Assembly (NCBI RefSeq): GCF_010993745.1
Contig: NZ_WOTN01000002.1
Coordinates: 682,001-746,000, forward strand
Length of the DNA: 64,000 bases
Reading direction: 5' to 3'
Origin: Fodinicola acaciae
Lineage (GTDB): Bacteria; Actinomycetota; Actinomycetes; Mycobacteriales; HKI-0501
Below, piece by piece: positions 1 to 64,000 of this stretch (position 1 is the stretch's first letter; every line of letters begins with the position of its first letter). Under the pieces are notes generated by a model that did not search any database, was not told where the DNA came from, and saw nothing but the letters and a program-made list of their open reading frames with translations. A program made the translations under genes and the position numbers.

Positions 1-2
1 TC

Positions 3-305
3 ATCCCGACCGTGCTCGCGGTGCGGACGTACGACCAGCTCGTCGACTTCGTGGACTCCTTCGACGGCCGGCGACCGCGCGTGCACGGATTCTTTTCCAT
101 GGTGGACCGGCGCAAAACCCTGCACCGCGAGATCATCGGCACGCTGCCCGCCGACCGTCCGGACGTGAGCGCGACCGGCATTCCGGCCCTGTCCGCGGTC
201 GAGCAGATGGCGGTGCACCGCGCGCCGCTGCCGACCTTCGCGCCGCACAGTCCGGCCACTCGTGCGTACGAGCAGCTGTGGCGCGAACTTGTGCCGCTGC
301 TGTAG
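3..305 (+). CDS. ParA/MinD-family ATPase, C-terminal part
   Basis: The gene enters the window already open; the frame runs from base 3 to the TAG at 303-305 and about 100 residues are visible. They match the C-terminal third of ParA/Soj-type ATPases: a beta-strand ending IPTVLAVRT followed by helix TYDQL, then FFSMVDRRKTLHRE, the segment that follows the last nucleotide-contacting strand in this family. The Walker motifs would lie upstream of the window. ParA ATPases move DNA or protein cargo; without the N-terminus or a ParB partner a chromosome-partition role cannot be separated from an orphan ParA. A short hairpin begins on its last codons. Confidence 0.75.
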   Translation: MPTVLAVRTYDQLVDFVDSFDGRRPRVHGFFSMVDRRKTLHREIIGTLPADRPDVSATGIPALSAVEQMAVHRAPLPTFAPHSPATRAYEQLWRELVPLL

Positions 306-317
306 GGAAAACCCTAC
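302..317 (+). terminator. short hairpin overlapping the parA-like stop codon
   Basis: GTAGGG-AAAA-CCCTAC is a perfect 6-bp stem with an A4 loop that includes the stop codon of the ParA-like gene. No U-run follows. It could be a weak terminator or an RNA-processing site; the call rests only on symmetry and position. Confidence 0.3.
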
Positions 318-404
318 CGCGTCTTCGTCGGCTGACCCTACTCGTCGCCGATCTTTGCCCGTGCCACGCTCCTTTCCGGGATATCACTGCGAAAGGCCTG
401 ACAC

Positions 405-1538
405 ATGTTAAAGGAAATAGCGGTCGCCGCTGTGCTGAGCTTGGTGCCGGCGTCGGCGCCACCGCAGCTGCCGCCGCTCAACGATGCCGTGCTGCGCAAG
501 GCGATCGCCATCCAGCCGACCGACAGGGTGACCGGCGTACAGCTGCGGATCACCGGCACCGCCGGCCACTGGTCCGGCACCTCCGGCGTCGGCGACGTAC
601 GCACCGGTGCGCCGGTGCCGGCCAACGGCCGTTTCCGGATCGGCAGCATCAGCAAGGTTTTCACCGCCGCCGTCGTGCTTCAGCTGGCTGCCGAACACAA
701 AGTCGACGTCGGCCAGACCGTGCAGCACTATTTGCCCGGCCTGTTGCCTGACAACATTGCGCCGGTCACCGTCGGACAGCTGCTCGACCACACCAGCGGC
801 CTGCCCAATGACGACAGCCCGTACGAGACGACCGGCGACGCGGCCTGGTTTGTCCAGCACCGCTTCGACAGCTGGACGCCGGCGCAGATCATCGCGATCG
901 ACACGCGGCACCCAATGCGGTTCACGCCCGGCACGAAACAACAATATGCCGGCATCAACTACTATCTGGCCGGCCTGCTGATCGAGAAAATCACCGGCGA
1001 CACGTACGCACACGCCGTCCAGGCGCGGATCATCACGCCTCTCGGCCTGCGCGACACGTCCGTGCCGGGGATGAACGATCCGCGGATCCCCGGACCGCAC
1101 TCGCACGGATACGTTGAAGTCAAAGGAAAACTCGTCGACATCACCGAGCAGATCCCATGGCCGTGGGCCGAAGGTGGGATGATCTCCAGTGCCGCCGACC
1201 TCGACCGCTTTCTCGGTGCGCTGTTCACCGGCCGCGTCGTGCCGGCCAGTGAGCTCGACCGGATGTTCACCCTGCCGGACGTGCCGTACGCGGACAACAC
1301 CAACTGCCCGGGTGGACGTGCCTGCTTCAGCATGGGACTGATGAAGGCGACGCTGCCGGGCACCGATCTTTTCGCCTGGGGCAAGACAGGATCGAGGCCT
1401 GGCTACACGTCCGGGTTTTTCGCCACGCGCGGCCTGGAGCGTCGAGCCGTCTACGTGCTGAACTCGACCGGCAACAAGGACGGCTCGGACATGCCGTTCG
1501 TACTAAGGATTGCTTCGGCCACTTTCCTCGGCAAGTGA
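405..1538 (+). CDS. secreted serine hydrolase, beta-lactamase/DD-peptidase fold
   Basis: A 377-residue protein of the class C beta-lactamase/DD-peptidase superfamily (serine hydrolase). Residues 1-18 form a short signal peptide ending PASA. The nucleophile motif is SISK (81-84), followed by the family signature DHTSGLP (near 128-134) and the third motif KTG (327-329). The second motif reads YAG (181-183) where most relatives have Y-x-N, so activity could be altered. The ATG at 405 has GAAAGG 8 nt upstream. Members of this family act outside the membrane on peptidoglycan stems, D-amino peptides or esters, and sequence does not tell which. The last 36 nt overlap tail-to-tail with the gene on the other strand. 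Confidence 0.85.
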   Translation: MLKEIAVAAVLSLVPASAPPQLPPLNDAVLRKAIAIQPTDRVTGVQLRITGTAGHWSGTSGVGDVRTGAPVPANGRFRIGSISKVFTAAVVLQLAAEHKVDVGQTVQHYLPGLLPDNIAPVTVGQLLDHTSGLPNDDSPYETTGDAAWFVQHRFDSWTPAQIIAIDTRHPMRFTPGTKQQYAGINYYLAGLLIEKITGDTYAHAVQARIITPLGLRDTSVPGMNDPRIPGPHSHGYVEVKGKLVDITEQIPWPWAEGGMISSAADLDRFLGALFTGRVVPASELDRMFTLPDVPYADNTNCPGGRACFSMGLMKATLPGTDLFAWGKTGSRPGYTSGFFATRGLERRAVYVLNSTGNKDGSDMPFVLRIASATFLGK

Positions 1539-2276
1539 CTGGACGGCCTTCGTGAAGCCGGCCATCGCCGCGCGATAGAAACGCGGTCCGTAGGACACCC
1601 TCGCCACCCCCAGCTCCCGCAATGTGGCCAGGTCGAGGTCGTCGCTGGTGTTTCCGTTGACGGGACAGGACAACTCGGTGACCAGGGTGGCGATGGTGTG
1701 CTTGTCGCGTACGCCGATCGGATAGACGCAGTCCGCTCCGGCGTCCCGATAGAGCCGTCCGCGTCGTACCGTTTCCTCGATCCGCTTCTCTTCGGAGATG
1801 CCGCCGCTCGGAAGGAATGTGTCGACGCGCGCGTTCACCACGATCGGGACGCCGGCGTCGCGCGAGGCCGAGCGTACGCCGGCCAGCCACTCGGCCTGCT
1901 TTTCCGCGTCGCGCAGGCCACCTGCCAGGTGGTCGGTGTCCTCCAGGTTGCAGCCGACCGCACCGGTGTCGAGCAGCCGGTCGACCAGCTCGCGCGGCCG
2001 CATGCCATAGCCGCCCTCGGCGTCGACCGTGACCGGCACCGGCACGGCTCGCGCGATCCGGCTCGCCGCGGCGAACATCTCCTGCCACGGAGCCTGCTCG
2101 CCGTCGGGATAGCCGAGCATCGCCGACACGGCGGCGCTGGCGGTCGCCACCGCCGGAAAGCCGGCGTCGGCCACGATCTTCGCGCTGGTCGCGTCCCACA
2201 CGTTGGCCAGCACGAGCATTTCGCCGCTGTGCAGTTCGCGAAGCCGGTCCGCGCGTGCCGCGAGGTCGTCAGGCAT
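1503..2276 (-). CDS. isocitrate lyase/PEP mutase superfamily enzyme
   Basis: A 257-residue single-domain TIM-barrel protein. Visible family features are VWDATSAKIVADAGF near the N-terminus, the metal-site strand VDAEGGYG (84-91, DAE where relatives often have DAD), NLED (110-113) and NARVDTF (148-154). It lacks the EDK-x5-NS signature of true phosphonopyruvate-forming PEP mutases and the KKCGH loop of isocitrate lyase, so it belongs to the broad group of C-C bond lyases acting on small carboxylates; the substrate is unknown. ATG at 2276 has GGAGG upstream. It lies 56 nt behind the MocR gene on the same strand, with an inverted repeat between them, and may be the target of that regulator. Confidence 0.8.
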   Translation of the reverse strand: MPDDLAARADRLRELHSGEMLVLANVWDATSAKIVADAGFPAVATASAAVSAMLGYPDGEQAPWQEMFAAASRIARAVPVPVTVDAEGGYGMRPRELVDRLLDTGAVGCNLEDTDHLAGGLRDAEKQAEWLAGVRSASRDAGVPIVVNARVDTFLPSGGISEEKRIEETVRRGRLYRDAGADCVYPIGVRDKHTIATLVTELSCPVNGNTSDDLDLATLRELGVARVSYGPRFYRAAMAGFTKAVQSLAEESGRSNP

Positions 2277-2294
2277 GTGTGTCCTCCAAAGTTC

Positions 2295-2318
2295 GGTGTC
2301 TCATCACGGGCAGACACC
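2295..2318. promoter_or_regulatory. inverted repeat between MocR gene and PEP-mutase-family gene
   Basis: GGTGTCT (2295-2301) and AGACACC (2312-2318) form a perfect 7-bp inverted repeat with a 10-nt spacer in the 56-nt gap upstream of the PEP-mutase-family gene. Position suits an operator for the adjacent MocR protein or an attenuator hairpin. Inference from symmetry only. Confidence 0.35.
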
Positions 2319-2332
2319 ATCGCCGTCGCAAA

Positions 2333-3724
2333 CTAGTCGGTCCGCAGCGTCGACGCGAGCAGGCTCACGGCCTCGGCCATCGATCTTTCGGTGACGTTGG
2401 CGTAACTCAGGACGAAACCGCTCCTGCCGTCCGTGTCGCGGCGATAGCGTACGAGGGGAGTCACCGCGAGGCCGCGGGACAGCGCTCTGGCCGCGATCGC
2501 GTATTCGTCGAGCTGCCTGGCAAACTCGACCACCAGGTGCAGGCCGGCGGCGACGCCGCGTACGGTGGCGCCCGGCAGCTGCCGGGCGATTTCGGCGACC
2601 AGAGTGTCGCGCCGGCGCCGATAGGTGGTCCAGGTGCGCCGCAGGTGGCGGTCGTACGCGCCGGACTCGACCAGCCGGGCGAAGGCCAGCTGCTCCAATG
2701 TGGACGGTCGGCTGCCGTCGCGCAGCAGCCGGTCTGTCACCGCCGCCGCGATGGTGGCCGGCGCGACCAGCCAGCCGATCCTGATGGCCGGCGACAGTGT
2801 TTTGCTGACAGAGCCGACATAACAGACCCGACCTGGATCCTCCGGCTGGAGCGCGCCGACCGGTTTGTTGTCGAAGCGGTATTGCGCGTCGTAGTCGTCC
2901 TCGATCACCAGGGCGCCGGTCTTCCTGGCCCAGGCGACAATGTCGTCGCGGCGTCGGCGAGAAAGCACGACACCTTGCGGAAACTGATGCGCGGGTGACA
3001 CGATCACCGCCGCTTCGTCGCCGAGTTTGCGCACTCTGAGGCCGTTTTCGTCGACCGGCACCGGATGGGTCGCGAGGCCGGCCTCCGTCACCGCCGCCGG
3101 CAGCCGCGGCCAGCCGGGATCCTCGATGGCGACAGTTTTGGCTCCATTGTTGGCAAGCACGTGCGAGAGCAACGACACGGCATGGGTGACCCCGGACGTG
3201 ACGACCAACTCGGCCGGCCCGACACGGACGCCGCGCGTACGGGCCAGATATCCGGCCAGCAGGTGCCGCAGCTGCGGACTTCCGGCCGGATCGCTGGACC
3301 GTAACGTGCCGCGCGGTGTCCCCGACAGAGCCTCGCCCATCGCGGTCAACCAGGCGGCCCGCGGAAAAGCCGTCAACTCCGGCACTCCTGGCCGCAGGTC
3401 GAAACGCGGCTCGGTCCTGACCGGTGTTCGCGGCGGTGCGGCGGCGTTTCCGGTCGCCGCGACGCGCGTGCCAGATCCGACGGTCGCGGTCAGCACACCT
3501 TCGGCCAGCAGGACCTGATATGCCTCCGTCACGACCCACCGCGAACACGCCAGGTCGGCAGCGAGCGTACGCGTGGCGGGCAGCCGCGCACCGGCCGGCA
3601 GCCGGGATTCCGTTATGGCGCCACGAATCGCTTCCGCCAGCCGGAGGTGCAGCGGCCGCCTGTCCCGCGCGATCCGCAGAAAAACCTCGGTCGGCCCCGC
3701 CGAAAGCCGTACGTCGCGAGTCAG
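2333..3724 (-). CDS. MocR-type GntR/aminotransferase regulator, apparent CTG start
   Basis: A MocR/PdxR-type regulator: N-terminal GntR winged helix (about residues 15-80) joined to a type I aminotransferase-like domain that binds PLP. The PLP lysine is in SVSKTLSP (K308), and DDYDAQYR lies earlier in the same domain. The first ATG/GTG/TTG in frame is the GTG at 3532, but starting there would cut through the winged helix: the upstream codons still read LHLRLAEAIRGAI and LPATRTLAADLACSR, typical GntR sequence. No canonical start exists in that stretch. CTG at 3724-3722, preceded by GAGG 6 nt upstream, gives a full 463-residue MocR. It begins 11 nt after the stop of the ferritin-like gene, so it may be read from the same mRNA. 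Confidence 0.8.
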   Translation of the reverse strand: MTRDVRLSAGPTEVFLRIARDRRPLHLRLAEAIRGAITESRLPAGARLPATRTLAADLACSRWVVTEAYQVLLAEGVLTATVGSGTRVAATGNAAAPPRTPVRTEPRFDLRPGVPELTAFPRAAWLTAMGEALSGTPRGTLRSSDPAGSPQLRHLLAGYLARTRGVRVGPAELVVTSGVTHAVSLLSHVLANNGAKTVAIEDPGWPRLPAAVTEAGLATHPVPVDENGLRVRKLGDEAAVIVSPAHQFPQGVVLSRRRRDDIVAWARKTGALVIEDDYDAQYRFDNKPVGALQPEDPGRVCYVGSVSKTLSPAIRIGWLVAPATIAAAVTDRLLRDGSRPSTLEQLAFARLVESGAYDRHLRRTWTTYRRRRDTLVAEIARQLPGATVRGVAAGLHLVVEFARQLDEYAIAARALSRGLAVTPLVRYRRDTDGRSGFVLSYANVTERSMAEAVSLLASTLRTD

Positions 3725-3735
3725 CTCACACCTCG

Positions 3736-4920
3736 CTACATGAAGTTTCGGGTGTGCAGCGCGGAAAGCTCGGCGGCCTCGTCGGCGGGAAAGCCCAGAT
3801 GCACCAGTCGCCGCTGCCGGCCGTCGTCCATCTCGGCCTGAAGTTTGCGTACGGCGTCATAGCCCTTGGCGATCGCGGCCGGTGTCCAGTCGCCGGCGGC
3901 GAGGACGACCAGCGAGTCGAACACGTCCTGGTTGAGCCCGGCCGTGTCGACCAGCGCGGCATATCGGCGCTCCACGGCGGCGCGCATGCGCGTACGCACC
4001 GACGGGTCTTTCTCGGCCTGGTATCGCAGATGTGCCACACCAAACGCGACATGCCTCGCTTCGTCCCGCCGGGCCAGCCGGGTGATCTGGCGGGTGACCG
4101 GATCCGGCGCGTGGTCGTCCAGGAATTCCAGCAGGTTGAGGAAACTTCCCTCGCCGAGCACGGAAAGCAGGAAGGAGGCCATGGAAAACTCGGCCTCGGT
4201 GAGCAGGGTGGCGAGCGACTCGCGGCCGCTCACCGACGAGGTGCCGAGCTCGCCGCCGCGCAGCAGCGCCCGCCGGGTGAAGACCTCCAGGTGACGCGCT
4301 TCGTCGGCGGCCTGCACGGCCAGCAACTGCAGGACTTCGCGGAAATGCGGATGAACCCTGGCCAGCAGCTTGGCCGGGATGACCAAGGCCGCCTGTTCGT
4401 TTTCGATCAGGTAGGTCATGACCTGGACGACAGCGCGCTCGATGTCGTCCTGCAGCGCGAAATCGGCGCGCCAGTCGACCGCCGCGTCCGGGTCCCACTG
4501 CGCCGAGGCGGCGTGTGCGTAGAGTGCCGGCGCTATCTCGGCCCACACGAGGTCGCGGTCGGCGATGTCGAAAGGCGCCGATGGTCCGCCGGACTCGACC
4601 AGAGCGCCGCGCACGGCCAGACCCCAGTCCGCGCGCGGCTTCGCGACGATGCCGTCCGCTCCGGGACCGCCGGCACGTTGCGCGTCGGCCCACCGGTCGA
4701 CATCGGCGCGTCCACGGACGATCCGCGCGCGTACGCCCGGCTCGTCCACGTCATGTGCCTGGTGGCCGGCCTGCCGGCACCAGGCTTTCAGGTGCATCGT
4801 CAACGCCGGATCGCTGCCGGTGACCCGAAGTTCGTCACCGGGGGCGAGGCGCTGGAGCGCGCGCTGCACCAACAAATGAGCGCCCTGCTCGAAACCGAGG
4901 CCCTCCAGGTCGAGAATCAC
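3736..4920 (-). CDS. TusA-like domain fused to ferritin-like diiron domain
   Basis: A 394-residue two-domain protein. Residues 1-65 look like the TusA/SirA sulfur-carrier fold (LDLEGLGF at 3-10, then APGDELRV and KAWCRQAGH), but the Cys-Pro of TusA is replaced by Phe-Glu at 10-11, so the sulfur-carrying residue is absent. After a linker with RWADAQRAGG, residues 130-390 are an all-helical ferritin-like domain with two DEARH motifs (206-210 and 286-290) plus acidic helices ENEQ (173-176) and GEGSF (256-260), the ligand pattern of a diiron oxidase/oxygenase. Start is GTG at 4920, overlapping the upstream gene by 4 nt (GTGA), so the two are translationally coupled. The substrate is unknown. Confidence 0.75.
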   Translation of the reverse strand: MILDLEGLGFEQGAHLLVQRALQRLAPGDELRVTGSDPALTMHLKAWCRQAGHQAHDVDEPGVRARIVRGRADVDRWADAQRAGGPGADGIVAKPRADWGLAVRGALVESGGPSAPFDIADRDLVWAEIAPALYAHAASAQWDPDAAVDWRADFALQDDIERAVVQVMTYLIENEQAALVIPAKLLARVHPHFREVLQLLAVQAADEARHLEVFTRRALLRGGELGTSSVSGRESLATLLTEAEFSMASFLLSVLGEGSFLNLLEFLDDHAPDPVTRQITRLARRDEARHVAFGVAHLRYQAEKDPSVRTRMRAAVERRYAALVDTAGLNQDVFDSLVVLAAGDWTPAAIAKGYDAVRKLQAEMDDGRQRRLVHLGFPADEAAELSALHTRNFM

Positions 4921-5759
4921 GGTGCGTATTCCACCGCCGTCACCTTTCCGTCCTTGTCGTAGAAGCCTTCTTCGTCGACCGCGGCATCCAGGAGCCCGTA
5001 GCCGCTCCTTCGCCCGTCCCGCCAGGCGGTCAGGCCTTCCAGGTCGAGCAGCGGACGGACCTCGGGATCCGCGTACGACATGGAAAGCAGCAGGTCGCCG
5101 AAGGTCGTCACCAGCTCGGCCGGAGCCGTGTCGATCACCGTCAGGTTGCAGTGGTCGTACGAGCCGGTCTGTGCGATCACCCGCGTGCTGCCGGCCGGAA
5201 TGGTGCCTTCGCGGCCAAACAGCAGGTGGTTGCCGTCGATCACGGCGGCCGCCTCGACCTCGCCGGCCAGCAACGCACGCACGGCATCGCGCTCGCCACC
5301 GATGTGGTCGCCGTGCAGGCCGACACCGACGTCGAACCGCCGGACTTTCAGTTGGTCGCCAACCGCCTGGCGCAGGTGCGAGCGGGGGATCAGGGTGGCC
5401 TGCGGCGAGTCGACCGCGCCGAGGCCCACCACCCGACCGGCCAGCTCGGACGCCGCCTGATAGCTGGAATCGTTGCGTACCAACACAACCGAGGTCAGGT
5501 CGCGGTCGGTGTCGCGCATCACCAGCGGCCGCACCTCGCGGCCGGCGGCCTTTGCCAGCCGGTCGGACCGCAGCCAGGCCAGCGGCGAGTTCCAGGCCGC
5601 GTGGATGCGGCCGGTGACCAGATCCTCGGCCTGCCGCTCGTAATGCGAGTAGAGGACGAAGTCAAACGGCAGGCCGCGGCTGCGCAGCCAGGCGCGGAAG
5701 CCGCTCCAGATCGTCACCACCTTCGGGTCGTACGCGACCGCACCCATCAGCAGCGTCAT
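4917..5759 (-). CDS. PhnD/SsuA-like periplasmic-binding-fold protein without signal peptide
   Basis: A 280-residue type II binding-protein fold of the PhnD (phosphonate/phosphite ABC transporter) group: MGAVAYDPKVVTIWSGF opens directly on the first strand, DLVTGRIHAAWNSPLAW is the conserved ligand-loop region, and SGYGLLDAAV lies near the end. There is no signal peptide or lipobox, and no ABC permease or ATPase nearby, so it is probably cytoplasmic and not part of an importer. ATG at 5759 has AAGGG about 8 nt upstream. It is coupled by a GTGA overlap to the TusA/ferritin-like fusion, suggesting that it binds or presents a small ligand for that putative diiron enzyme. Family assignment is good; function is inference. 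Confidence 0.75.
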   Translation of the reverse strand: MTLLMGAVAYDPKVVTIWSGFRAWLRSRGLPFDFVLYSHYERQAEDLVTGRIHAAWNSPLAWLRSDRLAKAAGREVRPLVMRDTDRDLTSVVLVRNDSSYQAASELAGRVVGLGAVDSPQATLIPRSHLRQAVGDQLKVRRFDVGVGLHGDHIGGERDAVRALLAGEVEAAAVIDGNHLLFGREGTIPAGSTRVIAQTGSYDHCNLTVIDTAPAELVTTFGDLLLSMSYADPEVRPLLDLEGLTAWRDGRRSGYGLLDAAVDEEGFYDKDGKVTAVEYAP

Positions 5760-5962
5760 GAATTATCCCTTCAGGACAACGGAAGCCCGAGGTTAGCCCG
5801 GCCGGTGAGGCCGCGCCACGCTCCAAGCTGCCTGCCGGGATTGTCGGCCGACGGGACACGCCGTTGATGCGCATAATTTGTGTGGATTGGCCGAATTCGG
5901 TAGCTTTTGCGGCGCACTTACCGTCCGTGAGTGCGAGCGGACTGACTGGATTCGGGGAGCAC

Positions 5963-6685
5963 GTGCGAGGCGACGCGGCAGTGAGCGGAGGTGCGCGACC
6001 GCGCCTTCCCATCGCGTTGCTGCGACTCGCGATCCTTGCCGGCCTGGCGCTTGGCGGCTGGCTGCTGATGAGTACGGCCGCCGCGTACGCCGACACAGTC
6101 ACGCACGATGACGCGCCGCCGCCGATCGACCTGTCCGGAGCGGCGGCTCGGGCCGTACGCCTCGCCGCGGAGATCGACCGGGGACCGCGGGCCAACCAGC
6201 TGATCAGCAGGATCACTCGCGAGCTGCCGACGGACGTCGTGGACACCGTGCTGGGGCCGAAGTCGCCGGTGCGGAAAGTGCCGGTGGTCGGGTCCGTGGT
6301 CGGCGCCGTGACGCCACCGATCGCCGACCAGCCGGCCAAGCCGGCGCCGCCGACGACCAAACGCCCGGCAACGTCGACGCCGATCGCGCAGCCGGTCAAG
6401 AGCTCGTTCGGCGAGCGGTCGTACGTCTCGTTCGTCCAGCGGCCAGTGCCGCATCCGGCGCCTCACGACGCGGCCGCGCCAGTGCCGGCGCCGCCGCACG
6501 CCCCGGAAGGTCCGCCGTGCGCGGCCCCGATCGGCACGAGTGCGCCGGTGGTCTCCCCAAACGGTCCGGTCGCGGTCACCGAGTCCGCGCTGCATCTGCT
6601 TCCCGCGTCCAGCTGCCGCCATGTCGCGGCGCCAGACCGGCATTCGCCGGCCGACGCGACCCGGCCGGCCGTCTCGCCGGACTAG
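5963..6685 (+). CDS. exported Pro/Ala-rich protein upstream of chaplin-like gene
   Basis: I do not recognise this 240-residue protein. It has a basic N-terminus, one strongly hydrophobic stretch (LRLAILAGLALGGWLLMS, about residues 20-37) followed by AAAYADT that could be a signal-peptidase site, then a Pro/Ala/Val-rich low-complexity region with repeated PP and PA. Near the C-terminus a single Cys occurs in PPCAAP and another in SSCRH. GTG at 5963 with GGGGAG close upstream is chosen; the frame stays open back to 5864 but that part reads as promoter DNA. It lies 78 nt upstream of the chaplin-like gene and has a similar exported design, so the two may contribute to the cell surface. Confidence 0.6.
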   Translation: MRGDAAVSGGARPRLPIALLRLAILAGLALGGWLLMSTAAAYADTVTHDDAPPPIDLSGAAARAVRLAAEIDRGPRANQLISRITRELPTDVVDTVLGPKSPVRKVPVVGSVVGAVTPPIADQPAKPAPPTTKRPATSTPIAQPVKSSFGERSYVSFVQRPVPHPAPHDAAAPVPAPPHAPEGPPCAAPIGTSAPVVSPNGPVAVTESALHLLPASSCRHVAAPDRHSPADATRPAVSPD

Positions 6686-6717
6686 CGGGCAACGGATTTC
6701 CAAGCAGCAGACCGTTT

Positions 6718-6740
6718 CCTGGCGCGTACGCCAGGCTTTC
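6718..6740 (+). terminator. hairpin between exported protein and chaplin-like gene
   Basis: CCTGGCG-CGTA-CGCCAGG (6718-6735) is a perfect 7-bp stem with a 4-nt loop followed by CTTTC. It ends 28 nt before the GTG of the chaplin-like gene. It could terminate or attenuate transcription so that the two genes are expressed at different levels. Confidence 0.55.
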
Positions 6741-6763
6741 CACCGATCTCAAAGGAGAGATTC

Positions 6764-8251
6764 GTGAACATCTGGGTTCGTCGTTCCATCCAGGCCATGA
6801 TCCTGACCGGCGGCTTTGTCGTACTCGGCGCCACCGCGGCGCAGGCGCACGAGCTGGCCGCGACCGACACGCCGTCGGTGCAGTCGGTCGTGCGGTCCGT
6901 CTCGCAGATCGCGCCGGTCAACCTGCCGGCCGCGCACAAGCCGGCGGCGGTCACCCGCAGCCACGGCGGGGGTGGCGCCACCGCGACCGGCGTGACCAGC
7001 GGCGCGCACTCGATCCTGGGCGGCAACCAGATCCAGGCGCCGGTCAACGCGCCGGTGAACATCACACACAACGCGGTCGCGGCCGGCGGATTCGCCGCTG
7101 CGCCAGGCGGCAGGGCCGCGAAGACGCAGATGGCCGCTGGTGGCGGCGGTGGCGCGACCGCGACCGGCGTGACCGACGGCACCGGTTCGATCGGTGGCGG
7201 CAACCAGGTCCAGGCTCCGGTGAACGCTCCGGTGACGGTCTGCGGCAACGCGATCGCCGTCATCGGCAAGGCCATCGCCGGCTGTGACACCGGCAGCGGT
7301 GGCGCCGGCAGTGCGACGGCAAAGGGTACGACCAGCGGCGCGCACTCCATCGTCGGTGGCAACCAGGTGCAGGCCCCGGTCAACGCGCCGGTCACCGTAT
7401 GTGGCAACGCGATCGCCGCGGTCGGCGGCGCGCTGGCCGGTTGTGAGGTGCACGGCGGCAGCGGCTCCGGCGGCGCGATCGCCGACGCCAAGAGCGACGG
7501 CACCGGTTCGATCGGTGGCGGCAACCAGGTGCAGGCTCCGCTGCCCGTACCGCTGCCGGTCAACGCCCCGTCCACCACCTGCGGCAACGCCGTCGGCGCA
7601 CTCGGCAAGGCGGCGGCTGGCTGCAAGGTGAGCGGCTCCGGCAACGGCAGCGCGGTCGCCAAGGCCCAGACCAGCGGCAAGGACTCCGTGGTCGGTGGTA
7701 ACCAGGTGCAGGCCCCGGTCAACGCGCCGGTCACCGTATGTGGCAACGCGATCGGCAACGCGCTCGCCGGATGCAAGACCGGCGGCGGCTCCGGCGCCGG
7801 CGCGGTCGCCAACGGCAAGACGGACGGAACGCACTCCGTGGTCGGTGGCAACCAGGTCCAGGTGCCGGTCAACGCTCCGGTGACCGTCTGCGGCAACGCC
7901 GGCGCGGCGCTCGGCAAGGCGCTGGCCGGCTGCAAGGTCGGCGGCGGCAACGGCGGCGCGACCGCGACCGGTGACACCAGCGGCACCGGCTCGGTCGGTG
8001 GCGGCAACCAGGCGCAGGCTCCGGTCAACGCGCCGGTCACCGTGTGCGGCAACGCCGTCGCCGCGATCGGCAAGGCGATCGCCGGCTGCCTGACCGGCAA
8101 GGGCAGCGGCAGCGGCTCCGGCCCGGCCCTGATGGCGACCTCCTCGACGACCTCCTCGGTCCCTGGTGTCGCCGCTGGCGTGGTGGCGCTGCTGGCGCTG
8201 GTCGGCAGCGGGCTGACGACCTCCGTCGTACGCCGCTTCAAGCGGGCCTGA
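6764..8251 (+). CDS. chaplin-like surface protein with seven tandem repeats
   Basis: A 495-residue exported protein. Residues 1-28 are a signal peptide ending AQA. Seven repeats of about 50 residues follow, starting near 82, 141, 194, 247, 306, 357 and 408, each built around GGNQVQAPVNAPVTVCGNA and joined by Gly/Ser linkers. This closely resembles the chaplin core (GN-x-QVPV-x-VPVNVCGN) of streptomycetes, amyloid-forming proteins that coat aerial hyphae. Repeats 2-7 carry a Cys pair (160/174, 213/227, 273/287, 326/337, 377/390, 429/442), one disulfide each; repeat 1 has none. The tail is a hydrophobic helix (468-483) ending RRFKRA, like a sortase substrate, but without clear LPxTG/LAxTG. GTG start has AAGGAGAG 4 nt upstream. 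Confidence 0.85.
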   Translation: MNIWVRRSIQAMILTGGFVVLGATAAQAHELAATDTPSVQSVVRSVSQIAPVNLPAAHKPAAVTRSHGGGGATATGVTSGAHSILGGNQIQAPVNAPVNITHNAVAAGGFAAAPGGRAAKTQMAAGGGGGATATGVTDGTGSIGGGNQVQAPVNAPVTVCGNAIAVIGKAIAGCDTGSGGAGSATAKGTTSGAHSIVGGNQVQAPVNAPVTVCGNAIAAVGGALAGCEVHGGSGSGGAIADAKSDGTGSIGGGNQVQAPLPVPLPVNAPSTTCGNAVGALGKAAAGCKVSGSGNGSAVAKAQTSGKDSVVGGNQVQAPVNAPVTVCGNAIGNALAGCKTGGGSGAGAVANGKTDGTHSVVGGNQVQVPVNAPVTVCGNAGAALGKALAGCKVGGGNGGATATGDTSGTGSVGGGNQAQAPVNAPVTVCGNAVAAIGKAIAGCLTGKGSGSGSGPALMATSSTTSSVPGVAAGVVALLALVGSGLTTSVVRRFKRA

Positions 8252-8268
8252 CGGCTGGTCGATAGAGA

Positions 8269-8298
8269 GGAAAGGCCCGGCGCGCGCCGGGCCTTTCC
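8269..8298. terminator. bidirectional terminator
   Basis: A perfect 30-nt palindrome with arms of GGAAAGGCCCGGCG and its complement lies between the convergent chaplin-like gene and the TauE-family gene. The A-rich and T-rich ends give a short U-run in either direction, as expected of a two-way intrinsic terminator. Confidence 0.85.
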
Positions 8299-8303
8299 GT
8301 GTC

Positions 8304-9035
8304 TCAGAAGGCGGTGGCGATGGTGACGAGGCCGCCGGTGATGATGACGCCGAGTACGATCCGGCGGAACACGACCGCCGGCAGCCGCGGTCCGATCCAG
8401 TTGCCGAGCGCGTTGCCGGCCAGCGCCGCGACGCACCAGAGCGGCAGCTCCGGCCAGAAGACGCCGGTCGCGATCTCGCCGCGCGCGGCCAGGATCACCA
8501 GCGAAGCCACGTTGGAAACCAACAGAAAAACCGCCAGGTCGGCGATCATCGTACGCGCCGGCGTACGCTCGTGCGTCAGCAAGATCGCCGGCAGTGCGCC
8601 GTTGAGCGACGTGGTCGTGCCGAGGAATCCGGCGACGAGTCCGACCGTCGTCACGCTCGTACGCGGTGGCGGCGACCATTCACCGCTGCCGCCGAAAGCC
8701 AGCAACAGAGCCAATGTCACGATCGTCACGCCGGCCAGGATTTTCGTCGCCGACAACGGAAGAAAGCCGATGACCTCGGCGCCGATCCAGCCACCTGGCA
8801 GGCTTGCCAGGCACAGCAGGAAAACGCGCCATCGCACGACCTCGTCGCGAAACCTGACCGCGATCACCAGCCGCGTGACGATGCTGACCGCCAGGTTGAC
8901 GGTGACGATGTCGGCGATCGGCATGCCGAGCAACAAAAGAAACGGGATCGCCGACAGCGCCGCGCCAAAGCCGGTGGCACCGCCGACGACCGCGGCGAAG
9001 GCGAGGACGACCGACACCAGGCCGAGATAGGTCAT
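8304..9035 (-). CDS. TauE/SafE-family membrane exporter (sulfite/sulfonate type)
   Basis: A 243-residue integral membrane protein with about eight hydrophobic helices in two halves. The first half begins GLVSVVLAFAAVVGGATGFG and the second carries GLVAGFLGTTTSLNGAL; the G-x-G-x-T-G-x-x-x loops are typical of the TauE/SafE family of anion (sulfite, sulfonate, sulfoacetate) exporters. ATG at 9035 overlaps the stop of the upstream CGNR gene by 4 nt; an open frame continues upstream to 9233 but runs inside that gene. Being coupled to a CGNR-type regulator suggests it is controlled by it. The actual substrate is not visible. Confidence 0.85.
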   Translation of the reverse strand: MTYLGLVSVVLAFAAVVGGATGFGAALSAIPFLLLLGMPIADIVTVNLAVSIVTRLVIAVRFRDEVVRWRVFLLCLASLPGGWIGAEVIGFLPLSATKILAGVTIVTLALLLAFGGSGEWSPPPRTSVTTVGLVAGFLGTTTSLNGALPAILLTHERTPARTMIADLAVFLLVSNVASLVILAARGEIATGVFWPELPLWCVAALAGNALGNWIGPRLPAVVFRRIVLGVIITGGLVTIATAF

Positions 9036-9580
9036 GAGCGGCGGCGGTGAGCTGCGACGCGTACGCGCGTGGCGCAGCGTGAGGAGCAAAACCGGCGCGG
9101 ACTGCCGTTGCCGGCGTTCACGTATGGCCGCTCGCAGTCGGGCGCGGCGCAGACGCCGCCAGGCAGTGCCTGGTGATCGGCGAGCAGCACGGCCAGCCCC
9201 CAGGCCGACGAGGTGATCAGCCAGCGACCCCACGGTCCGTCGTCGTCATCGGCGTCGATGTGGATGTGCCAGCCGGTGTTGCCGTGCGCGGTCAGCCGCG
9301 GCGGACCGGCGTGGCCGGCGAACAGGTCGTTCAGCACGCCGGCCGCCTCGTCGACGGTAGCCGACCGGAAAATCCGCGCCAGCCTCACGGACGCGTCGCG
9401 CAGCTCGTCGATGTCCTTGTCACTCAAGGAAATCGGACCGACCTCGCCGTGTGTTTCAAGCAGCGCAACGAGTTCGTCGGCCGTCGGCTGACCGCGAAAC
9501 GCGCCCACGAAGTCGGCGGCGCGGCGGGCCGCGTGCAGCGGGGACGAGCCGGAGGTGACAACTCGGTCGACGGATGACAT
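9032..9580 (-). CDS. CGNR zinc-finger (ABATE-domain) regulator
   Basis: A 182-residue protein with an N-terminal ABATE-type helical domain (about 15-130, including LSDKDIDELRDASVRLARIF) and a C-terminal zinc finger with four cysteines in the order C-x4-C, then RRFCSSRC, ending RVRVAAHRRR. The finger normally ends CGNRAKVAAH; here it reads CATRVRVAAH, a diverged CGNR motif. Such proteins are probable DNA-binding regulators. It is transcribed divergently from the MFS gene with only 23 bp between the two start codons, and a -10 box TACAAT sits 6 nt before its ATG. It overlaps tauE-like by ATGA, so it may control both the exporter and the MFS pump. Confidence 0.8.
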   Translation of the reverse strand: MSSVDRVVTSGSSPLHAARRAADFVGAFRGQPTADELVALLETHGEVGPISLSDKDIDELRDASVRLARIFRSATVDEAAGVLNDLFAGHAGPPRLTAHGNTGWHIHIDADDDDGPWGRWLITSSAWGLAVLLADHQALPGGVCAAPDCERPYVNAGNGSPRRFCSSRCATRVRVAAHRRRS

Positions 9581-9603
9581 GCCAACATTGTAACGTGATC
9601 TGG
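9581..9603. promoter_or_regulatory. 23-bp divergent leaderless promoter region
   Basis: Only 23 bp separate two divergent start codons. On the minus strand TACAAT (9592-9587) stands 6 nt before the CGNR ATG, so that mRNA should start at or next to its start codon. On the plus strand TAACGT (9591-9596) lies 7 nt before the MFS ATG at 9604. The two -10 boxes overlap, so the two transcripts probably exclude one another. Confidence 0.5.
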
Positions 9604-10812
9604 ATGAGAAGCCGTTACAGACTCGCCGCGTACCTGTCCGGCGCCACCTCGGCGCGGATGGGCGACGAGATGTCCGGACCGGCGTTGTTGCTGCTCGCGC
9701 TGGCGATCACCGGGTCGCCGGCGCAGGCGTCGCTGGTGCTCGCGGGCCTGACGATCTCCACCGCGATCGGCGGTCCGGTGCTCGGCGCGGTGCTCGACCG
9801 GTCGCGCCATCCCGGCCGGATGCTGGCGTTCGCGCTGGTCTATTACGCGGCGATGGTCGGCATTGTCGGCCTGCTGGTGGGAAAAGTGCCGCTGGCCCTG
9901 GTCGTGGCGATCGGTGTCGCCGCCGGGTTCGCCGGACCGGCGCTGACCGGCGGCTGGACGGCGCAGTTGGCCAAGGTCGTGCGGAAAGGTCGGCTGACGC
10001 GTGCGTACGCGCTGGACTCGACGACGTACAGCGTCGCCGGCCTGGTCGGTCCGGGGCTGGCCGGCATCGTGGCGACTTGGCTCGGCGTCGGTTGGGCGGT
10101 CGTCGCGGCAATCGCGCTGATCGTCGTGGCCGTGCCGATGGCGGTCGGATTTCGGTCCGTACGGCCAAAAACCGCAGCCGCCGAGCCGCTGGCGAAGGCG
10201 TTGCCGGCCGGTGTGAAAGTGATCGGCGCGCGCCGGTCGCTGCTCGCCGTCACCATCATGTCGACGGTGTCGTTTCTCGGCACCGGCGCGTTTGTCGTCG
10301 CCGTGCCACTGATCGGCGTACAACTGACCGGTCAGGCCGCGCTCGGGACGACCCTGTTGTCGCTGTTCGCGGCGGCGGCGCTGGTCGGCACGGCGATCAT
10401 GGCGAGAGTCACGCCGCCGATCGGTCCCGACCGGCTGGCGCAGCTGCTGACCGGCGTTTTCGGCCTGGCGCTGTTGATTCCGGTGCTCACCAGCTGGCCA
10501 CCGCTGGTGGTGGCGGCGTTCGCGCTGGCCGGCCTGGCCGACGGCCCGATGTTCGTCGCCGTACTCGCGGTCCGGCATCGCGAGGCTCCGGAGCATCTGC
10601 ACGCTCAGGTCTTCACCACCGCGGCCAGCCTCAAGACCGGCATCTTCGCGGTCGGCGCCGCGCTCGGTGGCCTGCTGGCTGTCCATTCCGTGGCGGCTTG
10701 TCTGTTGTTGGCGGTCGGTTGTCAGGTCGTCGCTGTCCTCGCCGCGCTAGTCGCTCGGGTCGGCGAGCGTCAAGAGGTCGATCGCGAAATGGCCGTAACC
10801 GGTCGTAGTTGA
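9604..10812 (+). CDS. major facilitator superfamily transporter
   Basis: A 402-residue membrane protein with about twelve hydrophobic helices in two six-helix halves. RMGDEMSGPALLLLALAI opens helix 1 and PVLGAVLDRSRHPGRML is the loop 2-3 signature of MFS transporters (G-x-x-x-D-R-x-x-x-R). This layout is typical of drug-type exporters (DHA1-like). ATG at 9604 is chosen because an upstream start at 9574 would lie inside the divergent gene. The substrate is unknown; the paired CGNR gene is its likely regulator. Confidence 0.8.
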   Translation: MRSRYRLAAYLSGATSARMGDEMSGPALLLLALAITGSPAQASLVLAGLTISTAIGGPVLGAVLDRSRHPGRMLAFALVYYAAMVGIVGLLVGKVPLALVVAIGVAAGFAGPALTGGWTAQLAKVVRKGRLTRAYALDSTTYSVAGLVGPGLAGIVATWLGVGWAVVAAIALIVVAVPMAVGFRSVRPKTAAAEPLAKALPAGVKVIGARRSLLAVTIMSTVSFLGTGAFVVAVPLIGVQLTGQAALGTTLLSLFAAAALVGTAIMARVTPPIGPDRLAQLLTGVFGLALLIPVLTSWPPLVVAAFALAGLADGPMFVAVLAVRHREAPEHLHAQVFTTAASLKTGIFAVGAALGGLLAVHSVAACLLLAVGCQVVAVLAALVARVGERQEVDREMAVTGRS

Positions 10813-10877
10813 ACCTTCTAGTACTTCCTCCCGTGTAGCCATGAAACGCCATAAGACGGCCGACACTGGAGGAAAAG

Positions 10878-11324
10878 ATGGCAAGCATTGCTAATGACGA
10901 GCTCACCGAACGGTCGGGGGTGGTCCGCTCGACCGGTCTGCTGGTGTTGCGCGTCATGGTTGGCTTGACATTGCTCGTCCATGGCATCCCGAAGCTCGGC
11001 CGGCCCGGCGCGTTCATCGAGACGGTCGCCGGTCTCGGCGTACCGCTGCCGACGGTGGCCGGCATCCTGCAGATGGCCGGCGAAGTCGGGCTCGGCGTGG
11101 CGCTGCTGGTCGGCGTGCTGAGCCGCGTGGCCGGCGTACTGGTCGCCGTGATGATGGCGTTGACCTGGGCCATCGTGCACGCGCCGGAGGGTTTGCTCAG
11201 CAAGAGCGGCATTTCCGGTGAGAGCGCGGTGCTGCTGGGGCTCGGTGGCGTGGTGATCGCGCTGCTCGGTGCCGGGGCGTACAGCGGTGACGCGTTGTTG
11301 GCGAAGCTCCGCAAGAAGGCCTGA
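10878..11324 (+). CDS. DoxX-family membrane protein
   Basis: A 148-residue protein with four hydrophobic helices. LVLRVMVGLTLLVHGIPKLG is the DoxX first-helix signature, followed by VPLPTVAGILQMAGEVGLG and ALLVGVLSRVAGVLVAVMM. DoxX proteins sit in the membrane and are linked to redox and oxidative-stress systems. ATG at 10878 has GGAGG 5 nt upstream. A separate promoter probably lies in the 65-nt gap after the MFS gene. It is not obviously co-transcribed with exonuclease III, which has its own leaderless -10 box. Confidence 0.85.
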   Translation: MASIANDELTERSGVVRSTGLLVLRVMVGLTLLVHGIPKLGRPGAFIETVAGLGVPLPTVAGILQMAGEVGLGVALLVGVLSRVAGVLVAVMMALTWAIVHAPEGLLSKSGISGESAVLLGLGGVVIALLGAGAYSGDALLAKLRKKA

Positions 11325-11336
11325 TCGCCGGCCGGG

Positions 11337-11351
11337 TAGCGTTGGCGCGTG
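11337..11351 (+). promoter_or_regulatory. leaderless promoter of exonuclease III gene
   Basis: TAGCGT (11337-11342) followed by exactly 6 nt and the GTG start; there is no Shine-Dalgarno sequence. The mRNA should begin at the start codon. The same TAGCGT box precedes cdd and add in this window. Confidence 0.55.
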
Positions 11352-12143
11352 CTAGTCGCGACTGTGAACGTCAACGGCATCCGCGCCGCCGTACGCAAAG
11401 GCTTCGACCGTTGGCTGCTTGAGCGCAAGGTCGACGTGGTGTGCCTGCAGGAGGTGCGCGCGCAGGACGCCGAGATCCCGCCGGAGATCCGCGACGGCTG
11501 GCACATCGCGCACGCCGAGGCCGCCGCGCGCGGACGCAACGGCGTGGCGGTGTTCAGCCGGATCGAGCCGACGGCCGTACGCACCGGCATCGGCTCGAAG
11601 GAGTTCGACCCGCAGGGCCGCTACATCGAGGTCGACCTGCCGGGGCTGACCGTGGCCAGCCTCTACATGCCCAAAGGCGAGGCGGAGACCGACCGGCAGG
11701 TCACCAAGGAGCGGTTCATGAAGCCGTTCCTGCCGTATCTGCGCGCGCTGGCGCGGCGGGCTGAGGCAGCGGACCGCGACGTGATCGTGGCCGGCGACTG
11801 GAACATGGCGCACCGCGAGGTCGACCTGAAAAACTGGCGGGGAAACCAGAAAAACTCCGGTTTCCTGCCGCAGGAGCGGGCCTGGCTGGACAAACTCTAC
11901 GGGCCGCGGTCGGCGTACGTTGACGTCGTACGCAGCCTGCACCCGGACGCGTCCGGACCGTACAGTTGGTGGTCGTATCGGGGCCGTGCCTTCGACAACG
12001 ATGTCGGCTGGCGGATCGACCACCTCGCGGTGACCCGCCGGCTGGCGGCTCGCGCACGCTCGGCCGAGGTGGACCGCGCGGCGACCTGGGACACGCGCTT
12101 CAGCGACCACTCACCAGTAGTCGTCGACTTCGACGTGCCGTAG
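11349..12143 (+). CDS. xthA: exodeoxyribonuclease III
   Basis: A 264-residue exonuclease-endonuclease-phosphatase fold enzyme of the ExoIII/AP-endonuclease type, which cuts DNA at abasic sites and trims 3' ends in base-excision repair. Motifs are VNVNGIRAA (metal/Asn site), CLQEVRAQD (Glu metal ligand), VAGDWNMAHREVDLKN (Asp/Asn active site), YSWWSYRG and the C-terminal SDHSPVVVDF with the catalytic Asp-His. Length is normal. It starts with GTG at 11349 and appears leaderless. A palindromic repeat lies directly behind its stop codon. Confidence 0.93.
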   Translation: MLVATVNVNGIRAAVRKGFDRWLLERKVDVVCLQEVRAQDAEIPPEIRDGWHIAHAEAAARGRNGVAVFSRIEPTAVRTGIGSKEFDPQGRYIEVDLPGLTVASLYMPKGEAETDRQVTKERFMKPFLPYLRALARRAEAADRDVIVAGDWNMAHREVDLKNWRGNQKNSGFLPQERAWLDKLYGPRSAYVDVVRSLHPDASGPYSWWSYRGRAFDNDVGWRIDHLAVTRRLAARARSAEVDRAATWDTRFSDHSPVVVDFDVP

Positions 12144-12146
12144 AAA

Positions 12147-12170
12147 GACGCAATCGGATTCCGATTGCGG
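12147..12170. repeat. dispersed palindrome family A, copy 1
   Basis: Arms CGCAATCGGA and TCCGATTGCG around a single central T, 4 nt after the xthA stop. The same palindrome occurs at 35876-35906 and 56259-56283. Here the outer bases (AAAG.. / ..GTTT) lengthen the stem imperfectly and end in a short U-run, so it can act as a terminator of xthA. Confidence 0.75.
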
Positions 12171-12205
12171 CGTTTGTCGACGGGTCAAGGATCTGGGGGG
12201 CTGCG

Positions 12206-12613
12206 ATGGCCGGTTACTCGGCGACGCCGCTGGCGAAGAAGCTTGGCGTCAAGCCGGGCCACACGCTGGTCCTCGAAGACGCGCCTCCGGGATGGAGCGT
12301 CCCCGACCTGCCCGACGGCGTGGACGTACGCACCGACGGCGCCGCCGATGTGATCGTCGCGTTTGTCTCCGAGTTGGCCGGCCTCGACCTCGAGCCGCTC
12401 GGCGAGCGGATCTTCCCGGACGGCATGGTGTGGATCGCGTGGCCGCGCAAGGCGGCGGGACATGTCAGCGACATCAACGAAAACGCCATCCGCGACGCGG
12501 CGCTGGCGCTGGGGCTGGTCGATGTCAAGGTGGCCGCGCTGGACCACGACTGGTCGGGGCTGAAGCTCGTGTGGCGCAAGGAGAACCGTCTTCTACGTCG
12601 TGTAGTAGATTGA
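12206..12613 (+). CDS. DUF3052-family protein
   Basis: A 135-residue soluble protein of the actinobacterial DUF3052 family: AGYSATPLAKKLGVKPG at the N-terminus, then alternating strands and helices with VWIAWPRKAAG and VDVKVAALDHDWSGLKLVWR at the C-terminus. It has no known enzymatic motif and its function is not established. ATG at 12206 has a run of G (GGGGGG) 5 nt upstream. The next gene begins 5 nt after its stop but carries a -10 box of its own. Confidence 0.85.
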   Translation: MAGYSATPLAKKLGVKPGHTLVLEDAPPGWSVPDLPDGVDVRTDGAADVIVAFVSELAGLDLEPLGERIFPDGMVWIAWPRKAAGHVSDINENAIRDAALALGLVDVKVAALDHDWSGLKLVWRKENRLLRRVVD

Positions 12614-12621
12614 CCGGCGTG
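12606..12621 (+). promoter_or_regulatory. leaderless promoter before small membrane protein
   Basis: TAGATT (12606-12611) followed by 7 nt and the GTG at 12619. It overlaps the end of the DUF3052 gene. No Shine-Dalgarno sequence is visible. Confidence 0.4.
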
Positions 12622-12981
12622 ACGCCGACTGTCTGGTCCGTGGTGATCGTCCTCGCCTTCGCGATGGCGCTCTGGAGCCTGGTGCTCGCCGCGCGCGACA
12701 AGCCGGCCGGCCGCATCACCGTGGCCGGCGTCGCGGTCGTCGAGCTCGCGCTGGTCGTGCAGCTGGTGGTCGCGATCGTGCTGCTCAGCCAGGGCCACCA
12801 GGTGCCGCAGTTCTGGACCTTCGTCGGCTATCTGGCGGCATCGCTGGTGGTGCTGCCGGTCGGCACGGTGTGGTCGCTCGCGGAGCGTACGCGCTGGGGA
12901 AGCGTCGCGCTGGCGGTCGCCTGCGTCGTCATCCCGGTGTTGGTGCTGCGGCTCAACCAGCTGTGGGGTGGCGGTGCCTGA
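12619..12981 (+). CDS. four-helix membrane protein, function unknown
   Basis: A 120-residue protein made almost entirely of four hydrophobic helices (about 5-22, 33-54, 63-81 and 91-108) with short loops. The small loops carry AARDKPAGR and AERTRWG. It resembles small actinobacterial integral membrane proteins found next to the following gene, but I cannot name a family with a known role. GTG at 12619 is chosen over upstream in-frame codons because those lie inside the DUF3052 gene. Its last 8 nt overlap the next gene in another frame, so the pair is probably co-translated. Confidence 0.7.
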   Translation: MTPTVWSVVIVLAFAMALWSLVLAARDKPAGRITVAGVAVVELALVVQLVVAIVLLSQGHQVPQFWTFVGYLAASLVVLPVGTVWSLAERTRWGSVALAVACVVIPVLVLRLNQLWGGGA

Positions 12982-13378
12982 GCGTCGCGCCACCCGGTCC
13001 GGACCGGGCCGGGTTCTTGTTGCCGTGTATGGCATTTTCGCGCTGTCGGCGACCGCACGCGCGACCGTGCAGATCCTCACCAAGTTCTCCGTGGCGCCGC
13101 TGGCGTTCTCTTTGTCAGCGCTGGCAGCCGTTATCTACATCCTCGCGACGGTTTCGCTGGCGTTGGACGGAAAAATCTGGCGCCGGATCGCGTTTTCCTC
13201 CTGTGCCACCGAGTTCGTCGGGGTGCTCGCGATCGGCACCTACAGCCTGCTCGACCCGGCCGCGTTTCCGGAGGCGACGGTCTGGTCGGATTATGGCCAG
13301 GGTTACGGCTACGTGCCGGCCGTGTTGCCGCTGATCGGCCTCGGCTGGCTCTTCTACACGCGCGCACGTCGTGTATAG
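12974..13378 (+). CDS. small integral membrane protein, function unknown
   Basis: A 134-residue membrane protein with four predicted helices: VLVAVYGIFALSATARATVQI, LAFSLSALAAVIYILATVSLA, RIAFSSCATEFVGVLAIGTYS and a final one near VLPLIGLGWLFY, ending in basic TRARRV. The pattern YGIFALSATARA is familiar from conserved actinobacterial membrane proteins of unknown role. Start is placed at GTG 12974, overlapping the previous gene by 8 nt; GTG 12968 is an alternative. The two small membrane proteins may form one complex; this is inference from coupling only. Confidence 0.7.
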   Translation: MPERRATRSGPGRVLVAVYGIFALSATARATVQILTKFSVAPLAFSLSALAAVIYILATVSLALDGKIWRRIAFSSCATEFVGVLAIGTYSLLDPAAFPEATVWSDYGQGYGYVPAVLPLIGLGWLFYTRARRV

Positions 13379-13405
13379 CACGGCCAGGCCGGGTACCCGC
13401 CGGTC

Positions 13406-13984
13406 ATGCCACGTTCAGGGACCGGGGACGAGGAGGCCGCCACCGTCGCGGTGACGGCGGTCGTACGACCGGGCAAGGAGCGCCAGTTCGCCGAGTGGGC
13501 CGACCAGATCGACCGCTCGGCCGCGGAGTTTCCCGGCCATCTCGGCGGTGTACGGCTGCACGACGCGAGCGGCCTCAACCACCTCGTCTACCAGTTCGAC
13601 ACCAAGGCGCACCTGCGCGAGTGGGAGGAGTCGCCGCAGCGCAAGGAGCTGGCCGAGAAAGGCGAGGCGTTCTCCGACAAACGGCGTACGGTCGTCGGCG
13701 GGCTGGACCGCTGGTTCGAGGTCCCCGGCTCGGATGCCAGCCAGCGCTGGAAAACCTTCCTGCTCACCTGGGTCGCGGCCTTTCCGATCCTGCTGGTCGT
13801 CAACACCACGCTGACCTGGCTGTTTCCGGCCCTGCCCAAGCCGGTGTCGCTGGCGTTGACCTCCGGCACGCTGACCGCGCTGCTCACCTTCGTCGTGCTG
13901 CCGTTCCTCAACCGCCGCGCGCGGCCATGGTTGTTGCGTGGCGCCAAAGCGGAGCCGTCAGAGGAGTCTGGTGGCGCCGGCTGA
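13406..13984 (+). CDS. ABM-domain protein with C-terminal membrane helices
   Basis: A 192-residue protein. Residues 12-105 form an antibiotic-biosynthesis-monooxygenase (ABM, dimeric alpha/beta barrel) domain: VAVTAVVRPGKERQFAEWAD, FPGHLGGVRLH, LVYQFDTKAHLREWEES. Residues 118-138 and 146-168 are two membrane helices followed by a basic tail. This ABM-plus-two-helix form is common in actinobacteria and its reaction is unknown. ATG at 13406 lacks a strong Shine-Dalgarno sequence. The last 27 nt overlap tail-to-tail with galK. Confidence 0.75.
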   Translation: MPRSGTGDEEAATVAVTAVVRPGKERQFAEWADQIDRSAAEFPGHLGGVRLHDASGLNHLVYQFDTKAHLREWEESPQRKELAEKGEAFSDKRRTVVGGLDRWFEVPGSDASQRWKTFLLTWVAAFPILLVVNTTLTWLFPALPKPVSLALTSGTLTALLTFVVLPFLNRRARPWLLRGAKAEPSEESGGAG

Positions 13985-15088
13985 CGGGACAGCGGTGAAC
14001 CACTCCGGTGCCGCGAAACCCTTGGCGGCAAAGGCATCTTCGACAGCCCTGGCGGTTGACCCGGCTTTTTCGGTGTCGGTCAACGCGATGATGCAGCCGC
14101 CGAAGCCGCCGCCGGTCATCCGGGAGCCGTACGCGCCGGCCCGCAACGCCGCCTCGACGGCGGTGTCGACCTGCGCGACGGTGATCTCGAAATCGTCGCG
14201 CATCGACGCGTGCGAGGCGGTCAGCAGCGGTCCGGCCTCGCGTACGCGACCGGCGCGGAACAACGCGACCGCGTCCTGGACGCGCGCGTTTTCGGTGACC
14301 ACATGGCGAACCCGGCGACGGACCACGTCGTCGTTGATTTTCGCCAGCGCTTCGGGAAGATCGGCGACACCGATGTCGCGAAGCGCGCGTACGCCAAGGA
14401 TTTCCGCGCCGCGTTCACACGACCGCCGCCGCTCGGCGTACTCACCGTCGGCGTGCGTGTGTGGCGTGTTGGTGTTGAGCACCAGCAACGCCAGCCCGTC
14501 GCTGGCCAGGTCGAGCGGCACCTGCTCGACCTCCAGGCTGCGGCAGTCGAAAAACAGCGCGTGTCCGGCCGTGCACAGCAGTGACGCGGTCTGGTCCATC
14601 AGGCCGGTGGCGGCGCCGACGTAGACGTTTTCCGTACGCTGCACCAGCTTGGCGGCCTCGATGCCAGGAATGGAGAAGTCGCCGAGACCTTCGACGGCGG
14701 TCAGGACCGCGCACTCGAACGAGTGCGACGACGAGAGTCCGGCGCCGAGCGGCACGTCCGACTCCACCGCGAAATCGCAGTCGGGTATGGCGAAACCGGC
14801 GTCGACCAGGGCCCACAGGACACCGGCCACATACGCGGCCCAGCCTTTCACCGCGCCGGGCGAGAGGTCCGACCGTCCGATGTGGACGGTCTCGCCGGTC
14901 AGCCGCGACCGGACGGTCCAGCCTGGCGCCGCGCGGCGGCCGGCGGCGACGACCGTACGCTGGTGCAACGCGAACGGCAGCACGAAACCCTCGTTGTAGT
15001 CGGTGTGCTCACCGATCAGGTTCACCCGTCCCGGCGAGGCCCACACACCGTCCGGTTGCCGGCCGTACGTCTCAACGAAGAGGTTCAT
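13958..15088 (-). CDS. galK: galactokinase
   Basis: A 376-residue GHMP kinase that phosphorylates galactose to galactose-1-phosphate, first committed step of the Leloir pathway. It has the galactokinase signature GRVNLIGEHTDYNEG (20-34), the ATP loop PLGAGLSSSHSFECAV, LMDQTAS and the C-terminal RMTGGGFGGCIIAL. Length is normal. Its ATG at 15088 overlaps the galE stop by 4 nt (ATGA), making it the last gene of deoR-galT-galE-galK on the minus strand. Confidence 0.95.
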   Translation of the reverse strand: MNLFVETYGRQPDGVWASPGRVNLIGEHTDYNEGFVLPFALHQRTVVAAGRRAAPGWTVRSRLTGETVHIGRSDLSPGAVKGWAAYVAGVLWALVDAGFAIPDCDFAVESDVPLGAGLSSSHSFECAVLTAVEGLGDFSIPGIEAAKLVQRTENVYVGAATGLMDQTASLLCTAGHALFFDCRSLEVEQVPLDLASDGLALLVLNTNTPHTHADGEYAERRRSCERGAEILGVRALRDIGVADLPEALAKINDDVVRRRVRHVVTENARVQDAVALFRAGRVREAGPLLTASHASMRDDFEITVAQVDTAVEAALRAGAYGSRMTGGGFGGCIIALTDTEKAGSTARAVEDAFAAKGFAAPEWFTAVPSAGATRLL

Positions 15089-16050
15089 GCGGTCAGAAAC
15101 TCCCAGGCGTCGGTGACCATGCTCTCCAGCGACGCTTTCTCCGGAACCCAGCCGAGATCCCGCCGCGCCGCCTCGGAGGAGGCGACCAGCTCGGCCGGAT
15201 CGCCGGCGCGCCGGCCGGCCTCCACCACCGGCAGCGGCTTTCCGGTCACCTTCTCGACGACGGTCAGCACCTCGCGGATGCTGAAACCGTTGCCGTTGCC
15301 GAGATTGTAGATCGCATGCTCGCCTGGCGTGAGTTTTTCCAGTGCCAGCAGGTGTGCGCGAGCCAGGTCAGCGACGTGGATGTAGTCGCGGATCGTCGTG
15401 CCGTCCGGAGTCGGATAGTCGGTGCCGAAAATCGAGAACTCCCCGCGTTTTCCGGCTGCCGCTTCCAACGCCAGCGGAATGAGGTGCGTTTCCGGCGTGT
15501 GCCGCTCACCCATCACCAGGTCGCCGCGCCGGTAGGAACCGACCACGTTGAAATACCGCAGGCTCGTCGCCGCGATGCCGAGCCGCGCGACCTCGCCGGA
15601 GAGCATGAAGTCCACGGCGAGCTTGTTCTCGCCGTACGGGCTGGTCGGTGCGACCGCAGCGGTTTCCCGGATCGGCACCTCGACCGGGTTGCCGTAAACC
15701 GCCGCGGAGGAGGAAAACACGATCCTTCGTACGCCGGCCGCCCGCATCGCGACCAGCAGCGACAGCGATCCACCGGTGTTCACATGCCAGTAGAGACCGG
15801 GTTTCTGCACACTTTCGCCGGCGGCGATCAGCCCGGCGAAATGCATGACCGCGTCGAAGCCGGCATCCGGCGTCAGGACGCGCGCGACGTCGGAGATGTC
15901 GCACTGGACGAACTCGACACCCTTGGCCACACCGGAGGCGTCCGATGTGGACAGATCGTCGATCGCCACCACGTGGTGACCGGCGTCGACCAGCATCGCC
16001 GACACGATCGAGCCGATATAGCCGGCTCCGCCGGTGACCAGGATCCTCAT
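15085..16050 (-). CDS. galE: UDP-glucose 4-epimerase
   Basis: A 321-residue extended short-chain dehydrogenase that interconverts UDP-galactose and UDP-glucose. The N-terminus MRILVTGGAGYIGS holds the NAD-binding GxxGxxG (7-13), the catalytic pair is Y139-x3-K143 (YGENK), and SSSAAVYG (113-120) supplies the active-site Ser. ATG at 16050 overlaps the galT stop by 4 nt. The frame remains open far upstream but that is antisense-like read-through inside galT. Confidence 0.95.
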   Translation of the reverse strand: MRILVTGGAGYIGSIVSAMLVDAGHHVVAIDDLSTSDASGVAKGVEFVQCDISDVARVLTPDAGFDAVMHFAGLIAAGESVQKPGLYWHVNTGGSLSLLVAMRAAGVRRIVFSSSAAVYGNPVEVPIRETAAVAPTSPYGENKLAVDFMLSGEVARLGIAATSLRYFNVVGSYRRGDLVMGERHTPETHLIPLALEAAAGKRGEFSIFGTDYPTPDGTTIRDYIHVADLARAHLLALEKLTPGEHAIYNLGNGNGFSIREVLTVVEKVTGKPLPVVEAGRRAGDPAELVASSEAARRDLGWVPEKASLESMVTDAWEFLTA

Positions 16051-17132
16051 CGGGTTGTCGCCTCTCTGAGCAGCGCCGCGGACCGCTCGGGCGGGATGTC
16101 GTTGATGAACACGCCCATCCCCGACTCCGAACCGGCCAGGTATTTCAGTTTCCCGGCCTCGCGCCGGATGGAGAACAGTTGCAGGTGCAGATACGCCAGA
16201 TCGCGGTCGACCCGCGCCGGTGCCTGGTGCCAGGCCGCGATGTACGGCATTTTCGCGTCGAAAAGCGCGTCGAAGCGCTGCAGCACGTCCAGGTAGATGG
16301 CCGCGAAATCGTCGCGCTCGGCGCCGGAAAGCTCCGGAATGCCGGCGACCTGGCGGTGCGGATAGAGATGCACCTCGAACGGCCAGCGGGCGAAGGCCGG
16401 CACGAAGGCGGTCCAGTTGTCGTTGCTGGCCACCACCCGCTCGCCGGCGCGCTCGTCGGCCAACACGCGCGCGAAGAGATTTTCGCCGGTACGCTCGCGA
16501 TGCCGCCGCGCCGAGTCGAGCATCCGGCGCGTACGCGGGGTGACAAACGGATAGGCATAGATCTGGCCGTGCGGATGCGCGAGCGTCACGCCGATCTCCT
16601 CGCCGCGGTTCTCGAAGCAGAAAACCTGTTCGACGAACGGCAGAGCGCTCAGCGCCGCGGTCCGGTCGGCCCACACGTCCACCACCGTACGAGCGCGTGC
16701 CGGTGTCAGCTCGGCAAAAGAGGAGTTGTGGTCGGAGGTGAAGCAGACGACCTCGCAGCGGCCGGCGCCGGGCCGGCGCGTCACCAACGTGCCGTCGTCG
16801 CCGGGCACCGGCTCGTCGGCGGCGCTGCTGGTAAACGACGGAAAGCGGTTCTCGAAGACGACCACGTCGTACGACGAGGACGGGATTTCGGTCAGTCTGT
16901 CCGGTGTGGACGGACACAGTGGACACTGCGAGGTCGGCGGCAGGAACGTACGACTCTGCCGGTGCGACGCGATCGCGACCCATTCGTCCAGCAGCGGGTC
17001 ATAGCGGATCTGCGAGTTTGTGTGTGCCGGCGGCAGATCCCGCTTGTCGGACAGCTCGCGTACGGCGTCGTCGGTCTCGTCGAAATAGATGATCTCCCGG
17101 CCGTCGGCCAGCAGGGCTGCGGTTTTCTTCAC
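16047..17132 (-). CDS. galT: galactose-1-phosphate uridylyltransferase
   Basis: A 361-residue HIT-superfamily enzyme that exchanges UMP between UDP-glucose and galactose-1-phosphate. The zinc ligands C70-P-L-C73, the substrate loop ENRFPSF, and the active-site HPHGQIYAYPF (catalytic H186-P-H188) are all present. GTG at 17132 is the start; GGAGGACC lies about 7 nt upstream inside the end of the DeoR gene, which it overlaps by 4 nt. A longer open frame upstream is a shadow of the DeoR gene. Confidence 0.95.
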   Translation of the reverse strand: MKKTAALLADGREIIYFDETDDAVRELSDKRDLPPAHTNSQIRYDPLLDEWVAIASHRQSRTFLPPTSQCPLCPSTPDRLTEIPSSSYDVVVFENRFPSFTSSAADEPVPGDDGTLVTRRPGAGRCEVVCFTSDHNSSFAELTPARARTVVDVWADRTAALSALPFVEQVFCFENRGEEIGVTLAHPHGQIYAYPFVTPRTRRMLDSARRHRERTGENLFARVLADERAGERVVASNDNWTAFVPAFARWPFEVHLYPHRQVAGIPELSGAERDDFAAIYLDVLQRFDALFDAKMPYIAAWHQAPARVDRDLAYLHLQLFSIRREAGKLKYLAGSESGMGVFINDIPPERSAALLREATTR

Positions 17133-17929
17133 GGTTGCAGGTCCTCCGCCGCTCCCGATGCCGGCACGATGATCAGCTCTCCCACCTCCGCGGACAGCGT
17201 CTCCTGCGCCTCCGCGGGAAGTCCGTCGTCGGAAATCAGCACGTCGGCGTGCGACAGCGGCGCCATCGAGCTGATCCCCACCAGTTCCCACTTGCTGTGG
17301 TCGGCGAGCACCACCAGCCGCCGGCCGGCCGCGATCAGCGCGCGGTGCGTGTCGGCCTCGGTGATGTTCGGCGTGGTGAAGCCGGCCACGCTGTCCATTC
17401 CATGCACGCCAAGGAAAACCAGGTCCAGGTGCACCGACTGCAGCGCCGCGTTGGCAAACGGGCCGACCAGCGCGTCCGACGGCGTACGCATGCCGCCGGT
17501 GAGCACGACCGTCTGGTCGGCGCGTCCCATCGTGTGCAACGCGTCGGCGACCGGGATCGAGTTGGTCACGATGGTCAGGCCGGGGACCGCGCACAGGTGG
17601 CGGGCCAGCGACCAGGTGGTGGTGCCGGCGCTGATGCCGACCGCGCTGCCCGGCGTGACGAACCGCGCGGCCCGCGCCGCGATGGCCTCTTTTTCCTGTC
17701 GCTGCCGCGAAGACTTCACCGCGAAGCCGGGCTCGTCGGTGCTCCGCTCGGTGATCGCGGTCGCGCCGCCGTGCACCTTCTCCAGCAGGCCGCGGTCGGC
17801 CAGAGCGGACAGGTCGCGGCGTACGGTCATGTCCGAGACCTGCAGCATCTCGACCAGCGCGCTGACGGTGGCCCCGCCGTTGCGGCGGACCTCCTCGAGG
17901 ATCAGCTGTTGGCGCTGGCGGGCTAGCAC
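17129..17929 (-). CDS. DeoR/GlpR-family transcriptional regulator of gal operon
   Basis: A 266-residue DeoR-family regulator. The start at GTG 17929 gives VLARQRQQLILEEVRRNGG, which lines up with the usual N-terminus of the family; an ATG at 17968 would add 13 residues but falls inside an inverted repeat. The helix-turn-helix is VSALVEMLQVSDMTVRRDLSAL, the linker is GGATA, and the sugar-phosphate-binding domain shows GSAVGISAGTTTWSLA and VVLADHSKWE. It heads galT-galE-galK with a 4-nt overlap and probably controls both that operon and the divergent galactoside import operon in response to a sugar phosphate. Confidence 0.88.
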   Translation of the reverse strand: MLARQRQQLILEEVRRNGGATVSALVEMLQVSDMTVRRDLSALADRGLLEKVHGGATAITERSTDEPGFAVKSSRQRQEKEAIAARAARFVTPGSAVGISAGTTTWSLARHLCAVPGLTIVTNSIPVADALHTMGRADQTVVLTGGMRTPSDALVGPFANAALQSVHLDLVFLGVHGMDSVAGFTTPNITEADTHRALIAAGRRLVVLADHSKWELVGISSMAPLSHADVLISDDGLPAEAQETLSAEVGELIIVPASGAAEDLQP

Positions 17930-18241
17930 CCGTCCAGGCTTGCATACCGCCTGAACGCGAGTCAACATTAATCAACAACTTACAACGTTGAAGGGCAACA
18001 ACACCCGACTGATTCGTACCATTTAAGCGGGGTACGCTATGTTGACTCCGTCACTTTCCTGACGGGTTACGGACGAATCGACAGCTTTTTCTCGCGTTTT
18101 GTCGCGAGTCTTGACAGCCCATAGGCCACGGGGTGCAAGATTGGCGAATTCTGGTTGGCTTCGTGCGAACGTGTTCGAAGATTGTGCGACGCTGATCGGG
18201 TGAGCGCGGCACCAGGAAGGTCCGATTCTCGGGAGGAACCC
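17930..18241. promoter_or_regulatory. divergent control region between DeoR-gal and galactoside-uptake operons
   Basis: A 312-nt non-coding stretch between two divergent operons, less GC-rich than its surroundings. It holds GAGTCAACAT (17959-17968) and its exact inverse ATGTTGACTC (18039-18048), 70 nt apart, plus CAACGTTG (17985-17992). The 10-bp arms could be two half-operators bridged by the DeoR protein, and each contains TTGAC that could serve as a -35 box. GGGAGG before 18242 is the ribosome site of the binding-protein gene. Confidence 0.5.
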
Positions 18242-19537
18242 ATGTCCCTGCAGGAGCCACGAATCGGTGGGGTGAGTCGCCGGAAGCTGCTGGCCGGCAG
18301 CCTCGGCGTCGGTGGTGCGCTCGCGCTCGGTGGCGGTCTGGCCGGCTGCGGTGGCGGCTCCGGCTCCGGAAGCAAGACGATCACGCTGGGGTCGAGTGCT
18401 TCCGACGCCGTACCGAAAAAGGCCACCGCGGCGATCATGGCCGACTTCGGCAAGAAGAACGGCTACACGGTCAAGATCAACACCGTCGACCACAACACTT
18501 TCCAAGAACAGATCAACAACTACCTGCAGGGCCGGCCGGACGACGTGATGACCTGGTTCGCCGGCTACCGGATGCGGTTCTTCGCCAAGAAGGGCCTGCT
18601 CGGCGACATATCCGACGTGTGGAGCCAGGTCGGCGGCCAGTTCAGCGACGCGATGAAGAAGGCCTCCACCGGCGAGGACGGCAAGCAGTATTTCATTCCG
18701 CTGGACAACTACGCGTGGGCGATCTTCTATCGCAAGAGCGTTTTCCAGCAGCACGGCTATCAGATCCCCAAGACCTGGGACCAGTACGTCGCGTTGTCCA
18801 AGCAGATGCAGAAGGACAACCTGCCGGTCGCGTTCGCCGACCAGGACGGCTGGCCGGCGTTCGGCACGTTCGACTACCTGAACATGCGGATCAACGGCTA
18901 CCAGTTCCACATCGACCTGATGGGTGGAAAACAGGCCTGGGACGGCCCGAAGGTCGCGAAGGTTTTCGACACCTGGAAGCAGATTCTGCCGTACTACCAG
19001 ACCGGTGCGCTCGGCCGCACCTGGCAGGAGGCGGCGCAGGCCTTGCTGCAGAAGAAGGCCGGCATGTATCTGCTCGGCGGGTTCGTCGCGCAGCAGTTCA
19101 CCAACAAGGCCGACCTGGACGACCTGGACTTCTTCCCGTTCCCGGAGATCGACTCGACGGTCGGCACCGACGCGGTCGAGGCGCCGATCGACGGTTACAT
19201 GATGGCGAAGCGGCCGAAGAACGAGGACGGCGCCAAGAAGCTGCTGACCTATCTTTCCAGCGCCGCGGCCGAGGAAAACTACCTGAAGATCGACTCCAGC
19301 AACATCGCGGTCAACAAGGGAGCCTCGACCGCGTCGTACAACCCGCTGCAGAAAAAGCAGCAGGAGCTGATCGCCGCCGCGAAGTCGATCTCGCAGTTCC
19401 TCGACCGGGACGCCGACCCGACCTTCGCCTCGACGGTGGCGATCCCGAGCTTCCAGGAGTTCCTCAAGAACCCCAACAACATCGCCTCGACCCTGAAGAA
19501 GATGGAGCAGCAGAAGAAGTCCATCTACAGCGAGTAA
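18242..19537 (+). CDS. sugar ABC transporter binding lipoprotein (alpha-galactoside uptake)
   Basis: A 431-residue solute-binding protein of the CUT1 sugar family. The N-terminus has a twin-arginine-like motif SRRKLL (12-17) and a lipobox LAGC with the lipidated Cys at 36, followed by a Gly/Ser linker. The body carries the typical extracellular binding-protein features FGKKNGYTVKI, LDNYAWAIFYRKSVF and PKTWDQYVAL. ATG at 18242 has GGGAGG 7 nt upstream. It is followed by two permeases and an alpha-galactosidase, so raffinose- or melibiose-type sugars are the likely ligand. The ATPase is not encoded here, as is common for CUT1 systems that share MsiK-type ATPases. Confidence 0.9.
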   Translation: MSLQEPRIGGVSRRKLLAGSLGVGGALALGGGLAGCGGGSGSGSKTITLGSSASDAVPKKATAAIMADFGKKNGYTVKINTVDHNTFQEQINNYLQGRPDDVMTWFAGYRMRFFAKKGLLGDISDVWSQVGGQFSDAMKKASTGEDGKQYFIPLDNYAWAIFYRKSVFQQHGYQIPKTWDQYVALSKQMQKDNLPVAFADQDGWPAFGTFDYLNMRINGYQFHIDLMGGKQAWDGPKVAKVFDTWKQILPYYQTGALGRTWQEAAQALLQKKAGMYLLGGFVAQQFTNKADLDDLDFFPFPEIDSTVGTDAVEAPIDGYMMAKRPKNEDGAKKLLTYLSSAAAEENYLKIDSSNIAVNKGASTASYNPLQKKQQELIAAAKSISQFLDRDADPTFASTVAIPSFQEFLKNPNNIASTLKKMEQQKKSIYSE

Positions 19538-19549
19538 AGGACGCGTACG

Positions 19550-20494
19550 GTGGTATCGACAACCGCCGAGGCGGACGGTCGCAAGGCCGTCCGCTCGACG
19601 GCGCGCTCGAAGGTGCGGCGCTGGAGCCGGCGCGACACGATCGTCGTCGGTTTCATGCTCGGCATTCCGACGATTCTCAACCTCGCGTTCGTCTGGCTTC
19701 CGGCGCTCACCTCGGTCGGGCTTTCGCTGACGTCGTGGGACGGCATCGGCCTCGACCAGATCAAGTGGGTCGGCCTGAAGAACTACACCGAGATCTTCAC
19801 GATCTATCCGCCGTTCTGGCCGGCGCTGGAGCACAACGTGCTCTGGCTGGTGTTCTTCGTGCTGATCCCGACGCCCATCGGCCTGCTGCTGGCGGTCATG
19901 CTCGACCGGCAGATCCGCGGCAGCCGGTTCTACCAGGGCGCGATCTATCTTCCGGTCGTGCTGTCGCTGGCCATCGTCGGCTTCATCTGGCAGCTGATCT
20001 ACTCCAACGACCAGGGGATTCTCAACGAGTTCCTGAAAGGCGTCGGCCTCAACCCGGTCAACTGGCTCGGCGACTCGCACGTCAACCTGTGGGCCGTGCT
20101 GGTCGCGGCCAGCTGGCGGCACGTCGGCTACATGATGATTCTCTATCTGGCCGGCCTCAAAGGCGTCGATCCGTCGCTGAAGGAGGCCGCCGCGATCGAC
20201 GGTGCCAACGAGTGGCAGACGTTCGTACGCGTCGTCTTTCCGTCGCTGCGGCCGGTGAACATCGTCGTCGTGGTGATCACCGTGATCGAGTCGTTGCGCG
20301 CCTTCGACCTCGTCTACATCATCAACGGCGGATTCAACGGCCTGGAGCTGCTGTCCGCACTGGTGACGCAGAACATCATCGGTGAGGCCAGCCGGATCGG
20401 CTATGGCTCGGCGATCGCGGTGATCATGATGCTGATCTCCACGGTGTTCATCGTCATCTACGTCACCAGGATCATGAAAGAGGAGACACAGTGA
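19550..20494 (+). CDS. sugar ABC transporter permease 1
   Basis: A 314-residue CUT1-type permease with six membrane helices, the first at about 36-56 after a basic N-terminus. The cytoplasmic EAA loop reads EAAAIDGANEWQTFVRVVFPSL, the contact site for the ATPase. Start is GTG at 19550, 12 nt after the stop of the binding protein, with AAAGG upstream. It overlaps the second permease by 4 nt (GTGA). Together they form the channel of the galactoside importer. Confidence 0.92.
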   Translation: MVSTTAEADGRKAVRSTARSKVRRWSRRDTIVVGFMLGIPTILNLAFVWLPALTSVGLSLTSWDGIGLDQIKWVGLKNYTEIFTIYPPFWPALEHNVLWLVFFVLIPTPIGLLLAVMLDRQIRGSRFYQGAIYLPVVLSLAIVGFIWQLIYSNDQGILNEFLKGVGLNPVNWLGDSHVNLWAVLVAASWRHVGYMMILYLAGLKGVDPSLKEAAAIDGANEWQTFVRVVFPSLRPVNIVVVVITVIESLRAFDLVYIINGGFNGLELLSALVTQNIIGEASRIGYGSAIAVIMMLISTVFIVIYVTRIMKEETQ

Positions 20495-21423
20495 GCGCGC
20501 CGACCGTCGCCGCGCCACGCAGGGCCGGCCACCGGGCGGGAAAGACCGCAGGACAGCCGAAGAAAAAGCCGATCAGGCCGGCCAGGATCGCGCTGCACGC
20601 GTTTCTGATCCTGGTCACCGTGTCGTTTCTTTTCCCGCTGCTGCTGGCCTTCTACACGTCTTTCCGTACGCACGGCGACACCGACCTGCACGGCTATTTC
20701 TCGTTGCCGGAGGCGTTGACGCTCGACAACTACGTCAACGCCTTCGTCAACGGCAACATGCCGTTGTATTTCGGCAACACCATCCTGATCACGATCCCGG
20801 CGATCGTGCTGATCCTCGGCCTGTCCTCGATGGTGGCCTTCGGGCTGGCGCGGTTCCGGTTGCCCGGCCGCAAGGTGTTGCTGGTGGTTTTCGTGGCCGG
20901 CAACCTGTTGCCGCCGCAGATCATGCTGACGCCGCTCTACCGGATCTACAACCTGATCCCGCTGCCGGAGTGGATGAGCGACTCCCAGGTGCTCTACGAC
21001 TCCTACTGGGGTGTCATCGCGATCCACGTGGCCTTCCAGATCGGTTTCTGTACGTTCGTACTGACCAACTACATGGAAGTGCTGCCGAAGGAGCTCACCG
21101 AGTCGGCGCTGGTCGACGGCGCCGGCGCGTGGCGGCAGTTCACCTCGATCATCATGCCGTTGTGCCGGCCGCCGCTCGCGGCGCTGGCGACGCTGGAGTT
21201 CACCTGGATCTACAACGACTTCCTGTGGGCCCTGGTGCTGATGAGCAGCGGTGACAAGAGACCCATCACCTCGGCGCTGAACAACCTCAAAGGCGAGTTC
21301 TTCGTCGACAACAACCTGCTCGCGGCCGGGTCGCTGATCATCGCGCTGCCGACCATGATCGTGTATTTCGCACTGCAGAAGCAGTTCATCAGCGGACTCA
21401 CCCTGGGAGCCAACAAAGGATGA
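20491..21423 (+). CDS. sugar ABC transporter permease 2
   Basis: A 310-residue CUT1-type permease (MalG-like). After a basic, Pro-rich N-terminus come six membrane helices, with the EAA-loop equivalent ESALVDGAGAWRQFTSIIMP and the typical QKQFISGLTLGANKG at the C-terminus. GTG at 20491 overlaps permease 1, and its own stop overlaps the alpha-galactosidase start (ATGA), so all four genes are one translationally coupled operon. Confidence 0.92.
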   Translation: MSAPTVAAPRRAGHRAGKTAGQPKKKPIRPARIALHAFLILVTVSFLFPLLLAFYTSFRTHGDTDLHGYFSLPEALTLDNYVNAFVNGNMPLYFGNTILITIPAIVLILGLSSMVAFGLARFRLPGRKVLLVVFVAGNLLPPQIMLTPLYRIYNLIPLPEWMSDSQVLYDSYWGVIAIHVAFQIGFCTFVLTNYMEVLPKELTESALVDGAGAWRQFTSIIMPLCRPPLAALATLEFTWIYNDFLWALVLMSSGDKRPITSALNNLKGEFFVDNNLLAAGSLIIALPTMIVYFALQKQFISGLTLGANKG

Positions 21424-23552
21424 CCGAGGCTGGCCTTTTCCACCTTCGCGGCGGCGGGACCAGCGTGCTGGTCGAGGCCGGGATCGGCGCCACCACACGG
21501 GTTTTGTGGTGGGGTGCCGATCTCGGCGAGGCGGAGCCGGCCGAGCTGCGCCTCGCCACCGGTTCCGCGACCGCGCACGGTGGCGTCGCCTCGCCTTGTC
21601 CGGCGCTGCTTCTGCCGAGCTACGCGGAAGGCGACACGGCTCGGCCAGCGGTCGCCGGCCATCGGCTCGGTGCCGATTTTTCGCCGCTGTTCACGGCAAA
21701 CAGTGTGGACTTCCAGGACGGTCGGTTGGTCGTCGACGCGGCGGACTCGTCCGCCGGTCTGCGGCTGCGCAGCGAGGTGGAGATGACGCCGTCCGGCGTC
21801 GTACGACTGCGGCATTCTCTGCGCAACACCGGCGATTCCGCCTATGTGGTGGACGGTGTGGCCGCGTCGCTGCCGATCCCGGGCGTGGCCGTCGAGGTGC
21901 TGGACTTCACCGGCCGGTGGGTGCGCGAGCGCTCGCCGCAGCGGCGTGCTCTCGGGGTCGGCGCGATCGTACGCGACAGCCGCCGGGGCCGCACCGGACA
22001 CGACGCGACCACGTTGATGTGTGCCGGCACACCAGGTTTCGGCTTCCGGCATGGACAGGTGTGGGCCGCGCACACCGCGTGGAGCGGCAACCACAGCAGC
22101 TATGCCGAGCGTACGACCTCCGGTCTCGGCCGACTCGGCGGCGGAGAGCTGTTGCTGTCCGGCGAAGTCGTCCTCGCTCCGGGCGAGGAATACGCGTCGC
22201 CGTGGCTTTACGCTGCCTATTCGGACGCCGGTCTGGACGGCATCGCGTCGGCGTTTCACAAATGGATGCGCGCACGTCCGCAACATCCGGCCTCACCGCG
22301 GCCGGTCGTGCTCAACACCTGGGAAGCCGTCTATTTCGACCACGATCTGGCCACGCTGAAGCGGCTGGCCGACACCGCTGCCGAGATCGGCGTGGAGCGG
22401 TTCGTGCTGGACGACGGCTGGTTTGGCAAGCGGCGCGACGATCACGCCGGTCTCGGCGACTGGTATGTCTCCGAGGACGTGTGGCCCGACGGCCTGACCC
22501 CGCTGATCGACCACGTACGCGGACTGGGCATGGAGTTCGGCCTGTGGGTCGAGCCGGAGATGATCAACCCGGACTCCGACCTGGCGCGCGCGCATCCCGA
22601 CTGGATCATGCGCGCGGCCGACCGGATGCCGGCCGAGATGCGCAACCAACAGGTGCTGGACATCGGAAACCCGGCCGCGTACGCGCACATTTTCCAGCGG
22701 CTGGACGCGTTGCTGGCCGAAAACGACATCAGTTTCCTGAAATGGGACCACAACCGTGACCTCGTCGACGCCGGACAGTCCGGCGGCGATCCGCACAACC
22801 GCGCCGGCGTACACCGGCAGACACTCGCGATCTATCGGCTGCTGGACGAGCTGCGCGCGAGACATCCGGGCGTGGAGATCGAAAGCTGCTCCTCCGGTGG
22901 GGCGCGGATCGACCTGGAGATTTTGCGGCGTACGGACCGAGTGTGGGCCAGTGACTGCAACGATGCCCTGGAACGCCAGGCAATCCAGCGATGGACCGGT
23001 CTGCTGTTGCCGCCCGAGCTGATCGGCGCGCACGTCGGACCGACCACTTCACACACGACCGGCCGCGTCCACTCGCTGTCTTTCCGCGCGACGACAGCGA
23101 CTTTCGGTCATCCGGGAATGGAGTGGGACATCGCCTCGGCGTCCGCCGAGGACCAGGAAGCCCTGCGGTCGTGGGTTTCCTTCGTCAAGCAGCGGCGGGA
23201 TCTGTTGCACAGCGGCGATGTCGTGCACGCCGACTACCCGGATCCGGCCGGCTGGGTCCACGGTGTCGTCGCCACCGACCGGTCGTCGGCGTTGTTCGCG
23301 TACGTCCAGATGGCGTCGACGCCGTACGAGAAGCCGCTGCCGGCGACCCTGCCCGGCCTCGACCCCGATCGTAGGTATCGCGTGACAGCCGTTTATCCGG
23401 CCGGAAAACCGGGTGCCGTACAGCGTTTCCAGCCGGCCTGGCTGGACGCCGGCGAACTCACCCTGCCTGGCCGCGTGCTCGCCTCGATCGGTGTCGCGTT
23501 GCCGACTTTGCAGCCGGAGCAGGCTCTCCTGCTGGAGGTCACGGCCGTTTAG
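21420..23552 (+). CDS. alpha-galactosidase, GH36
   Basis: A 710-residue glycoside hydrolase family 36 enzyme that removes alpha-1,6-linked galactose from melibiose- or raffinose-type sugars. Domain order is an N-terminal beta-sandwich (about 1-280), a TIM barrel (about 290-620) and a C-terminal beta domain. The nucleophile is D443 in FLKWDHNRD and the acid/base is D512 in ASDCND; ERFVLDDGWFGKR and GLWVEPEMI are further GH36 signatures. No signal peptide is present, so it acts in the cytoplasm on imported sugar, feeding galactose to the divergent gal operon. The last 14 nt overlap the convergent TetR gene. Confidence 0.95.
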   Translation: MTEAGLFHLRGGGTSVLVEAGIGATTRVLWWGADLGEAEPAELRLATGSATAHGGVASPCPALLLPSYAEGDTARPAVAGHRLGADFSPLFTANSVDFQDGRLVVDAADSSAGLRLRSEVEMTPSGVVRLRHSLRNTGDSAYVVDGVAASLPIPGVAVEVLDFTGRWVRERSPQRRALGVGAIVRDSRRGRTGHDATTLMCAGTPGFGFRHGQVWAAHTAWSGNHSSYAERTTSGLGRLGGGELLLSGEVVLAPGEEYASPWLYAAYSDAGLDGIASAFHKWMRARPQHPASPRPVVLNTWEAVYFDHDLATLKRLADTAAEIGVERFVLDDGWFGKRRDDHAGLGDWYVSEDVWPDGLTPLIDHVRGLGMEFGLWVEPEMINPDSDLARAHPDWIMRAADRMPAEMRNQQVLDIGNPAAYAHIFQRLDALLAENDISFLKWDHNRDLVDAGQSGGDPHNRAGVHRQTLAIYRLLDELRARHPGVEIESCSSGGARIDLEILRRTDRVWASDCNDALERQAIQRWTGLLLPPELIGAHVGPTTSHTTGRVHSLSFRATTATFGHPGMEWDIASASAEDQEALRSWVSFVKQRRDLLHSGDVVHADYPDPAGWVHGVVATDRSSALFAYVQMASTPYEKPLPATLPGLDPDRRYRVTAVYPAGKPGAVQRFQPAWLDAGELTLPGRVLASIGVALPTLQPEQALLLEVTAV

Positions 23553-24120
23553 CGGTCAACAGGGCGGCCAGGTCGTGCAGCGTACGGCCGAACCGCTCGG
23601 CTTGGCCGTTGCGGATCAGGTGGATGACGACCTCGTCGCTGAGTGACCGCAGCAGGATGTGCGCCTGCAGGTCGGCGTCCAGATCCGGGCGCGCCTCGGC
23701 GATCAGCTCGGTCACGTGTTGGTGCCAGCGCTGGTAAACCGGCTGCTCGTGATGTTTGCCGGCGACCGCGGCGCGCTCGTGTGCCGCGATCAGGCCGGAG
23801 TTGCGGCTGACCAGGTCGAGCGCGGCGTCCAGAAACGCGGTCAGCCGCTCGGCCGGCGTGGCGCCGGGACCCAGCGGCGGTGGTCCGCTGGTGAACGCCT
23901 GCTCCAGCGCGGCGGCGCGCTGCATGACCAGCGCGCGCATCAGGCCATAGCGATCGCCGAACCGGCGAAACACCGTCCCCTTGCCGACGCCGGCGGCCGC
24001 GGCGACCCGGTCGATCGACACCTCCTCGGCCGGATGCGCGCTCAGCAGCTCCTCGGTGGCACGCAGGATCGCCACGCGGTTGCGCGCCGCGTCCGCGCGC
24101 TCGTGTCGCTGCTCAGCCAC
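23539..24120 (-). CDS. TetR-family transcriptional regulator
   Basis: A 193-residue TetR regulator. Start at GTG 24120 (VAEQRHERADAARNRVAIL) is preferred; the frame is open to 24189 but the extra residues do not look like TetR. The DNA-binding domain has SIDRVAAAAGVGKGTVFRRFGDR; the C-terminal helical domain binds an unknown small molecule. It is divergent from two quinone oxidoreductase genes, and two matching palindromes in the 148-nt gap are its likely operators. -10-like TACGGT lies 6 nt before the start, suggesting a leaderless mRNA. Confidence 0.88.
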   Translation of the reverse strand: MAEQRHERADAARNRVAILRATEELLSAHPAEEVSIDRVAAAAGVGKGTVFRRFGDRYGLMRALVMQRAAALEQAFTSGPPPLGPGATPAERLTAFLDAALDLVSRNSGLIAAHERAAVAGKHHEQPVYQRWHQHVTELIAEARPDLDADLQAHILLRSLSDEVVIHLIRNGQAERFGRTLHDLAALLTAKRP

Positions 24121-24208
24121 GCCGCAACCGTACTTCACCCCCGGTTTTTGGACCCCCCGAGATCGAGCCTGCCATCGGTCACCGACCAAACCGGCGACCG
24201 CGACTAGA

Positions 24209-24223
24209 CGGACCGATGGTCCG
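24209..24223. promoter_or_regulatory. probable TetR operator 1
   Basis: CGGACCGATGGTCCG is a 15-bp palindrome with 6-bp arms in the TetR/quinone oxidoreductase divergent region. A closely similar palindrome lies 30 bp downstream, centre to centre, about three helical turns, as expected of a dimer-pair operator. Confidence 0.65.
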
Positions 24224-24238
24224 GATAGTACGGTGAAG

Positions 24239-24253
24239 CGGACTGTTAGTCCG
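24239..24253. promoter_or_regulatory. probable TetR operator 2
   Basis: CGGACTGTTAGTCCG shares the CGGAC/GTCCG arms of operator 1. It ends 15 nt before the ATG of the first oxidoreductase, overlapping the expected promoter start region, so binding would block transcription. Confidence 0.65.
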
Positions 24254-24268
24254 ATTGTGAGGAGTCAG

Positions 24269-25153
24269 ATGAAAGGCGTTGTGTTCCGCGAGCCCGGCGG
24301 CCCCGAGGTGCTGCGGGTCGAGGACGTGCCGAAGCCGGTGCCGGCCGACGGTCAGCTGCTCGTACGCACCGAGGCCATCGGCATGAGCTACTACGAGACG
24401 ATGCTGCGATCCGGCGGTTTTCCTTTTCCGGTGCCACTTCCGGTGGTGTTCGGCTTCGAGGCGGCCGGCATCGCCGACGGGCGCCGGGTCGTCGCGTTCG
24501 ACATGACCGGCGGTGCGTACGCGGAGTTCATGGTGACCTCGGCGGACAAGGTGACCGACGTGCCCGACGGCCTGTCCGCGGCCGACGCGGTCGCGGTGGC
24601 CGGCCAGGCGTCGACCGCGGCGGTCGTACTCGAACACGCCAAGCTGACCGGCGGCGAGACGATCCTGATCGAGTCGGCGGCCGGCCCGGTCGGCGGCTAT
24701 CTCGCGCAGTTGGCGCGGCGCGCCGGCGTGGCGCGGATCATCGGCACGGCCGGTGGTCCGGCGAAGATCGAGCACGCGCTGAAGGTCGGCTTCGACGAGG
24801 TCGTCGACCACAATGTCGAGGGCTGGCAGTCGCGGTTGTCCGGCATCGACGTGGTTTTCGAGTGTATCGGCGGCGAGTCGGCCAAGAAGACGTTGTCGGT
24901 GCTGAAAAGCGACACCGGCCGGATGGTCGGCTATGGCCTGATCAGCGGCTCTTTCCCTGACATCGACGAAAACGATCCGCGTTATTCGCGTGCGTCGATG
25001 GACAATCTGCCGGCGCGCGAGATGCTTGAGCTCGCGGCAAACGGTGACCTGACGCCGTTGATCGACAGCGTGATGCCGCTGGAGAAGGCCGCCGATGCGC
25101 ATCGCCGCTACGAGAATCGGCTCGCCACCGGCAAAATCGTGCTGGTGCCGTGA
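24269..25153 (+). CDS. zinc-independent quinone oxidoreductase (MDR family), copy 1
   Basis: A 294-residue medium-chain dehydrogenase of the NADPH:quinone reductase type. The N-terminal GroES-like domain contains REPGGPEVLRVEDVP and the nucleotide-binding domain AAGPVGGYLAQLARR (AxxGxxG variant) and GFDEVVDH. No zinc ligands are visible. Such enzymes reduce quinones or reactive enals with NADPH. ATG at 24269 has TGAGGAG 6 nt upstream. It overlaps the next, homologous gene by one base (TGATG) and both are probably repressed by the divergent TetR. Confidence 0.88.
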   Translation: MKGVVFREPGGPEVLRVEDVPKPVPADGQLLVRTEAIGMSYYETMLRSGGFPFPVPLPVVFGFEAAGIADGRRVVAFDMTGGAYAEFMVTSADKVTDVPDGLSAADAVAVAGQASTAAVVLEHAKLTGGETILIESAAGPVGGYLAQLARRAGVARIIGTAGGPAKIEHALKVGFDEVVDHNVEGWQSRLSGIDVVFECIGGESAKKTLSVLKSDTGRMVGYGLISGSFPDIDENDPRYSRASMDNLPAREMLELAANGDLTPLIDSVMPLEKAADAHRRYENRLATGKIVLVP

Positions 25154-26085
25154 TGCGCGCGATCGTGATGCGCGAGCCGGGTGGACCGGAGGTGCTGCGG
25201 CCGGCGGAGGTGCCGACTCCGACGCCGGGTGACGGGGAGGTGCTCGTACGCACCGAGGCGATCGGCGCGACGTATTCCGAAACGCTTCTCCGCAACGGCA
25301 CTTTTCCGTTCGCCGGCACGGTGTTCGGCCTTGAGGCTGCCGGCACCGTGACGGCCGGCGCCGAGGAATGGATCGGCCGCCGCGTCGTCGTCATGGACCC
25401 GAGCGGTGGCGCGTACGCCGAATTCATGGCCACCAGAACGGAGTTCGCGTCGATCGTGCCGGCCGGACTGTCCACAGTGGACGCGCTCGCCGTGCACGGC
25501 ATGGGGGCCACCGCGCTGGCGCTCGTCGACGAAGCCGAGCTGACCGGCGGCGAGACCGTACTCGTCGAGTCGGCGGCCGGCGCCGCCGGCGGCTATCTGA
25601 TCCAGCTGGCGCGTCAGCGCGGAGCGGGTCGGATCATCGGCGTGGTCGGCGGCGAGGCCAAGGCGGAGATCGCGGTCCGGCGCGGCTGCGACGAGACCGT
25701 CGACCACCGCGAGGACGGGTGGCAGTCGCGGCTGTCCGGCCTCGACGTGGTCTTCGAGTGCATCGGCGGCGAGTCGGCTCGGCTGCTGCTCGGCGCGATG
25801 ACCCCGGGCACCGGCCGGATGCTGGAGTTTGGCCAGCTCAGCGGTTCGTGGCCGGCCATCGCGCGGGAGGACCTGGACGCGCGCGGACTCCGCCTGATCG
25901 ACTGCGCCCGGCGTGCCGGCTGGTTCGATCGCGTGCTCGCGGCACGTACGCCGGTGCTGGAGCTCGCGGCCTCCGGCGCGCTCACGCCGATCGTCGACCG
26001 TACGCTGCCACTCGCCGAGGCCGCGGCGGCGCACCAGCTCCTGGACACCCACCGGGCCGCCGGCAAGATCATCCTCACCCCATGA
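25153..26085 (+). CDS. zinc-independent quinone oxidoreductase (MDR family), copy 2
   Basis: A 310-residue paralogue of the preceding protein; the two share REPGGPEVLRP/V, LVRTEAIG, TGGETVLVESAAG and WQSRLSGLDVVFECIGGES almost word for word, so they arose by tandem duplication. Differences cluster in the substrate half (YSETLLRNGTFPF against YYETMLRSGGFPF). The start is ATG 25153 in TGATG with copy 1; GTG 25150 is also possible. The two may form a heterodimer or act on different quinones. Confidence 0.85.
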   Translation: MRAIVMREPGGPEVLRPAEVPTPTPGDGEVLVRTEAIGATYSETLLRNGTFPFAGTVFGLEAAGTVTAGAEEWIGRRVVVMDPSGGAYAEFMATRTEFASIVPAGLSTVDALAVHGMGATALALVDEAELTGGETVLVESAAGAAGGYLIQLARQRGAGRIIGVVGGEAKAEIAVRRGCDETVDHREDGWQSRLSGLDVVFECIGGESARLLLGAMTPGTGRMLEFGQLSGSWPAIAREDLDARGLRLIDCARRAGWFDRVLAARTPVLELAASGALTPIVDRTLPLAEAAAAHQLLDTHRAAGKIILTP

Positions 26086-26210
26086 CCGTTTTAGCGCTCA
26101 TCAGGTCGCCGCCGACCGGCAAAACGTCACCCTCGCGGCGGTTTGGCCGATGGCAGTACGCGCGTCACGGGAAGGGTGAGGGAAGCGACGGGCCGGGCAT
26201 GGCGGCCTGA

Positions 26211-27772
<1,562 letters not shown>

Positions 27773-27782
27773 TGTCGGGGCA

Positions 27783-28997
27783 CTAGCAGAGCAGCAGGGC
27801 GGCGTCCCAGTCGGTCGCCGGCGCCTGGCCGTACGCGTGCAGGGCCAGCGCGATGCCGGCCGCACCCTCCAGGAAGCCCGGCCGGTCGGCGGGCCGCGTC
27901 ATCCCCGGATACCCATAGCGGAAGCCGAAAACCGTGTCCGGGTCGAAGCCGTCGATGATCCGTTGGGCGAGCGGCTCCGGCTCGCCCACCCCGGTGCGCA
28001 AGGTCAGCTGCAGCAGCCCGGACCAGCCGTGGCACAGCGCGAAGTCATGGACCCGCGCCGGGTCGGTGCTGGCGAGCGCGCCGAGCATCGCCGCCTCCGC
28101 GTCGGCGGCCAGCCGCGGCTCGCCGGCCGCGGCGGCGGCGAACTGCAGGATGCGGGCCAGGCCGGCCGAGCCGTAGCACCACATGTCCCGGCCGCGCCGT
28201 CGGACCTGGCCCGGCCGCTCGACGACCGCCGGCCAGTACGGTCCCGCGGTGTCCTCGCGCCTGACCGAGTCGAGGATCGCGACGAGCGCACCCATCGCCT
28301 CCTGGTGCGCGTCGACGCGTACGCCGGCCAGCCAGGCGAGCGACAGCAGGCCGAGCGGACCGCCGACACCGTGCGCCACCCCGAGGTTGAGATGTCCGCC
28401 GGGGCTGTCGACGCCGCGCAGGTGGCCGTGGCCGACCCACCACGGCGTACGCTCGCCGGCCGGCGCCAACGCGATCGCGACCAGGCTCGTCAGCACCTCA
28501 CGCAGTGCCTCGTGCCGGCCCCGCGCCAACAGATAGCGACCGACTCCGGTCGGGCCGCTGACCAGGTCGTACGACGACCAGGAGAGCCGGTCGCGGACGG
28601 CGTGCGCCTGCTGGACCGCCGACTGCGCGATCACCTCGTCCAGACGCGCCAGCAGTGCCGGCTCGGCGCGGCCCCGGTGGGCCAGGTGGATCGCGAAAGC
28701 CAGTGCGATCACGCCGTCGTAGAGCTGGCCCGGCGGCGCGGCCGGCGGTTCGGCCAGGCTGGCCGCGAGATAGGCGTCGAGCTGTCGCCGATATGCCCGA
28801 TCGGTCGCGGCGAGCTCGGCGAACAGCAGTGCGACACCGGGAAAGGCATCGGACAGGCCGAGCGGTGTCCAGATCCGGTGCGGTCCGTCGAGCGTGTTCA
28901 CCGCGTCGTCGCTGGCGATCTCGGCGACCCGCGCCGGATCCGCCAGCCGCCGTGCGATCTCAGTGACCACATCGGCGGCGCGATCCCCGGTGGTCAC
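27783..28997 (-). CDS. lanC: lanthipeptide cyclase LanC
   Basis: A 404-residue LanC-type cyclase. The zinc ligands are C274 (WCYGSAG), C322 and H323 (CHGWSG); H209 lies in GVAHGVGG, another conserved LanC motif. LanC adds Cys thiols to dehydrated Ser/Thr residues to form lanthionine rings. Start is GTG 28997, overlapping the lanB stop by 4 nt (GTGA); an open frame further upstream is a shadow of lanB. It is the last gene of the cluster. It ends 10 nt from the convergent 2H-phosphoesterase gene. Confidence 0.93.
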   Translation of the reverse strand: MTTGDRAADVVTEIARRLADPARVAEIASDDAVNTLDGPHRIWTPLGLSDAFPGVALLFAELAATDRAYRRQLDAYLAASLAEPPAAPPGQLYDGVIALAFAIHLAHRGRAEPALLARLDEVIAQSAVQQAHAVRDRLSWSSYDLVSGPTGVGRYLLARGRHEALREVLTSLVAIALAPAGERTPWWVGHGHLRGVDSPGGHLNLGVAHGVGGPLGLLSLAWLAGVRVDAHQEAMGALVAILDSVRREDTAGPYWPAVVERPGQVRRRGRDMWCYGSAGLARILQFAAAAAGEPRLAADAEAAMLGALASTDPARVHDFALCHGWSGLLQLTLRTGVGEPEPLAQRIIDGFDPDTVFGFRYGYPGMTRPADRPGFLEGAAGIALALHAYGQAPATDWDAALLLC

Positions 28998-31960
28998 CGT
29001 TGGTGCGCCGCGCGATCCAGGTGCGCCTGGACGACGCCGCGCGCGATGGCGTAGGCCCGCTGCTCGGTCTCCGGGTCGATGCCGGCCAACCGGTTGTGGT
29101 GCATGTGAAGCAGACCCGAGACCGCGGTGCGTGCGTCCCGCGCCGGCAGCGATCCGATGGCCTGGCCGTACGCCTCGATGGCCGGGCCGCGGCGCGACCA
29201 GATCTCGGCCAGCCCGGGCAGCAGCTCGTCGCCGTCGATCAGGTTGGCCTGCCGGTGCGCACGTACGGCCGCGTGCCGCGCCGGGTCTTTCTCGTACGCT
29301 CGCACGAGCCACTCTCGCCATCCCGGGCCGCGCAGCCGCCGCGTCAGGTCGATGACATTCGCGGCGGCCAGCAGTTCGATCGGCAGCTCGTCCCGGGTGG
29401 GCAGCGCGAGCTGGGCCAACGCGGCGACGGAGTCGGCGTGGAACGCGCGTTCGGCGGCCTCGATCGCGGCCGGACCGCCATAGCGCATGATCTCCGGCCG
29501 ATAAGTGTCGACGACCAGGTCACCGAGCAGACCGGTGTCGACGAGGCCGGCGGCCCAGTCGTGCACGTCGGCCAGCCGGCCGCGGTGCAGGCGTAACCGC
29601 AGGTGCGGCGCGCTGTCCCAATAGCGCAGGAAAAACCACTGGCCGGTGTGCCGGGCGAGCAACTCCGGCAGCCGGACCAGGATCTCCGGCTGGCGATCGC
29701 GCGCGGCGTAGAGCTTCAGCGACAGCCACTCGCCGCCTGGCAGATGCACGGAACGGGTGGCGTGTCGCAGCGGTGGCGTGCGGACCGGCGCGGGATCGCG
29801 GTGCAGCAGCGGCACGACGATCTCGGCCGCGTGACCGTCGGCCCAACCGGTGCCGGGCCGTCCACCCGCCGGTTCCTCCTGGACGACCAGCCCTTCCGGC
29901 GCACGCAGCTCGGCGCGCAGGATGCGCAGGTCGGTGTCGCGGCGCAGGTCCAGCCGTACGCGCCGGTCGCCGACACAGGCCAGCACGACCGCCGGCACCG
30001 CCCAGTCGGCCCGCCACTGCCGCAGAACGTCTTTCCACGCAGCGGCATCCAGCCGCTGGTCGGACAGCCGGTGATCCGGTCGCCAGGTCGCCGACGACAG
30101 GATGACCCGGCCGACCCGTACGCGCGGCAGATACGGCAGCCGGGAGGCCGATCCCCAGTCCCAGAGCCGATAACGCGGGCTGCGGCTCTCTCCGATCTCG
30201 ATCAGCAGCCGGACCGCGTTGGTCAGCGTGAGCGCGGGATACAGCGAGTTCAGTGCCAGCGGCACGACTTCCCGGCCGTCGCGGCCGGACACGACGAAGA
30301 GCCGGTCCCGGTCGGCGCCCACGAGCAGGTCGTCCAGCGCCAGCACGGCCGGATCGCCGCGGTCGGCGAAGACACCGGTGCGGATCGTCATGTCGACGAC
30401 CTGTGGCACTCGTACGACGTTGACGTTGCGCGCGTGGACCGGCGCCGCCACGACCTGGACCGCCTGGTGCTCGCCGGCCACCGCCTGGGCGAGCGCACCG
30501 ACGGCTGGAGCCAGGCCGGGCTCCAGCGACAGGAACCGGCCGAACAACGCGCCGGGCCGGTTGCGGTGCGCGTTTGGCGAGCCGACCAGCAGGAAGTCGC
30601 CAGCGGCCAGCCGGTCGGTGGAGTCGGCGAGCAGCTGGAAGCAGGCCTCCAGATAGCGGGGCCGGCCGTCGTCGGTGGCGAGCCGGCCGACGATCTCGTC
30701 GGTGAGCACGATCTCGCGCGTACGTTGCGCGGCCGCGCGCTGCGCAAGCTCCAGCAGGACGTCGTCGCGCTCGCCGGGGACGGCCGGCGGGACTTCACGG
30801 GTGCCGGGTGGCATCGCATAGCCGGCCGGCGGGCCGAGGCCGATCTGCGGGTCGAGCAGCTCGGCGACCGGCACCAGCGTGCGGCTGCCATAGCGGTCCA
30901 GGAACTCCGCTCGATAGCCGGCGAGGTGATCCGACCGGGTCGCCAGCGTCGCCGCTGTGGACACCGCCTGCTCCAGCTCGCTGGCGACCGCTCGCGGCAG
31001 CACGATGTCGGCGTCGACGCGCAGGTCGACCTGGACGGGATGGTCGGTCTCGCTCAGCTTGCGCATCGCGGTGGTCGCACGGCGCAGAGCCTCGGTGCCG
31101 CCGCCGTACGGAGTTTCGGCATACTGGCGGAGAAGATCGCGGACCCGCGCCAGCGTGGCGCGGTCTGGATGATCGCCGAGACGGTCGAGCAGGTGGCCGA
31201 GCGGATCGCCGGTCGCCGGGTCGGGCCGCAGGTCGGTGAGCAGCACGTCCTGCTCGACCAACCCGCTCAGCAGGCCGGTCACTGCTTCCCCGGTCACGTC
31301 CGGGAATTCCTTGCGCAGAGCCGAAACCAGGTCGCGGTGGCGGATCGGCGCTGTCGCCGCGGCGACAGCGACCCGGACCGCGCGGGTGTGCCGCACGGAC
31401 CGCTCGCGGCCGTCGGCACCCCAGCTCGCGTCGTCCTTGCGGACGTACGGCACCACCAGCCGGTCGCCGCGCGCGAAAGCGAGGTCGTTGCGTACCAGCG
31501 ACAACCCGCCGATCACCGCCGGGTGGCGCTCGTATCGGTGGACCAGCTCGTCGAGCCATTCGCCGTCGGGGAACACCTGGCGGCGGTGCGCCGATCCGAA
31601 CGAGGTCTTGGGCTCGGCGTCGAAACGTGCCGCCGTCACTCCGGCCAGCAGGCCGAACGGCGTCGGCCGTACGGCCATCCTGGACAGATAGCGCGTCACC
31701 GAAGTTGTCGCCCGGCGCAAACGTTTGGGTGTCAGCCGGTCTCCGGCCGCCACTTTCTCCAACAGCGTGTCCAGTGCCGCGCTGGACACCGCGACCACCT
31801 CGCGCAGGACCGGATCCGCCGCCACCTCGGCCAGAAACGCCGCCATCGCGCCGGCGTCGTCGAGGTCGGCGGGAGGTGCCGGCAACCTGGCCGTACGTCC
31901 CGCGGCTGTCAGCCTGATCAGCGCGAAATCGGCCGCCTGAAAGAAAACATCGCCCACCAT
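28994..31960 (-). CDS. lanB: class I lanthipeptide dehydratase LanB (full length)
   Basis: A 988-residue dehydratase. The large N-terminal part (about 1-690) is the glutamylation domain that uses Glu-tRNA to activate Ser/Thr: RYLSRMAVRPTPFGLLAG and SPRYRLWDWGSASRLPYLPR are typical segments. The C-terminal part (about 720-980) is the SpaB_C/thiopeptide-type elimination domain: WLSLKLYAARDRQPEILV, WFFLRYWDSAPHLRLRLH, DTYRPEIMRYGGPAAIEAAE. Both activities are therefore in one chain. ATG at 31960 has GAGAGG just upstream. It is divergent from the precursor gene and coupled to lanC. Confidence 0.95.
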   Translation of the reverse strand: MVGDVFFQAADFALIRLTAAGRTARLPAPPADLDDAGAMAAFLAEVAADPVLREVVAVSSAALDTLLEKVAAGDRLTPKRLRRATTSVTRYLSRMAVRPTPFGLLAGVTAARFDAEPKTSFGSAHRRQVFPDGEWLDELVHRYERHPAVIGGLSLVRNDLAFARGDRLVVPYVRKDDASWGADGRERSVRHTRAVRVAVAAATAPIRHRDLVSALRKEFPDVTGEAVTGLLSGLVEQDVLLTDLRPDPATGDPLGHLLDRLGDHPDRATLARVRDLLRQYAETPYGGGTEALRRATTAMRKLSETDHPVQVDLRVDADIVLPRAVASELEQAVSTAATLATRSDHLAGYRAEFLDRYGSRTLVPVAELLDPQIGLGPPAGYAMPPGTREVPPAVPGERDDVLLELAQRAAAQRTREIVLTDEIVGRLATDDGRPRYLEACFQLLADSTDRLAAGDFLLVGSPNAHRNRPGALFGRFLSLEPGLAPAVGALAQAVAGEHQAVQVVAAPVHARNVNVVRVPQVVDMTIRTGVFADRGDPAVLALDDLLVGADRDRLFVVSGRDGREVVPLALNSLYPALTLTNAVRLLIEIGESRSPRYRLWDWGSASRLPYLPRVRVGRVILSSATWRPDHRLSDQRLDAAAWKDVLRQWRADWAVPAVVLACVGDRRVRLDLRRDTDLRILRAELRAPEGLVVQEEPAGGRPGTGWADGHAAEIVVPLLHRDPAPVRTPPLRHATRSVHLPGGEWLSLKLYAARDRQPEILVRLPELLARHTGQWFFLRYWDSAPHLRLRLHRGRLADVHDWAAGLVDTGLLGDLVVDTYRPEIMRYGGPAAIEAAERAFHADSVAALAQLALPTRDELPIELLAAANVIDLTRRLRGPGWREWLVRAYEKDPARHAAVRAHRQANLIDGDELLPGLAEIWSRRGPAIEAYGQAIGSLPARDARTAVSGLLHMHHNRLAGIDPETEQRAYAIARGVVQAHLDRAAHQR

Positions 31961-31993
31961 GATCCTCTCGTCCGCCCCGCCAGTGAAGCATAG

Positions 31994-32003
31994 TTAGCGC
32001 TAA
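31994..32003. promoter_or_regulatory. TTAGCGCTAA palindrome upstream of lanB
   Basis: A perfect 10-bp palindrome 34 nt before the lanB start. On the minus strand it directly precedes TATGCT, a plausible -10 box. Palindromes centred on AGCGCT are typical of LacI-family operators, but no such regulator is in the window. Confidence 0.4.
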
Positions 32004-32011
32004 AATCAAAT

Positions 32012-32052
32012 GGTCGCGATCTTTGACAGCCGCGACCTCTGATGGGAATACT
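32012..32052 (+). promoter_or_regulatory. promoter and operator of the lanthipeptide precursor gene
   Basis: TTGACA (32023-32028) and AATACT (32047-32052) are spaced 18 nt apart, a good -35/-10 pair reading toward the precursor gene. The -35 box is framed by GGTCGCG (32012-32018) and CGCGACC (32031-32037), a perfect inverted repeat that would suit a repressor. A further hairpin CGACGGC-GGC-GCCGTCG follows at 32056-32072. Confidence 0.5.
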
Positions 32053-32150
32053 TGCCGACGGCGGCGCCGTCGTACATTCCATGACAACTCCTCAACCGAC
32101 TGACAACTGGCCTGTTCTTTCGGCCCGAATTGGAAGGAGTGACCTCCCGG

Positions 32151-32345
32151 ATGGATGACTTCAGCCTCGACGCGCGTGTCGACGGCACGGCGGGTTGGAA
32201 CAACTATCTCAGCGGTGGCTGGCAGGCGGCCGCGGTCGTCGGCCGGCCGGTGCCGCCACCGCGGACCACCGGTGGTCCGCCGTGTATCACCGAAATCGGC
32301 AGCTGCGACGTCACCAGTTGCAGCTGCACGTCGTTGGCGCATTAA
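32151..32345 (+). CDS. lanA: lanthipeptide precursor peptide LanA
   Basis: A 64-residue peptide, divergent from lanB-lanC. The leader contains DFSLD (3-7), a match to the F-N/D-L-D box that class I LanB enzymes recognise. The C-terminal half is rich in Ser, Thr and Cys: C45, C52, C57 and C59 with T39, T40, T47, S51, T55, S56, S58, T60 and S61 as possible dehydration sites, ending PCITEIGSCDVTSCSCTSLAH in outline. The stretch VGRPVPPPRTTGG (30-42) precedes the first Cys and holds the likely leader/core boundary. ATG at 32151 has AAGGAG 12 nt upstream; GTG 32139 would add four residues. A strong terminator follows. Confidence 0.88.
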   Translation: MDDFSLDARVDGTAGWNNYLSGGWQAAAVVGRPVPPPRTTGGPPCITEIGSCDVTSCSCTSLAH

Positions 32346-32364
32346 CACTCTGGCCCACTGACAG

Positions 32365-32398
32365 CACTGCCTGCCGGCACGGCCGGCAGGCAGTGTTT
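32365..32398 (+). terminator. terminator behind lanA
   Basis: CACTGCCTGCCGGC (32365-32378) and its exact complement (32382-32395) form a 14-bp stem with a 3-nt loop, followed by TTT. It begins 19 nt after the lanA stop and isolates the precursor gene from the next gene. Confidence 0.9.
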
Positions 32399-32430
32399 GG
32401 CGACCGCCGGAATGCGGTATTCATAAGGGC

Positions 32431-33399
32431 ATGACCCAGGTCGTCGAAAAGGCGCAGCGGCGCATCGAGCGGCTGCGGCGCGAGCATGGCTGGCTCGACC
32501 ATGTTTTCCGCGCGGCCGAGCGGTTTTCCGCCGCGAACGCCGGTCGGCTGGCCGGCGCCTGCACGTACTATGGCTTTCTGGCCATTTTCCCGTTGCTGTT
32601 GTTGGCGTTTTCGGTGCTCGGCTTCGTCTTCGCCGGTCACCCGGAGATCACCGCGCAGGTGTCCAGGACGCTCAGCCAGAACCTGCCGTTCATCAGCGTC
32701 GACGACATCGTGAAGGCGCGCGGCACCGCCGGGATCATCGGTCTGGTCGGGTTTTTCTTCGCCGGCCTCGGCTGGGTCGACTGCACGCGCGGCGCGATCC
32801 GGGCGATCTGGCAGCGGCCGCAGGAGCCCGGCAACCCGGTCGTACGCAAGCTCGCCGACGCCGGCATCCTGCTCGCGCTGGGGCTGGTGCTGGGCCTGTC
32901 GTTTCTGGTCTCGGCCGTGCTGTCCGGCGGCACGCACCTGCTGCTGCAGGCGCTCGGACAGGCCGACTCGACGGCCGGATCGATCGCTCTGCAGGCGGTC
33001 GGCATCGTGCTCGGCCTGGCCGTCAACGTGGTCTTCTTCATCGCGCTGCTGTCCGGCCTGCCGCAGCTGCGCATCCCGTTTCGCGTGGTGATCTGGCCGG
33101 CACTGCTGTCAGCCGCCGGTTTCACGCTGCTGCGTACGCTCGGCGTGCTCTACATTTCGCGTACCCAGGCCAATCCGGCCTACCAGGCGGTCGCCGTGTC
33201 GGTCGGCATCCTGCTTTTCCTGTTCTATCTCAACCAGTTGATGCTGTTCTGCTCAGCGCTGACCGCGACCGACGACCGTGCCAGCGCCACCGAGGTCGAT
33301 CCGTACGACGCTAAGACCGACGACGAGAAGACCGTCGTAACAACCAAAACAGACCACCAGCAGCAGCCACCGTCACCACTAGGAGCGAGCCCGCGATGA
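32431..33399 (+). CDS. YihY/BrkB-family inner-membrane protein
   Basis: A 322-residue membrane protein of the YihY (virulence factor BrkB) family with six hydrophobic helices. RFSAANAGRLAGACTYYGFLAIFPLLLL is the diagnostic first helix, and GFFFAGLGWVDCTRGAIRAIW follows. The role is not established; in actinobacteria it is also called YhjD-like. Residues after 280 form a polar, acidic, probably disordered tail (TDDRASATEVDPYDAKTDD). Start ATG 32431 is preceded by TATTCA 7 nt upstream and looks leaderless. The last 89 nt overlap the 3' end of the convergent dac gene. Confidence 0.85.
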   Translation: MTQVVEKAQRRIERLRREHGWLDHVFRAAERFSAANAGRLAGACTYYGFLAIFPLLLLAFSVLGFVFAGHPEITAQVSRTLSQNLPFISVDDIVKARGTAGIIGLVGFFFAGLGWVDCTRGAIRAIWQRPQEPGNPVVRKLADAGILLALGLVLGLSFLVSAVLSGGTHLLLQALGQADSTAGSIALQAVGIVLGLAVNVVFFIALLSGLPQLRIPFRVVIWPALLSAAGFTLLRTLGVLYISRTQANPAYQAVAVSVGILLFLFYLNQLMLFCSALTATDDRASATEVDPYDAKTDDEKTVVTTKTDHQQQPPSPLGASPR

Positions 33400-34528
33400 G
33401 CGCCGGCAGCGAGCCGGACGGTTGCTCGGCCAGCTGACGAGCGGCCCGGTGGTCGGCCGGCGTGGACGGTGTCGCGCTCGCCCGCGTGACCAGCGTGCCG
33501 ACGCCTTTCGAGCTCTGGTGCGCGAAACCCCAGTCGAGCAGCCGCGCTCCCTGCTGCCACATCGGCACCGGCCGCTGCTCGCCGTTCATCAGCGTGACGA
33601 CCAGCCGGTGGCCGCCGCGCTCGGCGACGCCGACGAAGGTGTGCCTGGCGACATCGGTGTAGCCGGTCTTGCCGCCGAGCGCGCCGTGGTAGTTACGCAG
33701 CAGCTTGTTGTCGTTCTGGATCTGGTAGCCGGGATAGCTCTTCGGCTTGCCGTGCTCGGTGACCACCTCGGTCGGGATCTGCGCCGTGCGGGTGGCGGTC
33801 AGCGCGCGGAAGTCGGCTCGGTCGAAGTCGGCGCGGGCGATCAGCGCCAGGTCGTACGCCGAGCTGAACTGGCCGGCGGCGTCCAGGCCGTGCGGTGTGC
33901 GCGCGGTCGTGTCCAGCGCGCCGAGCTGGTGTGCGTACGCGTTCATGTCGGACAGCGTCGCCGGCACGCCACCGGGGCCGCCGGCCAGCCGCGCGAGCAT
34001 CATCGCGGCGTCGTTGCCGGAGACCAGCAACAGACCGAGCAACACCGTCTGCAGCCGGTATTTCCCGCCGGTGACCAGGCCGGCCGCGCTGCTGCCCGGC
34101 TCGATGTCGGTGTCCTGCGCGGTGGCGGTGACCATCTGCAGCGGATCGCCGAGCTTCGGCAGGACCGTACCGATGGTCAGCAGTTTGATGCAGCTCGCCG
34201 GCGGATGGCGCTCGTGCGGACCGCAGGCGGCGAGTACGACGCCGGTGTCGAGGTCGGCGACGACCCACGAGGTGGCCGAGAGGCCGGCCGGCAGCGCGCC
34301 GCCGTCCGGCGGCATGACCAGACCGGCGGACCCGAGCTGGTCGCCGCCGACCGTCGAGGGCGCGCGCGGCGGTGGCACCGGAGCCGGGGGATGCTTGGCG
34401 ATCGGCGGGCTGGCCTTGGCGACCGGGCACGGCACCGGTGGCGGGGTCTCGGCCTGGGCCGCTGGTGGCACGGAGAGAGCGGCCAGCACGACCGCGATCA
34501 GGAAGGTGACGGCTCCGTACGCTCGCAT
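33311..34528 (-). CDS. D-alanyl-D-alanine carboxypeptidase, C-terminal membrane anchor
   Basis: A 405-residue family S11 penicillin-binding protein that trims the terminal D-Ala from peptidoglycan stems outside the membrane. It has a signal peptide (1-26), a Pro-rich stretch (29-60), SCIK (112-115, nucleophile S112), SGN (170-172) and KTG (287-289). The C-terminus is a membrane helix (LIAGSLLVVTVAAAGGLFWLL) with a basic tail RRSSRRRS, the usual anchor. ATG at 34528 is one base after the stop of the second dac gene. The final 89 nt are also coding for YihY on the other strand. Confidence 0.92.
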   Translation of the reverse strand: MRAYGAVTFLIAVVLAALSVPPAAQAETPPPVPCPVAKASPPIAKHPPAPVPPPRAPSTVGGDQLGSAGLVMPPDGGALPAGLSATSWVVADLDTGVVLAACGPHERHPPASCIKLLTIGTVLPKLGDPLQMVTATAQDTDIEPGSSAAGLVTGGKYRLQTVLLGLLLVSGNDAAMMLARLAGGPGGVPATLSDMNAYAHQLGALDTTARTPHGLDAAGQFSSAYDLALIARADFDRADFRALTATRTAQIPTEVVTEHGKPKSYPGYQIQNDNKLLRNYHGALGGKTGYTDVARHTFVGVAERGGHRLVVTLMNGEQRPVPMWQQGARLLDWGFAHQSSKGVGTLVTRASATPSTPADHRAARQLAEQPSGSLPALIAGSLLVVTVAAAGGLFWLLRRSSRRRS

Positions 34529-34529
34529 C

Positions 34530-35693
34530 TCAGCGGGATCTGGCCTTTCGTCGTGGCCGGCGGCCGGGCAGCAGCGCGATGCCGGCAAGGCCGATGGCGC
34601 CGACCGAGAAGCCGCTCTGCAGCGTCACGTTGGGGCCCTCGGGCTTGGCCGGCGGTGCCGTCTGCTGCTCTGGACGACCGGCCATGCTGTTGGCTTTGGC
34701 CGCGTTCTGCGCCTCGATCATCGCCTGCCGGGCACGCTGTGCCGCCGCCACGTCGGCCGGCGCCGGGATCAGGCTGCCGACACCGGCGGCGGCTGGCGAC
34801 ACCGAGAAGCCCCAGTCGAGCAGAGCGGCCGCGTCGGAACCGGCCGGACGGTTGTCGTTGAGCATCGTGACGATGAGCGTACGCTCGCCTCTGCGCGCGG
34901 CCGCCACGAACGTGTGACCGGCCGGTGTCGTCCAACCGTTTTTCGCCCCGATCGTGCCGGCATATCCCAGATGCCAGAGCTCGTTCTGGCTCTCCAGCCG
35001 TCTGGTCGGGCCACCGACCGGTCCGAAGGCGTACGTGGTGCTGGCGAAGTAGCGGACGAACCGCGGGTCGGCCAGGCCCGCCTTGAGCACCAGCGCCATG
35101 TCGTACGCGGACACCGCCTGGCCAGGAGTGTTCAGGCCGGATGGGGTGAGCGCGTTGATGTCGTAGGCGCCGAGCGAGGCGGCGGTCGCGTTCATCATCT
35201 GCAGCGTCTTGGCGCGGCTGCCGGTCGCTGTGGCGAGCACGTTGGCGACGTCGTTGCCCGAACGCATCAGCAGCGCGTGCAGCAGCGAGTCGACCGTGTA
35301 GGACCGGCCGGCGGTCAGGCCGACGCAGGTGCACTCGACGTTGAGGTCGGCCGCGTTCACCACGACCTGCTTGTCCAGCGGCACGTTGCGCACGATCGTC
35401 AGCGTCAGCAGCGTCTTGAGGATGCTCGCCGGCTCGTTGCGCCAATGCGCCCGGTTGGCCGCGACGACCTTGCCGGTGGTCGCGTCGGCCACCACGTACG
35501 CGGTCGCGCCGACGCTCGGCGGTTGCGAGCCGGCGTGCACCTCGTTGGTGGTGCCCAGCTGCGCGCCGCCGATCGGTCCGGGCTGCGTGTCGGCGGTGGC
35601 CGGCCACGGGTAGGCGGCGGCCACCGCGCAGCAGAGCGCGGCCAGCAGCAGGATGGCCCGGCGCCGGTTGAGCCAGGGCTGTCGGGTCGTCAT
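34530..35693 (-). CDS. D-alanyl-D-alanine carboxypeptidase, KNG variant
   Basis: A 387-residue family S11 penicillin-binding protein, paralogous to the following gene. Signal peptide 1-34, SILK (90-93, nucleophile S90), SGN (145-147). The third motif reads KNG (251-253, GAKNGWT) in place of KTG, and a Cys-x-Cys pair (121-123) lies before SGN. The C-terminus has a weak hydrophobic helix (GFSVGAIGLAGIALLPG) and a very basic end RRPRRKARSR. The two genes are separated by one base and are surely co-transcribed. Confidence 0.9.
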   Translation of the reverse strand: MTTRQPWLNRRRAILLLAALCCAVAAAYPWPATADTQPGPIGGAQLGTTNEVHAGSQPPSVGATAYVVADATTGKVVAANRAHWRNEPASILKTLLTLTIVRNVPLDKQVVVNAADLNVECTCVGLTAGRSYTVDSLLHALLMRSGNDVANVLATATGSRAKTLQMMNATAASLGAYDINALTPSGLNTPGQAVSAYDMALVLKAGLADPRFVRYFASTTYAFGPVGGPTRRLESQNELWHLGYAGTIGAKNGWTTPAGHTFVAAARRGERTLIVTMLNDNRPAGSDAAALLDWGFSVSPAAAGVGSLIPAPADVAAAQRARQAMIEAQNAAKANSMAGRPEQQTAPPAKPEGPNVTLQSGFSVGAIGLAGIALLPGRRPRRKARSR

Positions 35694-35875
35694 CCTGAGT
35701 CACAGTAGCCACTCTTGTCTCAGCGGTCCCGGAGGCGCGCTGTGCCGGGATTGTCCGGATGAAACTTTGGCTGCCTTCTGGATCGTTCCAGTGGGGCAAC
35801 AAGGTCGCAATTGGAGGCCATGCGGCGTGTCCGAACGGGAGGTGTCGGAGAGGTCGTGCTGGTCGGAGGGGGTGG

Positions 35876-35906
35876 GACGACGCACTCGGATTCCGATTGC
35901 GTCGTC
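35876..35906. repeat. dispersed palindrome family A, copy 2
   Basis: Arms GACGACGCACTCGGA (35876-35890) and TCCGATTGCGTCGTC (35892-35906) pair except for one C/A mismatch. It shares the CTCGGATTCCGATTGCG core with the copy at 12147. Unlike the other two copies it lies in a 268-nt gap between divergent genes, where a terminator would not be expected. Confidence 0.75.
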
Positions 35907-35961
35907 GCGGTTGTTCGACGCCGCGTAGAAGGTGGGCCGCGACGGCTGTCACACTGGGGAC

Positions 35962-36198
35962 ATGCGGCTCTCTCGTGGCTGGTCGGTCTTCCTGGTCCTG
36001 GTCGGCGTCTGGAACTGGGTCATCTGGCCGCGGTTCGCGGTCGCCATCTGGAACGACCCGCGATCGTTCAGCGGCGGCGCGCCGACCGGCTTCCTGCTCG
36101 TACACGTCGCGCTGATCGTCACCTCGCTGGTCGTCGGTACGGTCACCGGCGTCTACGGCATCCGCGGGTTCGTTGCCTCCGCCAAAGCCAAACGCTGA
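35962..36198 (+). CDS. SCO4848-type small membrane protein
   Basis: A 78-residue protein with two membrane helices (about 8-28 and 44-66): LSRGWSVFLVLVGVWNWVIWPRF and VHVALIVTSLVVGTVTGVYGIRGF. It matches the conserved actinobacterial family known from Streptomyces SCO4848, which lies beside a D-Ala-D-Ala carboxypeptidase gene there too. The function is unknown; the constant neighbour suggests the cell envelope. ATG at 35962 follows CACACT by 6 nt and lacks a clear Shine-Dalgarno sequence. Confidence 0.85.
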   Translation: MRLSRGWSVFLVLVGVWNWVIWPRFAVAIWNDPRSFSGGAPTGFLLVHVALIVTSLVVGTVTGVYGIRGFVASAKAKR

Positions 36199-36314
36199 CG
36201 CCTGTCAAGTACGTTCGTAACTTTTCCTGGAATCCGTGTTGAATTGGCGCGGACCGCGGGGATTCTTTGCCTTTCGGCGTAACCTGAGCGCATTCTTCCG
36301 CTCGGGAGCCTCTC

Positions 36315-36839
36315 ATGGACGACCTGCTCGCTGTGGTGGCGATCGCCTTGGCCGCCGTTCTTATCGTCGCCGGAGCCTCGAAACTGGCCGCTCCGGGCCA
36401 ACTGGCCGACAGTGCGCGCGCGGTGCTCGGCATGAACGCTGAACCGGTTTTGCTCGCGCGTGCCGCCGGTGCGGTCGAGCTCGCCGCCGCCGTACTGGTT
36501 TCGTTGCCTGGCCTGGCATTGCCGGGCGCTGTGCTCGGGATGCTCGTTGGACTGGGGATCGCCGGCTGGGTCGCCCTGGCGCTGCGCCGCCGGGTGACCG
36601 CGTCGTGCGGCTGTTTCGGTGGTAACTCTAGGAAACCGCTGGGGATGTCCAACCTGCTCGCCGGCCTCGGCATCGCCGCCGGATTCGGTCTGCTGATCGC
36701 GGCCGGTGGATTTGTGCCGAGCTGGGGTGCGGCCGCGCAGTTGGCCGCCGCCGCGACCTGCGCCTTGTCGACCGTACTCGTCATGCGGTTCGGCGATTTC
36801 TATCCGCTGCTGAAGAAGGGCTTGGGTGCTGGCCAATGA
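36315..36839 (+). CDS. MauE-family redox membrane protein
   Basis: A 174-residue protein with four to five membrane helices and the MauE/DoxX-type signature: LIVAGASKLAAP in helix 1 and the loop ASCGCFGGNSRKPLG (about 96-110) with a C-G-C pair. MauE is needed for disulfide formation and maturation of the methylamine dehydrogenase light chain and works with MauD. ATG at 36315 has GGGAG 7 nt upstream. It opens an operon of six genes and overlaps the thioredoxin-like gene by ATGA. Confidence 0.88.
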   Translation: MDDLLAVVAIALAAVLIVAGASKLAAPGQLADSARAVLGMNAEPVLLARAAGAVELAAAVLVSLPGLALPGAVLGMLVGLGIAGWVALALRRRVTASCGCFGGNSRKPLGMSNLLAGLGIAAGFGLLIAAGGFVPSWGAAAQLAAAATCALSTVLVMRFGDFYPLLKKGLGAGQ

Positions 36840-37438
36840 CCGTCTTCGAGATCATTGTCGTCGTCGCGCTTTTGTTGCTCGTGGTCGGCATGATCGGCAT
36901 GTTCGCCATGATGGGCGAGCTCAACGCGAGGGTCAGTACGGCGGACCTGCCGGAGGACCCGACCGCGCTGCCGATCGACGTACGCACCGGTGCCATGCCG
37001 GCGCGGTGGCCTGCCGAGCTCGCACCGCTGGCGGCGGAGGACATCGCGGTTTTGCTTGTCGTGAGCCCACTTTGCGCCGCGTGCGCGCGGATTGCGCCGA
37101 CCGTCGGCACGCACCAGGCGGCCCGGCGCGACGACATCGGATTCGGCGTCGTCGTTTCCTGCTCCAGCACGGAAAACGGCGCGGACTTCGTACGGACGCA
37201 CCGGCTGGACGCCGGCTCGCCGGTGGCTCTGGACGTCGATGGACGGTGGCTGACCGACGAGTTCGGCGTCTCGATGAGTCCGGTGTTGATGGTCTTCCAG
37301 CAGGGCCGTCTGGTCTCGGCTTCCACCATCGCCTCACTGGCAGCGGTGGATGTGGTTGTCCGGCAACTCCACGAGAAGGAGGAACAGGATGGCACGTCAG
37401 ACACCGAAATCGCAGCTGCTTCGCACCCGCACGGGTAG
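36836..37438 (+). CDS. membrane-anchored thioredoxin-like protein (MauD-like), CAAC
   Basis: A 200-residue protein with one N-terminal membrane helix (4-26) and an extracytoplasmic thioredoxin fold. The redox motif is C80-A-A-C83 in SPLCAACARIAP; a cis-Pro region SMSPVLMVF lies later. It also has Cys in VVSCSST. With MauE upstream it resembles the MauE-MauD pair that forms disulfides in a secreted Cys-rich protein. Its 3' end overlaps the next gene by 50 nt in another frame, an unusually long same-strand overlap. Confidence 0.85.
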   Translation: MTVFEIIVVVALLLLVVGMIGMFAMMGELNARVSTADLPEDPTALPIDVRTGAMPARWPAELAPLAAEDIAVLLVVSPLCAACARIAPTVGTHQAARRDDIGFGVVVSCSSTENGADFVRTHRLDAGSPVALDVDGRWLTDEFGVSMSPVLMVFQQGRLVSASTIASLAAVDVVVRQLHEKEEQDGTSDTEIAAASHPHG

Positions 37439-37703
37439 GCGGCGGTTCATGGCCTGGTTCGGCGCCGCCGGGCTCGGTACGGCGACCGCCGTGTTCGCGC
37501 AGAGCACACCGGCCGCGGCGGCCGGACAATGCCTGTGCTGCAATCTCGCGCACTGTCCGGCGAACACCAGCATGAGCTATTGCCAGGCACACCAGAACTA
37601 CGAGTGGTCGTGCCGGGTGTGCAGCGGCGGCGCATGCGTCACGTGTTTGTGCTGCGAGGCAAACGGAAACTCGCTGTCCGCACTCGACTGCCGGCCGACC
37701 TGA
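37389..37703 (+). CDS. Tat-exported 12-cysteine mini-protein
   Basis: A 104-residue protein with a twin-arginine signal (TGRRRFM at 15-21, hydrophobic region to about 37, AAAA at 42-45) and a mature part of about 59 residues with twelve cysteines: 48, 50, 51, 56, 65, 75, 78, 83, 86, 88, 89, 101. Twelve cysteines and the MauE/MauD neighbours recall the methylamine dehydrogenase light chain, but this is half as long and has a single Trp (W73) in the mature part, so the tryptophan-tryptophylquinone cofactor cannot form. It is likely a small six-disulfide or metal-binding secreted protein. ATG at 37389 has GAAGGAGG upstream. Confidence 0.75.
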   Translation: MARQTPKSQLLRTRTGRRRFMAWFGAAGLGTATAVFAQSTPAAAAGQCLCCNLAHCPANTSMSYCQAHQNYEWSCRVCSGGACVTCLCCEANGNSLSALDCRPT

Positions 37704-37718
37704 GGCCGGTGAGCGGAG

Positions 37719-37787
37719 TTGTCCGTCTGGCTGACGCTCGCGGTGCTCGGCGGGCTGCTCCAGCTGTTCAGCCCTTGAGGCCGCGCG
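37719..37787 (+). other. in-frame N-terminal extension ending in TGA (SP-TGA in place of SPC)
   Basis: TTG at 37719 with GGTGAG 5 nt upstream opens LSVWLTLAVLGGLLQLFSP, a membrane helix, then TGA at 37776-37778, then GRA and the ATG of the next gene in the same frame. The shape G-L-L-x-x-F-S-P-[C] is the first-helix redox motif of CcdA/DsbD-type proteins, so TGA stands exactly where Cys is expected. It may be a nonsense mutation (TGC or TGT to TGA), a selenocysteine codon, a sequencing error, or chance. Confidence 0.55.
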
Positions 37788-38366
37788 ATGGTCGGCGTGT
37801 CCGACCCGGAGCTGAAAGCGGACCGGACCAACGGGGTCCGGCTGCTCGGCGGCCTGACCGCCGGCTATCTGACGGCCACCGTGTTGATCGCCATTCCGCT
37901 GATCGGAGTCGCCGCGCTGTCGCAGCAGCTGGTGGATCCGCGGATCACCCGGATCGCCGTCCTTCTGGTCATGCTCGGGCTCGGCATCGCCGACCTGGCC
38001 GGACGTACGCCCTACCGGGATCGGCAGGTGCCGCAACGATTCGCGCGTGAGCTGGGCCCGCTGCCGCGCGGCCTGCTCTGGGGTTTCGACCTCGCTTTGC
38101 TGGTGACGACACAAAAAACCGCGTCGGTGCTGTGGGCCGCACTGCTCGGCGCCGTCTTCGTCGGCCCGGTGACGGCCGTACCGTCGGTCCTGCTGGCCGC
38201 CGGCGTGGTCTATCTGGGCGGTGTCAGCGTGCTGAGTTTCGCCGGAGCGGGGCGGATAACCGGCCTCTGGTTCGGCGTGACGCTGCTGCCGTGGCTCCAG
38301 CGAGGCGCCGGTCTGTCGCTGGTCGCGTTGGCCGCGGCGGGACTGATCATGGAGGCGTTCGGATGA
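37788..38366 (+). CDS. CcdA-like polytopic membrane protein (possibly lacking its first helix)
   Basis: From ATG 37788 the protein has 192 residues and about five membrane helices: GLTAGYLTATVLIAIPLIGV, RIAVLLVMLGLGIADL, LLVTTQKTASVLWAALLGAVF, VPSVLLAAGVVYLGGVSVL and a last one near the C-terminus. A preceding helix with SP-TGA lies in the same frame, so the intact form is probably about 215 residues. Size, helix layout and the MauE/thioredoxin neighbours suggest a CcdA-type carrier of electrons across the membrane. As written it has no Cys at all, so it could not relay thiols unless the TGA is read through as Sec or Cys. Confidence 0.6.
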   Translation: MVGVSDPELKADRTNGVRLLGGLTAGYLTATVLIAIPLIGVAALSQQLVDPRITRIAVLLVMLGLGIADLAGRTPYRDRQVPQRFARELGPLPRGLLWGFDLALLVTTQKTASVLWAALLGAVFVGPVTAVPSVLLAAGVVYLGGVSVLSFAGAGRITGLWFGVTLLPWLQRGAGLSLVALAAAGLIMEAFG

Positions 38367-38776
38367 GCGGCTTGCGGCGCGACGACGGACCGATCGCGCA
38401 ACCCGGAGGCGTGGTCGTCGTCACGCTGTTCGACTGCCGGACCCTGCGCAACGTCCTGCGGGTCTGGTGGGCTCATCAGTGGGTGAAACCGGCGGTCCGC
38501 CGGCTCGCGCCGGCGTTTCTCGGCGTACGCCTCTACATCGACTGGCCGGCCCGTCGCGTACGTAGTGTTTCCCTGTGGTCGGACGGAAAAGGCCTGTTCG
38601 CGATGGGGGAGGTCGGCGAGCACATCCGGGCGGCGCACCTGGTGTCCGGTTGGGGTGTGGCGACCAGTGGCGGGGTCTTCGGCTATGCCGGCGACTGGCG
38701 CGAGGTCATGTTCGGCCCCGGCTATCGCACCAACTCTCCGCTCGTCGACGACATGACTGTTCAAGCGAAGGAGTAG
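38363..38776 (+). CDS. protein of unknown function in the MauE/Cys-rich operon
   Basis: A 137-residue protein I do not recognise. It has GGVVVVTLFDC near the N-terminus, then an amphipathic WWAHQWVKPAVRRLAPAFLG, a basic RLYIDWPARRVRSVSLWSD and a Gly-rich SGWGVATSGGVFGYAGDW. There is no signal peptide and no clear membrane helix. ATG at 38363 overlaps the membrane-protein stop by 4 nt, so it belongs to the operon. It may be a cytoplasmic partner of that protein. Confidence 0.65.
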   Translation: MSGLRRDDGPIAQPGGVVVVTLFDCRTLRNVLRVWWAHQWVKPAVRRLAPAFLGVRLYIDWPARRVRSVSLWSDGKGLFAMGEVGEHIRAAHLVSGWGVATSGGVFGYAGDWREVMFGPGYRTNSPLVDDMTVQAKE

Positions 38777-38780
38777 TGAC

Positions 38781-39023
38781 ATGCCGATTCCAACAGACCG
38801 CGGTTACGTGCTGATCCGGCAGAATCCGGAAGGCACCGCCCAGGTCGAGATCTACAACGGCCGTCCGGTGAGCGGCTCCAAGCCGTACGCGGTGCACAGC
38901 CGCGTCGGCAAGGTGCTCAGGAAGACCAGCGTCGGCTTTTCGCCGTACCAGGGCGGGGAGCTGTCCCGGCAGCCGATCGAGGTGACCTGGTCGCAGGACG
39001 ACCAGGCCGTCTATCTGATCTGA
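38781..39023 (+). CDS. small beta-rich protein of unknown function
   Basis: An 80-residue protein with alternating strands (GYVLIRQNPEGTAQVEIYNG, VTWSQDDQAVYLI) and no membrane helix or signal. I do not recognise it. ATG at 38781 has AAGGAG 9 nt upstream, 4 nt after the previous stop, so it is the last gene of the operon. A large perfect hairpin follows 9 nt after its stop. Confidence 0.65.
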   Translation: MPIPTDRGYVLIRQNPEGTAQVEIYNGRPVSGSKPYAVHSRVGKVLRKTSVGFSPYQGGELSRQPIEVTWSQDDQAVYLI

Positions 39024-39032
39024 GTTGTTGGT

Positions 39033-39079
39033 CGCATGGCCACCATGCGTGCGCTCGACGCACGCATGGTGGCCATGCG
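39033..39079. repeat. dispersed palindrome family B, copy 1 (bidirectional terminator position)
   Basis: A 21-bp perfect inverted repeat (39033-39053 and 39059-39079) with a CTCGA loop, starting CGCATGGCCACC. It lies between the convergent Cys-rich operon and sdhD. The same left arm, base for base, occurs at 58346. Confidence 0.85.
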
Positions 39080-39083
39080 GGCC

Positions 39084-39425
39084 TCAGGTCGTCAGCGCGG
39101 GATTGAACGCCACGATCGCGTACGTCCCGGCCGCCAACGCCGCCACGCTGAGCACGGCCACCACGCCATACCAAAACCGCGGAGCGCGCGCGTAGTCGCG
39201 GACGATGATCCGCATGCCGTTGGCGCCGTGCAGCAGAGCCAGCCACAGCATGACGCCGTCGTAGAGCTGCCACCACGGGTTGGACCAGCGCGCCGCCACC
39301 CAGGCGAAGCCGAGTCGCTGGACGCCGCCGCCGGACAGGTCGGTCTGGTAGAGGTAGCCGAGCACGAGTACGGCCAGGACGACTCCGGACAGCCGCATGA
39401 ACACGGTCAGCCGCTGTTCGGTCAC
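39084..39425 (-). CDS. sdhD: succinate dehydrogenase membrane anchor subunit
   Basis: A 113-residue protein with three membrane helices. LHGANGMRIIVRDYARAP is the conserved SdhD segment; the His in this helix is a probable heme ligand. It anchors the SdhAB catalytic head and passes electrons to menaquinone. GTG at 39425 overlaps the sdhC stop by 4 nt. Normally sdhA and sdhB follow, but here the next genes are convergent and unrelated. Confidence 0.88.
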   Translation of the reverse strand: MTEQRLTVFMRLSGVVLAVLVLGYLYQTDLSGGGVQRLGFAWVAARWSNPWWQLYDGVMLWLALLHGANGMRIIVRDYARAPRFWYGVVAVLSVAALAAGTYAIVAFNPALTT

Positions 39426-39835
39426 TTCGCCGTCCCGAAGATCGTCAGGACCGGATAGGCCAGCAGTTGGTACGCGGCGAACGCCGTGCCGACCAGCCAC
39501 AGCGCCAGCACCACCTGCAGCGACAGCTTCGAGCCGGCGCCCACCCAGTCGATCAGCGCGATCCGGATGCCGTTGAGCGCGTGATACAGCACCGCGCTGA
39601 TCGCGATCAGGTCGAGCACGAGCGTCACCGGATGCGTGTAGATCGCCGCGACGGTGTCGTACGACTCCGGCGACACGAGCACCAGCGCGCGGTCGGCGAC
39701 GTGGACCAGCACCACGACGAAGATCAGGAAGCCGGTCACCCGGTGCGCGTACCAGGACCAGACGCCGTCGCGGTCGGCGTGTCGCGTACCGGCGAGGCTG
39801 GCGCGTTTCCAAAAAGCGGAATCCTGGTTCGACAC
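39422..39835 (-). CDS. sdhC: succinate dehydrogenase cytochrome b subunit
   Basis: A 137-residue protein with three membrane helices. SWYAHRVTGFLIFVVVLVHVADR holds the SdhC signature H-R-x-T-G and a heme-ligand His (VHVADR), and YHALNGIRIALIDW is the second conserved segment. With SdhD it forms the membrane part of complex II. ATG at 39835. Upstream, a 245-nt divergent gap separates it from the BMP lipoprotein gene; I see no clear operator in that gap. Confidence 0.9.
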   Translation of the reverse strand: MSNQDSAFWKRASLAGTRHADRDGVWSWYAHRVTGFLIFVVVLVHVADRALVLVSPESYDTVAAIYTHPVTLVLDLIAISAVLYHALNGIRIALIDWVGAGSKLSLQVVLALWLVGTAFAAYQLLAYPVLTIFGTAK

Positions 39836-40080
39836 GCCGCACCTCCTCCCGATTATCCGAGTCGGCCCACGGCGGGACCGTCAGTGCGCCACACTAACCT
39901 GCGTTACTGAGAGGCCTGGGGGAGCCCGCACCAGATCGATTCAGCAGAGACTGAGGAAAGTAACCGCGACATCACAAGTTCATGGTTTGGCTGTCCGGTG
40001 TTGCGGCGACCGCTACAGTCGCCACGGTTCATCCGGCCCACAACGTCGTCGGGTCGGTGTGTGAAGGAAGGAGACTCGGC

Positions 40081-41127
40081 GTGCGTCGAGCCAGGGGGAT
40101 GAAGCTGGCCGCGGTGCTCGCGGCCGGCGTGTTGGCTTTGGCCGCGTGCGGTCAGGGCAGTGGCGGCACCGGCGGCGGTGGCGACAAGGAGGTCAAGGTC
40201 GGCCTCGCGTTCGACGTCGGTGGGCGTGGCGACAAGTCGTTCAACGACCTGGCCGCCGCCGGCCTGGACAAGGCCAAGACCGACCTCAAGATCACCACCA
40301 AGGAGCTGTCCGCCGTCGTCGGCGAGAGCGACTCGCAGAAGGCCGACCGGCTGAAGCTGCTCGCGCAGTCCGGCTACAACCCGATCATCGCGGTCGGGTA
40401 CGCGTACGCGGCCGGTCTCAAGCAGGTCGCGCCGAAGTTCCCCAAGACCAAGTTCGCGATCGTGGACGGCGCCGCCTCCGACGTCTCCGGCCCCAACGTG
40501 ACCAACCTGCTGTTCAAGGAGAACGAGTCGTCCTTCCTGGTCGGCGTGGCCGCCGCCAAGGCGACCAAGACCAAGAACGTCGGGTTCATCGGCGGCGTAC
40601 AGACCCCGCTGATCCAGAAGTTCCAGGCCGGCTACCAGGCCGGTGTCGCGGCCGTCGACAAGGCGATCAAGGTGCAGGTCAAATACCTGTCGCAGCCGCC
40701 GGACACCACCGGCTTCAACGACCCGGCCAAGGCCAAGGTCACCGCGCAGGGCATGTTCGACGCCGGCGCCGACGTGGTCTACCACGCGGCCGGCGGCTCT
40801 GGCACCGGCCTGTTCGAGGCGGCCGCCGCGGCCAAGAAGTACGCCATCGGCGTCGACTCCGACCAGTACCAGACCGCCGCGGCCAACCAGAAGCCGTGGA
40901 TCCTCACCTCGGCCACCAAGGGCGTGGACACCGCGGTGTTCAACTTCGTCGAGCAGGCCGGCAAGGGCACCGTCAAGGCCGGTGAGCAGCGCTTCGGCCT
41001 GAAGGAGGACGGGGTCGGCTACACCACCAGCAACCCGGCGATCAAGCCCTACCAGTCCGCGATCGACGGCTTCAAGCAGCAGATCGTCGACGGGAAGATC
41101 ACCGTACCGACAACGCCGTCGGCTTAG
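40081..41127 (+). CDS. BMP-family nucleoside-binding lipoprotein
   Basis: A 348-residue lipoprotein of the BMP/PnrA family. The lipobox is LAAC with C23, followed by a Gly-rich linker. VGLAFDVGGRGDKSFNDLA is the family signature and the nucleoside-binding fold follows with PIIAVGYAYAAGLKQVA and YHAAGGSGTGLFEAA. These proteins bind purine or pyrimidine nucleosides for ABC import. GTG at 40081 has AAGGAAGGAGA about 7 nt upstream. Genes for an ATPase, two permeases and salvage enzymes follow. Confidence 0.92.
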   Translation: MRRARGMKLAAVLAAGVLALAACGQGSGGTGGGGDKEVKVGLAFDVGGRGDKSFNDLAAAGLDKAKTDLKITTKELSAVVGESDSQKADRLKLLAQSGYNPIIAVGYAYAAGLKQVAPKFPKTKFAIVDGAASDVSGPNVTNLLFKENESSFLVGVAAAKATKTKNVGFIGGVQTPLIQKFQAGYQAGVAAVDKAIKVQVKYLSQPPDTTGFNDPAKAKVTAQGMFDAGADVVYHAAGGSGTGLFEAAAAAKKYAIGVDSDQYQTAAANQKPWILTSATKGVDTAVFNFVEQAGKGTVKAGEQRFGLKEDGVGYTTSNPAIKPYQSAIDGFKQQIVDGKITVPTTPSA

Positions 41128-41144
41128 AAAAAGTACGAAACAGT

Positions 41145-41177
41145 GGCTGGTCCAACCTGATCCGGGTTGGGCCAGCC
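41145..41177 (+). terminator. hairpin between binding protein and ATPase genes
   Basis: GGCTGGTCCAACC (41145-41157) pairs with GGTTGGGCCAGCC (41165-41177) with one G-U pair and a 7-nt loop, then CTT. Such hairpins behind binding-protein genes let more lipoprotein than transporter be made, by partial termination or mRNA protection. Confidence 0.8.
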
Positions 41178-41202
41178 CTTCGCTCAAAGAGGAGCGTCCG
41201 TC

Positions 41203-42777
41203 ATTCCAGCACTCACGAAGTCGACCGACAGCCCGGCCGTCGCACCGACGGCGGTGGCGCTGCGCGGGATCACCAAGCGGTTCCCCGGTGTGGTCGCCAA
41301 CGACGACATCAACATCGAGGTGCGGCGCGGCACCGTACACGCCATCGTCGGTGAGAACGGCGCCGGCAAGTCGACGCTGATGAAGATCCTCTACGGCATG
41401 CAGCGGCCGGACGCCGGCACCATCGAGGTGGACGGCGAGACGGTGCATTTCGGCTCGCCGCAGCAGGCCATCAAAGCCGGCATCGGCATGGTCCACCAGC
41501 ACTTCATGCTCGCCGACAACCTGACCGTCACCGAAAACGTGGTGCTCGGCGCGGAGCGGCTCTATGGCATCGGAGCGCGCGCCAAGCGGCGGATCATGGA
41601 GATCTCCGAGGCGTACGGCCTGGGCATCAAGCCGGACCGGCTGGTGGAGGACCTCGGCGTCGGCGACCGGCAGCGGGTGGAGATCCTCAAGGTGCTCTAT
41701 CGCGGCGCCAAGATCCTCATCCTGGACGAGCCGACCGCGGTGCTGGTGCCGCAGGAGGTCGACGAGCTGTTCGGCAACCTGCGTGAGCTCAAGGCCGAGG
41801 GCCTGACGGTCATCTTCATCTCGCACAAGCTCGACGAGGTGCTGGCGGTGGCCGACGAGATCACCGTCGTACGCCGTGGCACGACGGTGCGTACGGTCCA
41901 GCCGGCGGAGGTGAGCTCGCGGCAGCTGGCCGAGCTGATGGTCGGCAGCGAGCTGCCGGTGCCGACGTTGCGCGAGGACGCGGTCACCGAGACCACGCAG
42001 CTGGCCGTACGCGACCTGACCGTGCCCTCGCTCGGCGGCGGCCGGCCGGCGGTGGACGCGGTGTCCTTCGAGATCCGGCAGGGCGAGATCCTCGGCATCG
42101 CCGGCGTGGAGGGCAACGGCCAGGCCGAGCTGGTCGAGGCACTGATGGGGATGCGGCCGTCCACCGGTTCGGTGCGGCTCGGCCACGCGGAGATCTCCGA
42201 GTGGGACACGCGGCAGCGGCGCGCCGCCGGCATCGGCTATGTGCCCGAGGACCGGCACCGGCACGGCCTGCTGCTGGAGTCGCCGCTCTGGGAGAACCGC
42301 ATCCTCGGCCACCAGAACCAGGAGCCCAACGTCTCCGGTCCGTGGATCAACCGCGCCGGCGCGCGCGCCGACACGCAGCGGATCGTCGAGGAGTTCGACG
42401 TGCGTACGCCTGGCATCGACGTGCCGGCCGCGTCGCTGTCCGGCGGCAACCAGCAGAAGCTGATCGTCGGCCGCGAGATGAGCCACGAGCCGCGCGTACT
42501 GATCGCCTCGCATCCGACCCGCGGCGTCGACGTCGGCGCGCAGGCGGCGATCTGGGAACACCTGCGGCGCGCGCGTACGGCCGGACTGGCCGTGCTGCTG
42601 ATCTCCGCCGACCTGGACGAGCTGATCGGCATGTCCGACACGCTGGTCGTCATCCTGCGCGGCAAGATCGTCGCGACCGTCGACCCGTCCACGGTGACGC
42701 CGGAGGAACTCGGGTCGGCGATGACCGGTGCGACCGACTCAGCGGCCGGCTCGGCGGAGGAGCCGGGCGATGATTAG
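41203..42777 (+). CDS. nucleoside ABC transporter ATP-binding protein, apparent ATT start
   Basis: A protein of about 524 residues with two ABC ATPase domains, as in YufO/NupO-type and RbsA-type transporters. Domain 1 has Walker A GENGAGKST and Walker B ILILDEPTA; its signature loop is diverged (EDLGVGDRQRVEI). Domain 2 has a weak P-loop (GVEGNGQAEL) and a good signature LSGGNQQK, with ASHPTRGVD at Walker B. AAAGAGGAG ends 8 nt before ATT at 41203, and no ATG, GTG or TTG lies there: TTG 41167 is inside the hairpin and GTG 41254 is 60 nt from the ribosome site. ATT is therefore the best start. Confidence 0.85.
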   Translation: MPALTKSTDSPAVAPTAVALRGITKRFPGVVANDDINIEVRRGTVHAIVGENGAGKSTLMKILYGMQRPDAGTIEVDGETVHFGSPQQAIKAGIGMVHQHFMLADNLTVTENVVLGAERLYGIGARAKRRIMEISEAYGLGIKPDRLVEDLGVGDRQRVEILKVLYRGAKILILDEPTAVLVPQEVDELFGNLRELKAEGLTVIFISHKLDEVLAVADEITVVRRGTTVRTVQPAEVSSRQLAELMVGSELPVPTLREDAVTETTQLAVRDLTVPSLGGGRPAVDAVSFEIRQGEILGIAGVEGNGQAELVEALMGMRPSTGSVRLGHAEISEWDTRQRRAAGIGYVPEDRHRHGLLLESPLWENRILGHQNQEPNVSGPWINRAGARADTQRIVEEFDVRTPGIDVPAASLSGGNQQKLIVGREMSHEPRVLIASHPTRGVDVGAQAAIWEHLRRARTAGLAVLLISADLDELIGMSDTLVVILRGKIVATVDPSTVTPEELGSAMTGATDSAAGSAEEPGDD

Positions 42778-43882
42778 CGCGATCAGGCGGATGCTGCCCG
42801 GCGTGCTCGCGGCGCTGCTGGCGGTCGTGCTGTCGCTGGTCATCACCTCGGTCGTGCTGGCGGTCAGCGGCGCCGAGCCGTTCTTCGCGTTCGGTCAGAT
42901 GGTGAGCTACGGCTTCCAGCCGGACAGCCTGGCCAACATCGTCAACAACGCCACGACCTACTACCTGTCCGCGCTGGCGGTGGCGATCGGCTTCAAGATG
43001 AAGCTGTTCAACATCGGCGTGGACGGCCAGTATCGGCTGGCCGCGATGCTCGCCGCCTCGGTCGCCGGCTTCCTGCCGCTGCCGCCGGTGCTCGCGCAGG
43101 TCGTGACGATCCTGGTCGCGGTGCTGGTCGGCGGCCTGTGGGCCGGCATCGCCGGGCTGCTGAAGGTGACCCGCGGTGTCAGCGAGGTCATCTCCACGAT
43201 CATGCTCAACTTCATCGCCACCGGCATCGTCGCGTACCTGTTGCAGCGCGGCCGGCTGGCGGTGCAGGCCAGCGGCAGCAACAACATCGGTACGCCGACG
43301 ATCCCGCCGTCCGGGCGCGTACCGGGCCTGTCGCTGATCCCCGGGACCGACACGCAGGTCTTCGGCCTGATCGTGCTGGCGGTCATCGTCGGCGTCGGCT
43401 ATCACGTGCTGGTCAACCGCAGCCGCTTCGGCTTCGACCTGCGCGCCACCGGCCAGTCGGCGTCGGCGGCGATCGCCAGCGGCGTGTCGGTGAAGCGGAT
43501 GACGGTCGCCACGATGCTGATGTCCGGCGCGCTGGCCGGCATGGTCGGCCTGCCGCAGCTGCTGGGCTCCTCGTACACCTACTCGCTGGACTTCCCGGCC
43601 GGCCTCGGCTTCACCGGCATCGCGATCGCGCTGCTCGGCCGCAACAACCCGGTCGGCATCGCGTTCGGCGCGGTGCTGTGGGCCTTCCTGGACCAGTCGT
43701 CGCTGATCCTGGACCTCAACAACATCCCCAAGGAGATCGTCATCATCACGCAGGGGACCGTGGTGCTCTGTGTGGTCGTCGCGTACGAGCTGGTGCGGCG
43801 GTTGACGCTGCGGCAGCAGCAGAAAGCGGTCGGCCGGCAGCTGGCCGTCGACTCCGGCCTGCCGGAAGGAGCCTCGGCATGA
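42770..43882 (+). CDS. nucleoside ABC transporter permease 1
   Basis: A 370-residue BPD-type permease (YufP/NupP type) with about nine membrane helices. FNIGVDGQYRLAAMLAASV and GVSEVISTIMLNFIATGI are the conserved loop segments of this family; ATGQSASAAIASGVSVKRM is the ATPase-facing loop. ATG at 42770 overlaps the ATPase gene by 8 nt. The acidic/basic C-terminal tail is after 345. Confidence 0.9.
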   Translation: MISAIRRMLPGVLAALLAVVLSLVITSVVLAVSGAEPFFAFGQMVSYGFQPDSLANIVNNATTYYLSALAVAIGFKMKLFNIGVDGQYRLAAMLAASVAGFLPLPPVLAQVVTILVAVLVGGLWAGIAGLLKVTRGVSEVISTIMLNFIATGIVAYLLQRGRLAVQASGSNNIGTPTIPPSGRVPGLSLIPGTDTQVFGLIVLAVIVGVGYHVLVNRSRFGFDLRATGQSASAAIASGVSVKRMTVATMLMSGALAGMVGLPQLLGSSYTYSLDFPAGLGFTGIAIALLGRNNPVGIAFGAVLWAFLDQSSLILDLNNIPKEIVIITQGTVVLCVVVAYELVRRLTLRQQQKAVGRQLAVDSGLPEGASA

Positions 43883-45159
43883 GCAGCACGGCTCCACCGG
43901 CCGGCGGCGCGGTCGCCGACGTGACGCTCTCGCCGTCGCTGGGGACGCAGGAAGGCACGCGGCTCGACTGGCGCCGCGGTCTGCTGCTGGCCGGCGGCCT
44001 GTTCCTGCTGCTGTGCCTGATCCGGACGTTCACCGGCGCGGAGGACCTGACCTCCGGCGGCCAGATCAACGCGGCCATCACGCTGGCCGTGCCGGTCGGC
44101 CTGGCCGCGCTCGGCGGCCTGTGGTCCGAGCGCGCCGGCGTGGTCAACATCGGCCTCGAGGGCATGATGATCCTCGGCACCTGGTCGGGCGCGTTCTGCG
44201 CGCTCAGCTTCCACAGCGCGTGGATGGGGTTGCTCGGCGGCATCGTCGGCGGCGCGCTCGGCGGCCTGTTGCACGCGATCGCCACCGTCACTTTCGGTGT
44301 CGACCACATCGTGTCCGGTGTGGCGCTCAACATCATCGGCGCCGGCGTCGCGCGCTATCTGGCCGTACTGGCCTGGACCGGCAAGGGCGGTGGCGCCACG
44401 CAGTCGCCGCAGGTGCCGGGGTTCGACACGGTCGGCGTTCCCGGCATCAGCGGGCCGCTGCAGTCGGTGGAGTCGCTGCACTGGTTCCTGATCTCCGACC
44501 TGGCCGGCCTGTTGCGCGGCGTGACGACCAACCTGACCTGGCTGACGATCATCGCCGTCCTGATGGTGCCGCTGTCCTTCGCGGTGCTCTGGCGTACGTC
44601 CTTCGGCCTGCGGCTGCGCTCGTGCGGCGAGAACCCGGTGGCCGCCGAGACGCTCGGGGTCAACGTCTATCGGATGAAGTACGCAGCGGTGATCATCTCC
44701 GGCGGCCTGGCCGGCATGGCCGGCGCGTTCCTGGTCAACGTCGCGTCGATCTATCGCGAGGGCCAGACCGGCGGCCGCGGCTACATCGGTCTGGCGGCGA
44801 TGATCTTCGGCAACTGGCGGCCCGGCGGCCTCGGCGCCGGCGCGGCGCTGTTCGGCTTCACCGACGCGCTGCAGTCCCGGCAAAACTCGTCGGTACACGC
44901 GCTGCTGCTGTTCGTGGCGATCCTGGTGCTGGCGCTCGCGGCCTGGAACCTGTGGCGCCGGCGGTGGTTCCAGGGGATCGCCGGTGTCGTCGTGGCGGTG
45001 CTCGTGGTGGCCTGGTATTTCGCCAGCAACACGGTGCCGCAGGAGCTGATCGCGTACACGCCGCACATCACGACGCTGCTGGTGCTCTCACTGGCCGCGC
45101 AACGGCTGCGAATGCCGGCGGCCGACGGCGTCGTCTACCGCCGCGGCCAGGGCGGCTGA
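43879..45159 (+). CDS. nucleoside ABC transporter permease 2
   Basis: A 426-residue permease (YufQ/NupQ type) with about nine to ten membrane helices. ERAGVVNIGLEGMMILGTW and VDHIVSGVALNIIGAG are the family segments; CGENPVAAETLGVNVYRMKY is the ATPase-facing loop. It is longer than average owing to an N-terminal extension of about 35 residues and two extra C-terminal helices. ATG at 43879 has GGAAGGAG 8 nt upstream and overlaps permease 1 by 4 nt. Confidence 0.9.
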   Translation: MSSTAPPAGGAVADVTLSPSLGTQEGTRLDWRRGLLLAGGLFLLLCLIRTFTGAEDLTSGGQINAAITLAVPVGLAALGGLWSERAGVVNIGLEGMMILGTWSGAFCALSFHSAWMGLLGGIVGGALGGLLHAIATVTFGVDHIVSGVALNIIGAGVARYLAVLAWTGKGGGATQSPQVPGFDTVGVPGISGPLQSVESLHWFLISDLAGLLRGVTTNLTWLTIIAVLMVPLSFAVLWRTSFGLRLRSCGENPVAAETLGVNVYRMKYAAVIISGGLAGMAGAFLVNVASIYREGQTGGRGYIGLAAMIFGNWRPGGLGAGAALFGFTDALQSRQNSSVHALLLFVAILVLALAAWNLWRRRWFQGIAGVVVAVLVVAWYFASNTVPQELIAYTPHITTLLVLSLAAQRLRMPAADGVVYRRGQGG

Positions 45160-45165
45160 CCACCG

Positions 45166-45223
45166 CGAGGGGTGACGCTTTGACGGTCGATCCGGCCGTA
45201 CGGACCGTCAAACGTCACCCTCG
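45166..45223. terminator. long imperfect hairpin behind permease 2
   Basis: CGAGGGGTGACGCTTTGACG.. (45166-45188) pairs with its near complement at 45203-45223 (GACCGTCAAACGTCACCC..), with two small bulges and a 14-nt loop. It lies between the transporter operon and cdd, ending 12 nt before the cdd -10 box. Confidence 0.65.
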
Positions 45224-45234
45224 GCCCGGTCGGA

Positions 45235-45250
45235 TAGCGTGACAGGCATG
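45235..45250 (+). promoter_or_regulatory. leaderless promoter of cdd
   Basis: TAGCGT (45235-45240) followed by 7 nt and the ATG at 45248, with no ribosome site. Confidence 0.5.
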
Positions 45251-45657
45251 TTTGCCAAGGACGGGCCGGACATCGACTGGCCGGCGCTGCGCAAGGCCGC
45301 GACCGAGGCGATGCGCAGTGCGTACGCGCCATACAGCAACTTTCCGGTCGGCGCCGCCGGTCTGGTCGACGACGGCCGGGTCGTGGTCGGCTGCAACGTC
45401 GAGAACGCGTCGTACGGCCTGGCGTTGTGCGCGGAATGTGGCGTCGTGTCGGCGCTGCACGCGAGCGGTGGCGGACGGCTGGTCGCACTGTCCTGTGTGG
45501 ACGCCACCGGCGAGCCGCTGATGCCGTGCGGCCGGTGCCGGCAGCTGCTCATCGAGCACGGCGGGCCGGAGTGCCTGGTCGAGTGCGCGGACGGACCGCG
45601 TCCGATGGCCGCGGTGCTGCCGGACGCCTTCGGTCCCGACGACCTGGGGAAGGTGAG

Positions 45658-45661
<4 letters not shown>
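45248..45661 (+). CDS. cdd: cytidine deaminase
   Basis: A 137-residue zinc enzyme that deaminates cytidine and deoxycytidine to uridines. The zinc site is CAECGVVSAL (Cys plus catalytic Glu) and PCGRCRQLL; YAPYSNFPVGAA and GCNVENASYG are the other signatures. Length is normal. ATG 45248 is chosen; GTG 45239 would add three residues. It overlaps deoA by 4 nt. Confidence 0.95.
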
Positions 45662-46932
<1,271 letters not shown>

Positions 46933-46974
46933 TCAGGCGAAAGACTCGCGCGCTTGCGGCGCAAGACGGCCATT

Positions 46975-46994
46975 TGGCGGTAGCTCAACCGCCA
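46975..46994. terminator. hairpin between convergent deoA and MMPL genes
   Basis: TGGCGGT (46975-46981) and ACCGCCA (46988-46994) form a 7-bp stem around AGCTCA. It overlaps the stop codon of the MMPL gene. A second small stem, CTTGC-GGC-GCAAG, lies just before it. Confidence 0.6.
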
Positions 46995-49120
46995 GGCCTT
47001 ACCCTGGTCGACAGGCTGACCGGGTGACCGGGCGTCTTTTCACCGCCTGGCAGCCGGATTTTCGCCGGCCACCAGCTTTTCTCGCCGAGCAGCGTGAGCA
47101 GCGCCGGCAGGATCATCACGCGTACGACGATCGCGTCGATCAGCACCGACAGCGCCAGGCCGAAGGCGATCTCCTTCATCTCGGTCAGGCCGACGAAAAG
47201 GAAGCTGGCGAAGACCGACACCATGATGACGGCCGCGATCGTGACCACGCCGGCAGAGCTGGCGACGCCGTCGTACGCGGCCTGGCGAGTCGGCACGCCG
47301 CGCTGTGCCGCCTCGCGGATGCGGCTGACCACGAACACCTGATAGTCCATCGACAGGCCGAAAAGAATGACGAACAGGATCAGCGGCACGCGGTCGCTGA
47401 TGAAGCCGACCGACTCGAAGCCGAGCAGCTTTTCGGCCCAGTGGTTCTGGAAGACCAGCACGACCGCACCGAGCGCCGCGGTGTAGGACAGCAGGTTCAG
47501 GAAAATGCCGGCGATCGCGATCGGCACCGAGCGAAACGCCAGCAACAGCATGCCAAAAGTGGCCAGCAGCGCGAAGCCGATCACCAGCGGCGTACGCTGC
47601 CGCTGGTGGCTCACATAGTCGAGCGCACGCGCGATCTCACCGGTAACACCGAAACTGCCGGTGACGCCGGCCTCCGGCAATAGTTTGGTACGCAGCAAGG
47701 TCAATGCCTGCGTGGCGCGCGAATCGTTGAGACCGTACGGTGCCGGCAGCGTCAGCGTGCTCGTGTCCCCGGCCGTACGGATTTCCGGTCTGCCGACGAA
47801 CAACGGGTTTGCGCTGGTGAGCGTGGCGAGTTTCGCCAGGCTGGCGCGTGAGTCCGCGGCTTTCGCGACCACCAGGAAGGAATAGCCCTCGTCCGGGAAG
47901 ACGGCGACCAGCTGGTGATAGTTGGCGATCGCCGGCAGCGATCTCGGATACGTGTCGGCGCCGGTCTGGCCGATCCGGAACGCGCCGAGTGGCAACGAAA
48001 GCGCCACCAGTCCGGCGACGGCCAGCGCGAGCGTGGCGACCGGACGGCGCATCACCGGTCGCAACAGGCCCGGCCAGAAGCCGTTGGCCACGCGGTGCCG
48101 GAAACGGCGCTGACGCGTGATGCGCGTGCCGAGTTTGGCCAGGATGGCGGGAAGAACGGTGAGCGAGCTGACCGCCGACACCAGGACGACCAGGATCGTG
48201 CCGGTGGCGACCGACGAATAGATCGCGTCGTCGGCGAGATACAGGCCGATCATGGTGACGACGATCGCCAAAGCCGACACCACAACCGCGCGCCCGGAGG
48301 TGGCGGCGGCGACCCGCACGGCCGTCTCGTGGCTGATGGTGTCGCCGGCTCGCTCGCGTTCCTCGCGTACGCGTTTGACGTAGAAAAGCGAATAGTCCAC
48401 ACCGACGGCCATGCCGAGCATCAGGACGATGTTGGCGACCGCGCCGCCGGCGTCGGGGAAGACGTACGACGCCGCCGCGTACAGCCCCATGGCGGCGAAA
48501 ACCGAGGTCAGCGCGAGCACCATCGGCACGCCGGCGGCGAGAATGCCGCCGAAGACGACCAGCAGGATGACCAGCGTCACCGGCAGCGTGATCGTCTCGG
48601 CTCTGGCCAGGTCCTTGCCGAGCTGCTCGCCCGGCGCGCTCCCGGTGGAAACCGTGCCGGTCTCGGCGAGATCCAGTCGGGGAAACGCTCTTTGCGCGGC
48701 CGCGGTCTGCGCGAGCATCGCCGGCAGCTGTTTGGTGGCCGTCTTGCCGTGGACCCGGAGAGTGACCTTGACCAACAACGCCTTTTGGGTGGCGCGCGTG
48801 GTGATCGCGCCGAACGGCGCGAGCCGGCGGCTCAGGTCGGCCGCCGCGGCATCGGCGGCCGACCGGTCCCAAGCCCCGGTTTTCGCGGTGATCAGGACCT
48901 TTTCCACCGGCTGCGGGGTGAGACCGGCCGCGTCCGCCAGCGCGGCGGCGCGGCCCTGCTCACCGACCCAGCCGTCTTTTCCCTGCAACTGGTTGGTGCC
49001 GGTGACCGCGCCGAGACCGACACACGCGATGATCAGCGCGGCCCAGATCCCGATGGCAGGCCAGGGATGTCGTGCGCTCCAGTTGGCCACCCGTACGGTC
49101 GGGGCCGGTGATTTTGGCAT
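46985..49120 (-). CDS. MMPL-family (RND-type) membrane transporter
   Basis: A 711-residue transporter of the MMPL family with twelve membrane helices in two repeats (helix 1, large outer domain, five helices, twice). Typical sequences are GVDYSLFYVKRVREERERG in the first half and FGLSMDYQVFVVSRIREA in the second, which contain the Asp-Tyr pairs thought to relay protons. Members move lipids or hydrophobic compounds, in mycobacteria also trehalose lipids. It stands alone, so the substrate is unknown. ATG at 49120. Confidence 0.92.
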   Translation of the reverse strand: MPKSPAPTVRVANWSARHPWPAIGIWAALIIACVGLGAVTGTNQLQGKDGWVGEQGRAAALADAAGLTPQPVEKVLITAKTGAWDRSAADAAAADLSRRLAPFGAITTRATQKALLVKVTLRVHGKTATKQLPAMLAQTAAAQRAFPRLDLAETGTVSTGSAPGEQLGKDLARAETITLPVTLVILLVVFGGILAAGVPMVLALTSVFAAMGLYAAASYVFPDAGGAVANIVLMLGMAVGVDYSLFYVKRVREERERAGDTISHETAVRVAAATSGRAVVVSALAIVVTMIGLYLADDAIYSSVATGTILVVLVSAVSSLTVLPAILAKLGTRITRQRRFRHRVANGFWPGLLRPVMRRPVATLALAVAGLVALSLPLGAFRIGQTGADTYPRSLPAIANYHQLVAVFPDEGYSFLVVAKAADSRASLAKLATLTSANPLFVGRPEIRTAGDTSTLTLPAPYGLNDSRATQALTLLRTKLLPEAGVTGSFGVTGEIARALDYVSHQRQRTPLVIGFALLATFGMLLLAFRSVPIAIAGIFLNLLSYTAALGAVVLVFQNHWAEKLLGFESVGFISDRVPLILFVILFGLSMDYQVFVVSRIREAAQRGVPTRQAAYDGVASSAGVVTIAAVIMVSVFASFLFVGLTEMKEIAFGLALSVLIDAIVVRVMILPALLTLLGEKSWWPAKIRLPGGEKTPGHPVSLSTRVRPGG

Positions 49121-49202
49121 CTGCCAAGGACATCAGCAGCGCGACCGAACGGGTAACCCGCTGGAGAGTGGCTGTCGGGACCAGCCGCGAGGACTAGCCA
49201 GG

Positions 49203-50123
49203 TCAGACCGCAGAGCTAGGAAACGTCCACACGGCACGGTTTCCAGGACCGACGACCAGAGTCGATCGGCCGATCTGCTCGCGGTGCTGTGTCGCCACCG
49301 GATGGTTGAGCGAGAACTCGACGCCGCGCATTCCGGCCTCGCCGACTGGCACCGTGTCAAGCTGGATGGTCGTGCCGCCACAGGTCGCGACGACACCGCT
49401 CGGGATGGTGCGTACGGCGAAACCGCCGGCGCGCAACAGCGGCGTGGTGTTGGCCAGATCGCGTGCGGTGACGGCGATCCGTACGCGCGTCACGTCACGC
49501 ATCAGGTGCTTCTGGTAGTCGTCCGGCAGATAGCGCTCGCGGCTGACGTCGCCGGGGAAGCTCGGCGGCTCGGTCTTGTTGGCGCGCGGATCGGCGAAAT
49601 ACTCCGGCCGGTATTCCATTCCCCACGCGCCGAACTTGTCATACTGGTCGGTGGTGAACACGCCGTCGAACCACGGCACCGGCGGCGTACCGTCACCGAA
49701 GTCGCGAGTTTGCGTGAAGGTCAACGGATTCGCGACGCCGTCGGCGCGCAACCGGTCGACGACGGTGGCCAGCTGGCTACTGCGCTCGACCGACACGCCC
49801 ATCCCGGCCGAGCCGAAGGTGTCGTCCGGCGCCGGCAGGTCACCGGCGCCAAACAGCTCGAGGTAGGTGTGCTCGCCGTAGACGTAACGGCCGGTCCAGG
49901 TGCCCTGGCTGCCGGTGGTCGTACGCACCTCGAAACTGGCGAAATCCCGCAGATAGGTCGAATGTTCGATCGCGTCGGCGGTGACGCGGTCGAAGACGCC
50001 GTATGCGTGGTTGAAGAAAAGCAGCTGGTGATCGTCATTTTCGGCCGCCCGCGCCTGGCCGGCGCCGACCGCGATGCTCGTGACCGCGACCGCGAGCACG
50101 ACAAGAGTTCGGAAGATTCGCAT
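49203..50123 (-). CDS. secreted DUF5829-like protein
   Basis: A 306-residue protein with a signal peptide (1-26, ending ARA). The mature part has LFFNHAYGVFDRVTADAIEHS, TWTGRYVYGEHTYLELFG and GMGVSVE, the pattern of DUF5829, a family with a vicinal-oxygen-chelate (glyoxalase-like) look. I recognise the family only moderately well and its function is unknown. ATG at 50123; the frame remains open to 50402 but the extra part lacks a signal and overlaps the control region of the next gene. Confidence 0.6.
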   Translation of the reverse strand: MRIFRTLVVLAVAVTSIAVGAGQARAAENDDHQLLFFNHAYGVFDRVTADAIEHSTYLRDFASFEVRTTTGSQGTWTGRYVYGEHTYLELFGAGDLPAPDDTFGSAGMGVSVERSSQLATVVDRLRADGVANPLTFTQTRDFGDGTPPVPWFDGVFTTDQYDKFGAWGMEYRPEYFADPRANKTEPPSFPGDVSRERYLPDDYQKHLMRDVTRVRIAVTARDLANTTPLLRAGGFAVRTIPSGVVATCGGTTIQLDTVPVGEAGMRGVEFSLNHPVATQHREQIGRSTLVVGPGNRAVWTFPSSAV

Positions 50124-50379
50124 CTGCCGGATCCTACGGTCCGATCGCCGCCAACCGGCGGCCGTTTTCCGAATCGACAACCAAGGCTTGTGCCGGTGCC
50201 GGAGTGCCGTGTTATCTTTCCCGTACGGCGTGACCCGCGCCGAACCTCGATAGGCCGTCCCCAGCGCGGTCTTGGTTGGAGGCAAAGGGACTTCTCGTCT
50301 CGGGTCGCTGTCGCCAGGTCCGTCCGTTTCGGACGTGCCGGTCGCTGGGGGATCGGAGTTCCGAGGCGTGGGAGACCGG

Positions 50380-51336
50380 ATGACGGCGAACAGGAATTTC
50401 AAGCGCCTGGTGCGAGCCCGTGCGGCCAGGACCGGCGAGTCCTACACGGCCGCTCTCCGGCACTTCCGACCGACTCCACGAGGAGAGCACATGAGGTTGG
50501 CCGTGGCGCAGACGATCCTGCGCGCAAATCCGGGTGACCGCGCGGAAATCGCGGAGAGTGGACGCGGCGTACGCGCGTTGATGCGAGAGGCGCACGCCGC
50601 CGGCGCGCGGTTGGCGCACTTTCCGGAAGGCGCGACCTGCTGGCCGGACAAGCACGTGATGTCCAGCACCGACGGCGTCGGCCCGGCCGACTGGTCGCGT
50701 GCGGACTGGGAAGCGCTGCGCCACGAGCTCGCCGAAATCGCCGCACTGGCCGGGAAACTGCGGTTGTGGACGGTGGTCGGCGCGGTCCACCGGTTGACGC
50801 CGCCGCACCGGCCGTACAACAGCCTCTACGTCATTTCCGACCGTGGCGAGGTGGTGACGCGTTACGACGAGCGGCTGCTGTCCAACACCAAGGTGTCGTT
50901 CATGTATTCGCCGGGTTCGCAGCCGGTCACCTTCGAAGTCGACGGCATGCGTTTTGGTCTCGCCGCTGGCATGGAGGTGCACTTTCCGGAGATTTTCGGC
51001 GAATACGAGCGGCTGGACGTGGACGCGGTCCTGTTTTCCACCGCGGGGCCGCCAACCGACGAAACCACGGACGTGTTCGCCGCGGAGGCGTTGGCGCACG
51101 CCGCGATCAACAGCTACTGGGTCGGTTACGCGGGTCCGGTCGGCTCCGGCCTGATCTGTCCCGACGGTGAATGGCGCGCTCGGTGCCAGTCGAACGATCC
51201 GGCCGTCGCGGTCGCGGATCTGCTGACCACCGAGGAAAATCTCGCGCGGCCGTGGCGGCGGAAGGTGCGCGCGGGGATCTACGAGCCGCATTTGGTCAGC
51301 GACGACCCGCGCAGCGACGACCGCCGCGCCATCTGA
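50380..51336 (+). CDS. carbon-nitrogen hydrolase-fold protein lacking the Cys nucleophile
   Basis: A 318-residue nitrilase-superfamily protein. Residues 1-34 are a short basic leader (NRNFKRLVRARAARTGESYT..), a module seen ahead of several actinobacterial proteins; the nitrilase fold begins at MRLAVAQT (38). The first catalytic residue E83 is present (FPEGA), but the nucleophile region reads FGLAAGMEVHFPE (192-204) with G197 at the Cys position, so hydrolase activity is doubtful. ATG at 50380 with GGGAG 6 nt upstream keeps the leader; ATG at 50491 with AGGAGAG would give the bare fold. Confidence 0.7.
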   Translation: MTANRNFKRLVRARAARTGESYTAALRHFRPTPRGEHMRLAVAQTILRANPGDRAEIAESGRGVRALMREAHAAGARLAHFPEGATCWPDKHVMSSTDGVGPADWSRADWEALRHELAEIAALAGKLRLWTVVGAVHRLTPPHRPYNSLYVISDRGEVVTRYDERLLSNTKVSFMYSPGSQPVTFEVDGMRFGLAAGMEVHFPEIFGEYERLDVDAVLFSTAGPPTDETTDVFAAEALAHAAINSYWVGYAGPVGSGLICPDGEWRARCQSNDPAVAVADLLTTEENLARPWRRKVRAGIYEPHLVSDDPRSDDRRAI

Positions 51337-51377
51337 CCGACCCACGCACCTTCCGCGCAGGTCAGGAGGGGTCGACC

Positions 51378-51392
51378 TAGACTGGAGCCGTG
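51378..51392 (+). promoter_or_regulatory. leaderless promoter of purB
   Basis: TAGACT (51378-51383) followed by 6 nt and the GTG of purB. GTCAGGAGGG lies further upstream but too far for a ribosome site. Confidence 0.5.
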
Positions 51393-52829
51393 AGCAAACC
51401 GGTGATTCCGAACGTCCTGGCCGCGCGCTACGCGAGCGCCGAGATGGCCATGCTGTGGTCGGCCGAGCACAAGATCGTGCTGGAGCGGCGGCTCTGGCTT
51501 GCGGTGCTGCGCGCGCAGGCCGACCTCGGCGTGCCGGTGCCGGACGGCGCGGTCGAGGCGTACGAGCGGGTCGTCGACCAGGTCGACCTCGCCTCGATCG
51601 CGGCGCGTGAACGGATCACCCGGCATGACGTGAAGGCGCGGATCGAGGAGTTCAACGCGCTCGCCGGCCAGCAGCAGGTGCACAAGGGGATGACCAGCCG
51701 CGACCTCACCGAAAACGTCGAGCAGCTGCAGATCGTCAGCGCGCTCAGGCTGGTACGCGGCCGGATGCTCGCGGCGCTGGCGCGGCTGGCCGAGCTCGCC
51801 ACGACCTACGCCGACACCGCGCTGACCGGCCGCAGCCACAACGTACCGGCGCAGGCGACGACCCTCGGCAAGCGTTTTTCCAACGCCGGCCAGGAACTGC
51901 TGGTCGCGCTGCAACGCGTCGACGAGCTGGTCGCGCGTTATCCGTTGCGTGGCATCAAAGGTCCGGTCGGCACCAGCGCCGACATGCTCCAGCTGCTCGG
52001 TTCGCCGGAGGCGGTCGACCGGCTGGAGGCGGCGGTCGCCAGGCACCTCGGTTTCGACGACGCGCTGATCAGCGTCGGGCAGGTCTATCCGCGTTCGCTG
52101 GATCTGGACGTGGTCAGCGCGCTCGCGCAGGCCGCCGCCGGTCCGTCGTCGCTGGCCACCACGATCCGCCTGATGGCCGGCAACGAGCTGGTCACCGAGG
52201 GGTTCAAGCCGGGCCAGGTCGGCTCGTCGGCGATGCCGCACAAGATGAACAGCCGCTCCTCCGAACGCATCAACGGATTCGCCAACATTCTGCGCGGACA
52301 TGTCACGATGGTGGCGGCGCTGGCCGGAGACCAGTGGAACGAAGGCGATGTTTCCTGCTCGGTCGTACGCCGCGTGGCGCTGCCAGACGCGTTTTTCGCG
52401 CTGGACGGCATGTTCGAGACGTTCCTGACGGTGCTCGCCGAGTTCGGCGCGTTCCCGGCCGTCATCGACCGCGAGGTGCACCGCTATCTTCCGTTCCTGG
52501 CCACCACGAAACTGCTCGTCGCGGCGGTCGGCGCCGGAGTCGGCCGGGAGACCGCGCACGAGGTGATCAAGGAGCACGCGGTGGCGACCGCGCTGGCCAT
52601 GCGCGAGCCTGGAGATCCGGGAGATATCGACGGCTCGGCGTTGCTCGACCGGCTGGCCGCCGACGGCCGGCTGAAGCTCACCGGCGAGCAGATCCGCGCG
52701 GCGATCGGCGAGCCGCTGTCGTTCACCGGGCTCGCCGGCCGGCAGGTCGCGGCTTTTGCCGACACGGTGGCCAAACTCGTCGCCGCCGACCCGGCCGCCG
52801 CGGCGTACCGGCCGGCCGACATCCTCTGA
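51390..52829 (+). CDS. purB: adenylosuccinate lyase
   Basis: A 479-residue fumarase/aspartase-superfamily enzyme that acts twice in purine synthesis, removing fumarate from SAICAR and adenylosuccinate. The signature GSSAMPHKMN, the catalytic-Ser loop, is present, with TSRDLTENVEQ and GRSHNVPAQATTLGKR supplying the other active-site residues. Length is typical of the actinobacterial form. GTG at 51390 looks leaderless. Confidence 0.95.
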   Translation: MSKPVIPNVLAARYASAEMAMLWSAEHKIVLERRLWLAVLRAQADLGVPVPDGAVEAYERVVDQVDLASIAARERITRHDVKARIEEFNALAGQQQVHKGMTSRDLTENVEQLQIVSALRLVRGRMLAALARLAELATTYADTALTGRSHNVPAQATTLGKRFSNAGQELLVALQRVDELVARYPLRGIKGPVGTSADMLQLLGSPEAVDRLEAAVARHLGFDDALISVGQVYPRSLDLDVVSALAQAAAGPSSLATTIRLMAGNELVTEGFKPGQVGSSAMPHKMNSRSSERINGFANILRGHVTMVAALAGDQWNEGDVSCSVVRRVALPDAFFALDGMFETFLTVLAEFGAFPAVIDREVHRYLPFLATTKLLVAAVGAGVGRETAHEVIKEHAVATALAMREPGDPGDIDGSALLDRLAADGRLKLTGEQIRAAIGEPLSFTGLAGRQVAAFADTVAKLVAADPAAAAYRPADIL

Positions 52830-52840
52830 TCTCGCGGTGG

Positions 52841-53770
52841 TCAGGAAAAGGTGAGGCCGAACTCGCGGCGGTTGACGAAGTTGTCGTAACCGTTGGCGGT
52901 GAAGGCCTTGATGATGCCGGTGTTGCTGGAGTCGCAGTCACCGACGATCGTTTTTTCGCCCGCAGCCGCGAGAATCGCCGTGCCGCGAGCGACGATCGCG
53001 GTCGCGTAACCCTTCCGGCGATGCGCCGGTGTGACGCCGACGTGGCCGATGACCGCCATCGTCGCGTTACGCGCCGGCATGCTGACGCCGACCGGATCGC
53101 CGGCCTGGTCGAATCCGATCTCGTACCACTCGGCGGCGTGGTCGAAGCCCATCATGAGATCGAAGATCTTCTCGCCGGCACCGCGTAATCCGCCGGCGTC
53201 GGTCATCGCCGCCAGCTCGCTGTCCGCGCTGCCTTCCATGGTCGCGGCCAGGATGTCCACATAGGACTCGCGGCCGATCTCCGGCAGCGTACGGAAAACC
53301 AGCCGGTCGTCCGGCACCGGCACGGCTTTTTCGGCGGTCCAGCGCCATCGCATGCCGTCGCGCAGCAGGCCAAAGCCGGCGGCCAGGAATGCCGCCTCGC
53401 GCTCGGCCGGATGAGACATGAAACGCGGCGCCGACCGCGGCGTGTCGATCGCGTACGTCAGCTCGCCGGCACCGAGGTCACGCGCTCGGCCACTGACCGC
53501 GGCGACCACCTCGGCGGCCAGCGCCGGATCGTGCCACGGCGCCTCGATCAGCACGATCGAGGCCGGCGTCTCGCCACCGGGAAATGCCGAGAGGGCGGCG
53601 CTGCCGACCGGCGTGCCGTCGCGCTCGGCGAGCATGCACCAGTCGAGCGTCGTGCTGCCTTTGCGCAGCAGATCATCGAAATAGCCGCGAATGGTGACCG
53701 CTTCCGCGCCGTCGCCGGTCGCGCTGACCAACGACGTCTCGTCCGGGCCAATGCTGCGCAAACTGATCAA
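52841..53770 (-). CDS. GNAT acetyltransferase with two GNAT-like halves
   Basis: A 309-residue protein with two tandem GNAT-like domains. The second half has the acetyl-CoA site VIGHVGVTPAHRRKGYATAIV (R/Q-x-x-G-x-G/A form) and ends TGIIKAFTANGYDNFVNRREF. The first half (LAERDGTPVGSAAL) is more diverged. TTG at 53770 with GAGGAG 5 nt upstream is the clear start; the ATG at 53827 has no ribosome site. Its acceptor substrate is unknown. It is convergent with purB. Confidence 0.82.
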   Translation of the reverse strand: MISLRSIGPDETSLVSATGDGAEAVTIRGYFDDLLRKGSTTLDWCMLAERDGTPVGSAALSAFPGGETPASIVLIEAPWHDPALAAEVVAAVSGRARDLGAGELTYAIDTPRSAPRFMSHPAEREAAFLAAGFGLLRDGMRWRWTAEKAVPVPDDRLVFRTLPEIGRESYVDILAATMEGSADSELAAMTDAGGLRGAGEKIFDLMMGFDHAAEWYEIGFDQAGDPVGVSMPARNATMAVIGHVGVTPAHRRKGYATAIVARGTAILAAAGEKTIVGDCDSSNTGIIKAFTANGYDNFVNRREFGLTFS

Positions 53771-53854
53771 ACGTGCTCCTCGATAGACGGTGTCGCCAGC
53801 CAAGCAGCGGCGATGCGCGGCGGTCAATCCAATAACGCCTATGATCTACAGACC

Positions 53855-54946
53855 GTGACCTCGCCAGCGACCCGTACGCCGCCTCGTGCCGCGGTCATTC
53901 TCGGTGGCCTGGCCGCGACGGTCATCGTGCTCGCCGGACTGTACGCCGCGTCCTGGCTGTTCGCGCCGCTGTTCCTGTCTCTGGTCATCGTCATCGCGAT
54001 CAGTCCGGTGGCCAGCTGGCTGCGCCGGCATTCGGTGCCGTCGTGGATCGCCTCCACCGTCCTGATTCTCATGGCGTACGCGATCATCCTGGCCCTGGTC
54101 GCGGTGCTCGCGGTCTCGATCGCGCAGCTGGCCGCACTGCTGCCGTCGTACGTCGGCAGGGCCAACGAGCTGATCAACGAGCTTTCCTCGACCCTGGCGC
54201 GGTTCGGCGTGACACCCGACCAGATCCGTACGGCGGTGAGCGGCATCGACATCGGCAGTGTGCTGAGCTATGTCGGCACACTGCTGGCGACCGCGACCAA
54301 CGTCGGCTCCAACCTGGTTTTCCTGCTGTCACTGCTGTTCTTCGTCAGCCTGGAGACCTCGAGCATGAGTGCCAGGCGAACGGCGCTCACCCTCGACCGG
54401 CCGGTGGTGGCCGACGTGATCACCACTTTTCTGCGCGACACGCGCAGATATCTCATCGTCAACACCATTTTCGGCGCGGCGGTGGCGATCCTGGACACCA
54501 TCGCGCTGGTGTTCCTGGGGATTCCGCTGCCGCTGGTGTGGGGCCTGGTCTCCTTCCTGACCAACTACATCCCCAACATCGGACCGTTCCTGGCGATCGT
54601 GCCGCCGGCGCTGCTCGCGTTGCTGACCGGCGGCTGGCAGCTGATGGTCGTGGTGATCGGCGTCTATCTGGTCATCAACTTCATCCTGCAGACCGTCGTA
54701 CAACCGCGCGTCGTCGGTGACGCGATCGGGCTGTCGCCACTGGTGACATTCCTGTCGGTCGTGCTGTGGGGTTGGGTCCTGGGACCGATCGGCGCGCTGA
54801 TGGCGGTGCCGATGACCCTGCTCTGCAAGGCACTTTTCGTCGACCTGGACCCGAAAGCGTCGTGGGTGCGCGCGATGCTGGCCAGCGAGCAGGCGCTCAG
54901 CGCCCCAGGAACCGATCCGCCACGTACAGACAAAGACAGGGTTTAG
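53855..54946 (+). CDS. AI-2E-family (PerM-like) membrane protein
   Basis: A 363-residue membrane protein of the AI-2E/UPF0118 family with seven to eight helices: two at the N-terminus, a soluble middle part with LPSYVGRANELINELSSTL, and the conserved C-terminal block FLTNYIPNIGPFLAIVPPALLAL followed by VQPRVVGDAIGLSPLVTFLSV. Members export autoinducer-2 or act as ion antiporters; the role here is unknown. GTG at 53855 follows TATGAT by 9 nt. Upstream in-frame sequence runs inside the divergent GNAT gene. Confidence 0.88.
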   Translation: MTSPATRTPPRAAVILGGLAATVIVLAGLYAASWLFAPLFLSLVIVIAISPVASWLRRHSVPSWIASTVLILMAYAIILALVAVLAVSIAQLAALLPSYVGRANELINELSSTLARFGVTPDQIRTAVSGIDIGSVLSYVGTLLATATNVGSNLVFLLSLLFFVSLETSSMSARRTALTLDRPVVADVITTFLRDTRRYLIVNTIFGAAVAILDTIALVFLGIPLPLVWGLVSFLTNYIPNIGPFLAIVPPALLALLTGGWQLMVVVIGVYLVINFILQTVVQPRVVGDAIGLSPLVTFLSVVLWGWVLGPIGALMAVPMTLLCKALFVDLDPKASWVRAMLASEQALSAPGTDPPRTDKDRV

Positions 54947-55083
54947 GGCTCTTGCTCGCCGCTGTGGAGCCGGTCGGCCTCCTGGAAAACCTTGGAGATC
55001 AGTTGGCCCTAGAGTCATTGGCGCGGGCCTCTCCGGCGTTACGGCGTGATCGGGGTCGCTTCCGGTAGGCGGTCGCTGTCCGG

Positions 55084-55098
55084 TAGCGTTATGTAATG
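55084..55098 (+). promoter_or_regulatory. leaderless promoter of add
   Basis: TAGCGT (55084-55089) followed by 6 nt and the ATG of add; no ribosome site. Confidence 0.5.
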
Positions 55099-56220
55099 AC
55101 AACGACGTCTTCCCGGCAGTCACAGCGTCCGACTGCCGACGACATCCGCACGGCGCCGAAAGTGCTGTTGCACGACCATCTCGATGGTGGCTTGCGGCCG
55201 GCCACGGTCGCCGAACTGGCTCGCGAACACGGCTACACCGACCTGCCGACCGAGGACGTCGGCCAGCTGCGGCGATGGTTTCGCGACGCGGCCGACTCCG
55301 GTTCGCTCGAGCGTTACCTGGACACCTTCAGCCACACCGTCGGCGTGATGCAGACGCCGGACGCGCTCGCCAGGGTCGCCAGCGAATGCGTCGAGGACCT
55401 CGCCGAGGACGGCGTCGTCTACGCCGAGGTGCGTTTCGCGCCGGAGCTGCACGTGGAGAAGGGGCTCGCGCTGACCGAGGTCGTCGAGGCCGTACTCGCC
55501 GGCTTCGAGGACGGCACCGCGCGCGCGGCGGCCGCCGGCCGGCAGATCCGGGTCGGCGCGCTGCTCACCGCGATGCGGCATGCCGCGCGGTCGTTGGAGA
55601 TCGCGCAGCTGGCCATCGCCTTCCGCGACAACGGCGTCGTGGGTTTCGACATCGCCGGCGCCGAGGCCGGTTTCCCGCCGACCCGGCACCTGGACGCGTT
55701 CCAGCACATCCAGCGCGAAAACGGCCACTTCACCATCCACGCCGGTGAGGCCTTCGGCCTGCCGAGCATCTGGGAGGCGCTGCAGTGGTGCGGAGCCGAC
55801 CGGCTCGGCCACGGCGTACGCATCGTCGACGACATCACCCCCGGCGCCGCCGGCGGCGCCAACGGCGCCCGGCTCGGCCGGCTGGCCGCGTACGTCCGCG
55901 ACAAGCGCATCCCGCTGGAGATGGCGCCGTCGTCCAACCTGCAGACTGGCGCGGTGTCGTCGATCGGCGAGCACCCGATCGGCCTGCTGCGCGACCTGTA
56001 TTTCCGGGTCACCGTCAACACCGACAACCGGCTGATGAGTGACACGTCGATGACCAAGGAGATGGCGCTGCTGGTGGACGCGTTCCACTACGGGTGGCGT
56101 GATCTGCAGTGGTTCACCGTCAACGCGATGAAGAGCGCGTTCATCCCGTTCGACGAGCGGCTGGCGATCATCAACGACGTGATCAAGCCCGGCTACGCCA
56201 AGCTGATGAACGAATCCTGA
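55096..56220 (+). CDS. add: adenosine deaminase
   Basis: A 374-residue zinc amidohydrolase that deaminates adenosine and deoxyadenosine to inosines. Zinc ligands H26 and H28 (HDHLDGG), catalytic [14 protein letters not shown] and the C-terminal zinc Asp in VNTDNRLMS are all present. Length is normal for actinobacteria. A family A palindrome lies 38 nt after its stop. Confidence 0.95.
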
Positions 56221-56250
56221 GACCAGCCCTGGTTATTTGACCCTTCAACC

Positions 56251-56293
56251 ACCGCGTCGACGCAATCGGAATCCGATTGCGTCGTCTGCGGTG
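56251..56293. repeat. dispersed palindrome family A, copy 3
   Basis: GACGCAATCGGA (56259-56270) and its exact complement (56272-56283) around a single A. Outer arms ACCGC and GCGGT (56251-56255, 56289-56293) extend the stem imperfectly. It lies between the convergent add and pspC-like genes, a terminator position. Confidence 0.8.
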
Positions 56294-56316
56294 GAGTCGC
56301 GGTGACTGGGGTGGCG

Positions 56317-56496
56317 CTATTCGGACGGGATCATGATCCACAGGATGATGTAGACGACGAACTGGGGACCCGGCAGCAGGCATGAGAGTACGAACAGCGT
56401 GCGTACCAGCCCCGCCGGCATCCCGAACCGGTCGCCGAGGCCCGAACACACCCCACCGATCCACCGACGGTCGCGAGGTCTGCGAAGCGTTGACAT
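56317..56496 (-). CDS. short PspC-domain membrane protein
   Basis: A 59-residue protein made of one PspC domain: RRWIGGVCSGLGDRFGMPAGLVRTLFVLSCLLPG and QFVVYIILWIMIPSE. The GGVCSGLGDRFG and VYIILWIMIP segments are diagnostic. PspC domains sense envelope stress and bind PspB or PspA partners; no psp partner gene is nearby. ATG at 56496. It is shorter than most database PspC proteins but complete for the domain. Confidence 0.85.
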   Translation of the reverse strand: MSTLRRPRDRRWIGGVCSGLGDRFGMPAGLVRTLFVLSCLLPGPQFVVYIILWIMIPSE

Positions 56497-56641
56497 GACT
56501 CCACGCTATTCAGGCCGGCCGCTGGCGGCCTCGGCGCCGGGGATGATCCCGACCGGTAGTGGTCTTAGGGGTTTTCACTGACTCCCACTCCGGCTTGGTA
56601 GCTTTTTTACAAAGGAGCACACCAGCAGAGGAGAAAGTCGC

Positions 56642-57406
56642 GTGACCGAACAACCCCTCGGCCTGGACGGCCGCACCTTCGCGGCCGAGGCGGTACGGCA
56701 GATCCAGCGGCTCGCCGACACCCAGTGGGACGCCATCACCGAGGCCGCCGAGATCGTCGCCAAGGTCGTACGCGCCGACGGCGTCATCCACGCGTTCGGC
56801 ACCGGCCACTCGGAGGCCACCGCGATGGAGATCGCCGGCCGCGCGGGTGGGCTCGTCGGCACCAACAAGGTGTCGCTGCGCGACCTGGTGTTCGTCGGTG
56901 GCGTCGACCCCGACGCCGATCCACACCTGGAGCGCGACCCGCAGACCGGCCGCCGGCTCTTCGAGATCACGCCGACCAGTCCGCAGGACGCGGTGGTGGT
57001 CATCTCCAACTCCGGCGGCAACGGCTCGATCGTCGAGTTCGCGATCGCGGTCAAGGAGGCCGGCCTGCCGCTGATCGCGATCACCTCGCTGGCACACTCC
57101 AGCGGCATCACCTCGCGCCATCCGAGCGGCAAGCGGCTGTTCGAGCTCGCCGACGTGCTGATCGACAACGGCGCACCGTACGGCGACGCGATCCTCGACC
57201 TGCCAGGTGGCGGCAAGGCGGCCGGCATCTCGTCGGTCACGTCGGCCACCGCGGCCGAGATGATCAACGCCGAGGCGCTCGCGCGGCTGGTCCAGGACGG
57301 CGGTACGCCGCCGGTCTATCTGTCCGCCAACATTCCGGACGCCGACGAGCACAACCACAAGCTGGAGGACCACTACGCCGGCCGCATCCGGCGTGGACCG
57401 TTCTAA
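56642..57406 (+). CDS. SIS-domain sugar-phosphate isomerase/binding protein
   Basis: A 254-residue SIS-domain protein. HAFGTGHSEATAMEIAGRAGG is the phosphosugar-binding Ser loop and VVVISNSGGNGSIVEFA the second; SVTSATAAEMINAEAL is the helical dimer segment. It resembles the MurQ/YfeU-like group that acts on amino-sugar phosphates. GTG at 56642 has GAGGAGAAAG upstream. A kinase gene of the BadF/NAGK type follows 8 nt later, so the pair is likely to take up an N-acetylated amino sugar. Confidence 0.82.
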   Translation: MTEQPLGLDGRTFAAEAVRQIQRLADTQWDAITEAAEIVAKVVRADGVIHAFGTGHSEATAMEIAGRAGGLVGTNKVSLRDLVFVGGVDPDADPHLERDPQTGRRLFEITPTSPQDAVVVISNSGGNGSIVEFAIAVKEAGLPLIAITSLAHSSGITSRHPSGKRLFELADVLIDNGAPYGDAILDLPGGGKAAGISSVTSATAAEMINAEALARLVQDGGTPPVYLSANIPDADEHNHKLEDHYAGRIRRGPF

Positions 57407-57414
57407 CCTGCCTT

Positions 57415-58341
57415 ATGGAGCCGATCGTCGTCGGTGTGGATGCCGGCGGGACCAACACGCGCGCGATGGCCGCAACGCTCGACGGCGATGTCATAGGCAC
57501 TGCGGTGAGCACTGCCGGCAATCCGGTCGCCGTAGGACTCGACGTGGCGGCGAAGGCCATCCTCGACAGTGTCATACGCGCACTCGGCGAGACGCCCTTG
57601 GCGGCCGTACGCACCGTACTCGTCGGCGGCGCGGGCGGCGGCTCGGAGGAGTTTGACCAGGCGGTCCGCGACCGGCTGGTAGCCAGTGGCGTACGTGCCG
57701 AGTCGTTCGTCGGTCCGGACCTGGAGGCGGCTTTCGGCAGTGGTACGCCGGAGCCCGATGGCTATGCCATGATCGCCGGCACCGGTTCGACCACCGGTCG
57801 CATCGAGGGACACCGGATGGTGCAGTCGGTCGGTGGCTCCGGCTGGCTGCTCGGCGACGAAGGCGCCGGCTTCTGGCTCGGCCGCGAGGCCGTACGCGCC
57901 GCGCTCGAGGTCTGTGACCAGATCGGTCCGGCGACCGGACTCACCGACCGCGTCGTCGAGGCCTTCGGCGGCGCGTACGACCGCGAGGCGATCATCGCAG
58001 AGGTCTATCGCCGGCCGCCGATCTGGCTGGCCAGCCTGGCGCCGCTGGTCACCGAGGCGTCCGACTCGGTCGCACAGTCCATTATGGACAGAGCCGCGGA
58101 CGCTTTGGCTCAGCTGCTGGGGTCCTTGCGTCCGGTGCCGGGAAAGCCGGTCGTGCTGACCGGCGGAGTGGTCGGTCCGGCGTCGCCGATCGGAGGGTTG
58201 CTGGACGCGCGGCTGCGTACGCTCGGCCTCGACCCCGTGGTCGTGCGCAACGGCCTGGCCGGCGCCACCTGGCTGGCCATCCTGCAGCACCGCCCGGACG
58301 CCGGCCCCGGCGTACACGCTCGCCTGGTCGCGCGCGTCTGA
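57415..58341 (+). CDS. BadF/BcrA-type sugar kinase (N-acetylglucosamine kinase-like)
   Basis: A 308-residue ASKHA-fold kinase. The phosphate-1 loop is GVDAGGTNTRA (8-18), GTGSTTGRIEG the phosphate-2 loop, and GGSGWLLGDEGAGFWLGREAV matches eukaryotic-type N-acetylglucosamine kinases. It probably phosphorylates an amino sugar and hands it to the SIS protein. ATG at 57415 follows the SIS stop by 8 nt. Downstream, a perfect hairpin separates it from the convergent acidic protein. Confidence 0.85.
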   Translation: MEPIVVGVDAGGTNTRAMAATLDGDVIGTAVSTAGNPVAVGLDVAAKAILDSVIRALGETPLAAVRTVLVGGAGGGSEEFDQAVRDRLVASGVRAESFVGPDLEAAFGSGTPEPDGYAMIAGTGSTTGRIEGHRMVQSVGGSGWLLGDEGAGFWLGREAVRAALEVCDQIGPATGLTDRVVEAFGGAYDREAIIAEVYRRPPIWLASLAPLVTEASDSVAQSIMDRAADALAQLLGSLRPVPGKPVVLTGGVVGPASPIGGLLDARLRTLGLDPVVVRNGLAGATWLAILQHRPDAGPGVHARLVARV

Positions 58342-58345
58342 CGTC

Positions 58346-58392
58346 CGCATGGCCACCATGCGTGCGTCGAACGCACGCGTGGTGGCCATGCG
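58346..58392. repeat. dispersed palindrome family B, copy 2 (bidirectional terminator position)
   Basis: 21-bp arms (58346-58366 and 58372-58392) with loop TCGAA; one position forms a G-U pair. The left arm is identical over all 21 bases to the copy at 39033. It lies between two convergent genes. Confidence 0.85.
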
Positions 58393-58401
58393 ACCACGGT
58401 G

Positions 58402-59547
58402 CTACTTGCGGGAGCGGCGCTTCCTGGCGGCCGGCTTCTCAGCCTCGGCCGCGTCCTTGGTGTCGTCGTCCTTGGTGTCGTCGTCCTCGGACGCGGTCTC
58501 GCTGGTCTCGTCGGAGTCTGTGGTCTCGTCGGTGTCGGTCGTGTCGGCTTCGGCGGACTCGTCGTCCTCGTCCTCGTCGTCCTCGGGGATCTCGCCGTGC
58601 CACTCGACCACCGCGTCGACCTTGCTGATCAGGCTGCGCCAGGCGATCGCGGCCCGCTCCGGGCTGATCTTGCGCATCTTGCGCCTGGCCAGGAAGCCGT
58701 TGGCGCGCAGCGCCTCGTCGAGGTCGTCGAGCGGCGAGCCCGGCGCGAGCGCGGTGAGTACGTCGTCGAGCTGGCAGGCGAAGGCGATGTCGCGGGTCAC
58801 CTCGCCGGCACCGATCAGCAGGTCCTGGTCCCACGCGTCGTGGCCGCCACGCAGGTTCTGCACCACCAGGTCCAGGCCGTACTCGTCCTCCTCGTCGACG
58901 ACCACCCGCTCGACGGTCAGCGACTCGGCCATCTCCGCGTACGTCTCCAGCTCGCGCAGGTCGTGCTCGGCGTCGCTCTTCACATACTCGACCAGGTCCT
59001 CGGCGCTGCGGAACATCTGCAGCTTCTGGTCGTGCGCGAGGAAGACGGCCTCCTCGGCCTCCTCGTCGTCCTCGTCGGTGACCGTACGGTAGTGCCGCAG
59101 CGTGAAGCCGGTGCCGGACGGGAAGGAGATCTCGACCGGATCGATCTCGGCCTTCTCCCAGAAATCGTCGATCTCGTCGGTCCGCTCGGACTCGTCGTCC
59201 TCGTCAGCGGACTCCGCGCTGTCGTCAGCGTCCTTCTCAGCCGAGTCGTCGGAGTCCTTCTCGGCGCTGTCGTCCTTCTCGGCCGACTCGTCAGCGTCGT
59301 CCTTGTCGGACTCGTCCTTGTCGGAGTCCTCCGCGGCGTCTGAGTCCTTCCCAGCGGAGTCCTTGTCGTCCGCGTCGGCCGCTGGCTCAGCTTCAGCGGG
59401 CTCGGCCTCGGTCTCCGCGTCGGCCTTCTCCTCGGCCTCCGTGTCCGGCTCGGCCGGGGTGGTGTCGTCCACTTCGGGCACCTCTTCGGCGATGGTGTCC
59501 TCAGAGGTGTCCTTGCCGGCCTTCCCCCGCTTCTTCCAGAAAGCCAC
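58402..59547 (-). CDS. highly acidic, low-complexity conserved protein
   Basis: A 381-residue protein. Residues 1-8 are AFWKKRGK-like, then residues 12-130 are Asp/Glu/Ser/Lys/Ala repeats (SAEKD, KDSDD, DESDKDD) with almost no hydrophobic residues. A folded part (about 132-315) follows with FWEKAEIDPVEISFPSG, LVEYVKSDAEHDLRELETYAEM and RKISPERAAIAWRSLISKVD. The C-terminus is again acidic and ends in a basic stretch KPAARKRRSRK. I recognise it only as a conserved actinobacterial protein of unknown role. GTG at 59547 has GGAGGGG 4 nt upstream. Confidence 0.7.
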   Translation of the reverse strand: MAFWKKRGKAGKDTSEDTIAEEVPEVDDTTPAEPDTEAEEKADAETEAEPAEAEPAADADDKDSAGKDSDAAEDSDKDESDKDDADESAEKDDSAEKDSDDSAEKDADDSAESADEDDESERTDEIDDFWEKAEIDPVEISFPSGTGFTLRHYRTVTDEDDEEAEEAVFLAHDQKLQMFRSAEDLVEYVKSDAEHDLRELETYAEMAESLTVERVVVDEEDEYGLDLVVQNLRGGHDAWDQDLLIGAGEVTRDIAFACQLDDVLTALAPGSPLDDLDEALRANGFLARRKMRKISPERAAIAWRSLISKVDAVVEWHGEIPEDDEDEDDESAEADTTDTDETTDSDETSETASEDDDTKDDDTKDAAEAEKPAARKRRSRK

Positions 59548-59670
59548 GGAACCCCTCCGCTGGTAGACGACAGTCGATGCGCCGAGCGTATCGGCCCGAC
59601 CGTACGAGCCGACCGGTGGGCCGCCAACACGCGTGCGCAGCGGGACGCGGGGTGACCCCTCAATTAGACA

Positions 59671-59686
59671 TAGACTCCGCCTTATG
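59671..59686 (+). promoter_or_regulatory. leaderless promoter of deoC
   Basis: TAGACT (59671-59676) followed by 7 nt and the ATG of deoC. The purB promoter in this window has the same -10 hexamer. Confidence 0.5.
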
Positions 59687-60631
59687 ACTACGGTGACGAG
59701 CCCACTCGCCGAGGTCGCCGCCTCGGCGGCGTCGCTGCGGCGGTTTCTGCGCGGCCTGCCTGGCGTCGACCAGGTCGGCGCCGAGCAGCGCGCGGCGATG
59801 CTGGCCAGCCGGTCGATCAAGACCGACAGCAAGCGGCAGGCCATCGATCTGGCGATCCGGATGATCGACCTGACCACGCTGGAGGGCCAGGACACGCCAG
59901 GCAAGGTGCGCTCGCTGTGCGCGAAGGCCAGGCATCCCGACCCGAGTGACCCGACCTGTCCACAGGTCGCCGCGATCTGCGTCTATCCCGACCTGGTGCC
60001 GGTCGCGGTCGCCGAGCTGCGCGGCTCTGGCATCCACACCGCGAGCGTCGCGTCCGGCTTCCCCTCCGGCCGCACGTCGCTGGAAGTGAAGCTCGAGGAC
60101 ACCAGGAACGCGGTCGCGGCTGGCGCCGACGAGGTCGACATGGTGATCGACCGCGGTGCGTTCCTGGCCGGCGACTATCTCAAGGTGTACGAGCAGATCG
60201 CGGCGATCAAGCAGGCCGCCGGCACTGCTCATCTCAAGGTGATCCTGGAGACCGGCGAGCTGGCCACCTACGACAACGTACGCCGCGCGTCCTGGCTGGC
60301 GATGTTGGCCGGCGGCGACTTCATCAAGACCTCGACCGGCAAGGTGGCGCCGGCCGCGACACTGCCGGTCACCATGATCATGCTGGAGGCCGTACGCGAT
60401 TTCCGCGCCGCCACGGGAAAACAGATCGGCGTGAAGCCGGCCGGCGGCATCCGTACGGCCAAGGACGCGATCCGCTATCTGGTCACCGTCAACGAGTCCG
60501 CCGGTCCGGACTGGCTCGAGCCCGACTGGTTCCGGTTCGGCGCTTCCAGCCTGCTCAACGATCTTTTGTTGCAGCGCCAGCGAATGGCGACCGGTCACTA
60601 CTCCGGTCCCGACTATGTGACGGTGGACTGA
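59684..60631 (+). CDS. deoC: deoxyribose-phosphate aldolase
   Basis: A 315-residue class I aldolase that splits deoxyribose-5-phosphate to glyceraldehyde-3-phosphate and acetaldehyde, last step of deoxynucleoside breakdown. The Schiff-base Lys lies in GGDFIKTSTGK and the second Lys in GVKPAGGIR; EVDMVIDRGAFLAGDY is typical. It is longer than E. coli DeoC, with a 60-residue N-terminal extension as in other actinobacteria. Aldehyde dehydrogenase genes follow at once, which could oxidise the acetaldehyde. Confidence 0.95.
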   Translation: MTTVTSPLAEVAASAASLRRFLRGLPGVDQVGAEQRAAMLASRSIKTDSKRQAIDLAIRMIDLTTLEGQDTPGKVRSLCAKARHPDPSDPTCPQVAAICVYPDLVPVAVAELRGSGIHTASVASGFPSGRTSLEVKLEDTRNAVAAGADEVDMVIDRGAFLAGDYLKVYEQIAAIKQAAGTAHLKVILETGELATYDNVRRASWLAMLAGGDFIKTSTGKVAPAATLPVTMIMLEAVRDFRAATGKQIGVKPAGGIRTAKDAIRYLVTVNESAGPDWLEPDWFRFGASSLLNDLLLQRQRMATGHYSGPDYVTVD

Positions 60632-60632
60632 C

Positions 60633-62066
60633 ATGCGATTCGACTACGCTCCGGCGCCGGAGTCGACGGCGATCGTCGACATCAGGCCGTCGTACGGCCT
60701 TTTCATCAACGGCGAGTTCACCGGCGGCAAGGACGGCTCGGTCTTCAAGACAGTCAACCCGGCCACCGAGGAGGTGCTGGCCGAGATCACCGCGGCCGGG
60801 CCGTCCGATGTGGACAGTGCGGTGAAGGCGGCGCGCGTGGCCTACGACAAGGTCTGGTCGCGGCTCAAGCCGGCCGAGCGCGGCAAATATCTGTTCCGCA
60901 TCGCGCGCATCATCGCCGAGCGGTCGCGCGAGTTGGCCGTGCTGGAGTCGATCGACAACGGCAAGCCGATCCGGGAGTCGCGTGACGTCGACATCCCACT
61001 GGTCTCTGCACACTTCTTCTATTACGCCGGCTGGGCCGACAAGCTGTCGTACGCCGGCTTCGGTCCGGACCCGAAGCCACTCGGCGTCGCCGCGCAGGTC
61101 ATCCCGTGGAACTTCCCGCTTCTCATGCTGGCGTGGAAAATCGCGCCGGCACTCGCGTGCGGCAACACGGTCGTGCTGAAACCGGCGGAAACCACGCCAC
61201 TGACCGCGCTGGCTTTCGCGGAGATCTGCCAGCAGGCCGATCTGCCGCCGGGTGTCGTCAACATCGTGACCGGCGCCGGCGACACCGGTCGTACGCTGGT
61301 CGAGCACGCCGGCGTCGACAAGGTCGCCTTCACCGGCTCGACCGAGGTCGGCAAGGCGATCGCCCGTTCGGTCGCCGGCACGCCGAAGAAAGTCACGCTT
61401 GAGCTCGGTGGCAAGGCGGCCAACATCGTCTTCGACGACGCGCCGGTCGACCAGGCGGTGGAGGGGATCGTCAACGGCATCTTCTTCAACCAGGGTCACG
61501 TCTGCTGCGCCGGATCTCGGTTGCTGGTGCAGGAAAACGCGTACGACGAGGTGCTCGACTCGTTGAAACGGCGGCTCACCACGCTGCGCGTCGGCGATCC
61601 GCTCGACAAGAACACCGATGTCGGCGCCATCAACTCGGCGGCACAGCTGGAAAAGATCCGCGAGCTGTCGCAGGTCGGCGAGAGCGAAGGCGCTCAGCGC
61701 TGGTCGCCGCCCTGCGAGCTGCCAGACCGCGGTTTCTGGTTCGCGCCGACGCTGTTCACCGACGTGACGCAGGCGCACCGGATCGCGCGCGAGGAGATTT
61801 TCGGCCCGGTGCTGTCGATCCTCACCTTCCGCACGCCGGCCGAGGCGGTCGAGAAGGCCAACAACACGCCATACGGCCTGTCCGCCGGCGTGTGGACCGA
61901 GAAAGGCAGCCGGATCCTGTCGATGGCCAACAAACTTCGCGCCGGGGTGGTGTGGGCCAACACGTTCAACAAGTTCGACCCGACCTCGCCGTTCGGCGGC
62001 TACAAGGAATCCGGTTATGGTCGCGAGGGCGGCCGGCACGGTCTGGAGGCTTACCTCAATGTCTGA
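60633..62066 (+). CDS. aldehyde dehydrogenase
   Basis: A 477-residue NAD(P)-dependent aldehyde dehydrogenase with the complete family layout: VIPWNFPLLMLAWKIAPAL, VAFTGSTEVG for NAD, general base E257 in LELGGK and nucleophile C291 in NQGHVCCAG. ATG at 60633 is one base after the deoC stop. The pairing suggests oxidation of acetaldehyde released by DeoC. It overlaps the next, shorter homologue by 8 nt. Confidence 0.93.
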   Translation: MRFDYAPAPESTAIVDIRPSYGLFINGEFTGGKDGSVFKTVNPATEEVLAEITAAGPSDVDSAVKAARVAYDKVWSRLKPAERGKYLFRIARIIAERSRELAVLESIDNGKPIRESRDVDIPLVSAHFFYYAGWADKLSYAGFGPDPKPLGVAAQVIPWNFPLLMLAWKIAPALACGNTVVLKPAETTPLTALAFAEICQQADLPPGVVNIVTGAGDTGRTLVEHAGVDKVAFTGSTEVGKAIARSVAGTPKKVTLELGGKAANIVFDDAPVDQAVEGIVNGIFFNQGHVCCAGSRLLVQENAYDEVLDSLKRRLTTLRVGDPLDKNTDVGAINSAAQLEKIRELSQVGESEGAQRWSPPCELPDRGFWFAPTLFTDVTQAHRIAREEIFGPVLSILTFRTPAEAVEKANNTPYGLSAGVWTEKGSRILSMANKLRAGVVWANTFNKFDPTSPFGGYKESGYGREGGRHGLEAYLNV

Positions 62067-62925
62067 CCGGTTGGCCGTACGCAAGACATACAAGCTCTAC
62101 GTGGGTGGGAAATTTCCGCGCAGTGAGTCGGGCCGGAGCTACGTCGTGACTGACCACAAAGGACGGTTCGCCGCCAACGCCGCACTCGGCTCGCGCAAGG
62201 ACGCCCGCGACGCCGTTTTGGCCGCACGCAAGGCCGTCGCCGGTTGGTCCGGCGCGACCGCGTACAACCGCGGCCAGGTGCTCTATCGCGTCGCCGAGAT
62301 GCTGGAAGGCCGCCGCGCGCAGTTCGTCGAGGACGTCGTGACGGCCGAAGGCATCGCGCGGTCGAAGGCGGAGTCCACTGTGGACGCCGCGATCGACCGG
62401 TGGGTCTGGTATGCCGGCTGGACCGACAAGATCGCGCAGATCGTCGGCGGCGCCAACCCGGTCGCCGGACCGTTCTTCAACCTGTCGACACCGGAAGCGA
62501 CCGGAGTCGTCGCGATCCTGGCGCCGCAGTCGTCGTCTTTGCTCGGCCTGGTCAGCGTTCTCGCGCCGGCGATCACCACGGGCAACGCCGTTGTGCTGGT
62601 GGCCAGCGAAAACCGACCACTGCCGGCGATCACGTTGGCCGAGGTGCTGGCGACCTCCGACGTGCCAGGCGGTGTCGTCAACGTCCTCACCGGTCGTACG
62701 GCCGAAATCGCGCCATGGCTGGCGTCGCACGCCGACGTGAACGCGATCGACCTCACCGGCGCGCCAGCGGAACTGGCCGTCGATCTGGAGGTTTCCGCCG
62801 CCGACACGCTGAAACGCGTCGTACGCCGGCCGTCCGCCGAGCCGGACTGGACGGCCGAGCCAGGCATCGACCGGCTGACCACCTTCCTGGAGACGAAAAC
62901 CGTCTGGCATCCGATCGGCGTTTAG
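62059..62925 (+). CDS. half-length aldehyde dehydrogenase-like protein without catalytic Cys
   Basis: A 288-residue protein homologous to the N-terminal, NAD-binding half of aldehyde dehydrogenases: KLYVGGKFPRSESGRSYVV, VVAILAPQSSSLLGLVSVLAPAI, AITLAEVLATSDVPGGVVNVLTG. It ends shortly after the region that would hold the base Glu, so the catalytic Cys and the whole C-terminal domain are missing. The reading frame is intact and ends cleanly in VWHPIGV, and the preceding full-length gene overlaps it by 8 nt, so it looks like a maintained partner and not a recent pseudogene. Its role may be regulatory or structural. Confidence 0.82.
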   Translation: MSDRLAVRKTYKLYVGGKFPRSESGRSYVVTDHKGRFAANAALGSRKDARDAVLAARKAVAGWSGATAYNRGQVLYRVAEMLEGRRAQFVEDVVTAEGIARSKAESTVDAAIDRWVWYAGWTDKIAQIVGGANPVAGPFFNLSTPEATGVVAILAPQSSSLLGLVSVLAPAITTGNAVVLVASENRPLPAITLAEVLATSDVPGGVVNVLTGRTAEIAPWLASHADVNAIDLTGAPAELAVDLEVSAADTLKRVVRRPSAEPDWTAEPGIDRLTTFLETKTVWHPIGV

Positions 62926-62940
62926 GATCCGAAACAGGCC

Positions 62941-63555
62941 CTAACAGCGGTCACGCAAGATGGCGACGCCGTCGCCTTCGAGGTCGTCGCAGAAAACTTC
63001 GCGTCCGGTCATCGCCATGATCAGCGCGATGGTCGGACCGGACACCAGCGGCCCGGAGCCGGTGGCGAAAGGACCGTCGGTCGCGGTGAGCTGGAGGCCG
63101 CGAATGCGTCCCTCGGCGAGCACGACCTGGTCGGAACCGCGGTAATAGTGGGCAAGCCGCGTCAGCGTGTCGATCGGATAGTCGCGGCGGATGCCGAGCG
63201 GCCGGCGGATGTCCTCGCCGTGCACGATCGTCTCGCCGAGCATCGCCATGACCGGCAGCGGCGGCATGGTGGTGCTGGTGATCACGCGCCGAAAACGCGC
63301 CAGCGTGTCGGCCGGTGATGTGCCGAGCTGTTCGGCGAGCCGCATTGCCACCTGTTTGTCGAAGTCGAACCGGCAGCGGATCACGCCGGCGATCCACCGC
63401 AGCGGCGTGAGACCGGCCGCCGAGGCGAGGTGCGCGAGCACTTCGCGTACGGTGAATTTTTCGCAAAGCGACCGTGTCGACCACTGCTCGTCGGTCAGCT
63501 CGGCCAGGTCGGCGGCCAGCGCGGCGCGCTCGGCGTGGATCAATGACCAGGTCAT
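62941..63555 (-). CDS. maleylpyruvate isomerase/mycothiol-dependent DinB-fold protein
   Basis: A 204-residue protein of the DinB-like four-helix family used for mycothiol-dependent reactions. WSLIHAERAALAADLAELTDEQW opens the fold; the metal His candidates are in REVLAHLAS and in GETIVHGEDIRRPLG. The C-terminal part (VVLAEGRIRGLQLTATD) resembles the MDMPI C-terminal domain. ATG at 63555 is preferred; the frame upstream to 63654 reads as the divergent promoter region. The substrate is unknown. Confidence 0.8.
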   Translation of the reverse strand: MTWSLIHAERAALAADLAELTDEQWSTRSLCEKFTVREVLAHLASAAGLTPLRWIAGVIRCRFDFDKQVAMRLAEQLGTSPADTLARFRRVITSTTMPPLPVMAMLGETIVHGEDIRRPLGIRRDYPIDTLTRLAHYYRGSDQVVLAEGRIRGLQLTATDGPFATGSGPLVSGPTIALIMAMTGREVFCDDLEGDGVAILRDRC

Positions 63556-63629
63556 TTCGGTACGTCCCCTGTCGCATCGGCATCGCTCGTCAACGGTAGG
63601 ACCGTGCGGATGCGGCAGAATCGTCGGTT

Positions 63630-64000
63630 GTGGACGAAGATCTCGAACTGGCACGCGACGGCGACGAGGCCGCCTTCACCCGGCTGGTGGAGCCGTTGCG
63701 TCGCGAGCTGCACGCGCACTGCTATCGGATGCTTGGTTCGAGCCACGATGCCGACGACGCGTTGCAGGACACGCTTTTGCGCGCTTGGCGGGGATTCGCG
63801 CGTTTCGAAGGCCGCAGTGCCGTGCGATCGTGGTTCTACACGGTGGCGACTCGGGTTTGTCTCGACGCGGTCGCCGCGCGCGGCCGGCGCGCGTTGCCGG
63901 TCGATCTTGGCCCGTCCAGCGAGGCGGCGGTGGTGGACGACGCGCCGCTGACGGAGGTCGCCTGGCTCGGTCCCTATCCGGACGCCGGCCTGGAGGCCGA
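63630..64000 (+). CDS. ECF RNA polymerase sigma factor, N-terminal part
   Basis: The window ends inside this gene; about 123 residues are visible. Region 2 is complete: FTRLVEPLRRELHAHCYRML, DADDALQDTLLRAWRGFARFEG and SWFYTVATRVCLDAVAARG, the core- and -10-binding helices of ECF sigma factors. WLGPYPDAGLEA at the end is typical of the actinobacterial SigG-like group, whose members carry a C-terminal SnoaL-like domain (not seen here). GTG at 63630 follows CAGAAT by 8 nt. It is divergent from the mycothiol-type gene. Confidence 0.88.
   Translation, partial: MDEDLELARDGDEAAFTRLVEPLRRELHAHCYRMLGSSHDADDALQDTLLRAWRGFARFEGRSAVRSWFYTVATRVCLDAVAARGRRALPVDLGPSSEAAVVDDAPLTEVAWLGPYPDAGLEA

Follow-up and report, generated by a model that had tools for sequence, protein, structure and literature searches.

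How should a gene be read when a stop codon stands inside it, at the position where a redox cysteine is expected? This question is raised by a gene in a 64,000-nucleotide stretch of Fodinicola acaciae DNA (RefSeq assembly GCF_010993745.1, contig NZ_WOTN01000002.1, positions 682,001 to 746,000), which we refer to as the window and within which positions are counted from its first letter. On the forward strand, a TTG at 37719 opens 19 codons ending in LQLFSP, a TGA follows at 37776-37778, and the same frame then stays open from 37779 for 195 codons until a TGA stop at 38364-38366. A preliminary description of the window had pointed out this TTG-opened segment, the TGA, the continuation in the same frame, and the lack of cysteine in the rest of the protein—all of which can be read directly from the sequence, the frame at 37719-38366 holding no Cys codon. 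Comparison of homologous loci leads us to assign 37719-38366 to a CcdA-like membrane protein of 215 residues containing selenocysteine (Sec) at position 20; judged on sequence evidence, the TGA at 37776-37778 is almost certainly read as Sec.

The same column holds TGA in 31 of 34 distinct homologous loci and TGC (Cys) in the remaining three, all of them distant homologues; these are the cysteine counterparts that the preliminary description had proposed to look for. Searching the window's own genome with the TGA read through finds two additional TGA copies of the gene. A first search of 60 other genomes gave matches in three, of which G001 (three copies) and G057 were retained, each match with one TGA in the same column, and an alignment-based search of 394 genomes of the class (its own included) added G124, G203, and, weakly, G258. 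A scan of a genome contig collection, using an alignment that starts after the TGA, gave 19 loci with TGA at the column in 19 of 19, a result with some bias towards the Sec form because one of the two search peptides overlaps the hairpin-encoding region. These 19 loci come from Fodinicola, Streptomyces, Yinghuangia, Flexivirga, Actinomadura, Nonomuraea, Allorhizocola, Pedococcus, and several actinobacterial metagenome assemblies. Searching 396 genomes of the phylum gave three further TGA loci (G563, G540, G106) and the three TGC loci (G585, G808, G801), whose context is TWSPCGxSM; one more TGA locus, L118, lies on a linear plasmid of Streptomyces anthocyanicus. The family is rare, with matches in 4 of the 394 class genomes and 8 of the 396 phylum genomes (own genome included; one of the eight, G812, was judged spurious).

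Some choices define these counts. Two matches were left out throughout as spurious by eye: L007 in G004 (E 2e-12, a fragment covering residues 108-181 within an 11,089-codon frame) and L090 in G812 (72 codons, E 1.6e-5). L005 and L018 are the same locus, as are L013 and L035, and each was counted once. Two alignments in which L010 and L089, respectively, stand in a wrong frame contributed to no count. The weak homologue L015 (G258) was counted as TGA; without it there are 30 TGA loci, and selA is found in 24 of 25 genomes instead of the count given below. The TGA of L015, at 1477-1479, is flanked differently (GST-U-SHNSAF); a CxxC protein and a Cys-rich one are encoded next to it, and this locus possibly represents a further Sec subfamily.

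The codon that precedes the TGA is strongly biased. This proline codon (37773-37775 in the window) is CCT in 21 of the 25 loci having Pro there, whereas further along the same reading frames CCT makes up 19 of 256 Pro codons (Fisher p 5e-17, with relatedness ignored). When four later loci are included the count is 23 of 29, and it is 0 of 3 in the Cys homologues. The bias may be due to the UGA context or to an SD-like CTTGAGG.

A predicted SECIS hairpin lies just downstream, inside the coding sequence at 37790-37806 on the forward strand, where GGTCGG (37790-37795) and CCGACC (37801-37806) form a 6-bp stem around the 5-nt loop CGTGT (37796-37800). Counted from the TGA, the arms of the stem are +12 to +17 and +23 to +28, and all six pairs form in 23 of 27 loci—a set that does not contain L118, L084, L086, or L089—with GU at loop positions 2-3 in every one of the 23 stem-forming loci. 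The bSECIS rules given in the accessible part of a 2026 review are a loop of 3-9 nt, a stem of 4-16 bp, a G in the first two loop positions, a spacer of 16-37 nt, and an MFE of at most -7.5 kcal/mol (PMC13188914). By that text the window element, with its loop of 5, stem of 6, cGU loop, and spacer of 17, conforms to the published rules (PMC13188914); the MFE of the 40-nt fold containing the stem is -13.1. The preliminary description had drawn a 5-bp stem at 37782-37799 and doubted that its spacing suited a SECIS. Its stem can be drawn, but the conserved register is instead 37790-37806, and the doubt over spacing rested on that other stem, whereas the conserved hairpin has a 17-nt spacer.

Covariation supports this hairpin, and synonymous-codon usage points to constraint on it beyond the needs of the protein. 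In the covariation set of 23 loci (22 distinct rows) all 132 cells pair and three of the six pairs show changes on both sides, counts that favour the structure in that they used only stem-forming loci. The covariation score of 0.297 compares with 0.218 (sd 0.021) in shuffled alignments, none of 500 shuffles attaining it; for two other covariation measures 50 of the 500 did so, and shifting the pairing partners lowers all of them. When codons were redrawn with the proteins held fixed, 1.9 (sd 1.3) of 27 loci were expected to have all six pairs and 23 were observed, a contrast that is inflated by the relatedness of the loci; the single-locus chance of the hairpin over seven distinct peptides runs from 0.6% to 12%. 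Folding energy was dropped as a line of evidence, as the z-scores are ordinary (+0.59 for the window, and +0.61 to -1.84 across the 11 loci folded).

The hairpin is not uniform across the family. Its standard register is absent from the divergent copies L009, L011, L014, and L015, the remaining four of the 27 loci; outside that set, L118 has 6 of 6 pairs, and L084, L086, and L089 have 2 to 4. An alternative hairpin is common to L014, L086, and L089, with +9 to +14 pairing with +19 to +24 (6 of 6 pairs, 14-nt spacer), and the same positions give 2, 5, and 4 of 6 pairs in the three Cys homologues. No agreed hairpin element emerged for L009, L011, and L084. These observations hint that divergent Sec-type copies have atypical SECIS elements.

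The machinery for decoding UGA as Sec is encoded by the window's genome. The preliminary description reported no sel genes within the window; such genes do exist, outside it and on the same contig. A search for the four that it had named found them all clustered, with selB, selA, a tRNA-Sec gene (TCA anticodon), and selD within one 4.3-kb stretch—selA, selB, and selD were called over NCBIfam cut-offs, and tRNA-Sec (selC) by ARAGORN. Across the family, 25 of 26 genomes of the TGA type have a selA match above cut-off, versus none of the three Cys-type genomes, which are listed as 96 to 100% complete. The tally began as 24 of 25 genome entries, became 22 of 23 genomes once duplicates were removed (G001/G443 and G124/G460 have identical selA places, and each pair was counted once), and reached 25 of 26 with the addition of G106, G540, and G563; the one TGA-type genome lacking a selA match, G451 (L026), is a metagenome assembly. 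The background is 121 of 394 genomes in the class sample, some of these being partial matches of uncertain meaning, and under that background the chance of at least 25 of 26 would be 3e-12, a figure that treats the genomes as independent although they are not. Of the three readings listed in the preliminary description, Sec is the one supported, by conservation of the TGA, the Cys counterpart, the constraint on the SECIS, and the association with selA. Elsewhere in the window's genome, a formate-dehydrogenase-like gene (L067, G000:C1:978679-979407) also carries one in-frame TGA and is probably a Sec enzyme.

What kind of protein would carry this Sec? Nine positions are invariant in 19 aligned rows (L14, S18, P19, U20, G21, M24, G26, V27, and P30), a second conserved block surrounds WGxDLxLL, and Sec20 is the only residue conserved as a redox residue. 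The AlphaFold2 model (pLDDT 90.5, pTM 0.83) places helices at 2-16 and 19-34 with a break at SPU. Searches of Pfam, NCBIfam, and PDB sequences gave no match over cut-off for the Sec protein. Its best Foldseek match in the PDB is CcdA (5vkv), a weak one (E 0.11, probability 0.82) in a search with nothing at E 0.001. The 50 entries listed by VIA-align are mostly transporters, at Z values of 6.4 or less that fall inside the noise range; CcdA is not among the entries listed, an absence that carries no weight either way.

The CcdA link drawn in the preliminary description holds at the profile level but not in Pfam: comparison by hhalign with 14 CcdA-like sequences taken from related genomes yields a probability of 93 over 181 columns (E 3.4e-7, for a single comparison), whereas neither the Sec protein nor six further homologues match DsbD_TM (PF02683). 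The same comparison places Sec on the cysteine of SPC, the first CcdA Cys (TM1), where the preliminary description had placed the TGA. By these alignments the Sec protein is a distant, shortened relative of CcdA, with Sec at the first Cys and the second Cys gone.

The gene stands in an operon on the forward strand. Upstream are a MauE-family membrane protein with a CGCF motif (36315-36839; PF07291, 54.2 bits against a cut-off of 27), and a putative thioredoxin-like protein with an N-terminal hydrophobic segment and a CAAC motif (36836-37438), whose similarity is weak: 16.1 bits to PF00085, below cut-off, and 10.5 bits to MauD (TIGR02661) against a cut-off of 188.6. Next is a small Cys-rich protein with a twin-arginine (Tat-like) signal (37389-37703), in which eight Cys and YxWxC are invariant across 19 aligned rows; its gene neighbourhood makes it a candidate substrate of the Sec protein. 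No significant match to it was found in Pfam or PDB sequences, the methylamine dehydrogenase light chain included, and its structure model (pLDDT 50.7) was set aside as too poor to search. Downstream are ORF5 (38363-38776, 137 aa), which is conserved in the operon (tblastn in 18 of the 19 loci L018-L036, L036 being cut off; before the Sec gene in L022), and ORF6 (38781-39023, 80 aa), which is less widely conserved (tblastn in L019, L021, L032, L033, L035, and L006). All 19 loci L018-L036 have the CxxC gene. The Cys-rich gene was recovered from all 19 by motif and from 17 by tblastn, and MauE from 17 by one or the other method, the exceptions being L028 and L036.

Four loci (L118, L019, L020, and L021) have selC, on the opposite strand, and selD directly after the operon. 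L019 and L020 continue with a complete selA (together with selB); in L118 the selA runs off the end of the stretch, and in L021 the match to it is short. The remaining 16 of 20 loci scanned, a number that does not include the short L089, gave no tRNA-Sec. L118 (NZ_CP109276.1, 155661-162257) is the linear plasmid copy from S. anthocyanicus, with the operon, selC, selD, and a partial selA, and it suggests that the Sec trait is able to move with a plasmid-borne operon.

In the window's genome as a whole, 13 MauE places are listed. One is a further match in the window at 10938-11171 (G000:C2:692938-693171; 30.2 bits, over the Pfam cut-off), and at L079 and L080 (G000:C2, around 281801-284296) two MauE matches lie near two similar Cys-rich frames (FCCGAxWGPC...). 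The latter pair suggests that the combination of MauE with a Cys-rich protein recurs more widely in this genome.

We propose that the organism's SelA-SelB-SelC-SelD system would translate the UGA at 37776-37778 as Sec, with insertion directed by the SECIS hairpin at 37790-37806 within the coding sequence, yielding a membrane protein in which Sec would be the only conserved redox residue. This protein may pass redox equivalents, via selenenyl-sulfide intermediates, to or from its operon partners (the CxxC protein, MauE, or both), and disulfides would thereby be formed or corrected in the exported Cys-rich protein that the operon also encodes. The mechanism is modelled on the operon partners and on a speculation, in the available part of the source, that MauE aids disulfide formation in methylamine dehydrogenase, where the light chain is concerned (PMC7794033). 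As a full explanation—a CcdA-like selenoprotein with its own SECIS and SelABCD, and a disulfide role with its operon partners—we regard this as likely; for the disulfide role taken by itself, gene context and sequence leave us evenly balanced.

One alternative accepts the selenoprotein and gives it another task, namely metal or metalloid binding or transport instead of disulfide chemistry. Several Sec-bearing transport proteins have been predicted, most of them tied to heavy-metal or metalloid resistance according to the part of the review available (PMC13188914), and a single conserved redox residue would suit such a role, as would the transporters that come first in VIA-align, at Z values (up to 6.4) within the noise range. 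The operon, however, consists of thiol-redox genes and a Cys-rich exported protein, and the best Foldseek match and the tested profile match are both to CcdA, in a profile comparison that covered CcdA alone. We consider a metal role unlikely.

The serious rival to the Sec reading takes the UGA as a true stop: the 19 residues would be a leader peptide and the main protein would be re-initiated at the ATG at 37788, behind a weak ribosome site. That site, TGAGG, does lie 8 nt upstream of the ATG in the window; an ATG stands at codon +4 in 27 of the 31 TGA loci, and NCBI annotates the S. anthocyanicus plasmid copy from it (3070 in L118, where the TGA is at 3058). However, the ATG is missing in the other four TGA loci, and the three Cys homologues, which are read straight through, also have Met at +4—a Met in this position thus needs no role as a start. 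The 19 upstream residues are themselves conserved and align with CcdA helix 1, and homologues that begin at the ATG without an upstream helix, which the preliminary description had named as telling against its reading, were not seen among the loci inspected. Re-initiation would also predict neither the constraint on the hairpin nor the association with selA, and we judge it very improbable; a mixed form, with both readthrough and re-initiated products made, is possible. The weakest readings are the recent nonsense mutation silencing the gene and the sequencing error entertained in the preliminary description: the frame is indeed interrupted by what the standard code treats as an ordinary stop, but TGA in the same column of 31 of 34 distinct loci from many genomes, conservation of both flanks, a covarying hairpin, and the lack of any selA match in the genomes of the Cys homologues make either explanation exceedingly improbable.

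The Sec gene apparently represents an uncatalogued selenoprotein family. A CcdA-like SPUG protein was not found among the 119 prokaryotic selenoprotein families listed in the accessible portion of the 2026 review, where the nearest entry is TsoB (PMC13188914), and NCBIfam of June 2026 gave no match over cut-off. Neither CcdA nor MauE appears in the portion available of the deep-Sep paper's main text (PMC12013277), and neither CcdA nor DsbD in those of Zhang 2006 (PMC1794560) and the Sargasso paper (PMC1088965). No link of MauE, CcdA, or DoxX to Sec in actinobacteria was found in searches of open-licence PubMed Central papers, which could miss a family published elsewhere or named differently.

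If the Sec reading is correct, the known selenoproteins gain a family whose members standard annotation can cut short, as is seen in the one annotated copy. Whereas CcdA relays through two cysteines, the transmembrane thiol carrier in which Sec would sit retains one redox residue, and the system would allow a direct test of what selenium contributes to disulfide formation in exported proteins. Free-living actinobacteria would also gain a possible reason, besides formate dehydrogenase, to retain the Sec code. More tentatively still, and with less than even confidence, we suggest a selenium-dependent actinobacterial cassette for disulfide maturation, in which a CcdA-like carrier with one intramembrane selenol in place of a Cys pair works with MauE and the CxxC protein to mature a secreted Cys-rich (possibly RiPP-like) protein. 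The Sec code may even be carried for the sake of this cassette, since selC and selD (and selA) adjoin the operon in four loci, once on a plasmid.

Several known systems resemble parts of this arrangement. In the methylamine dehydrogenase (mau) system and in decRiPPter families, as in the Sec operon, MauE stands beside a thioredoxin-like gene and a Cys-rich product; the available part of the decRiPPter paper describes candidate RiPP families with MauE, one of them also with MauD, each MauE cluster having a predicted precursor of at least 8 Cys (PMC7794033). That part mentions no Sec protein in the MauE/MauD families, unlike the operon described here (PMC7794033). The operon also differs from the mau system, in that its thioredoxin-like protein is far below the MauD cut-off and no light-chain similarity was found in its Cys-rich protein. 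TsoB, a selenoprotein resembling a rhodanese/DsbD fusion, is likewise DsbD-like in part; as described in the accessible text it has two Sec in a UxxxxU motif and a rhodanese domain, whereas the Sec protein has one Sec in SPUG and no rhodanese domain was found in it (PMC13188914). With bacterial selenoproteins generally, the gene shares its UGA, a bSECIS, selABCD, and Cys homologues whose genomes gave no selA match. The Sec protein also resembles the transmembrane domain of CcdA/DsbD (PF02683)—likewise a polytopic membrane protein of similar size, with a helix 1 ending in SP-Cys/Sec. CcdA has redox Cys in helices 1 and 4; the Sec protein lacks the second of these (WxPC), and the first is replaced by Sec in 31 of the 34 Sec-family loci.
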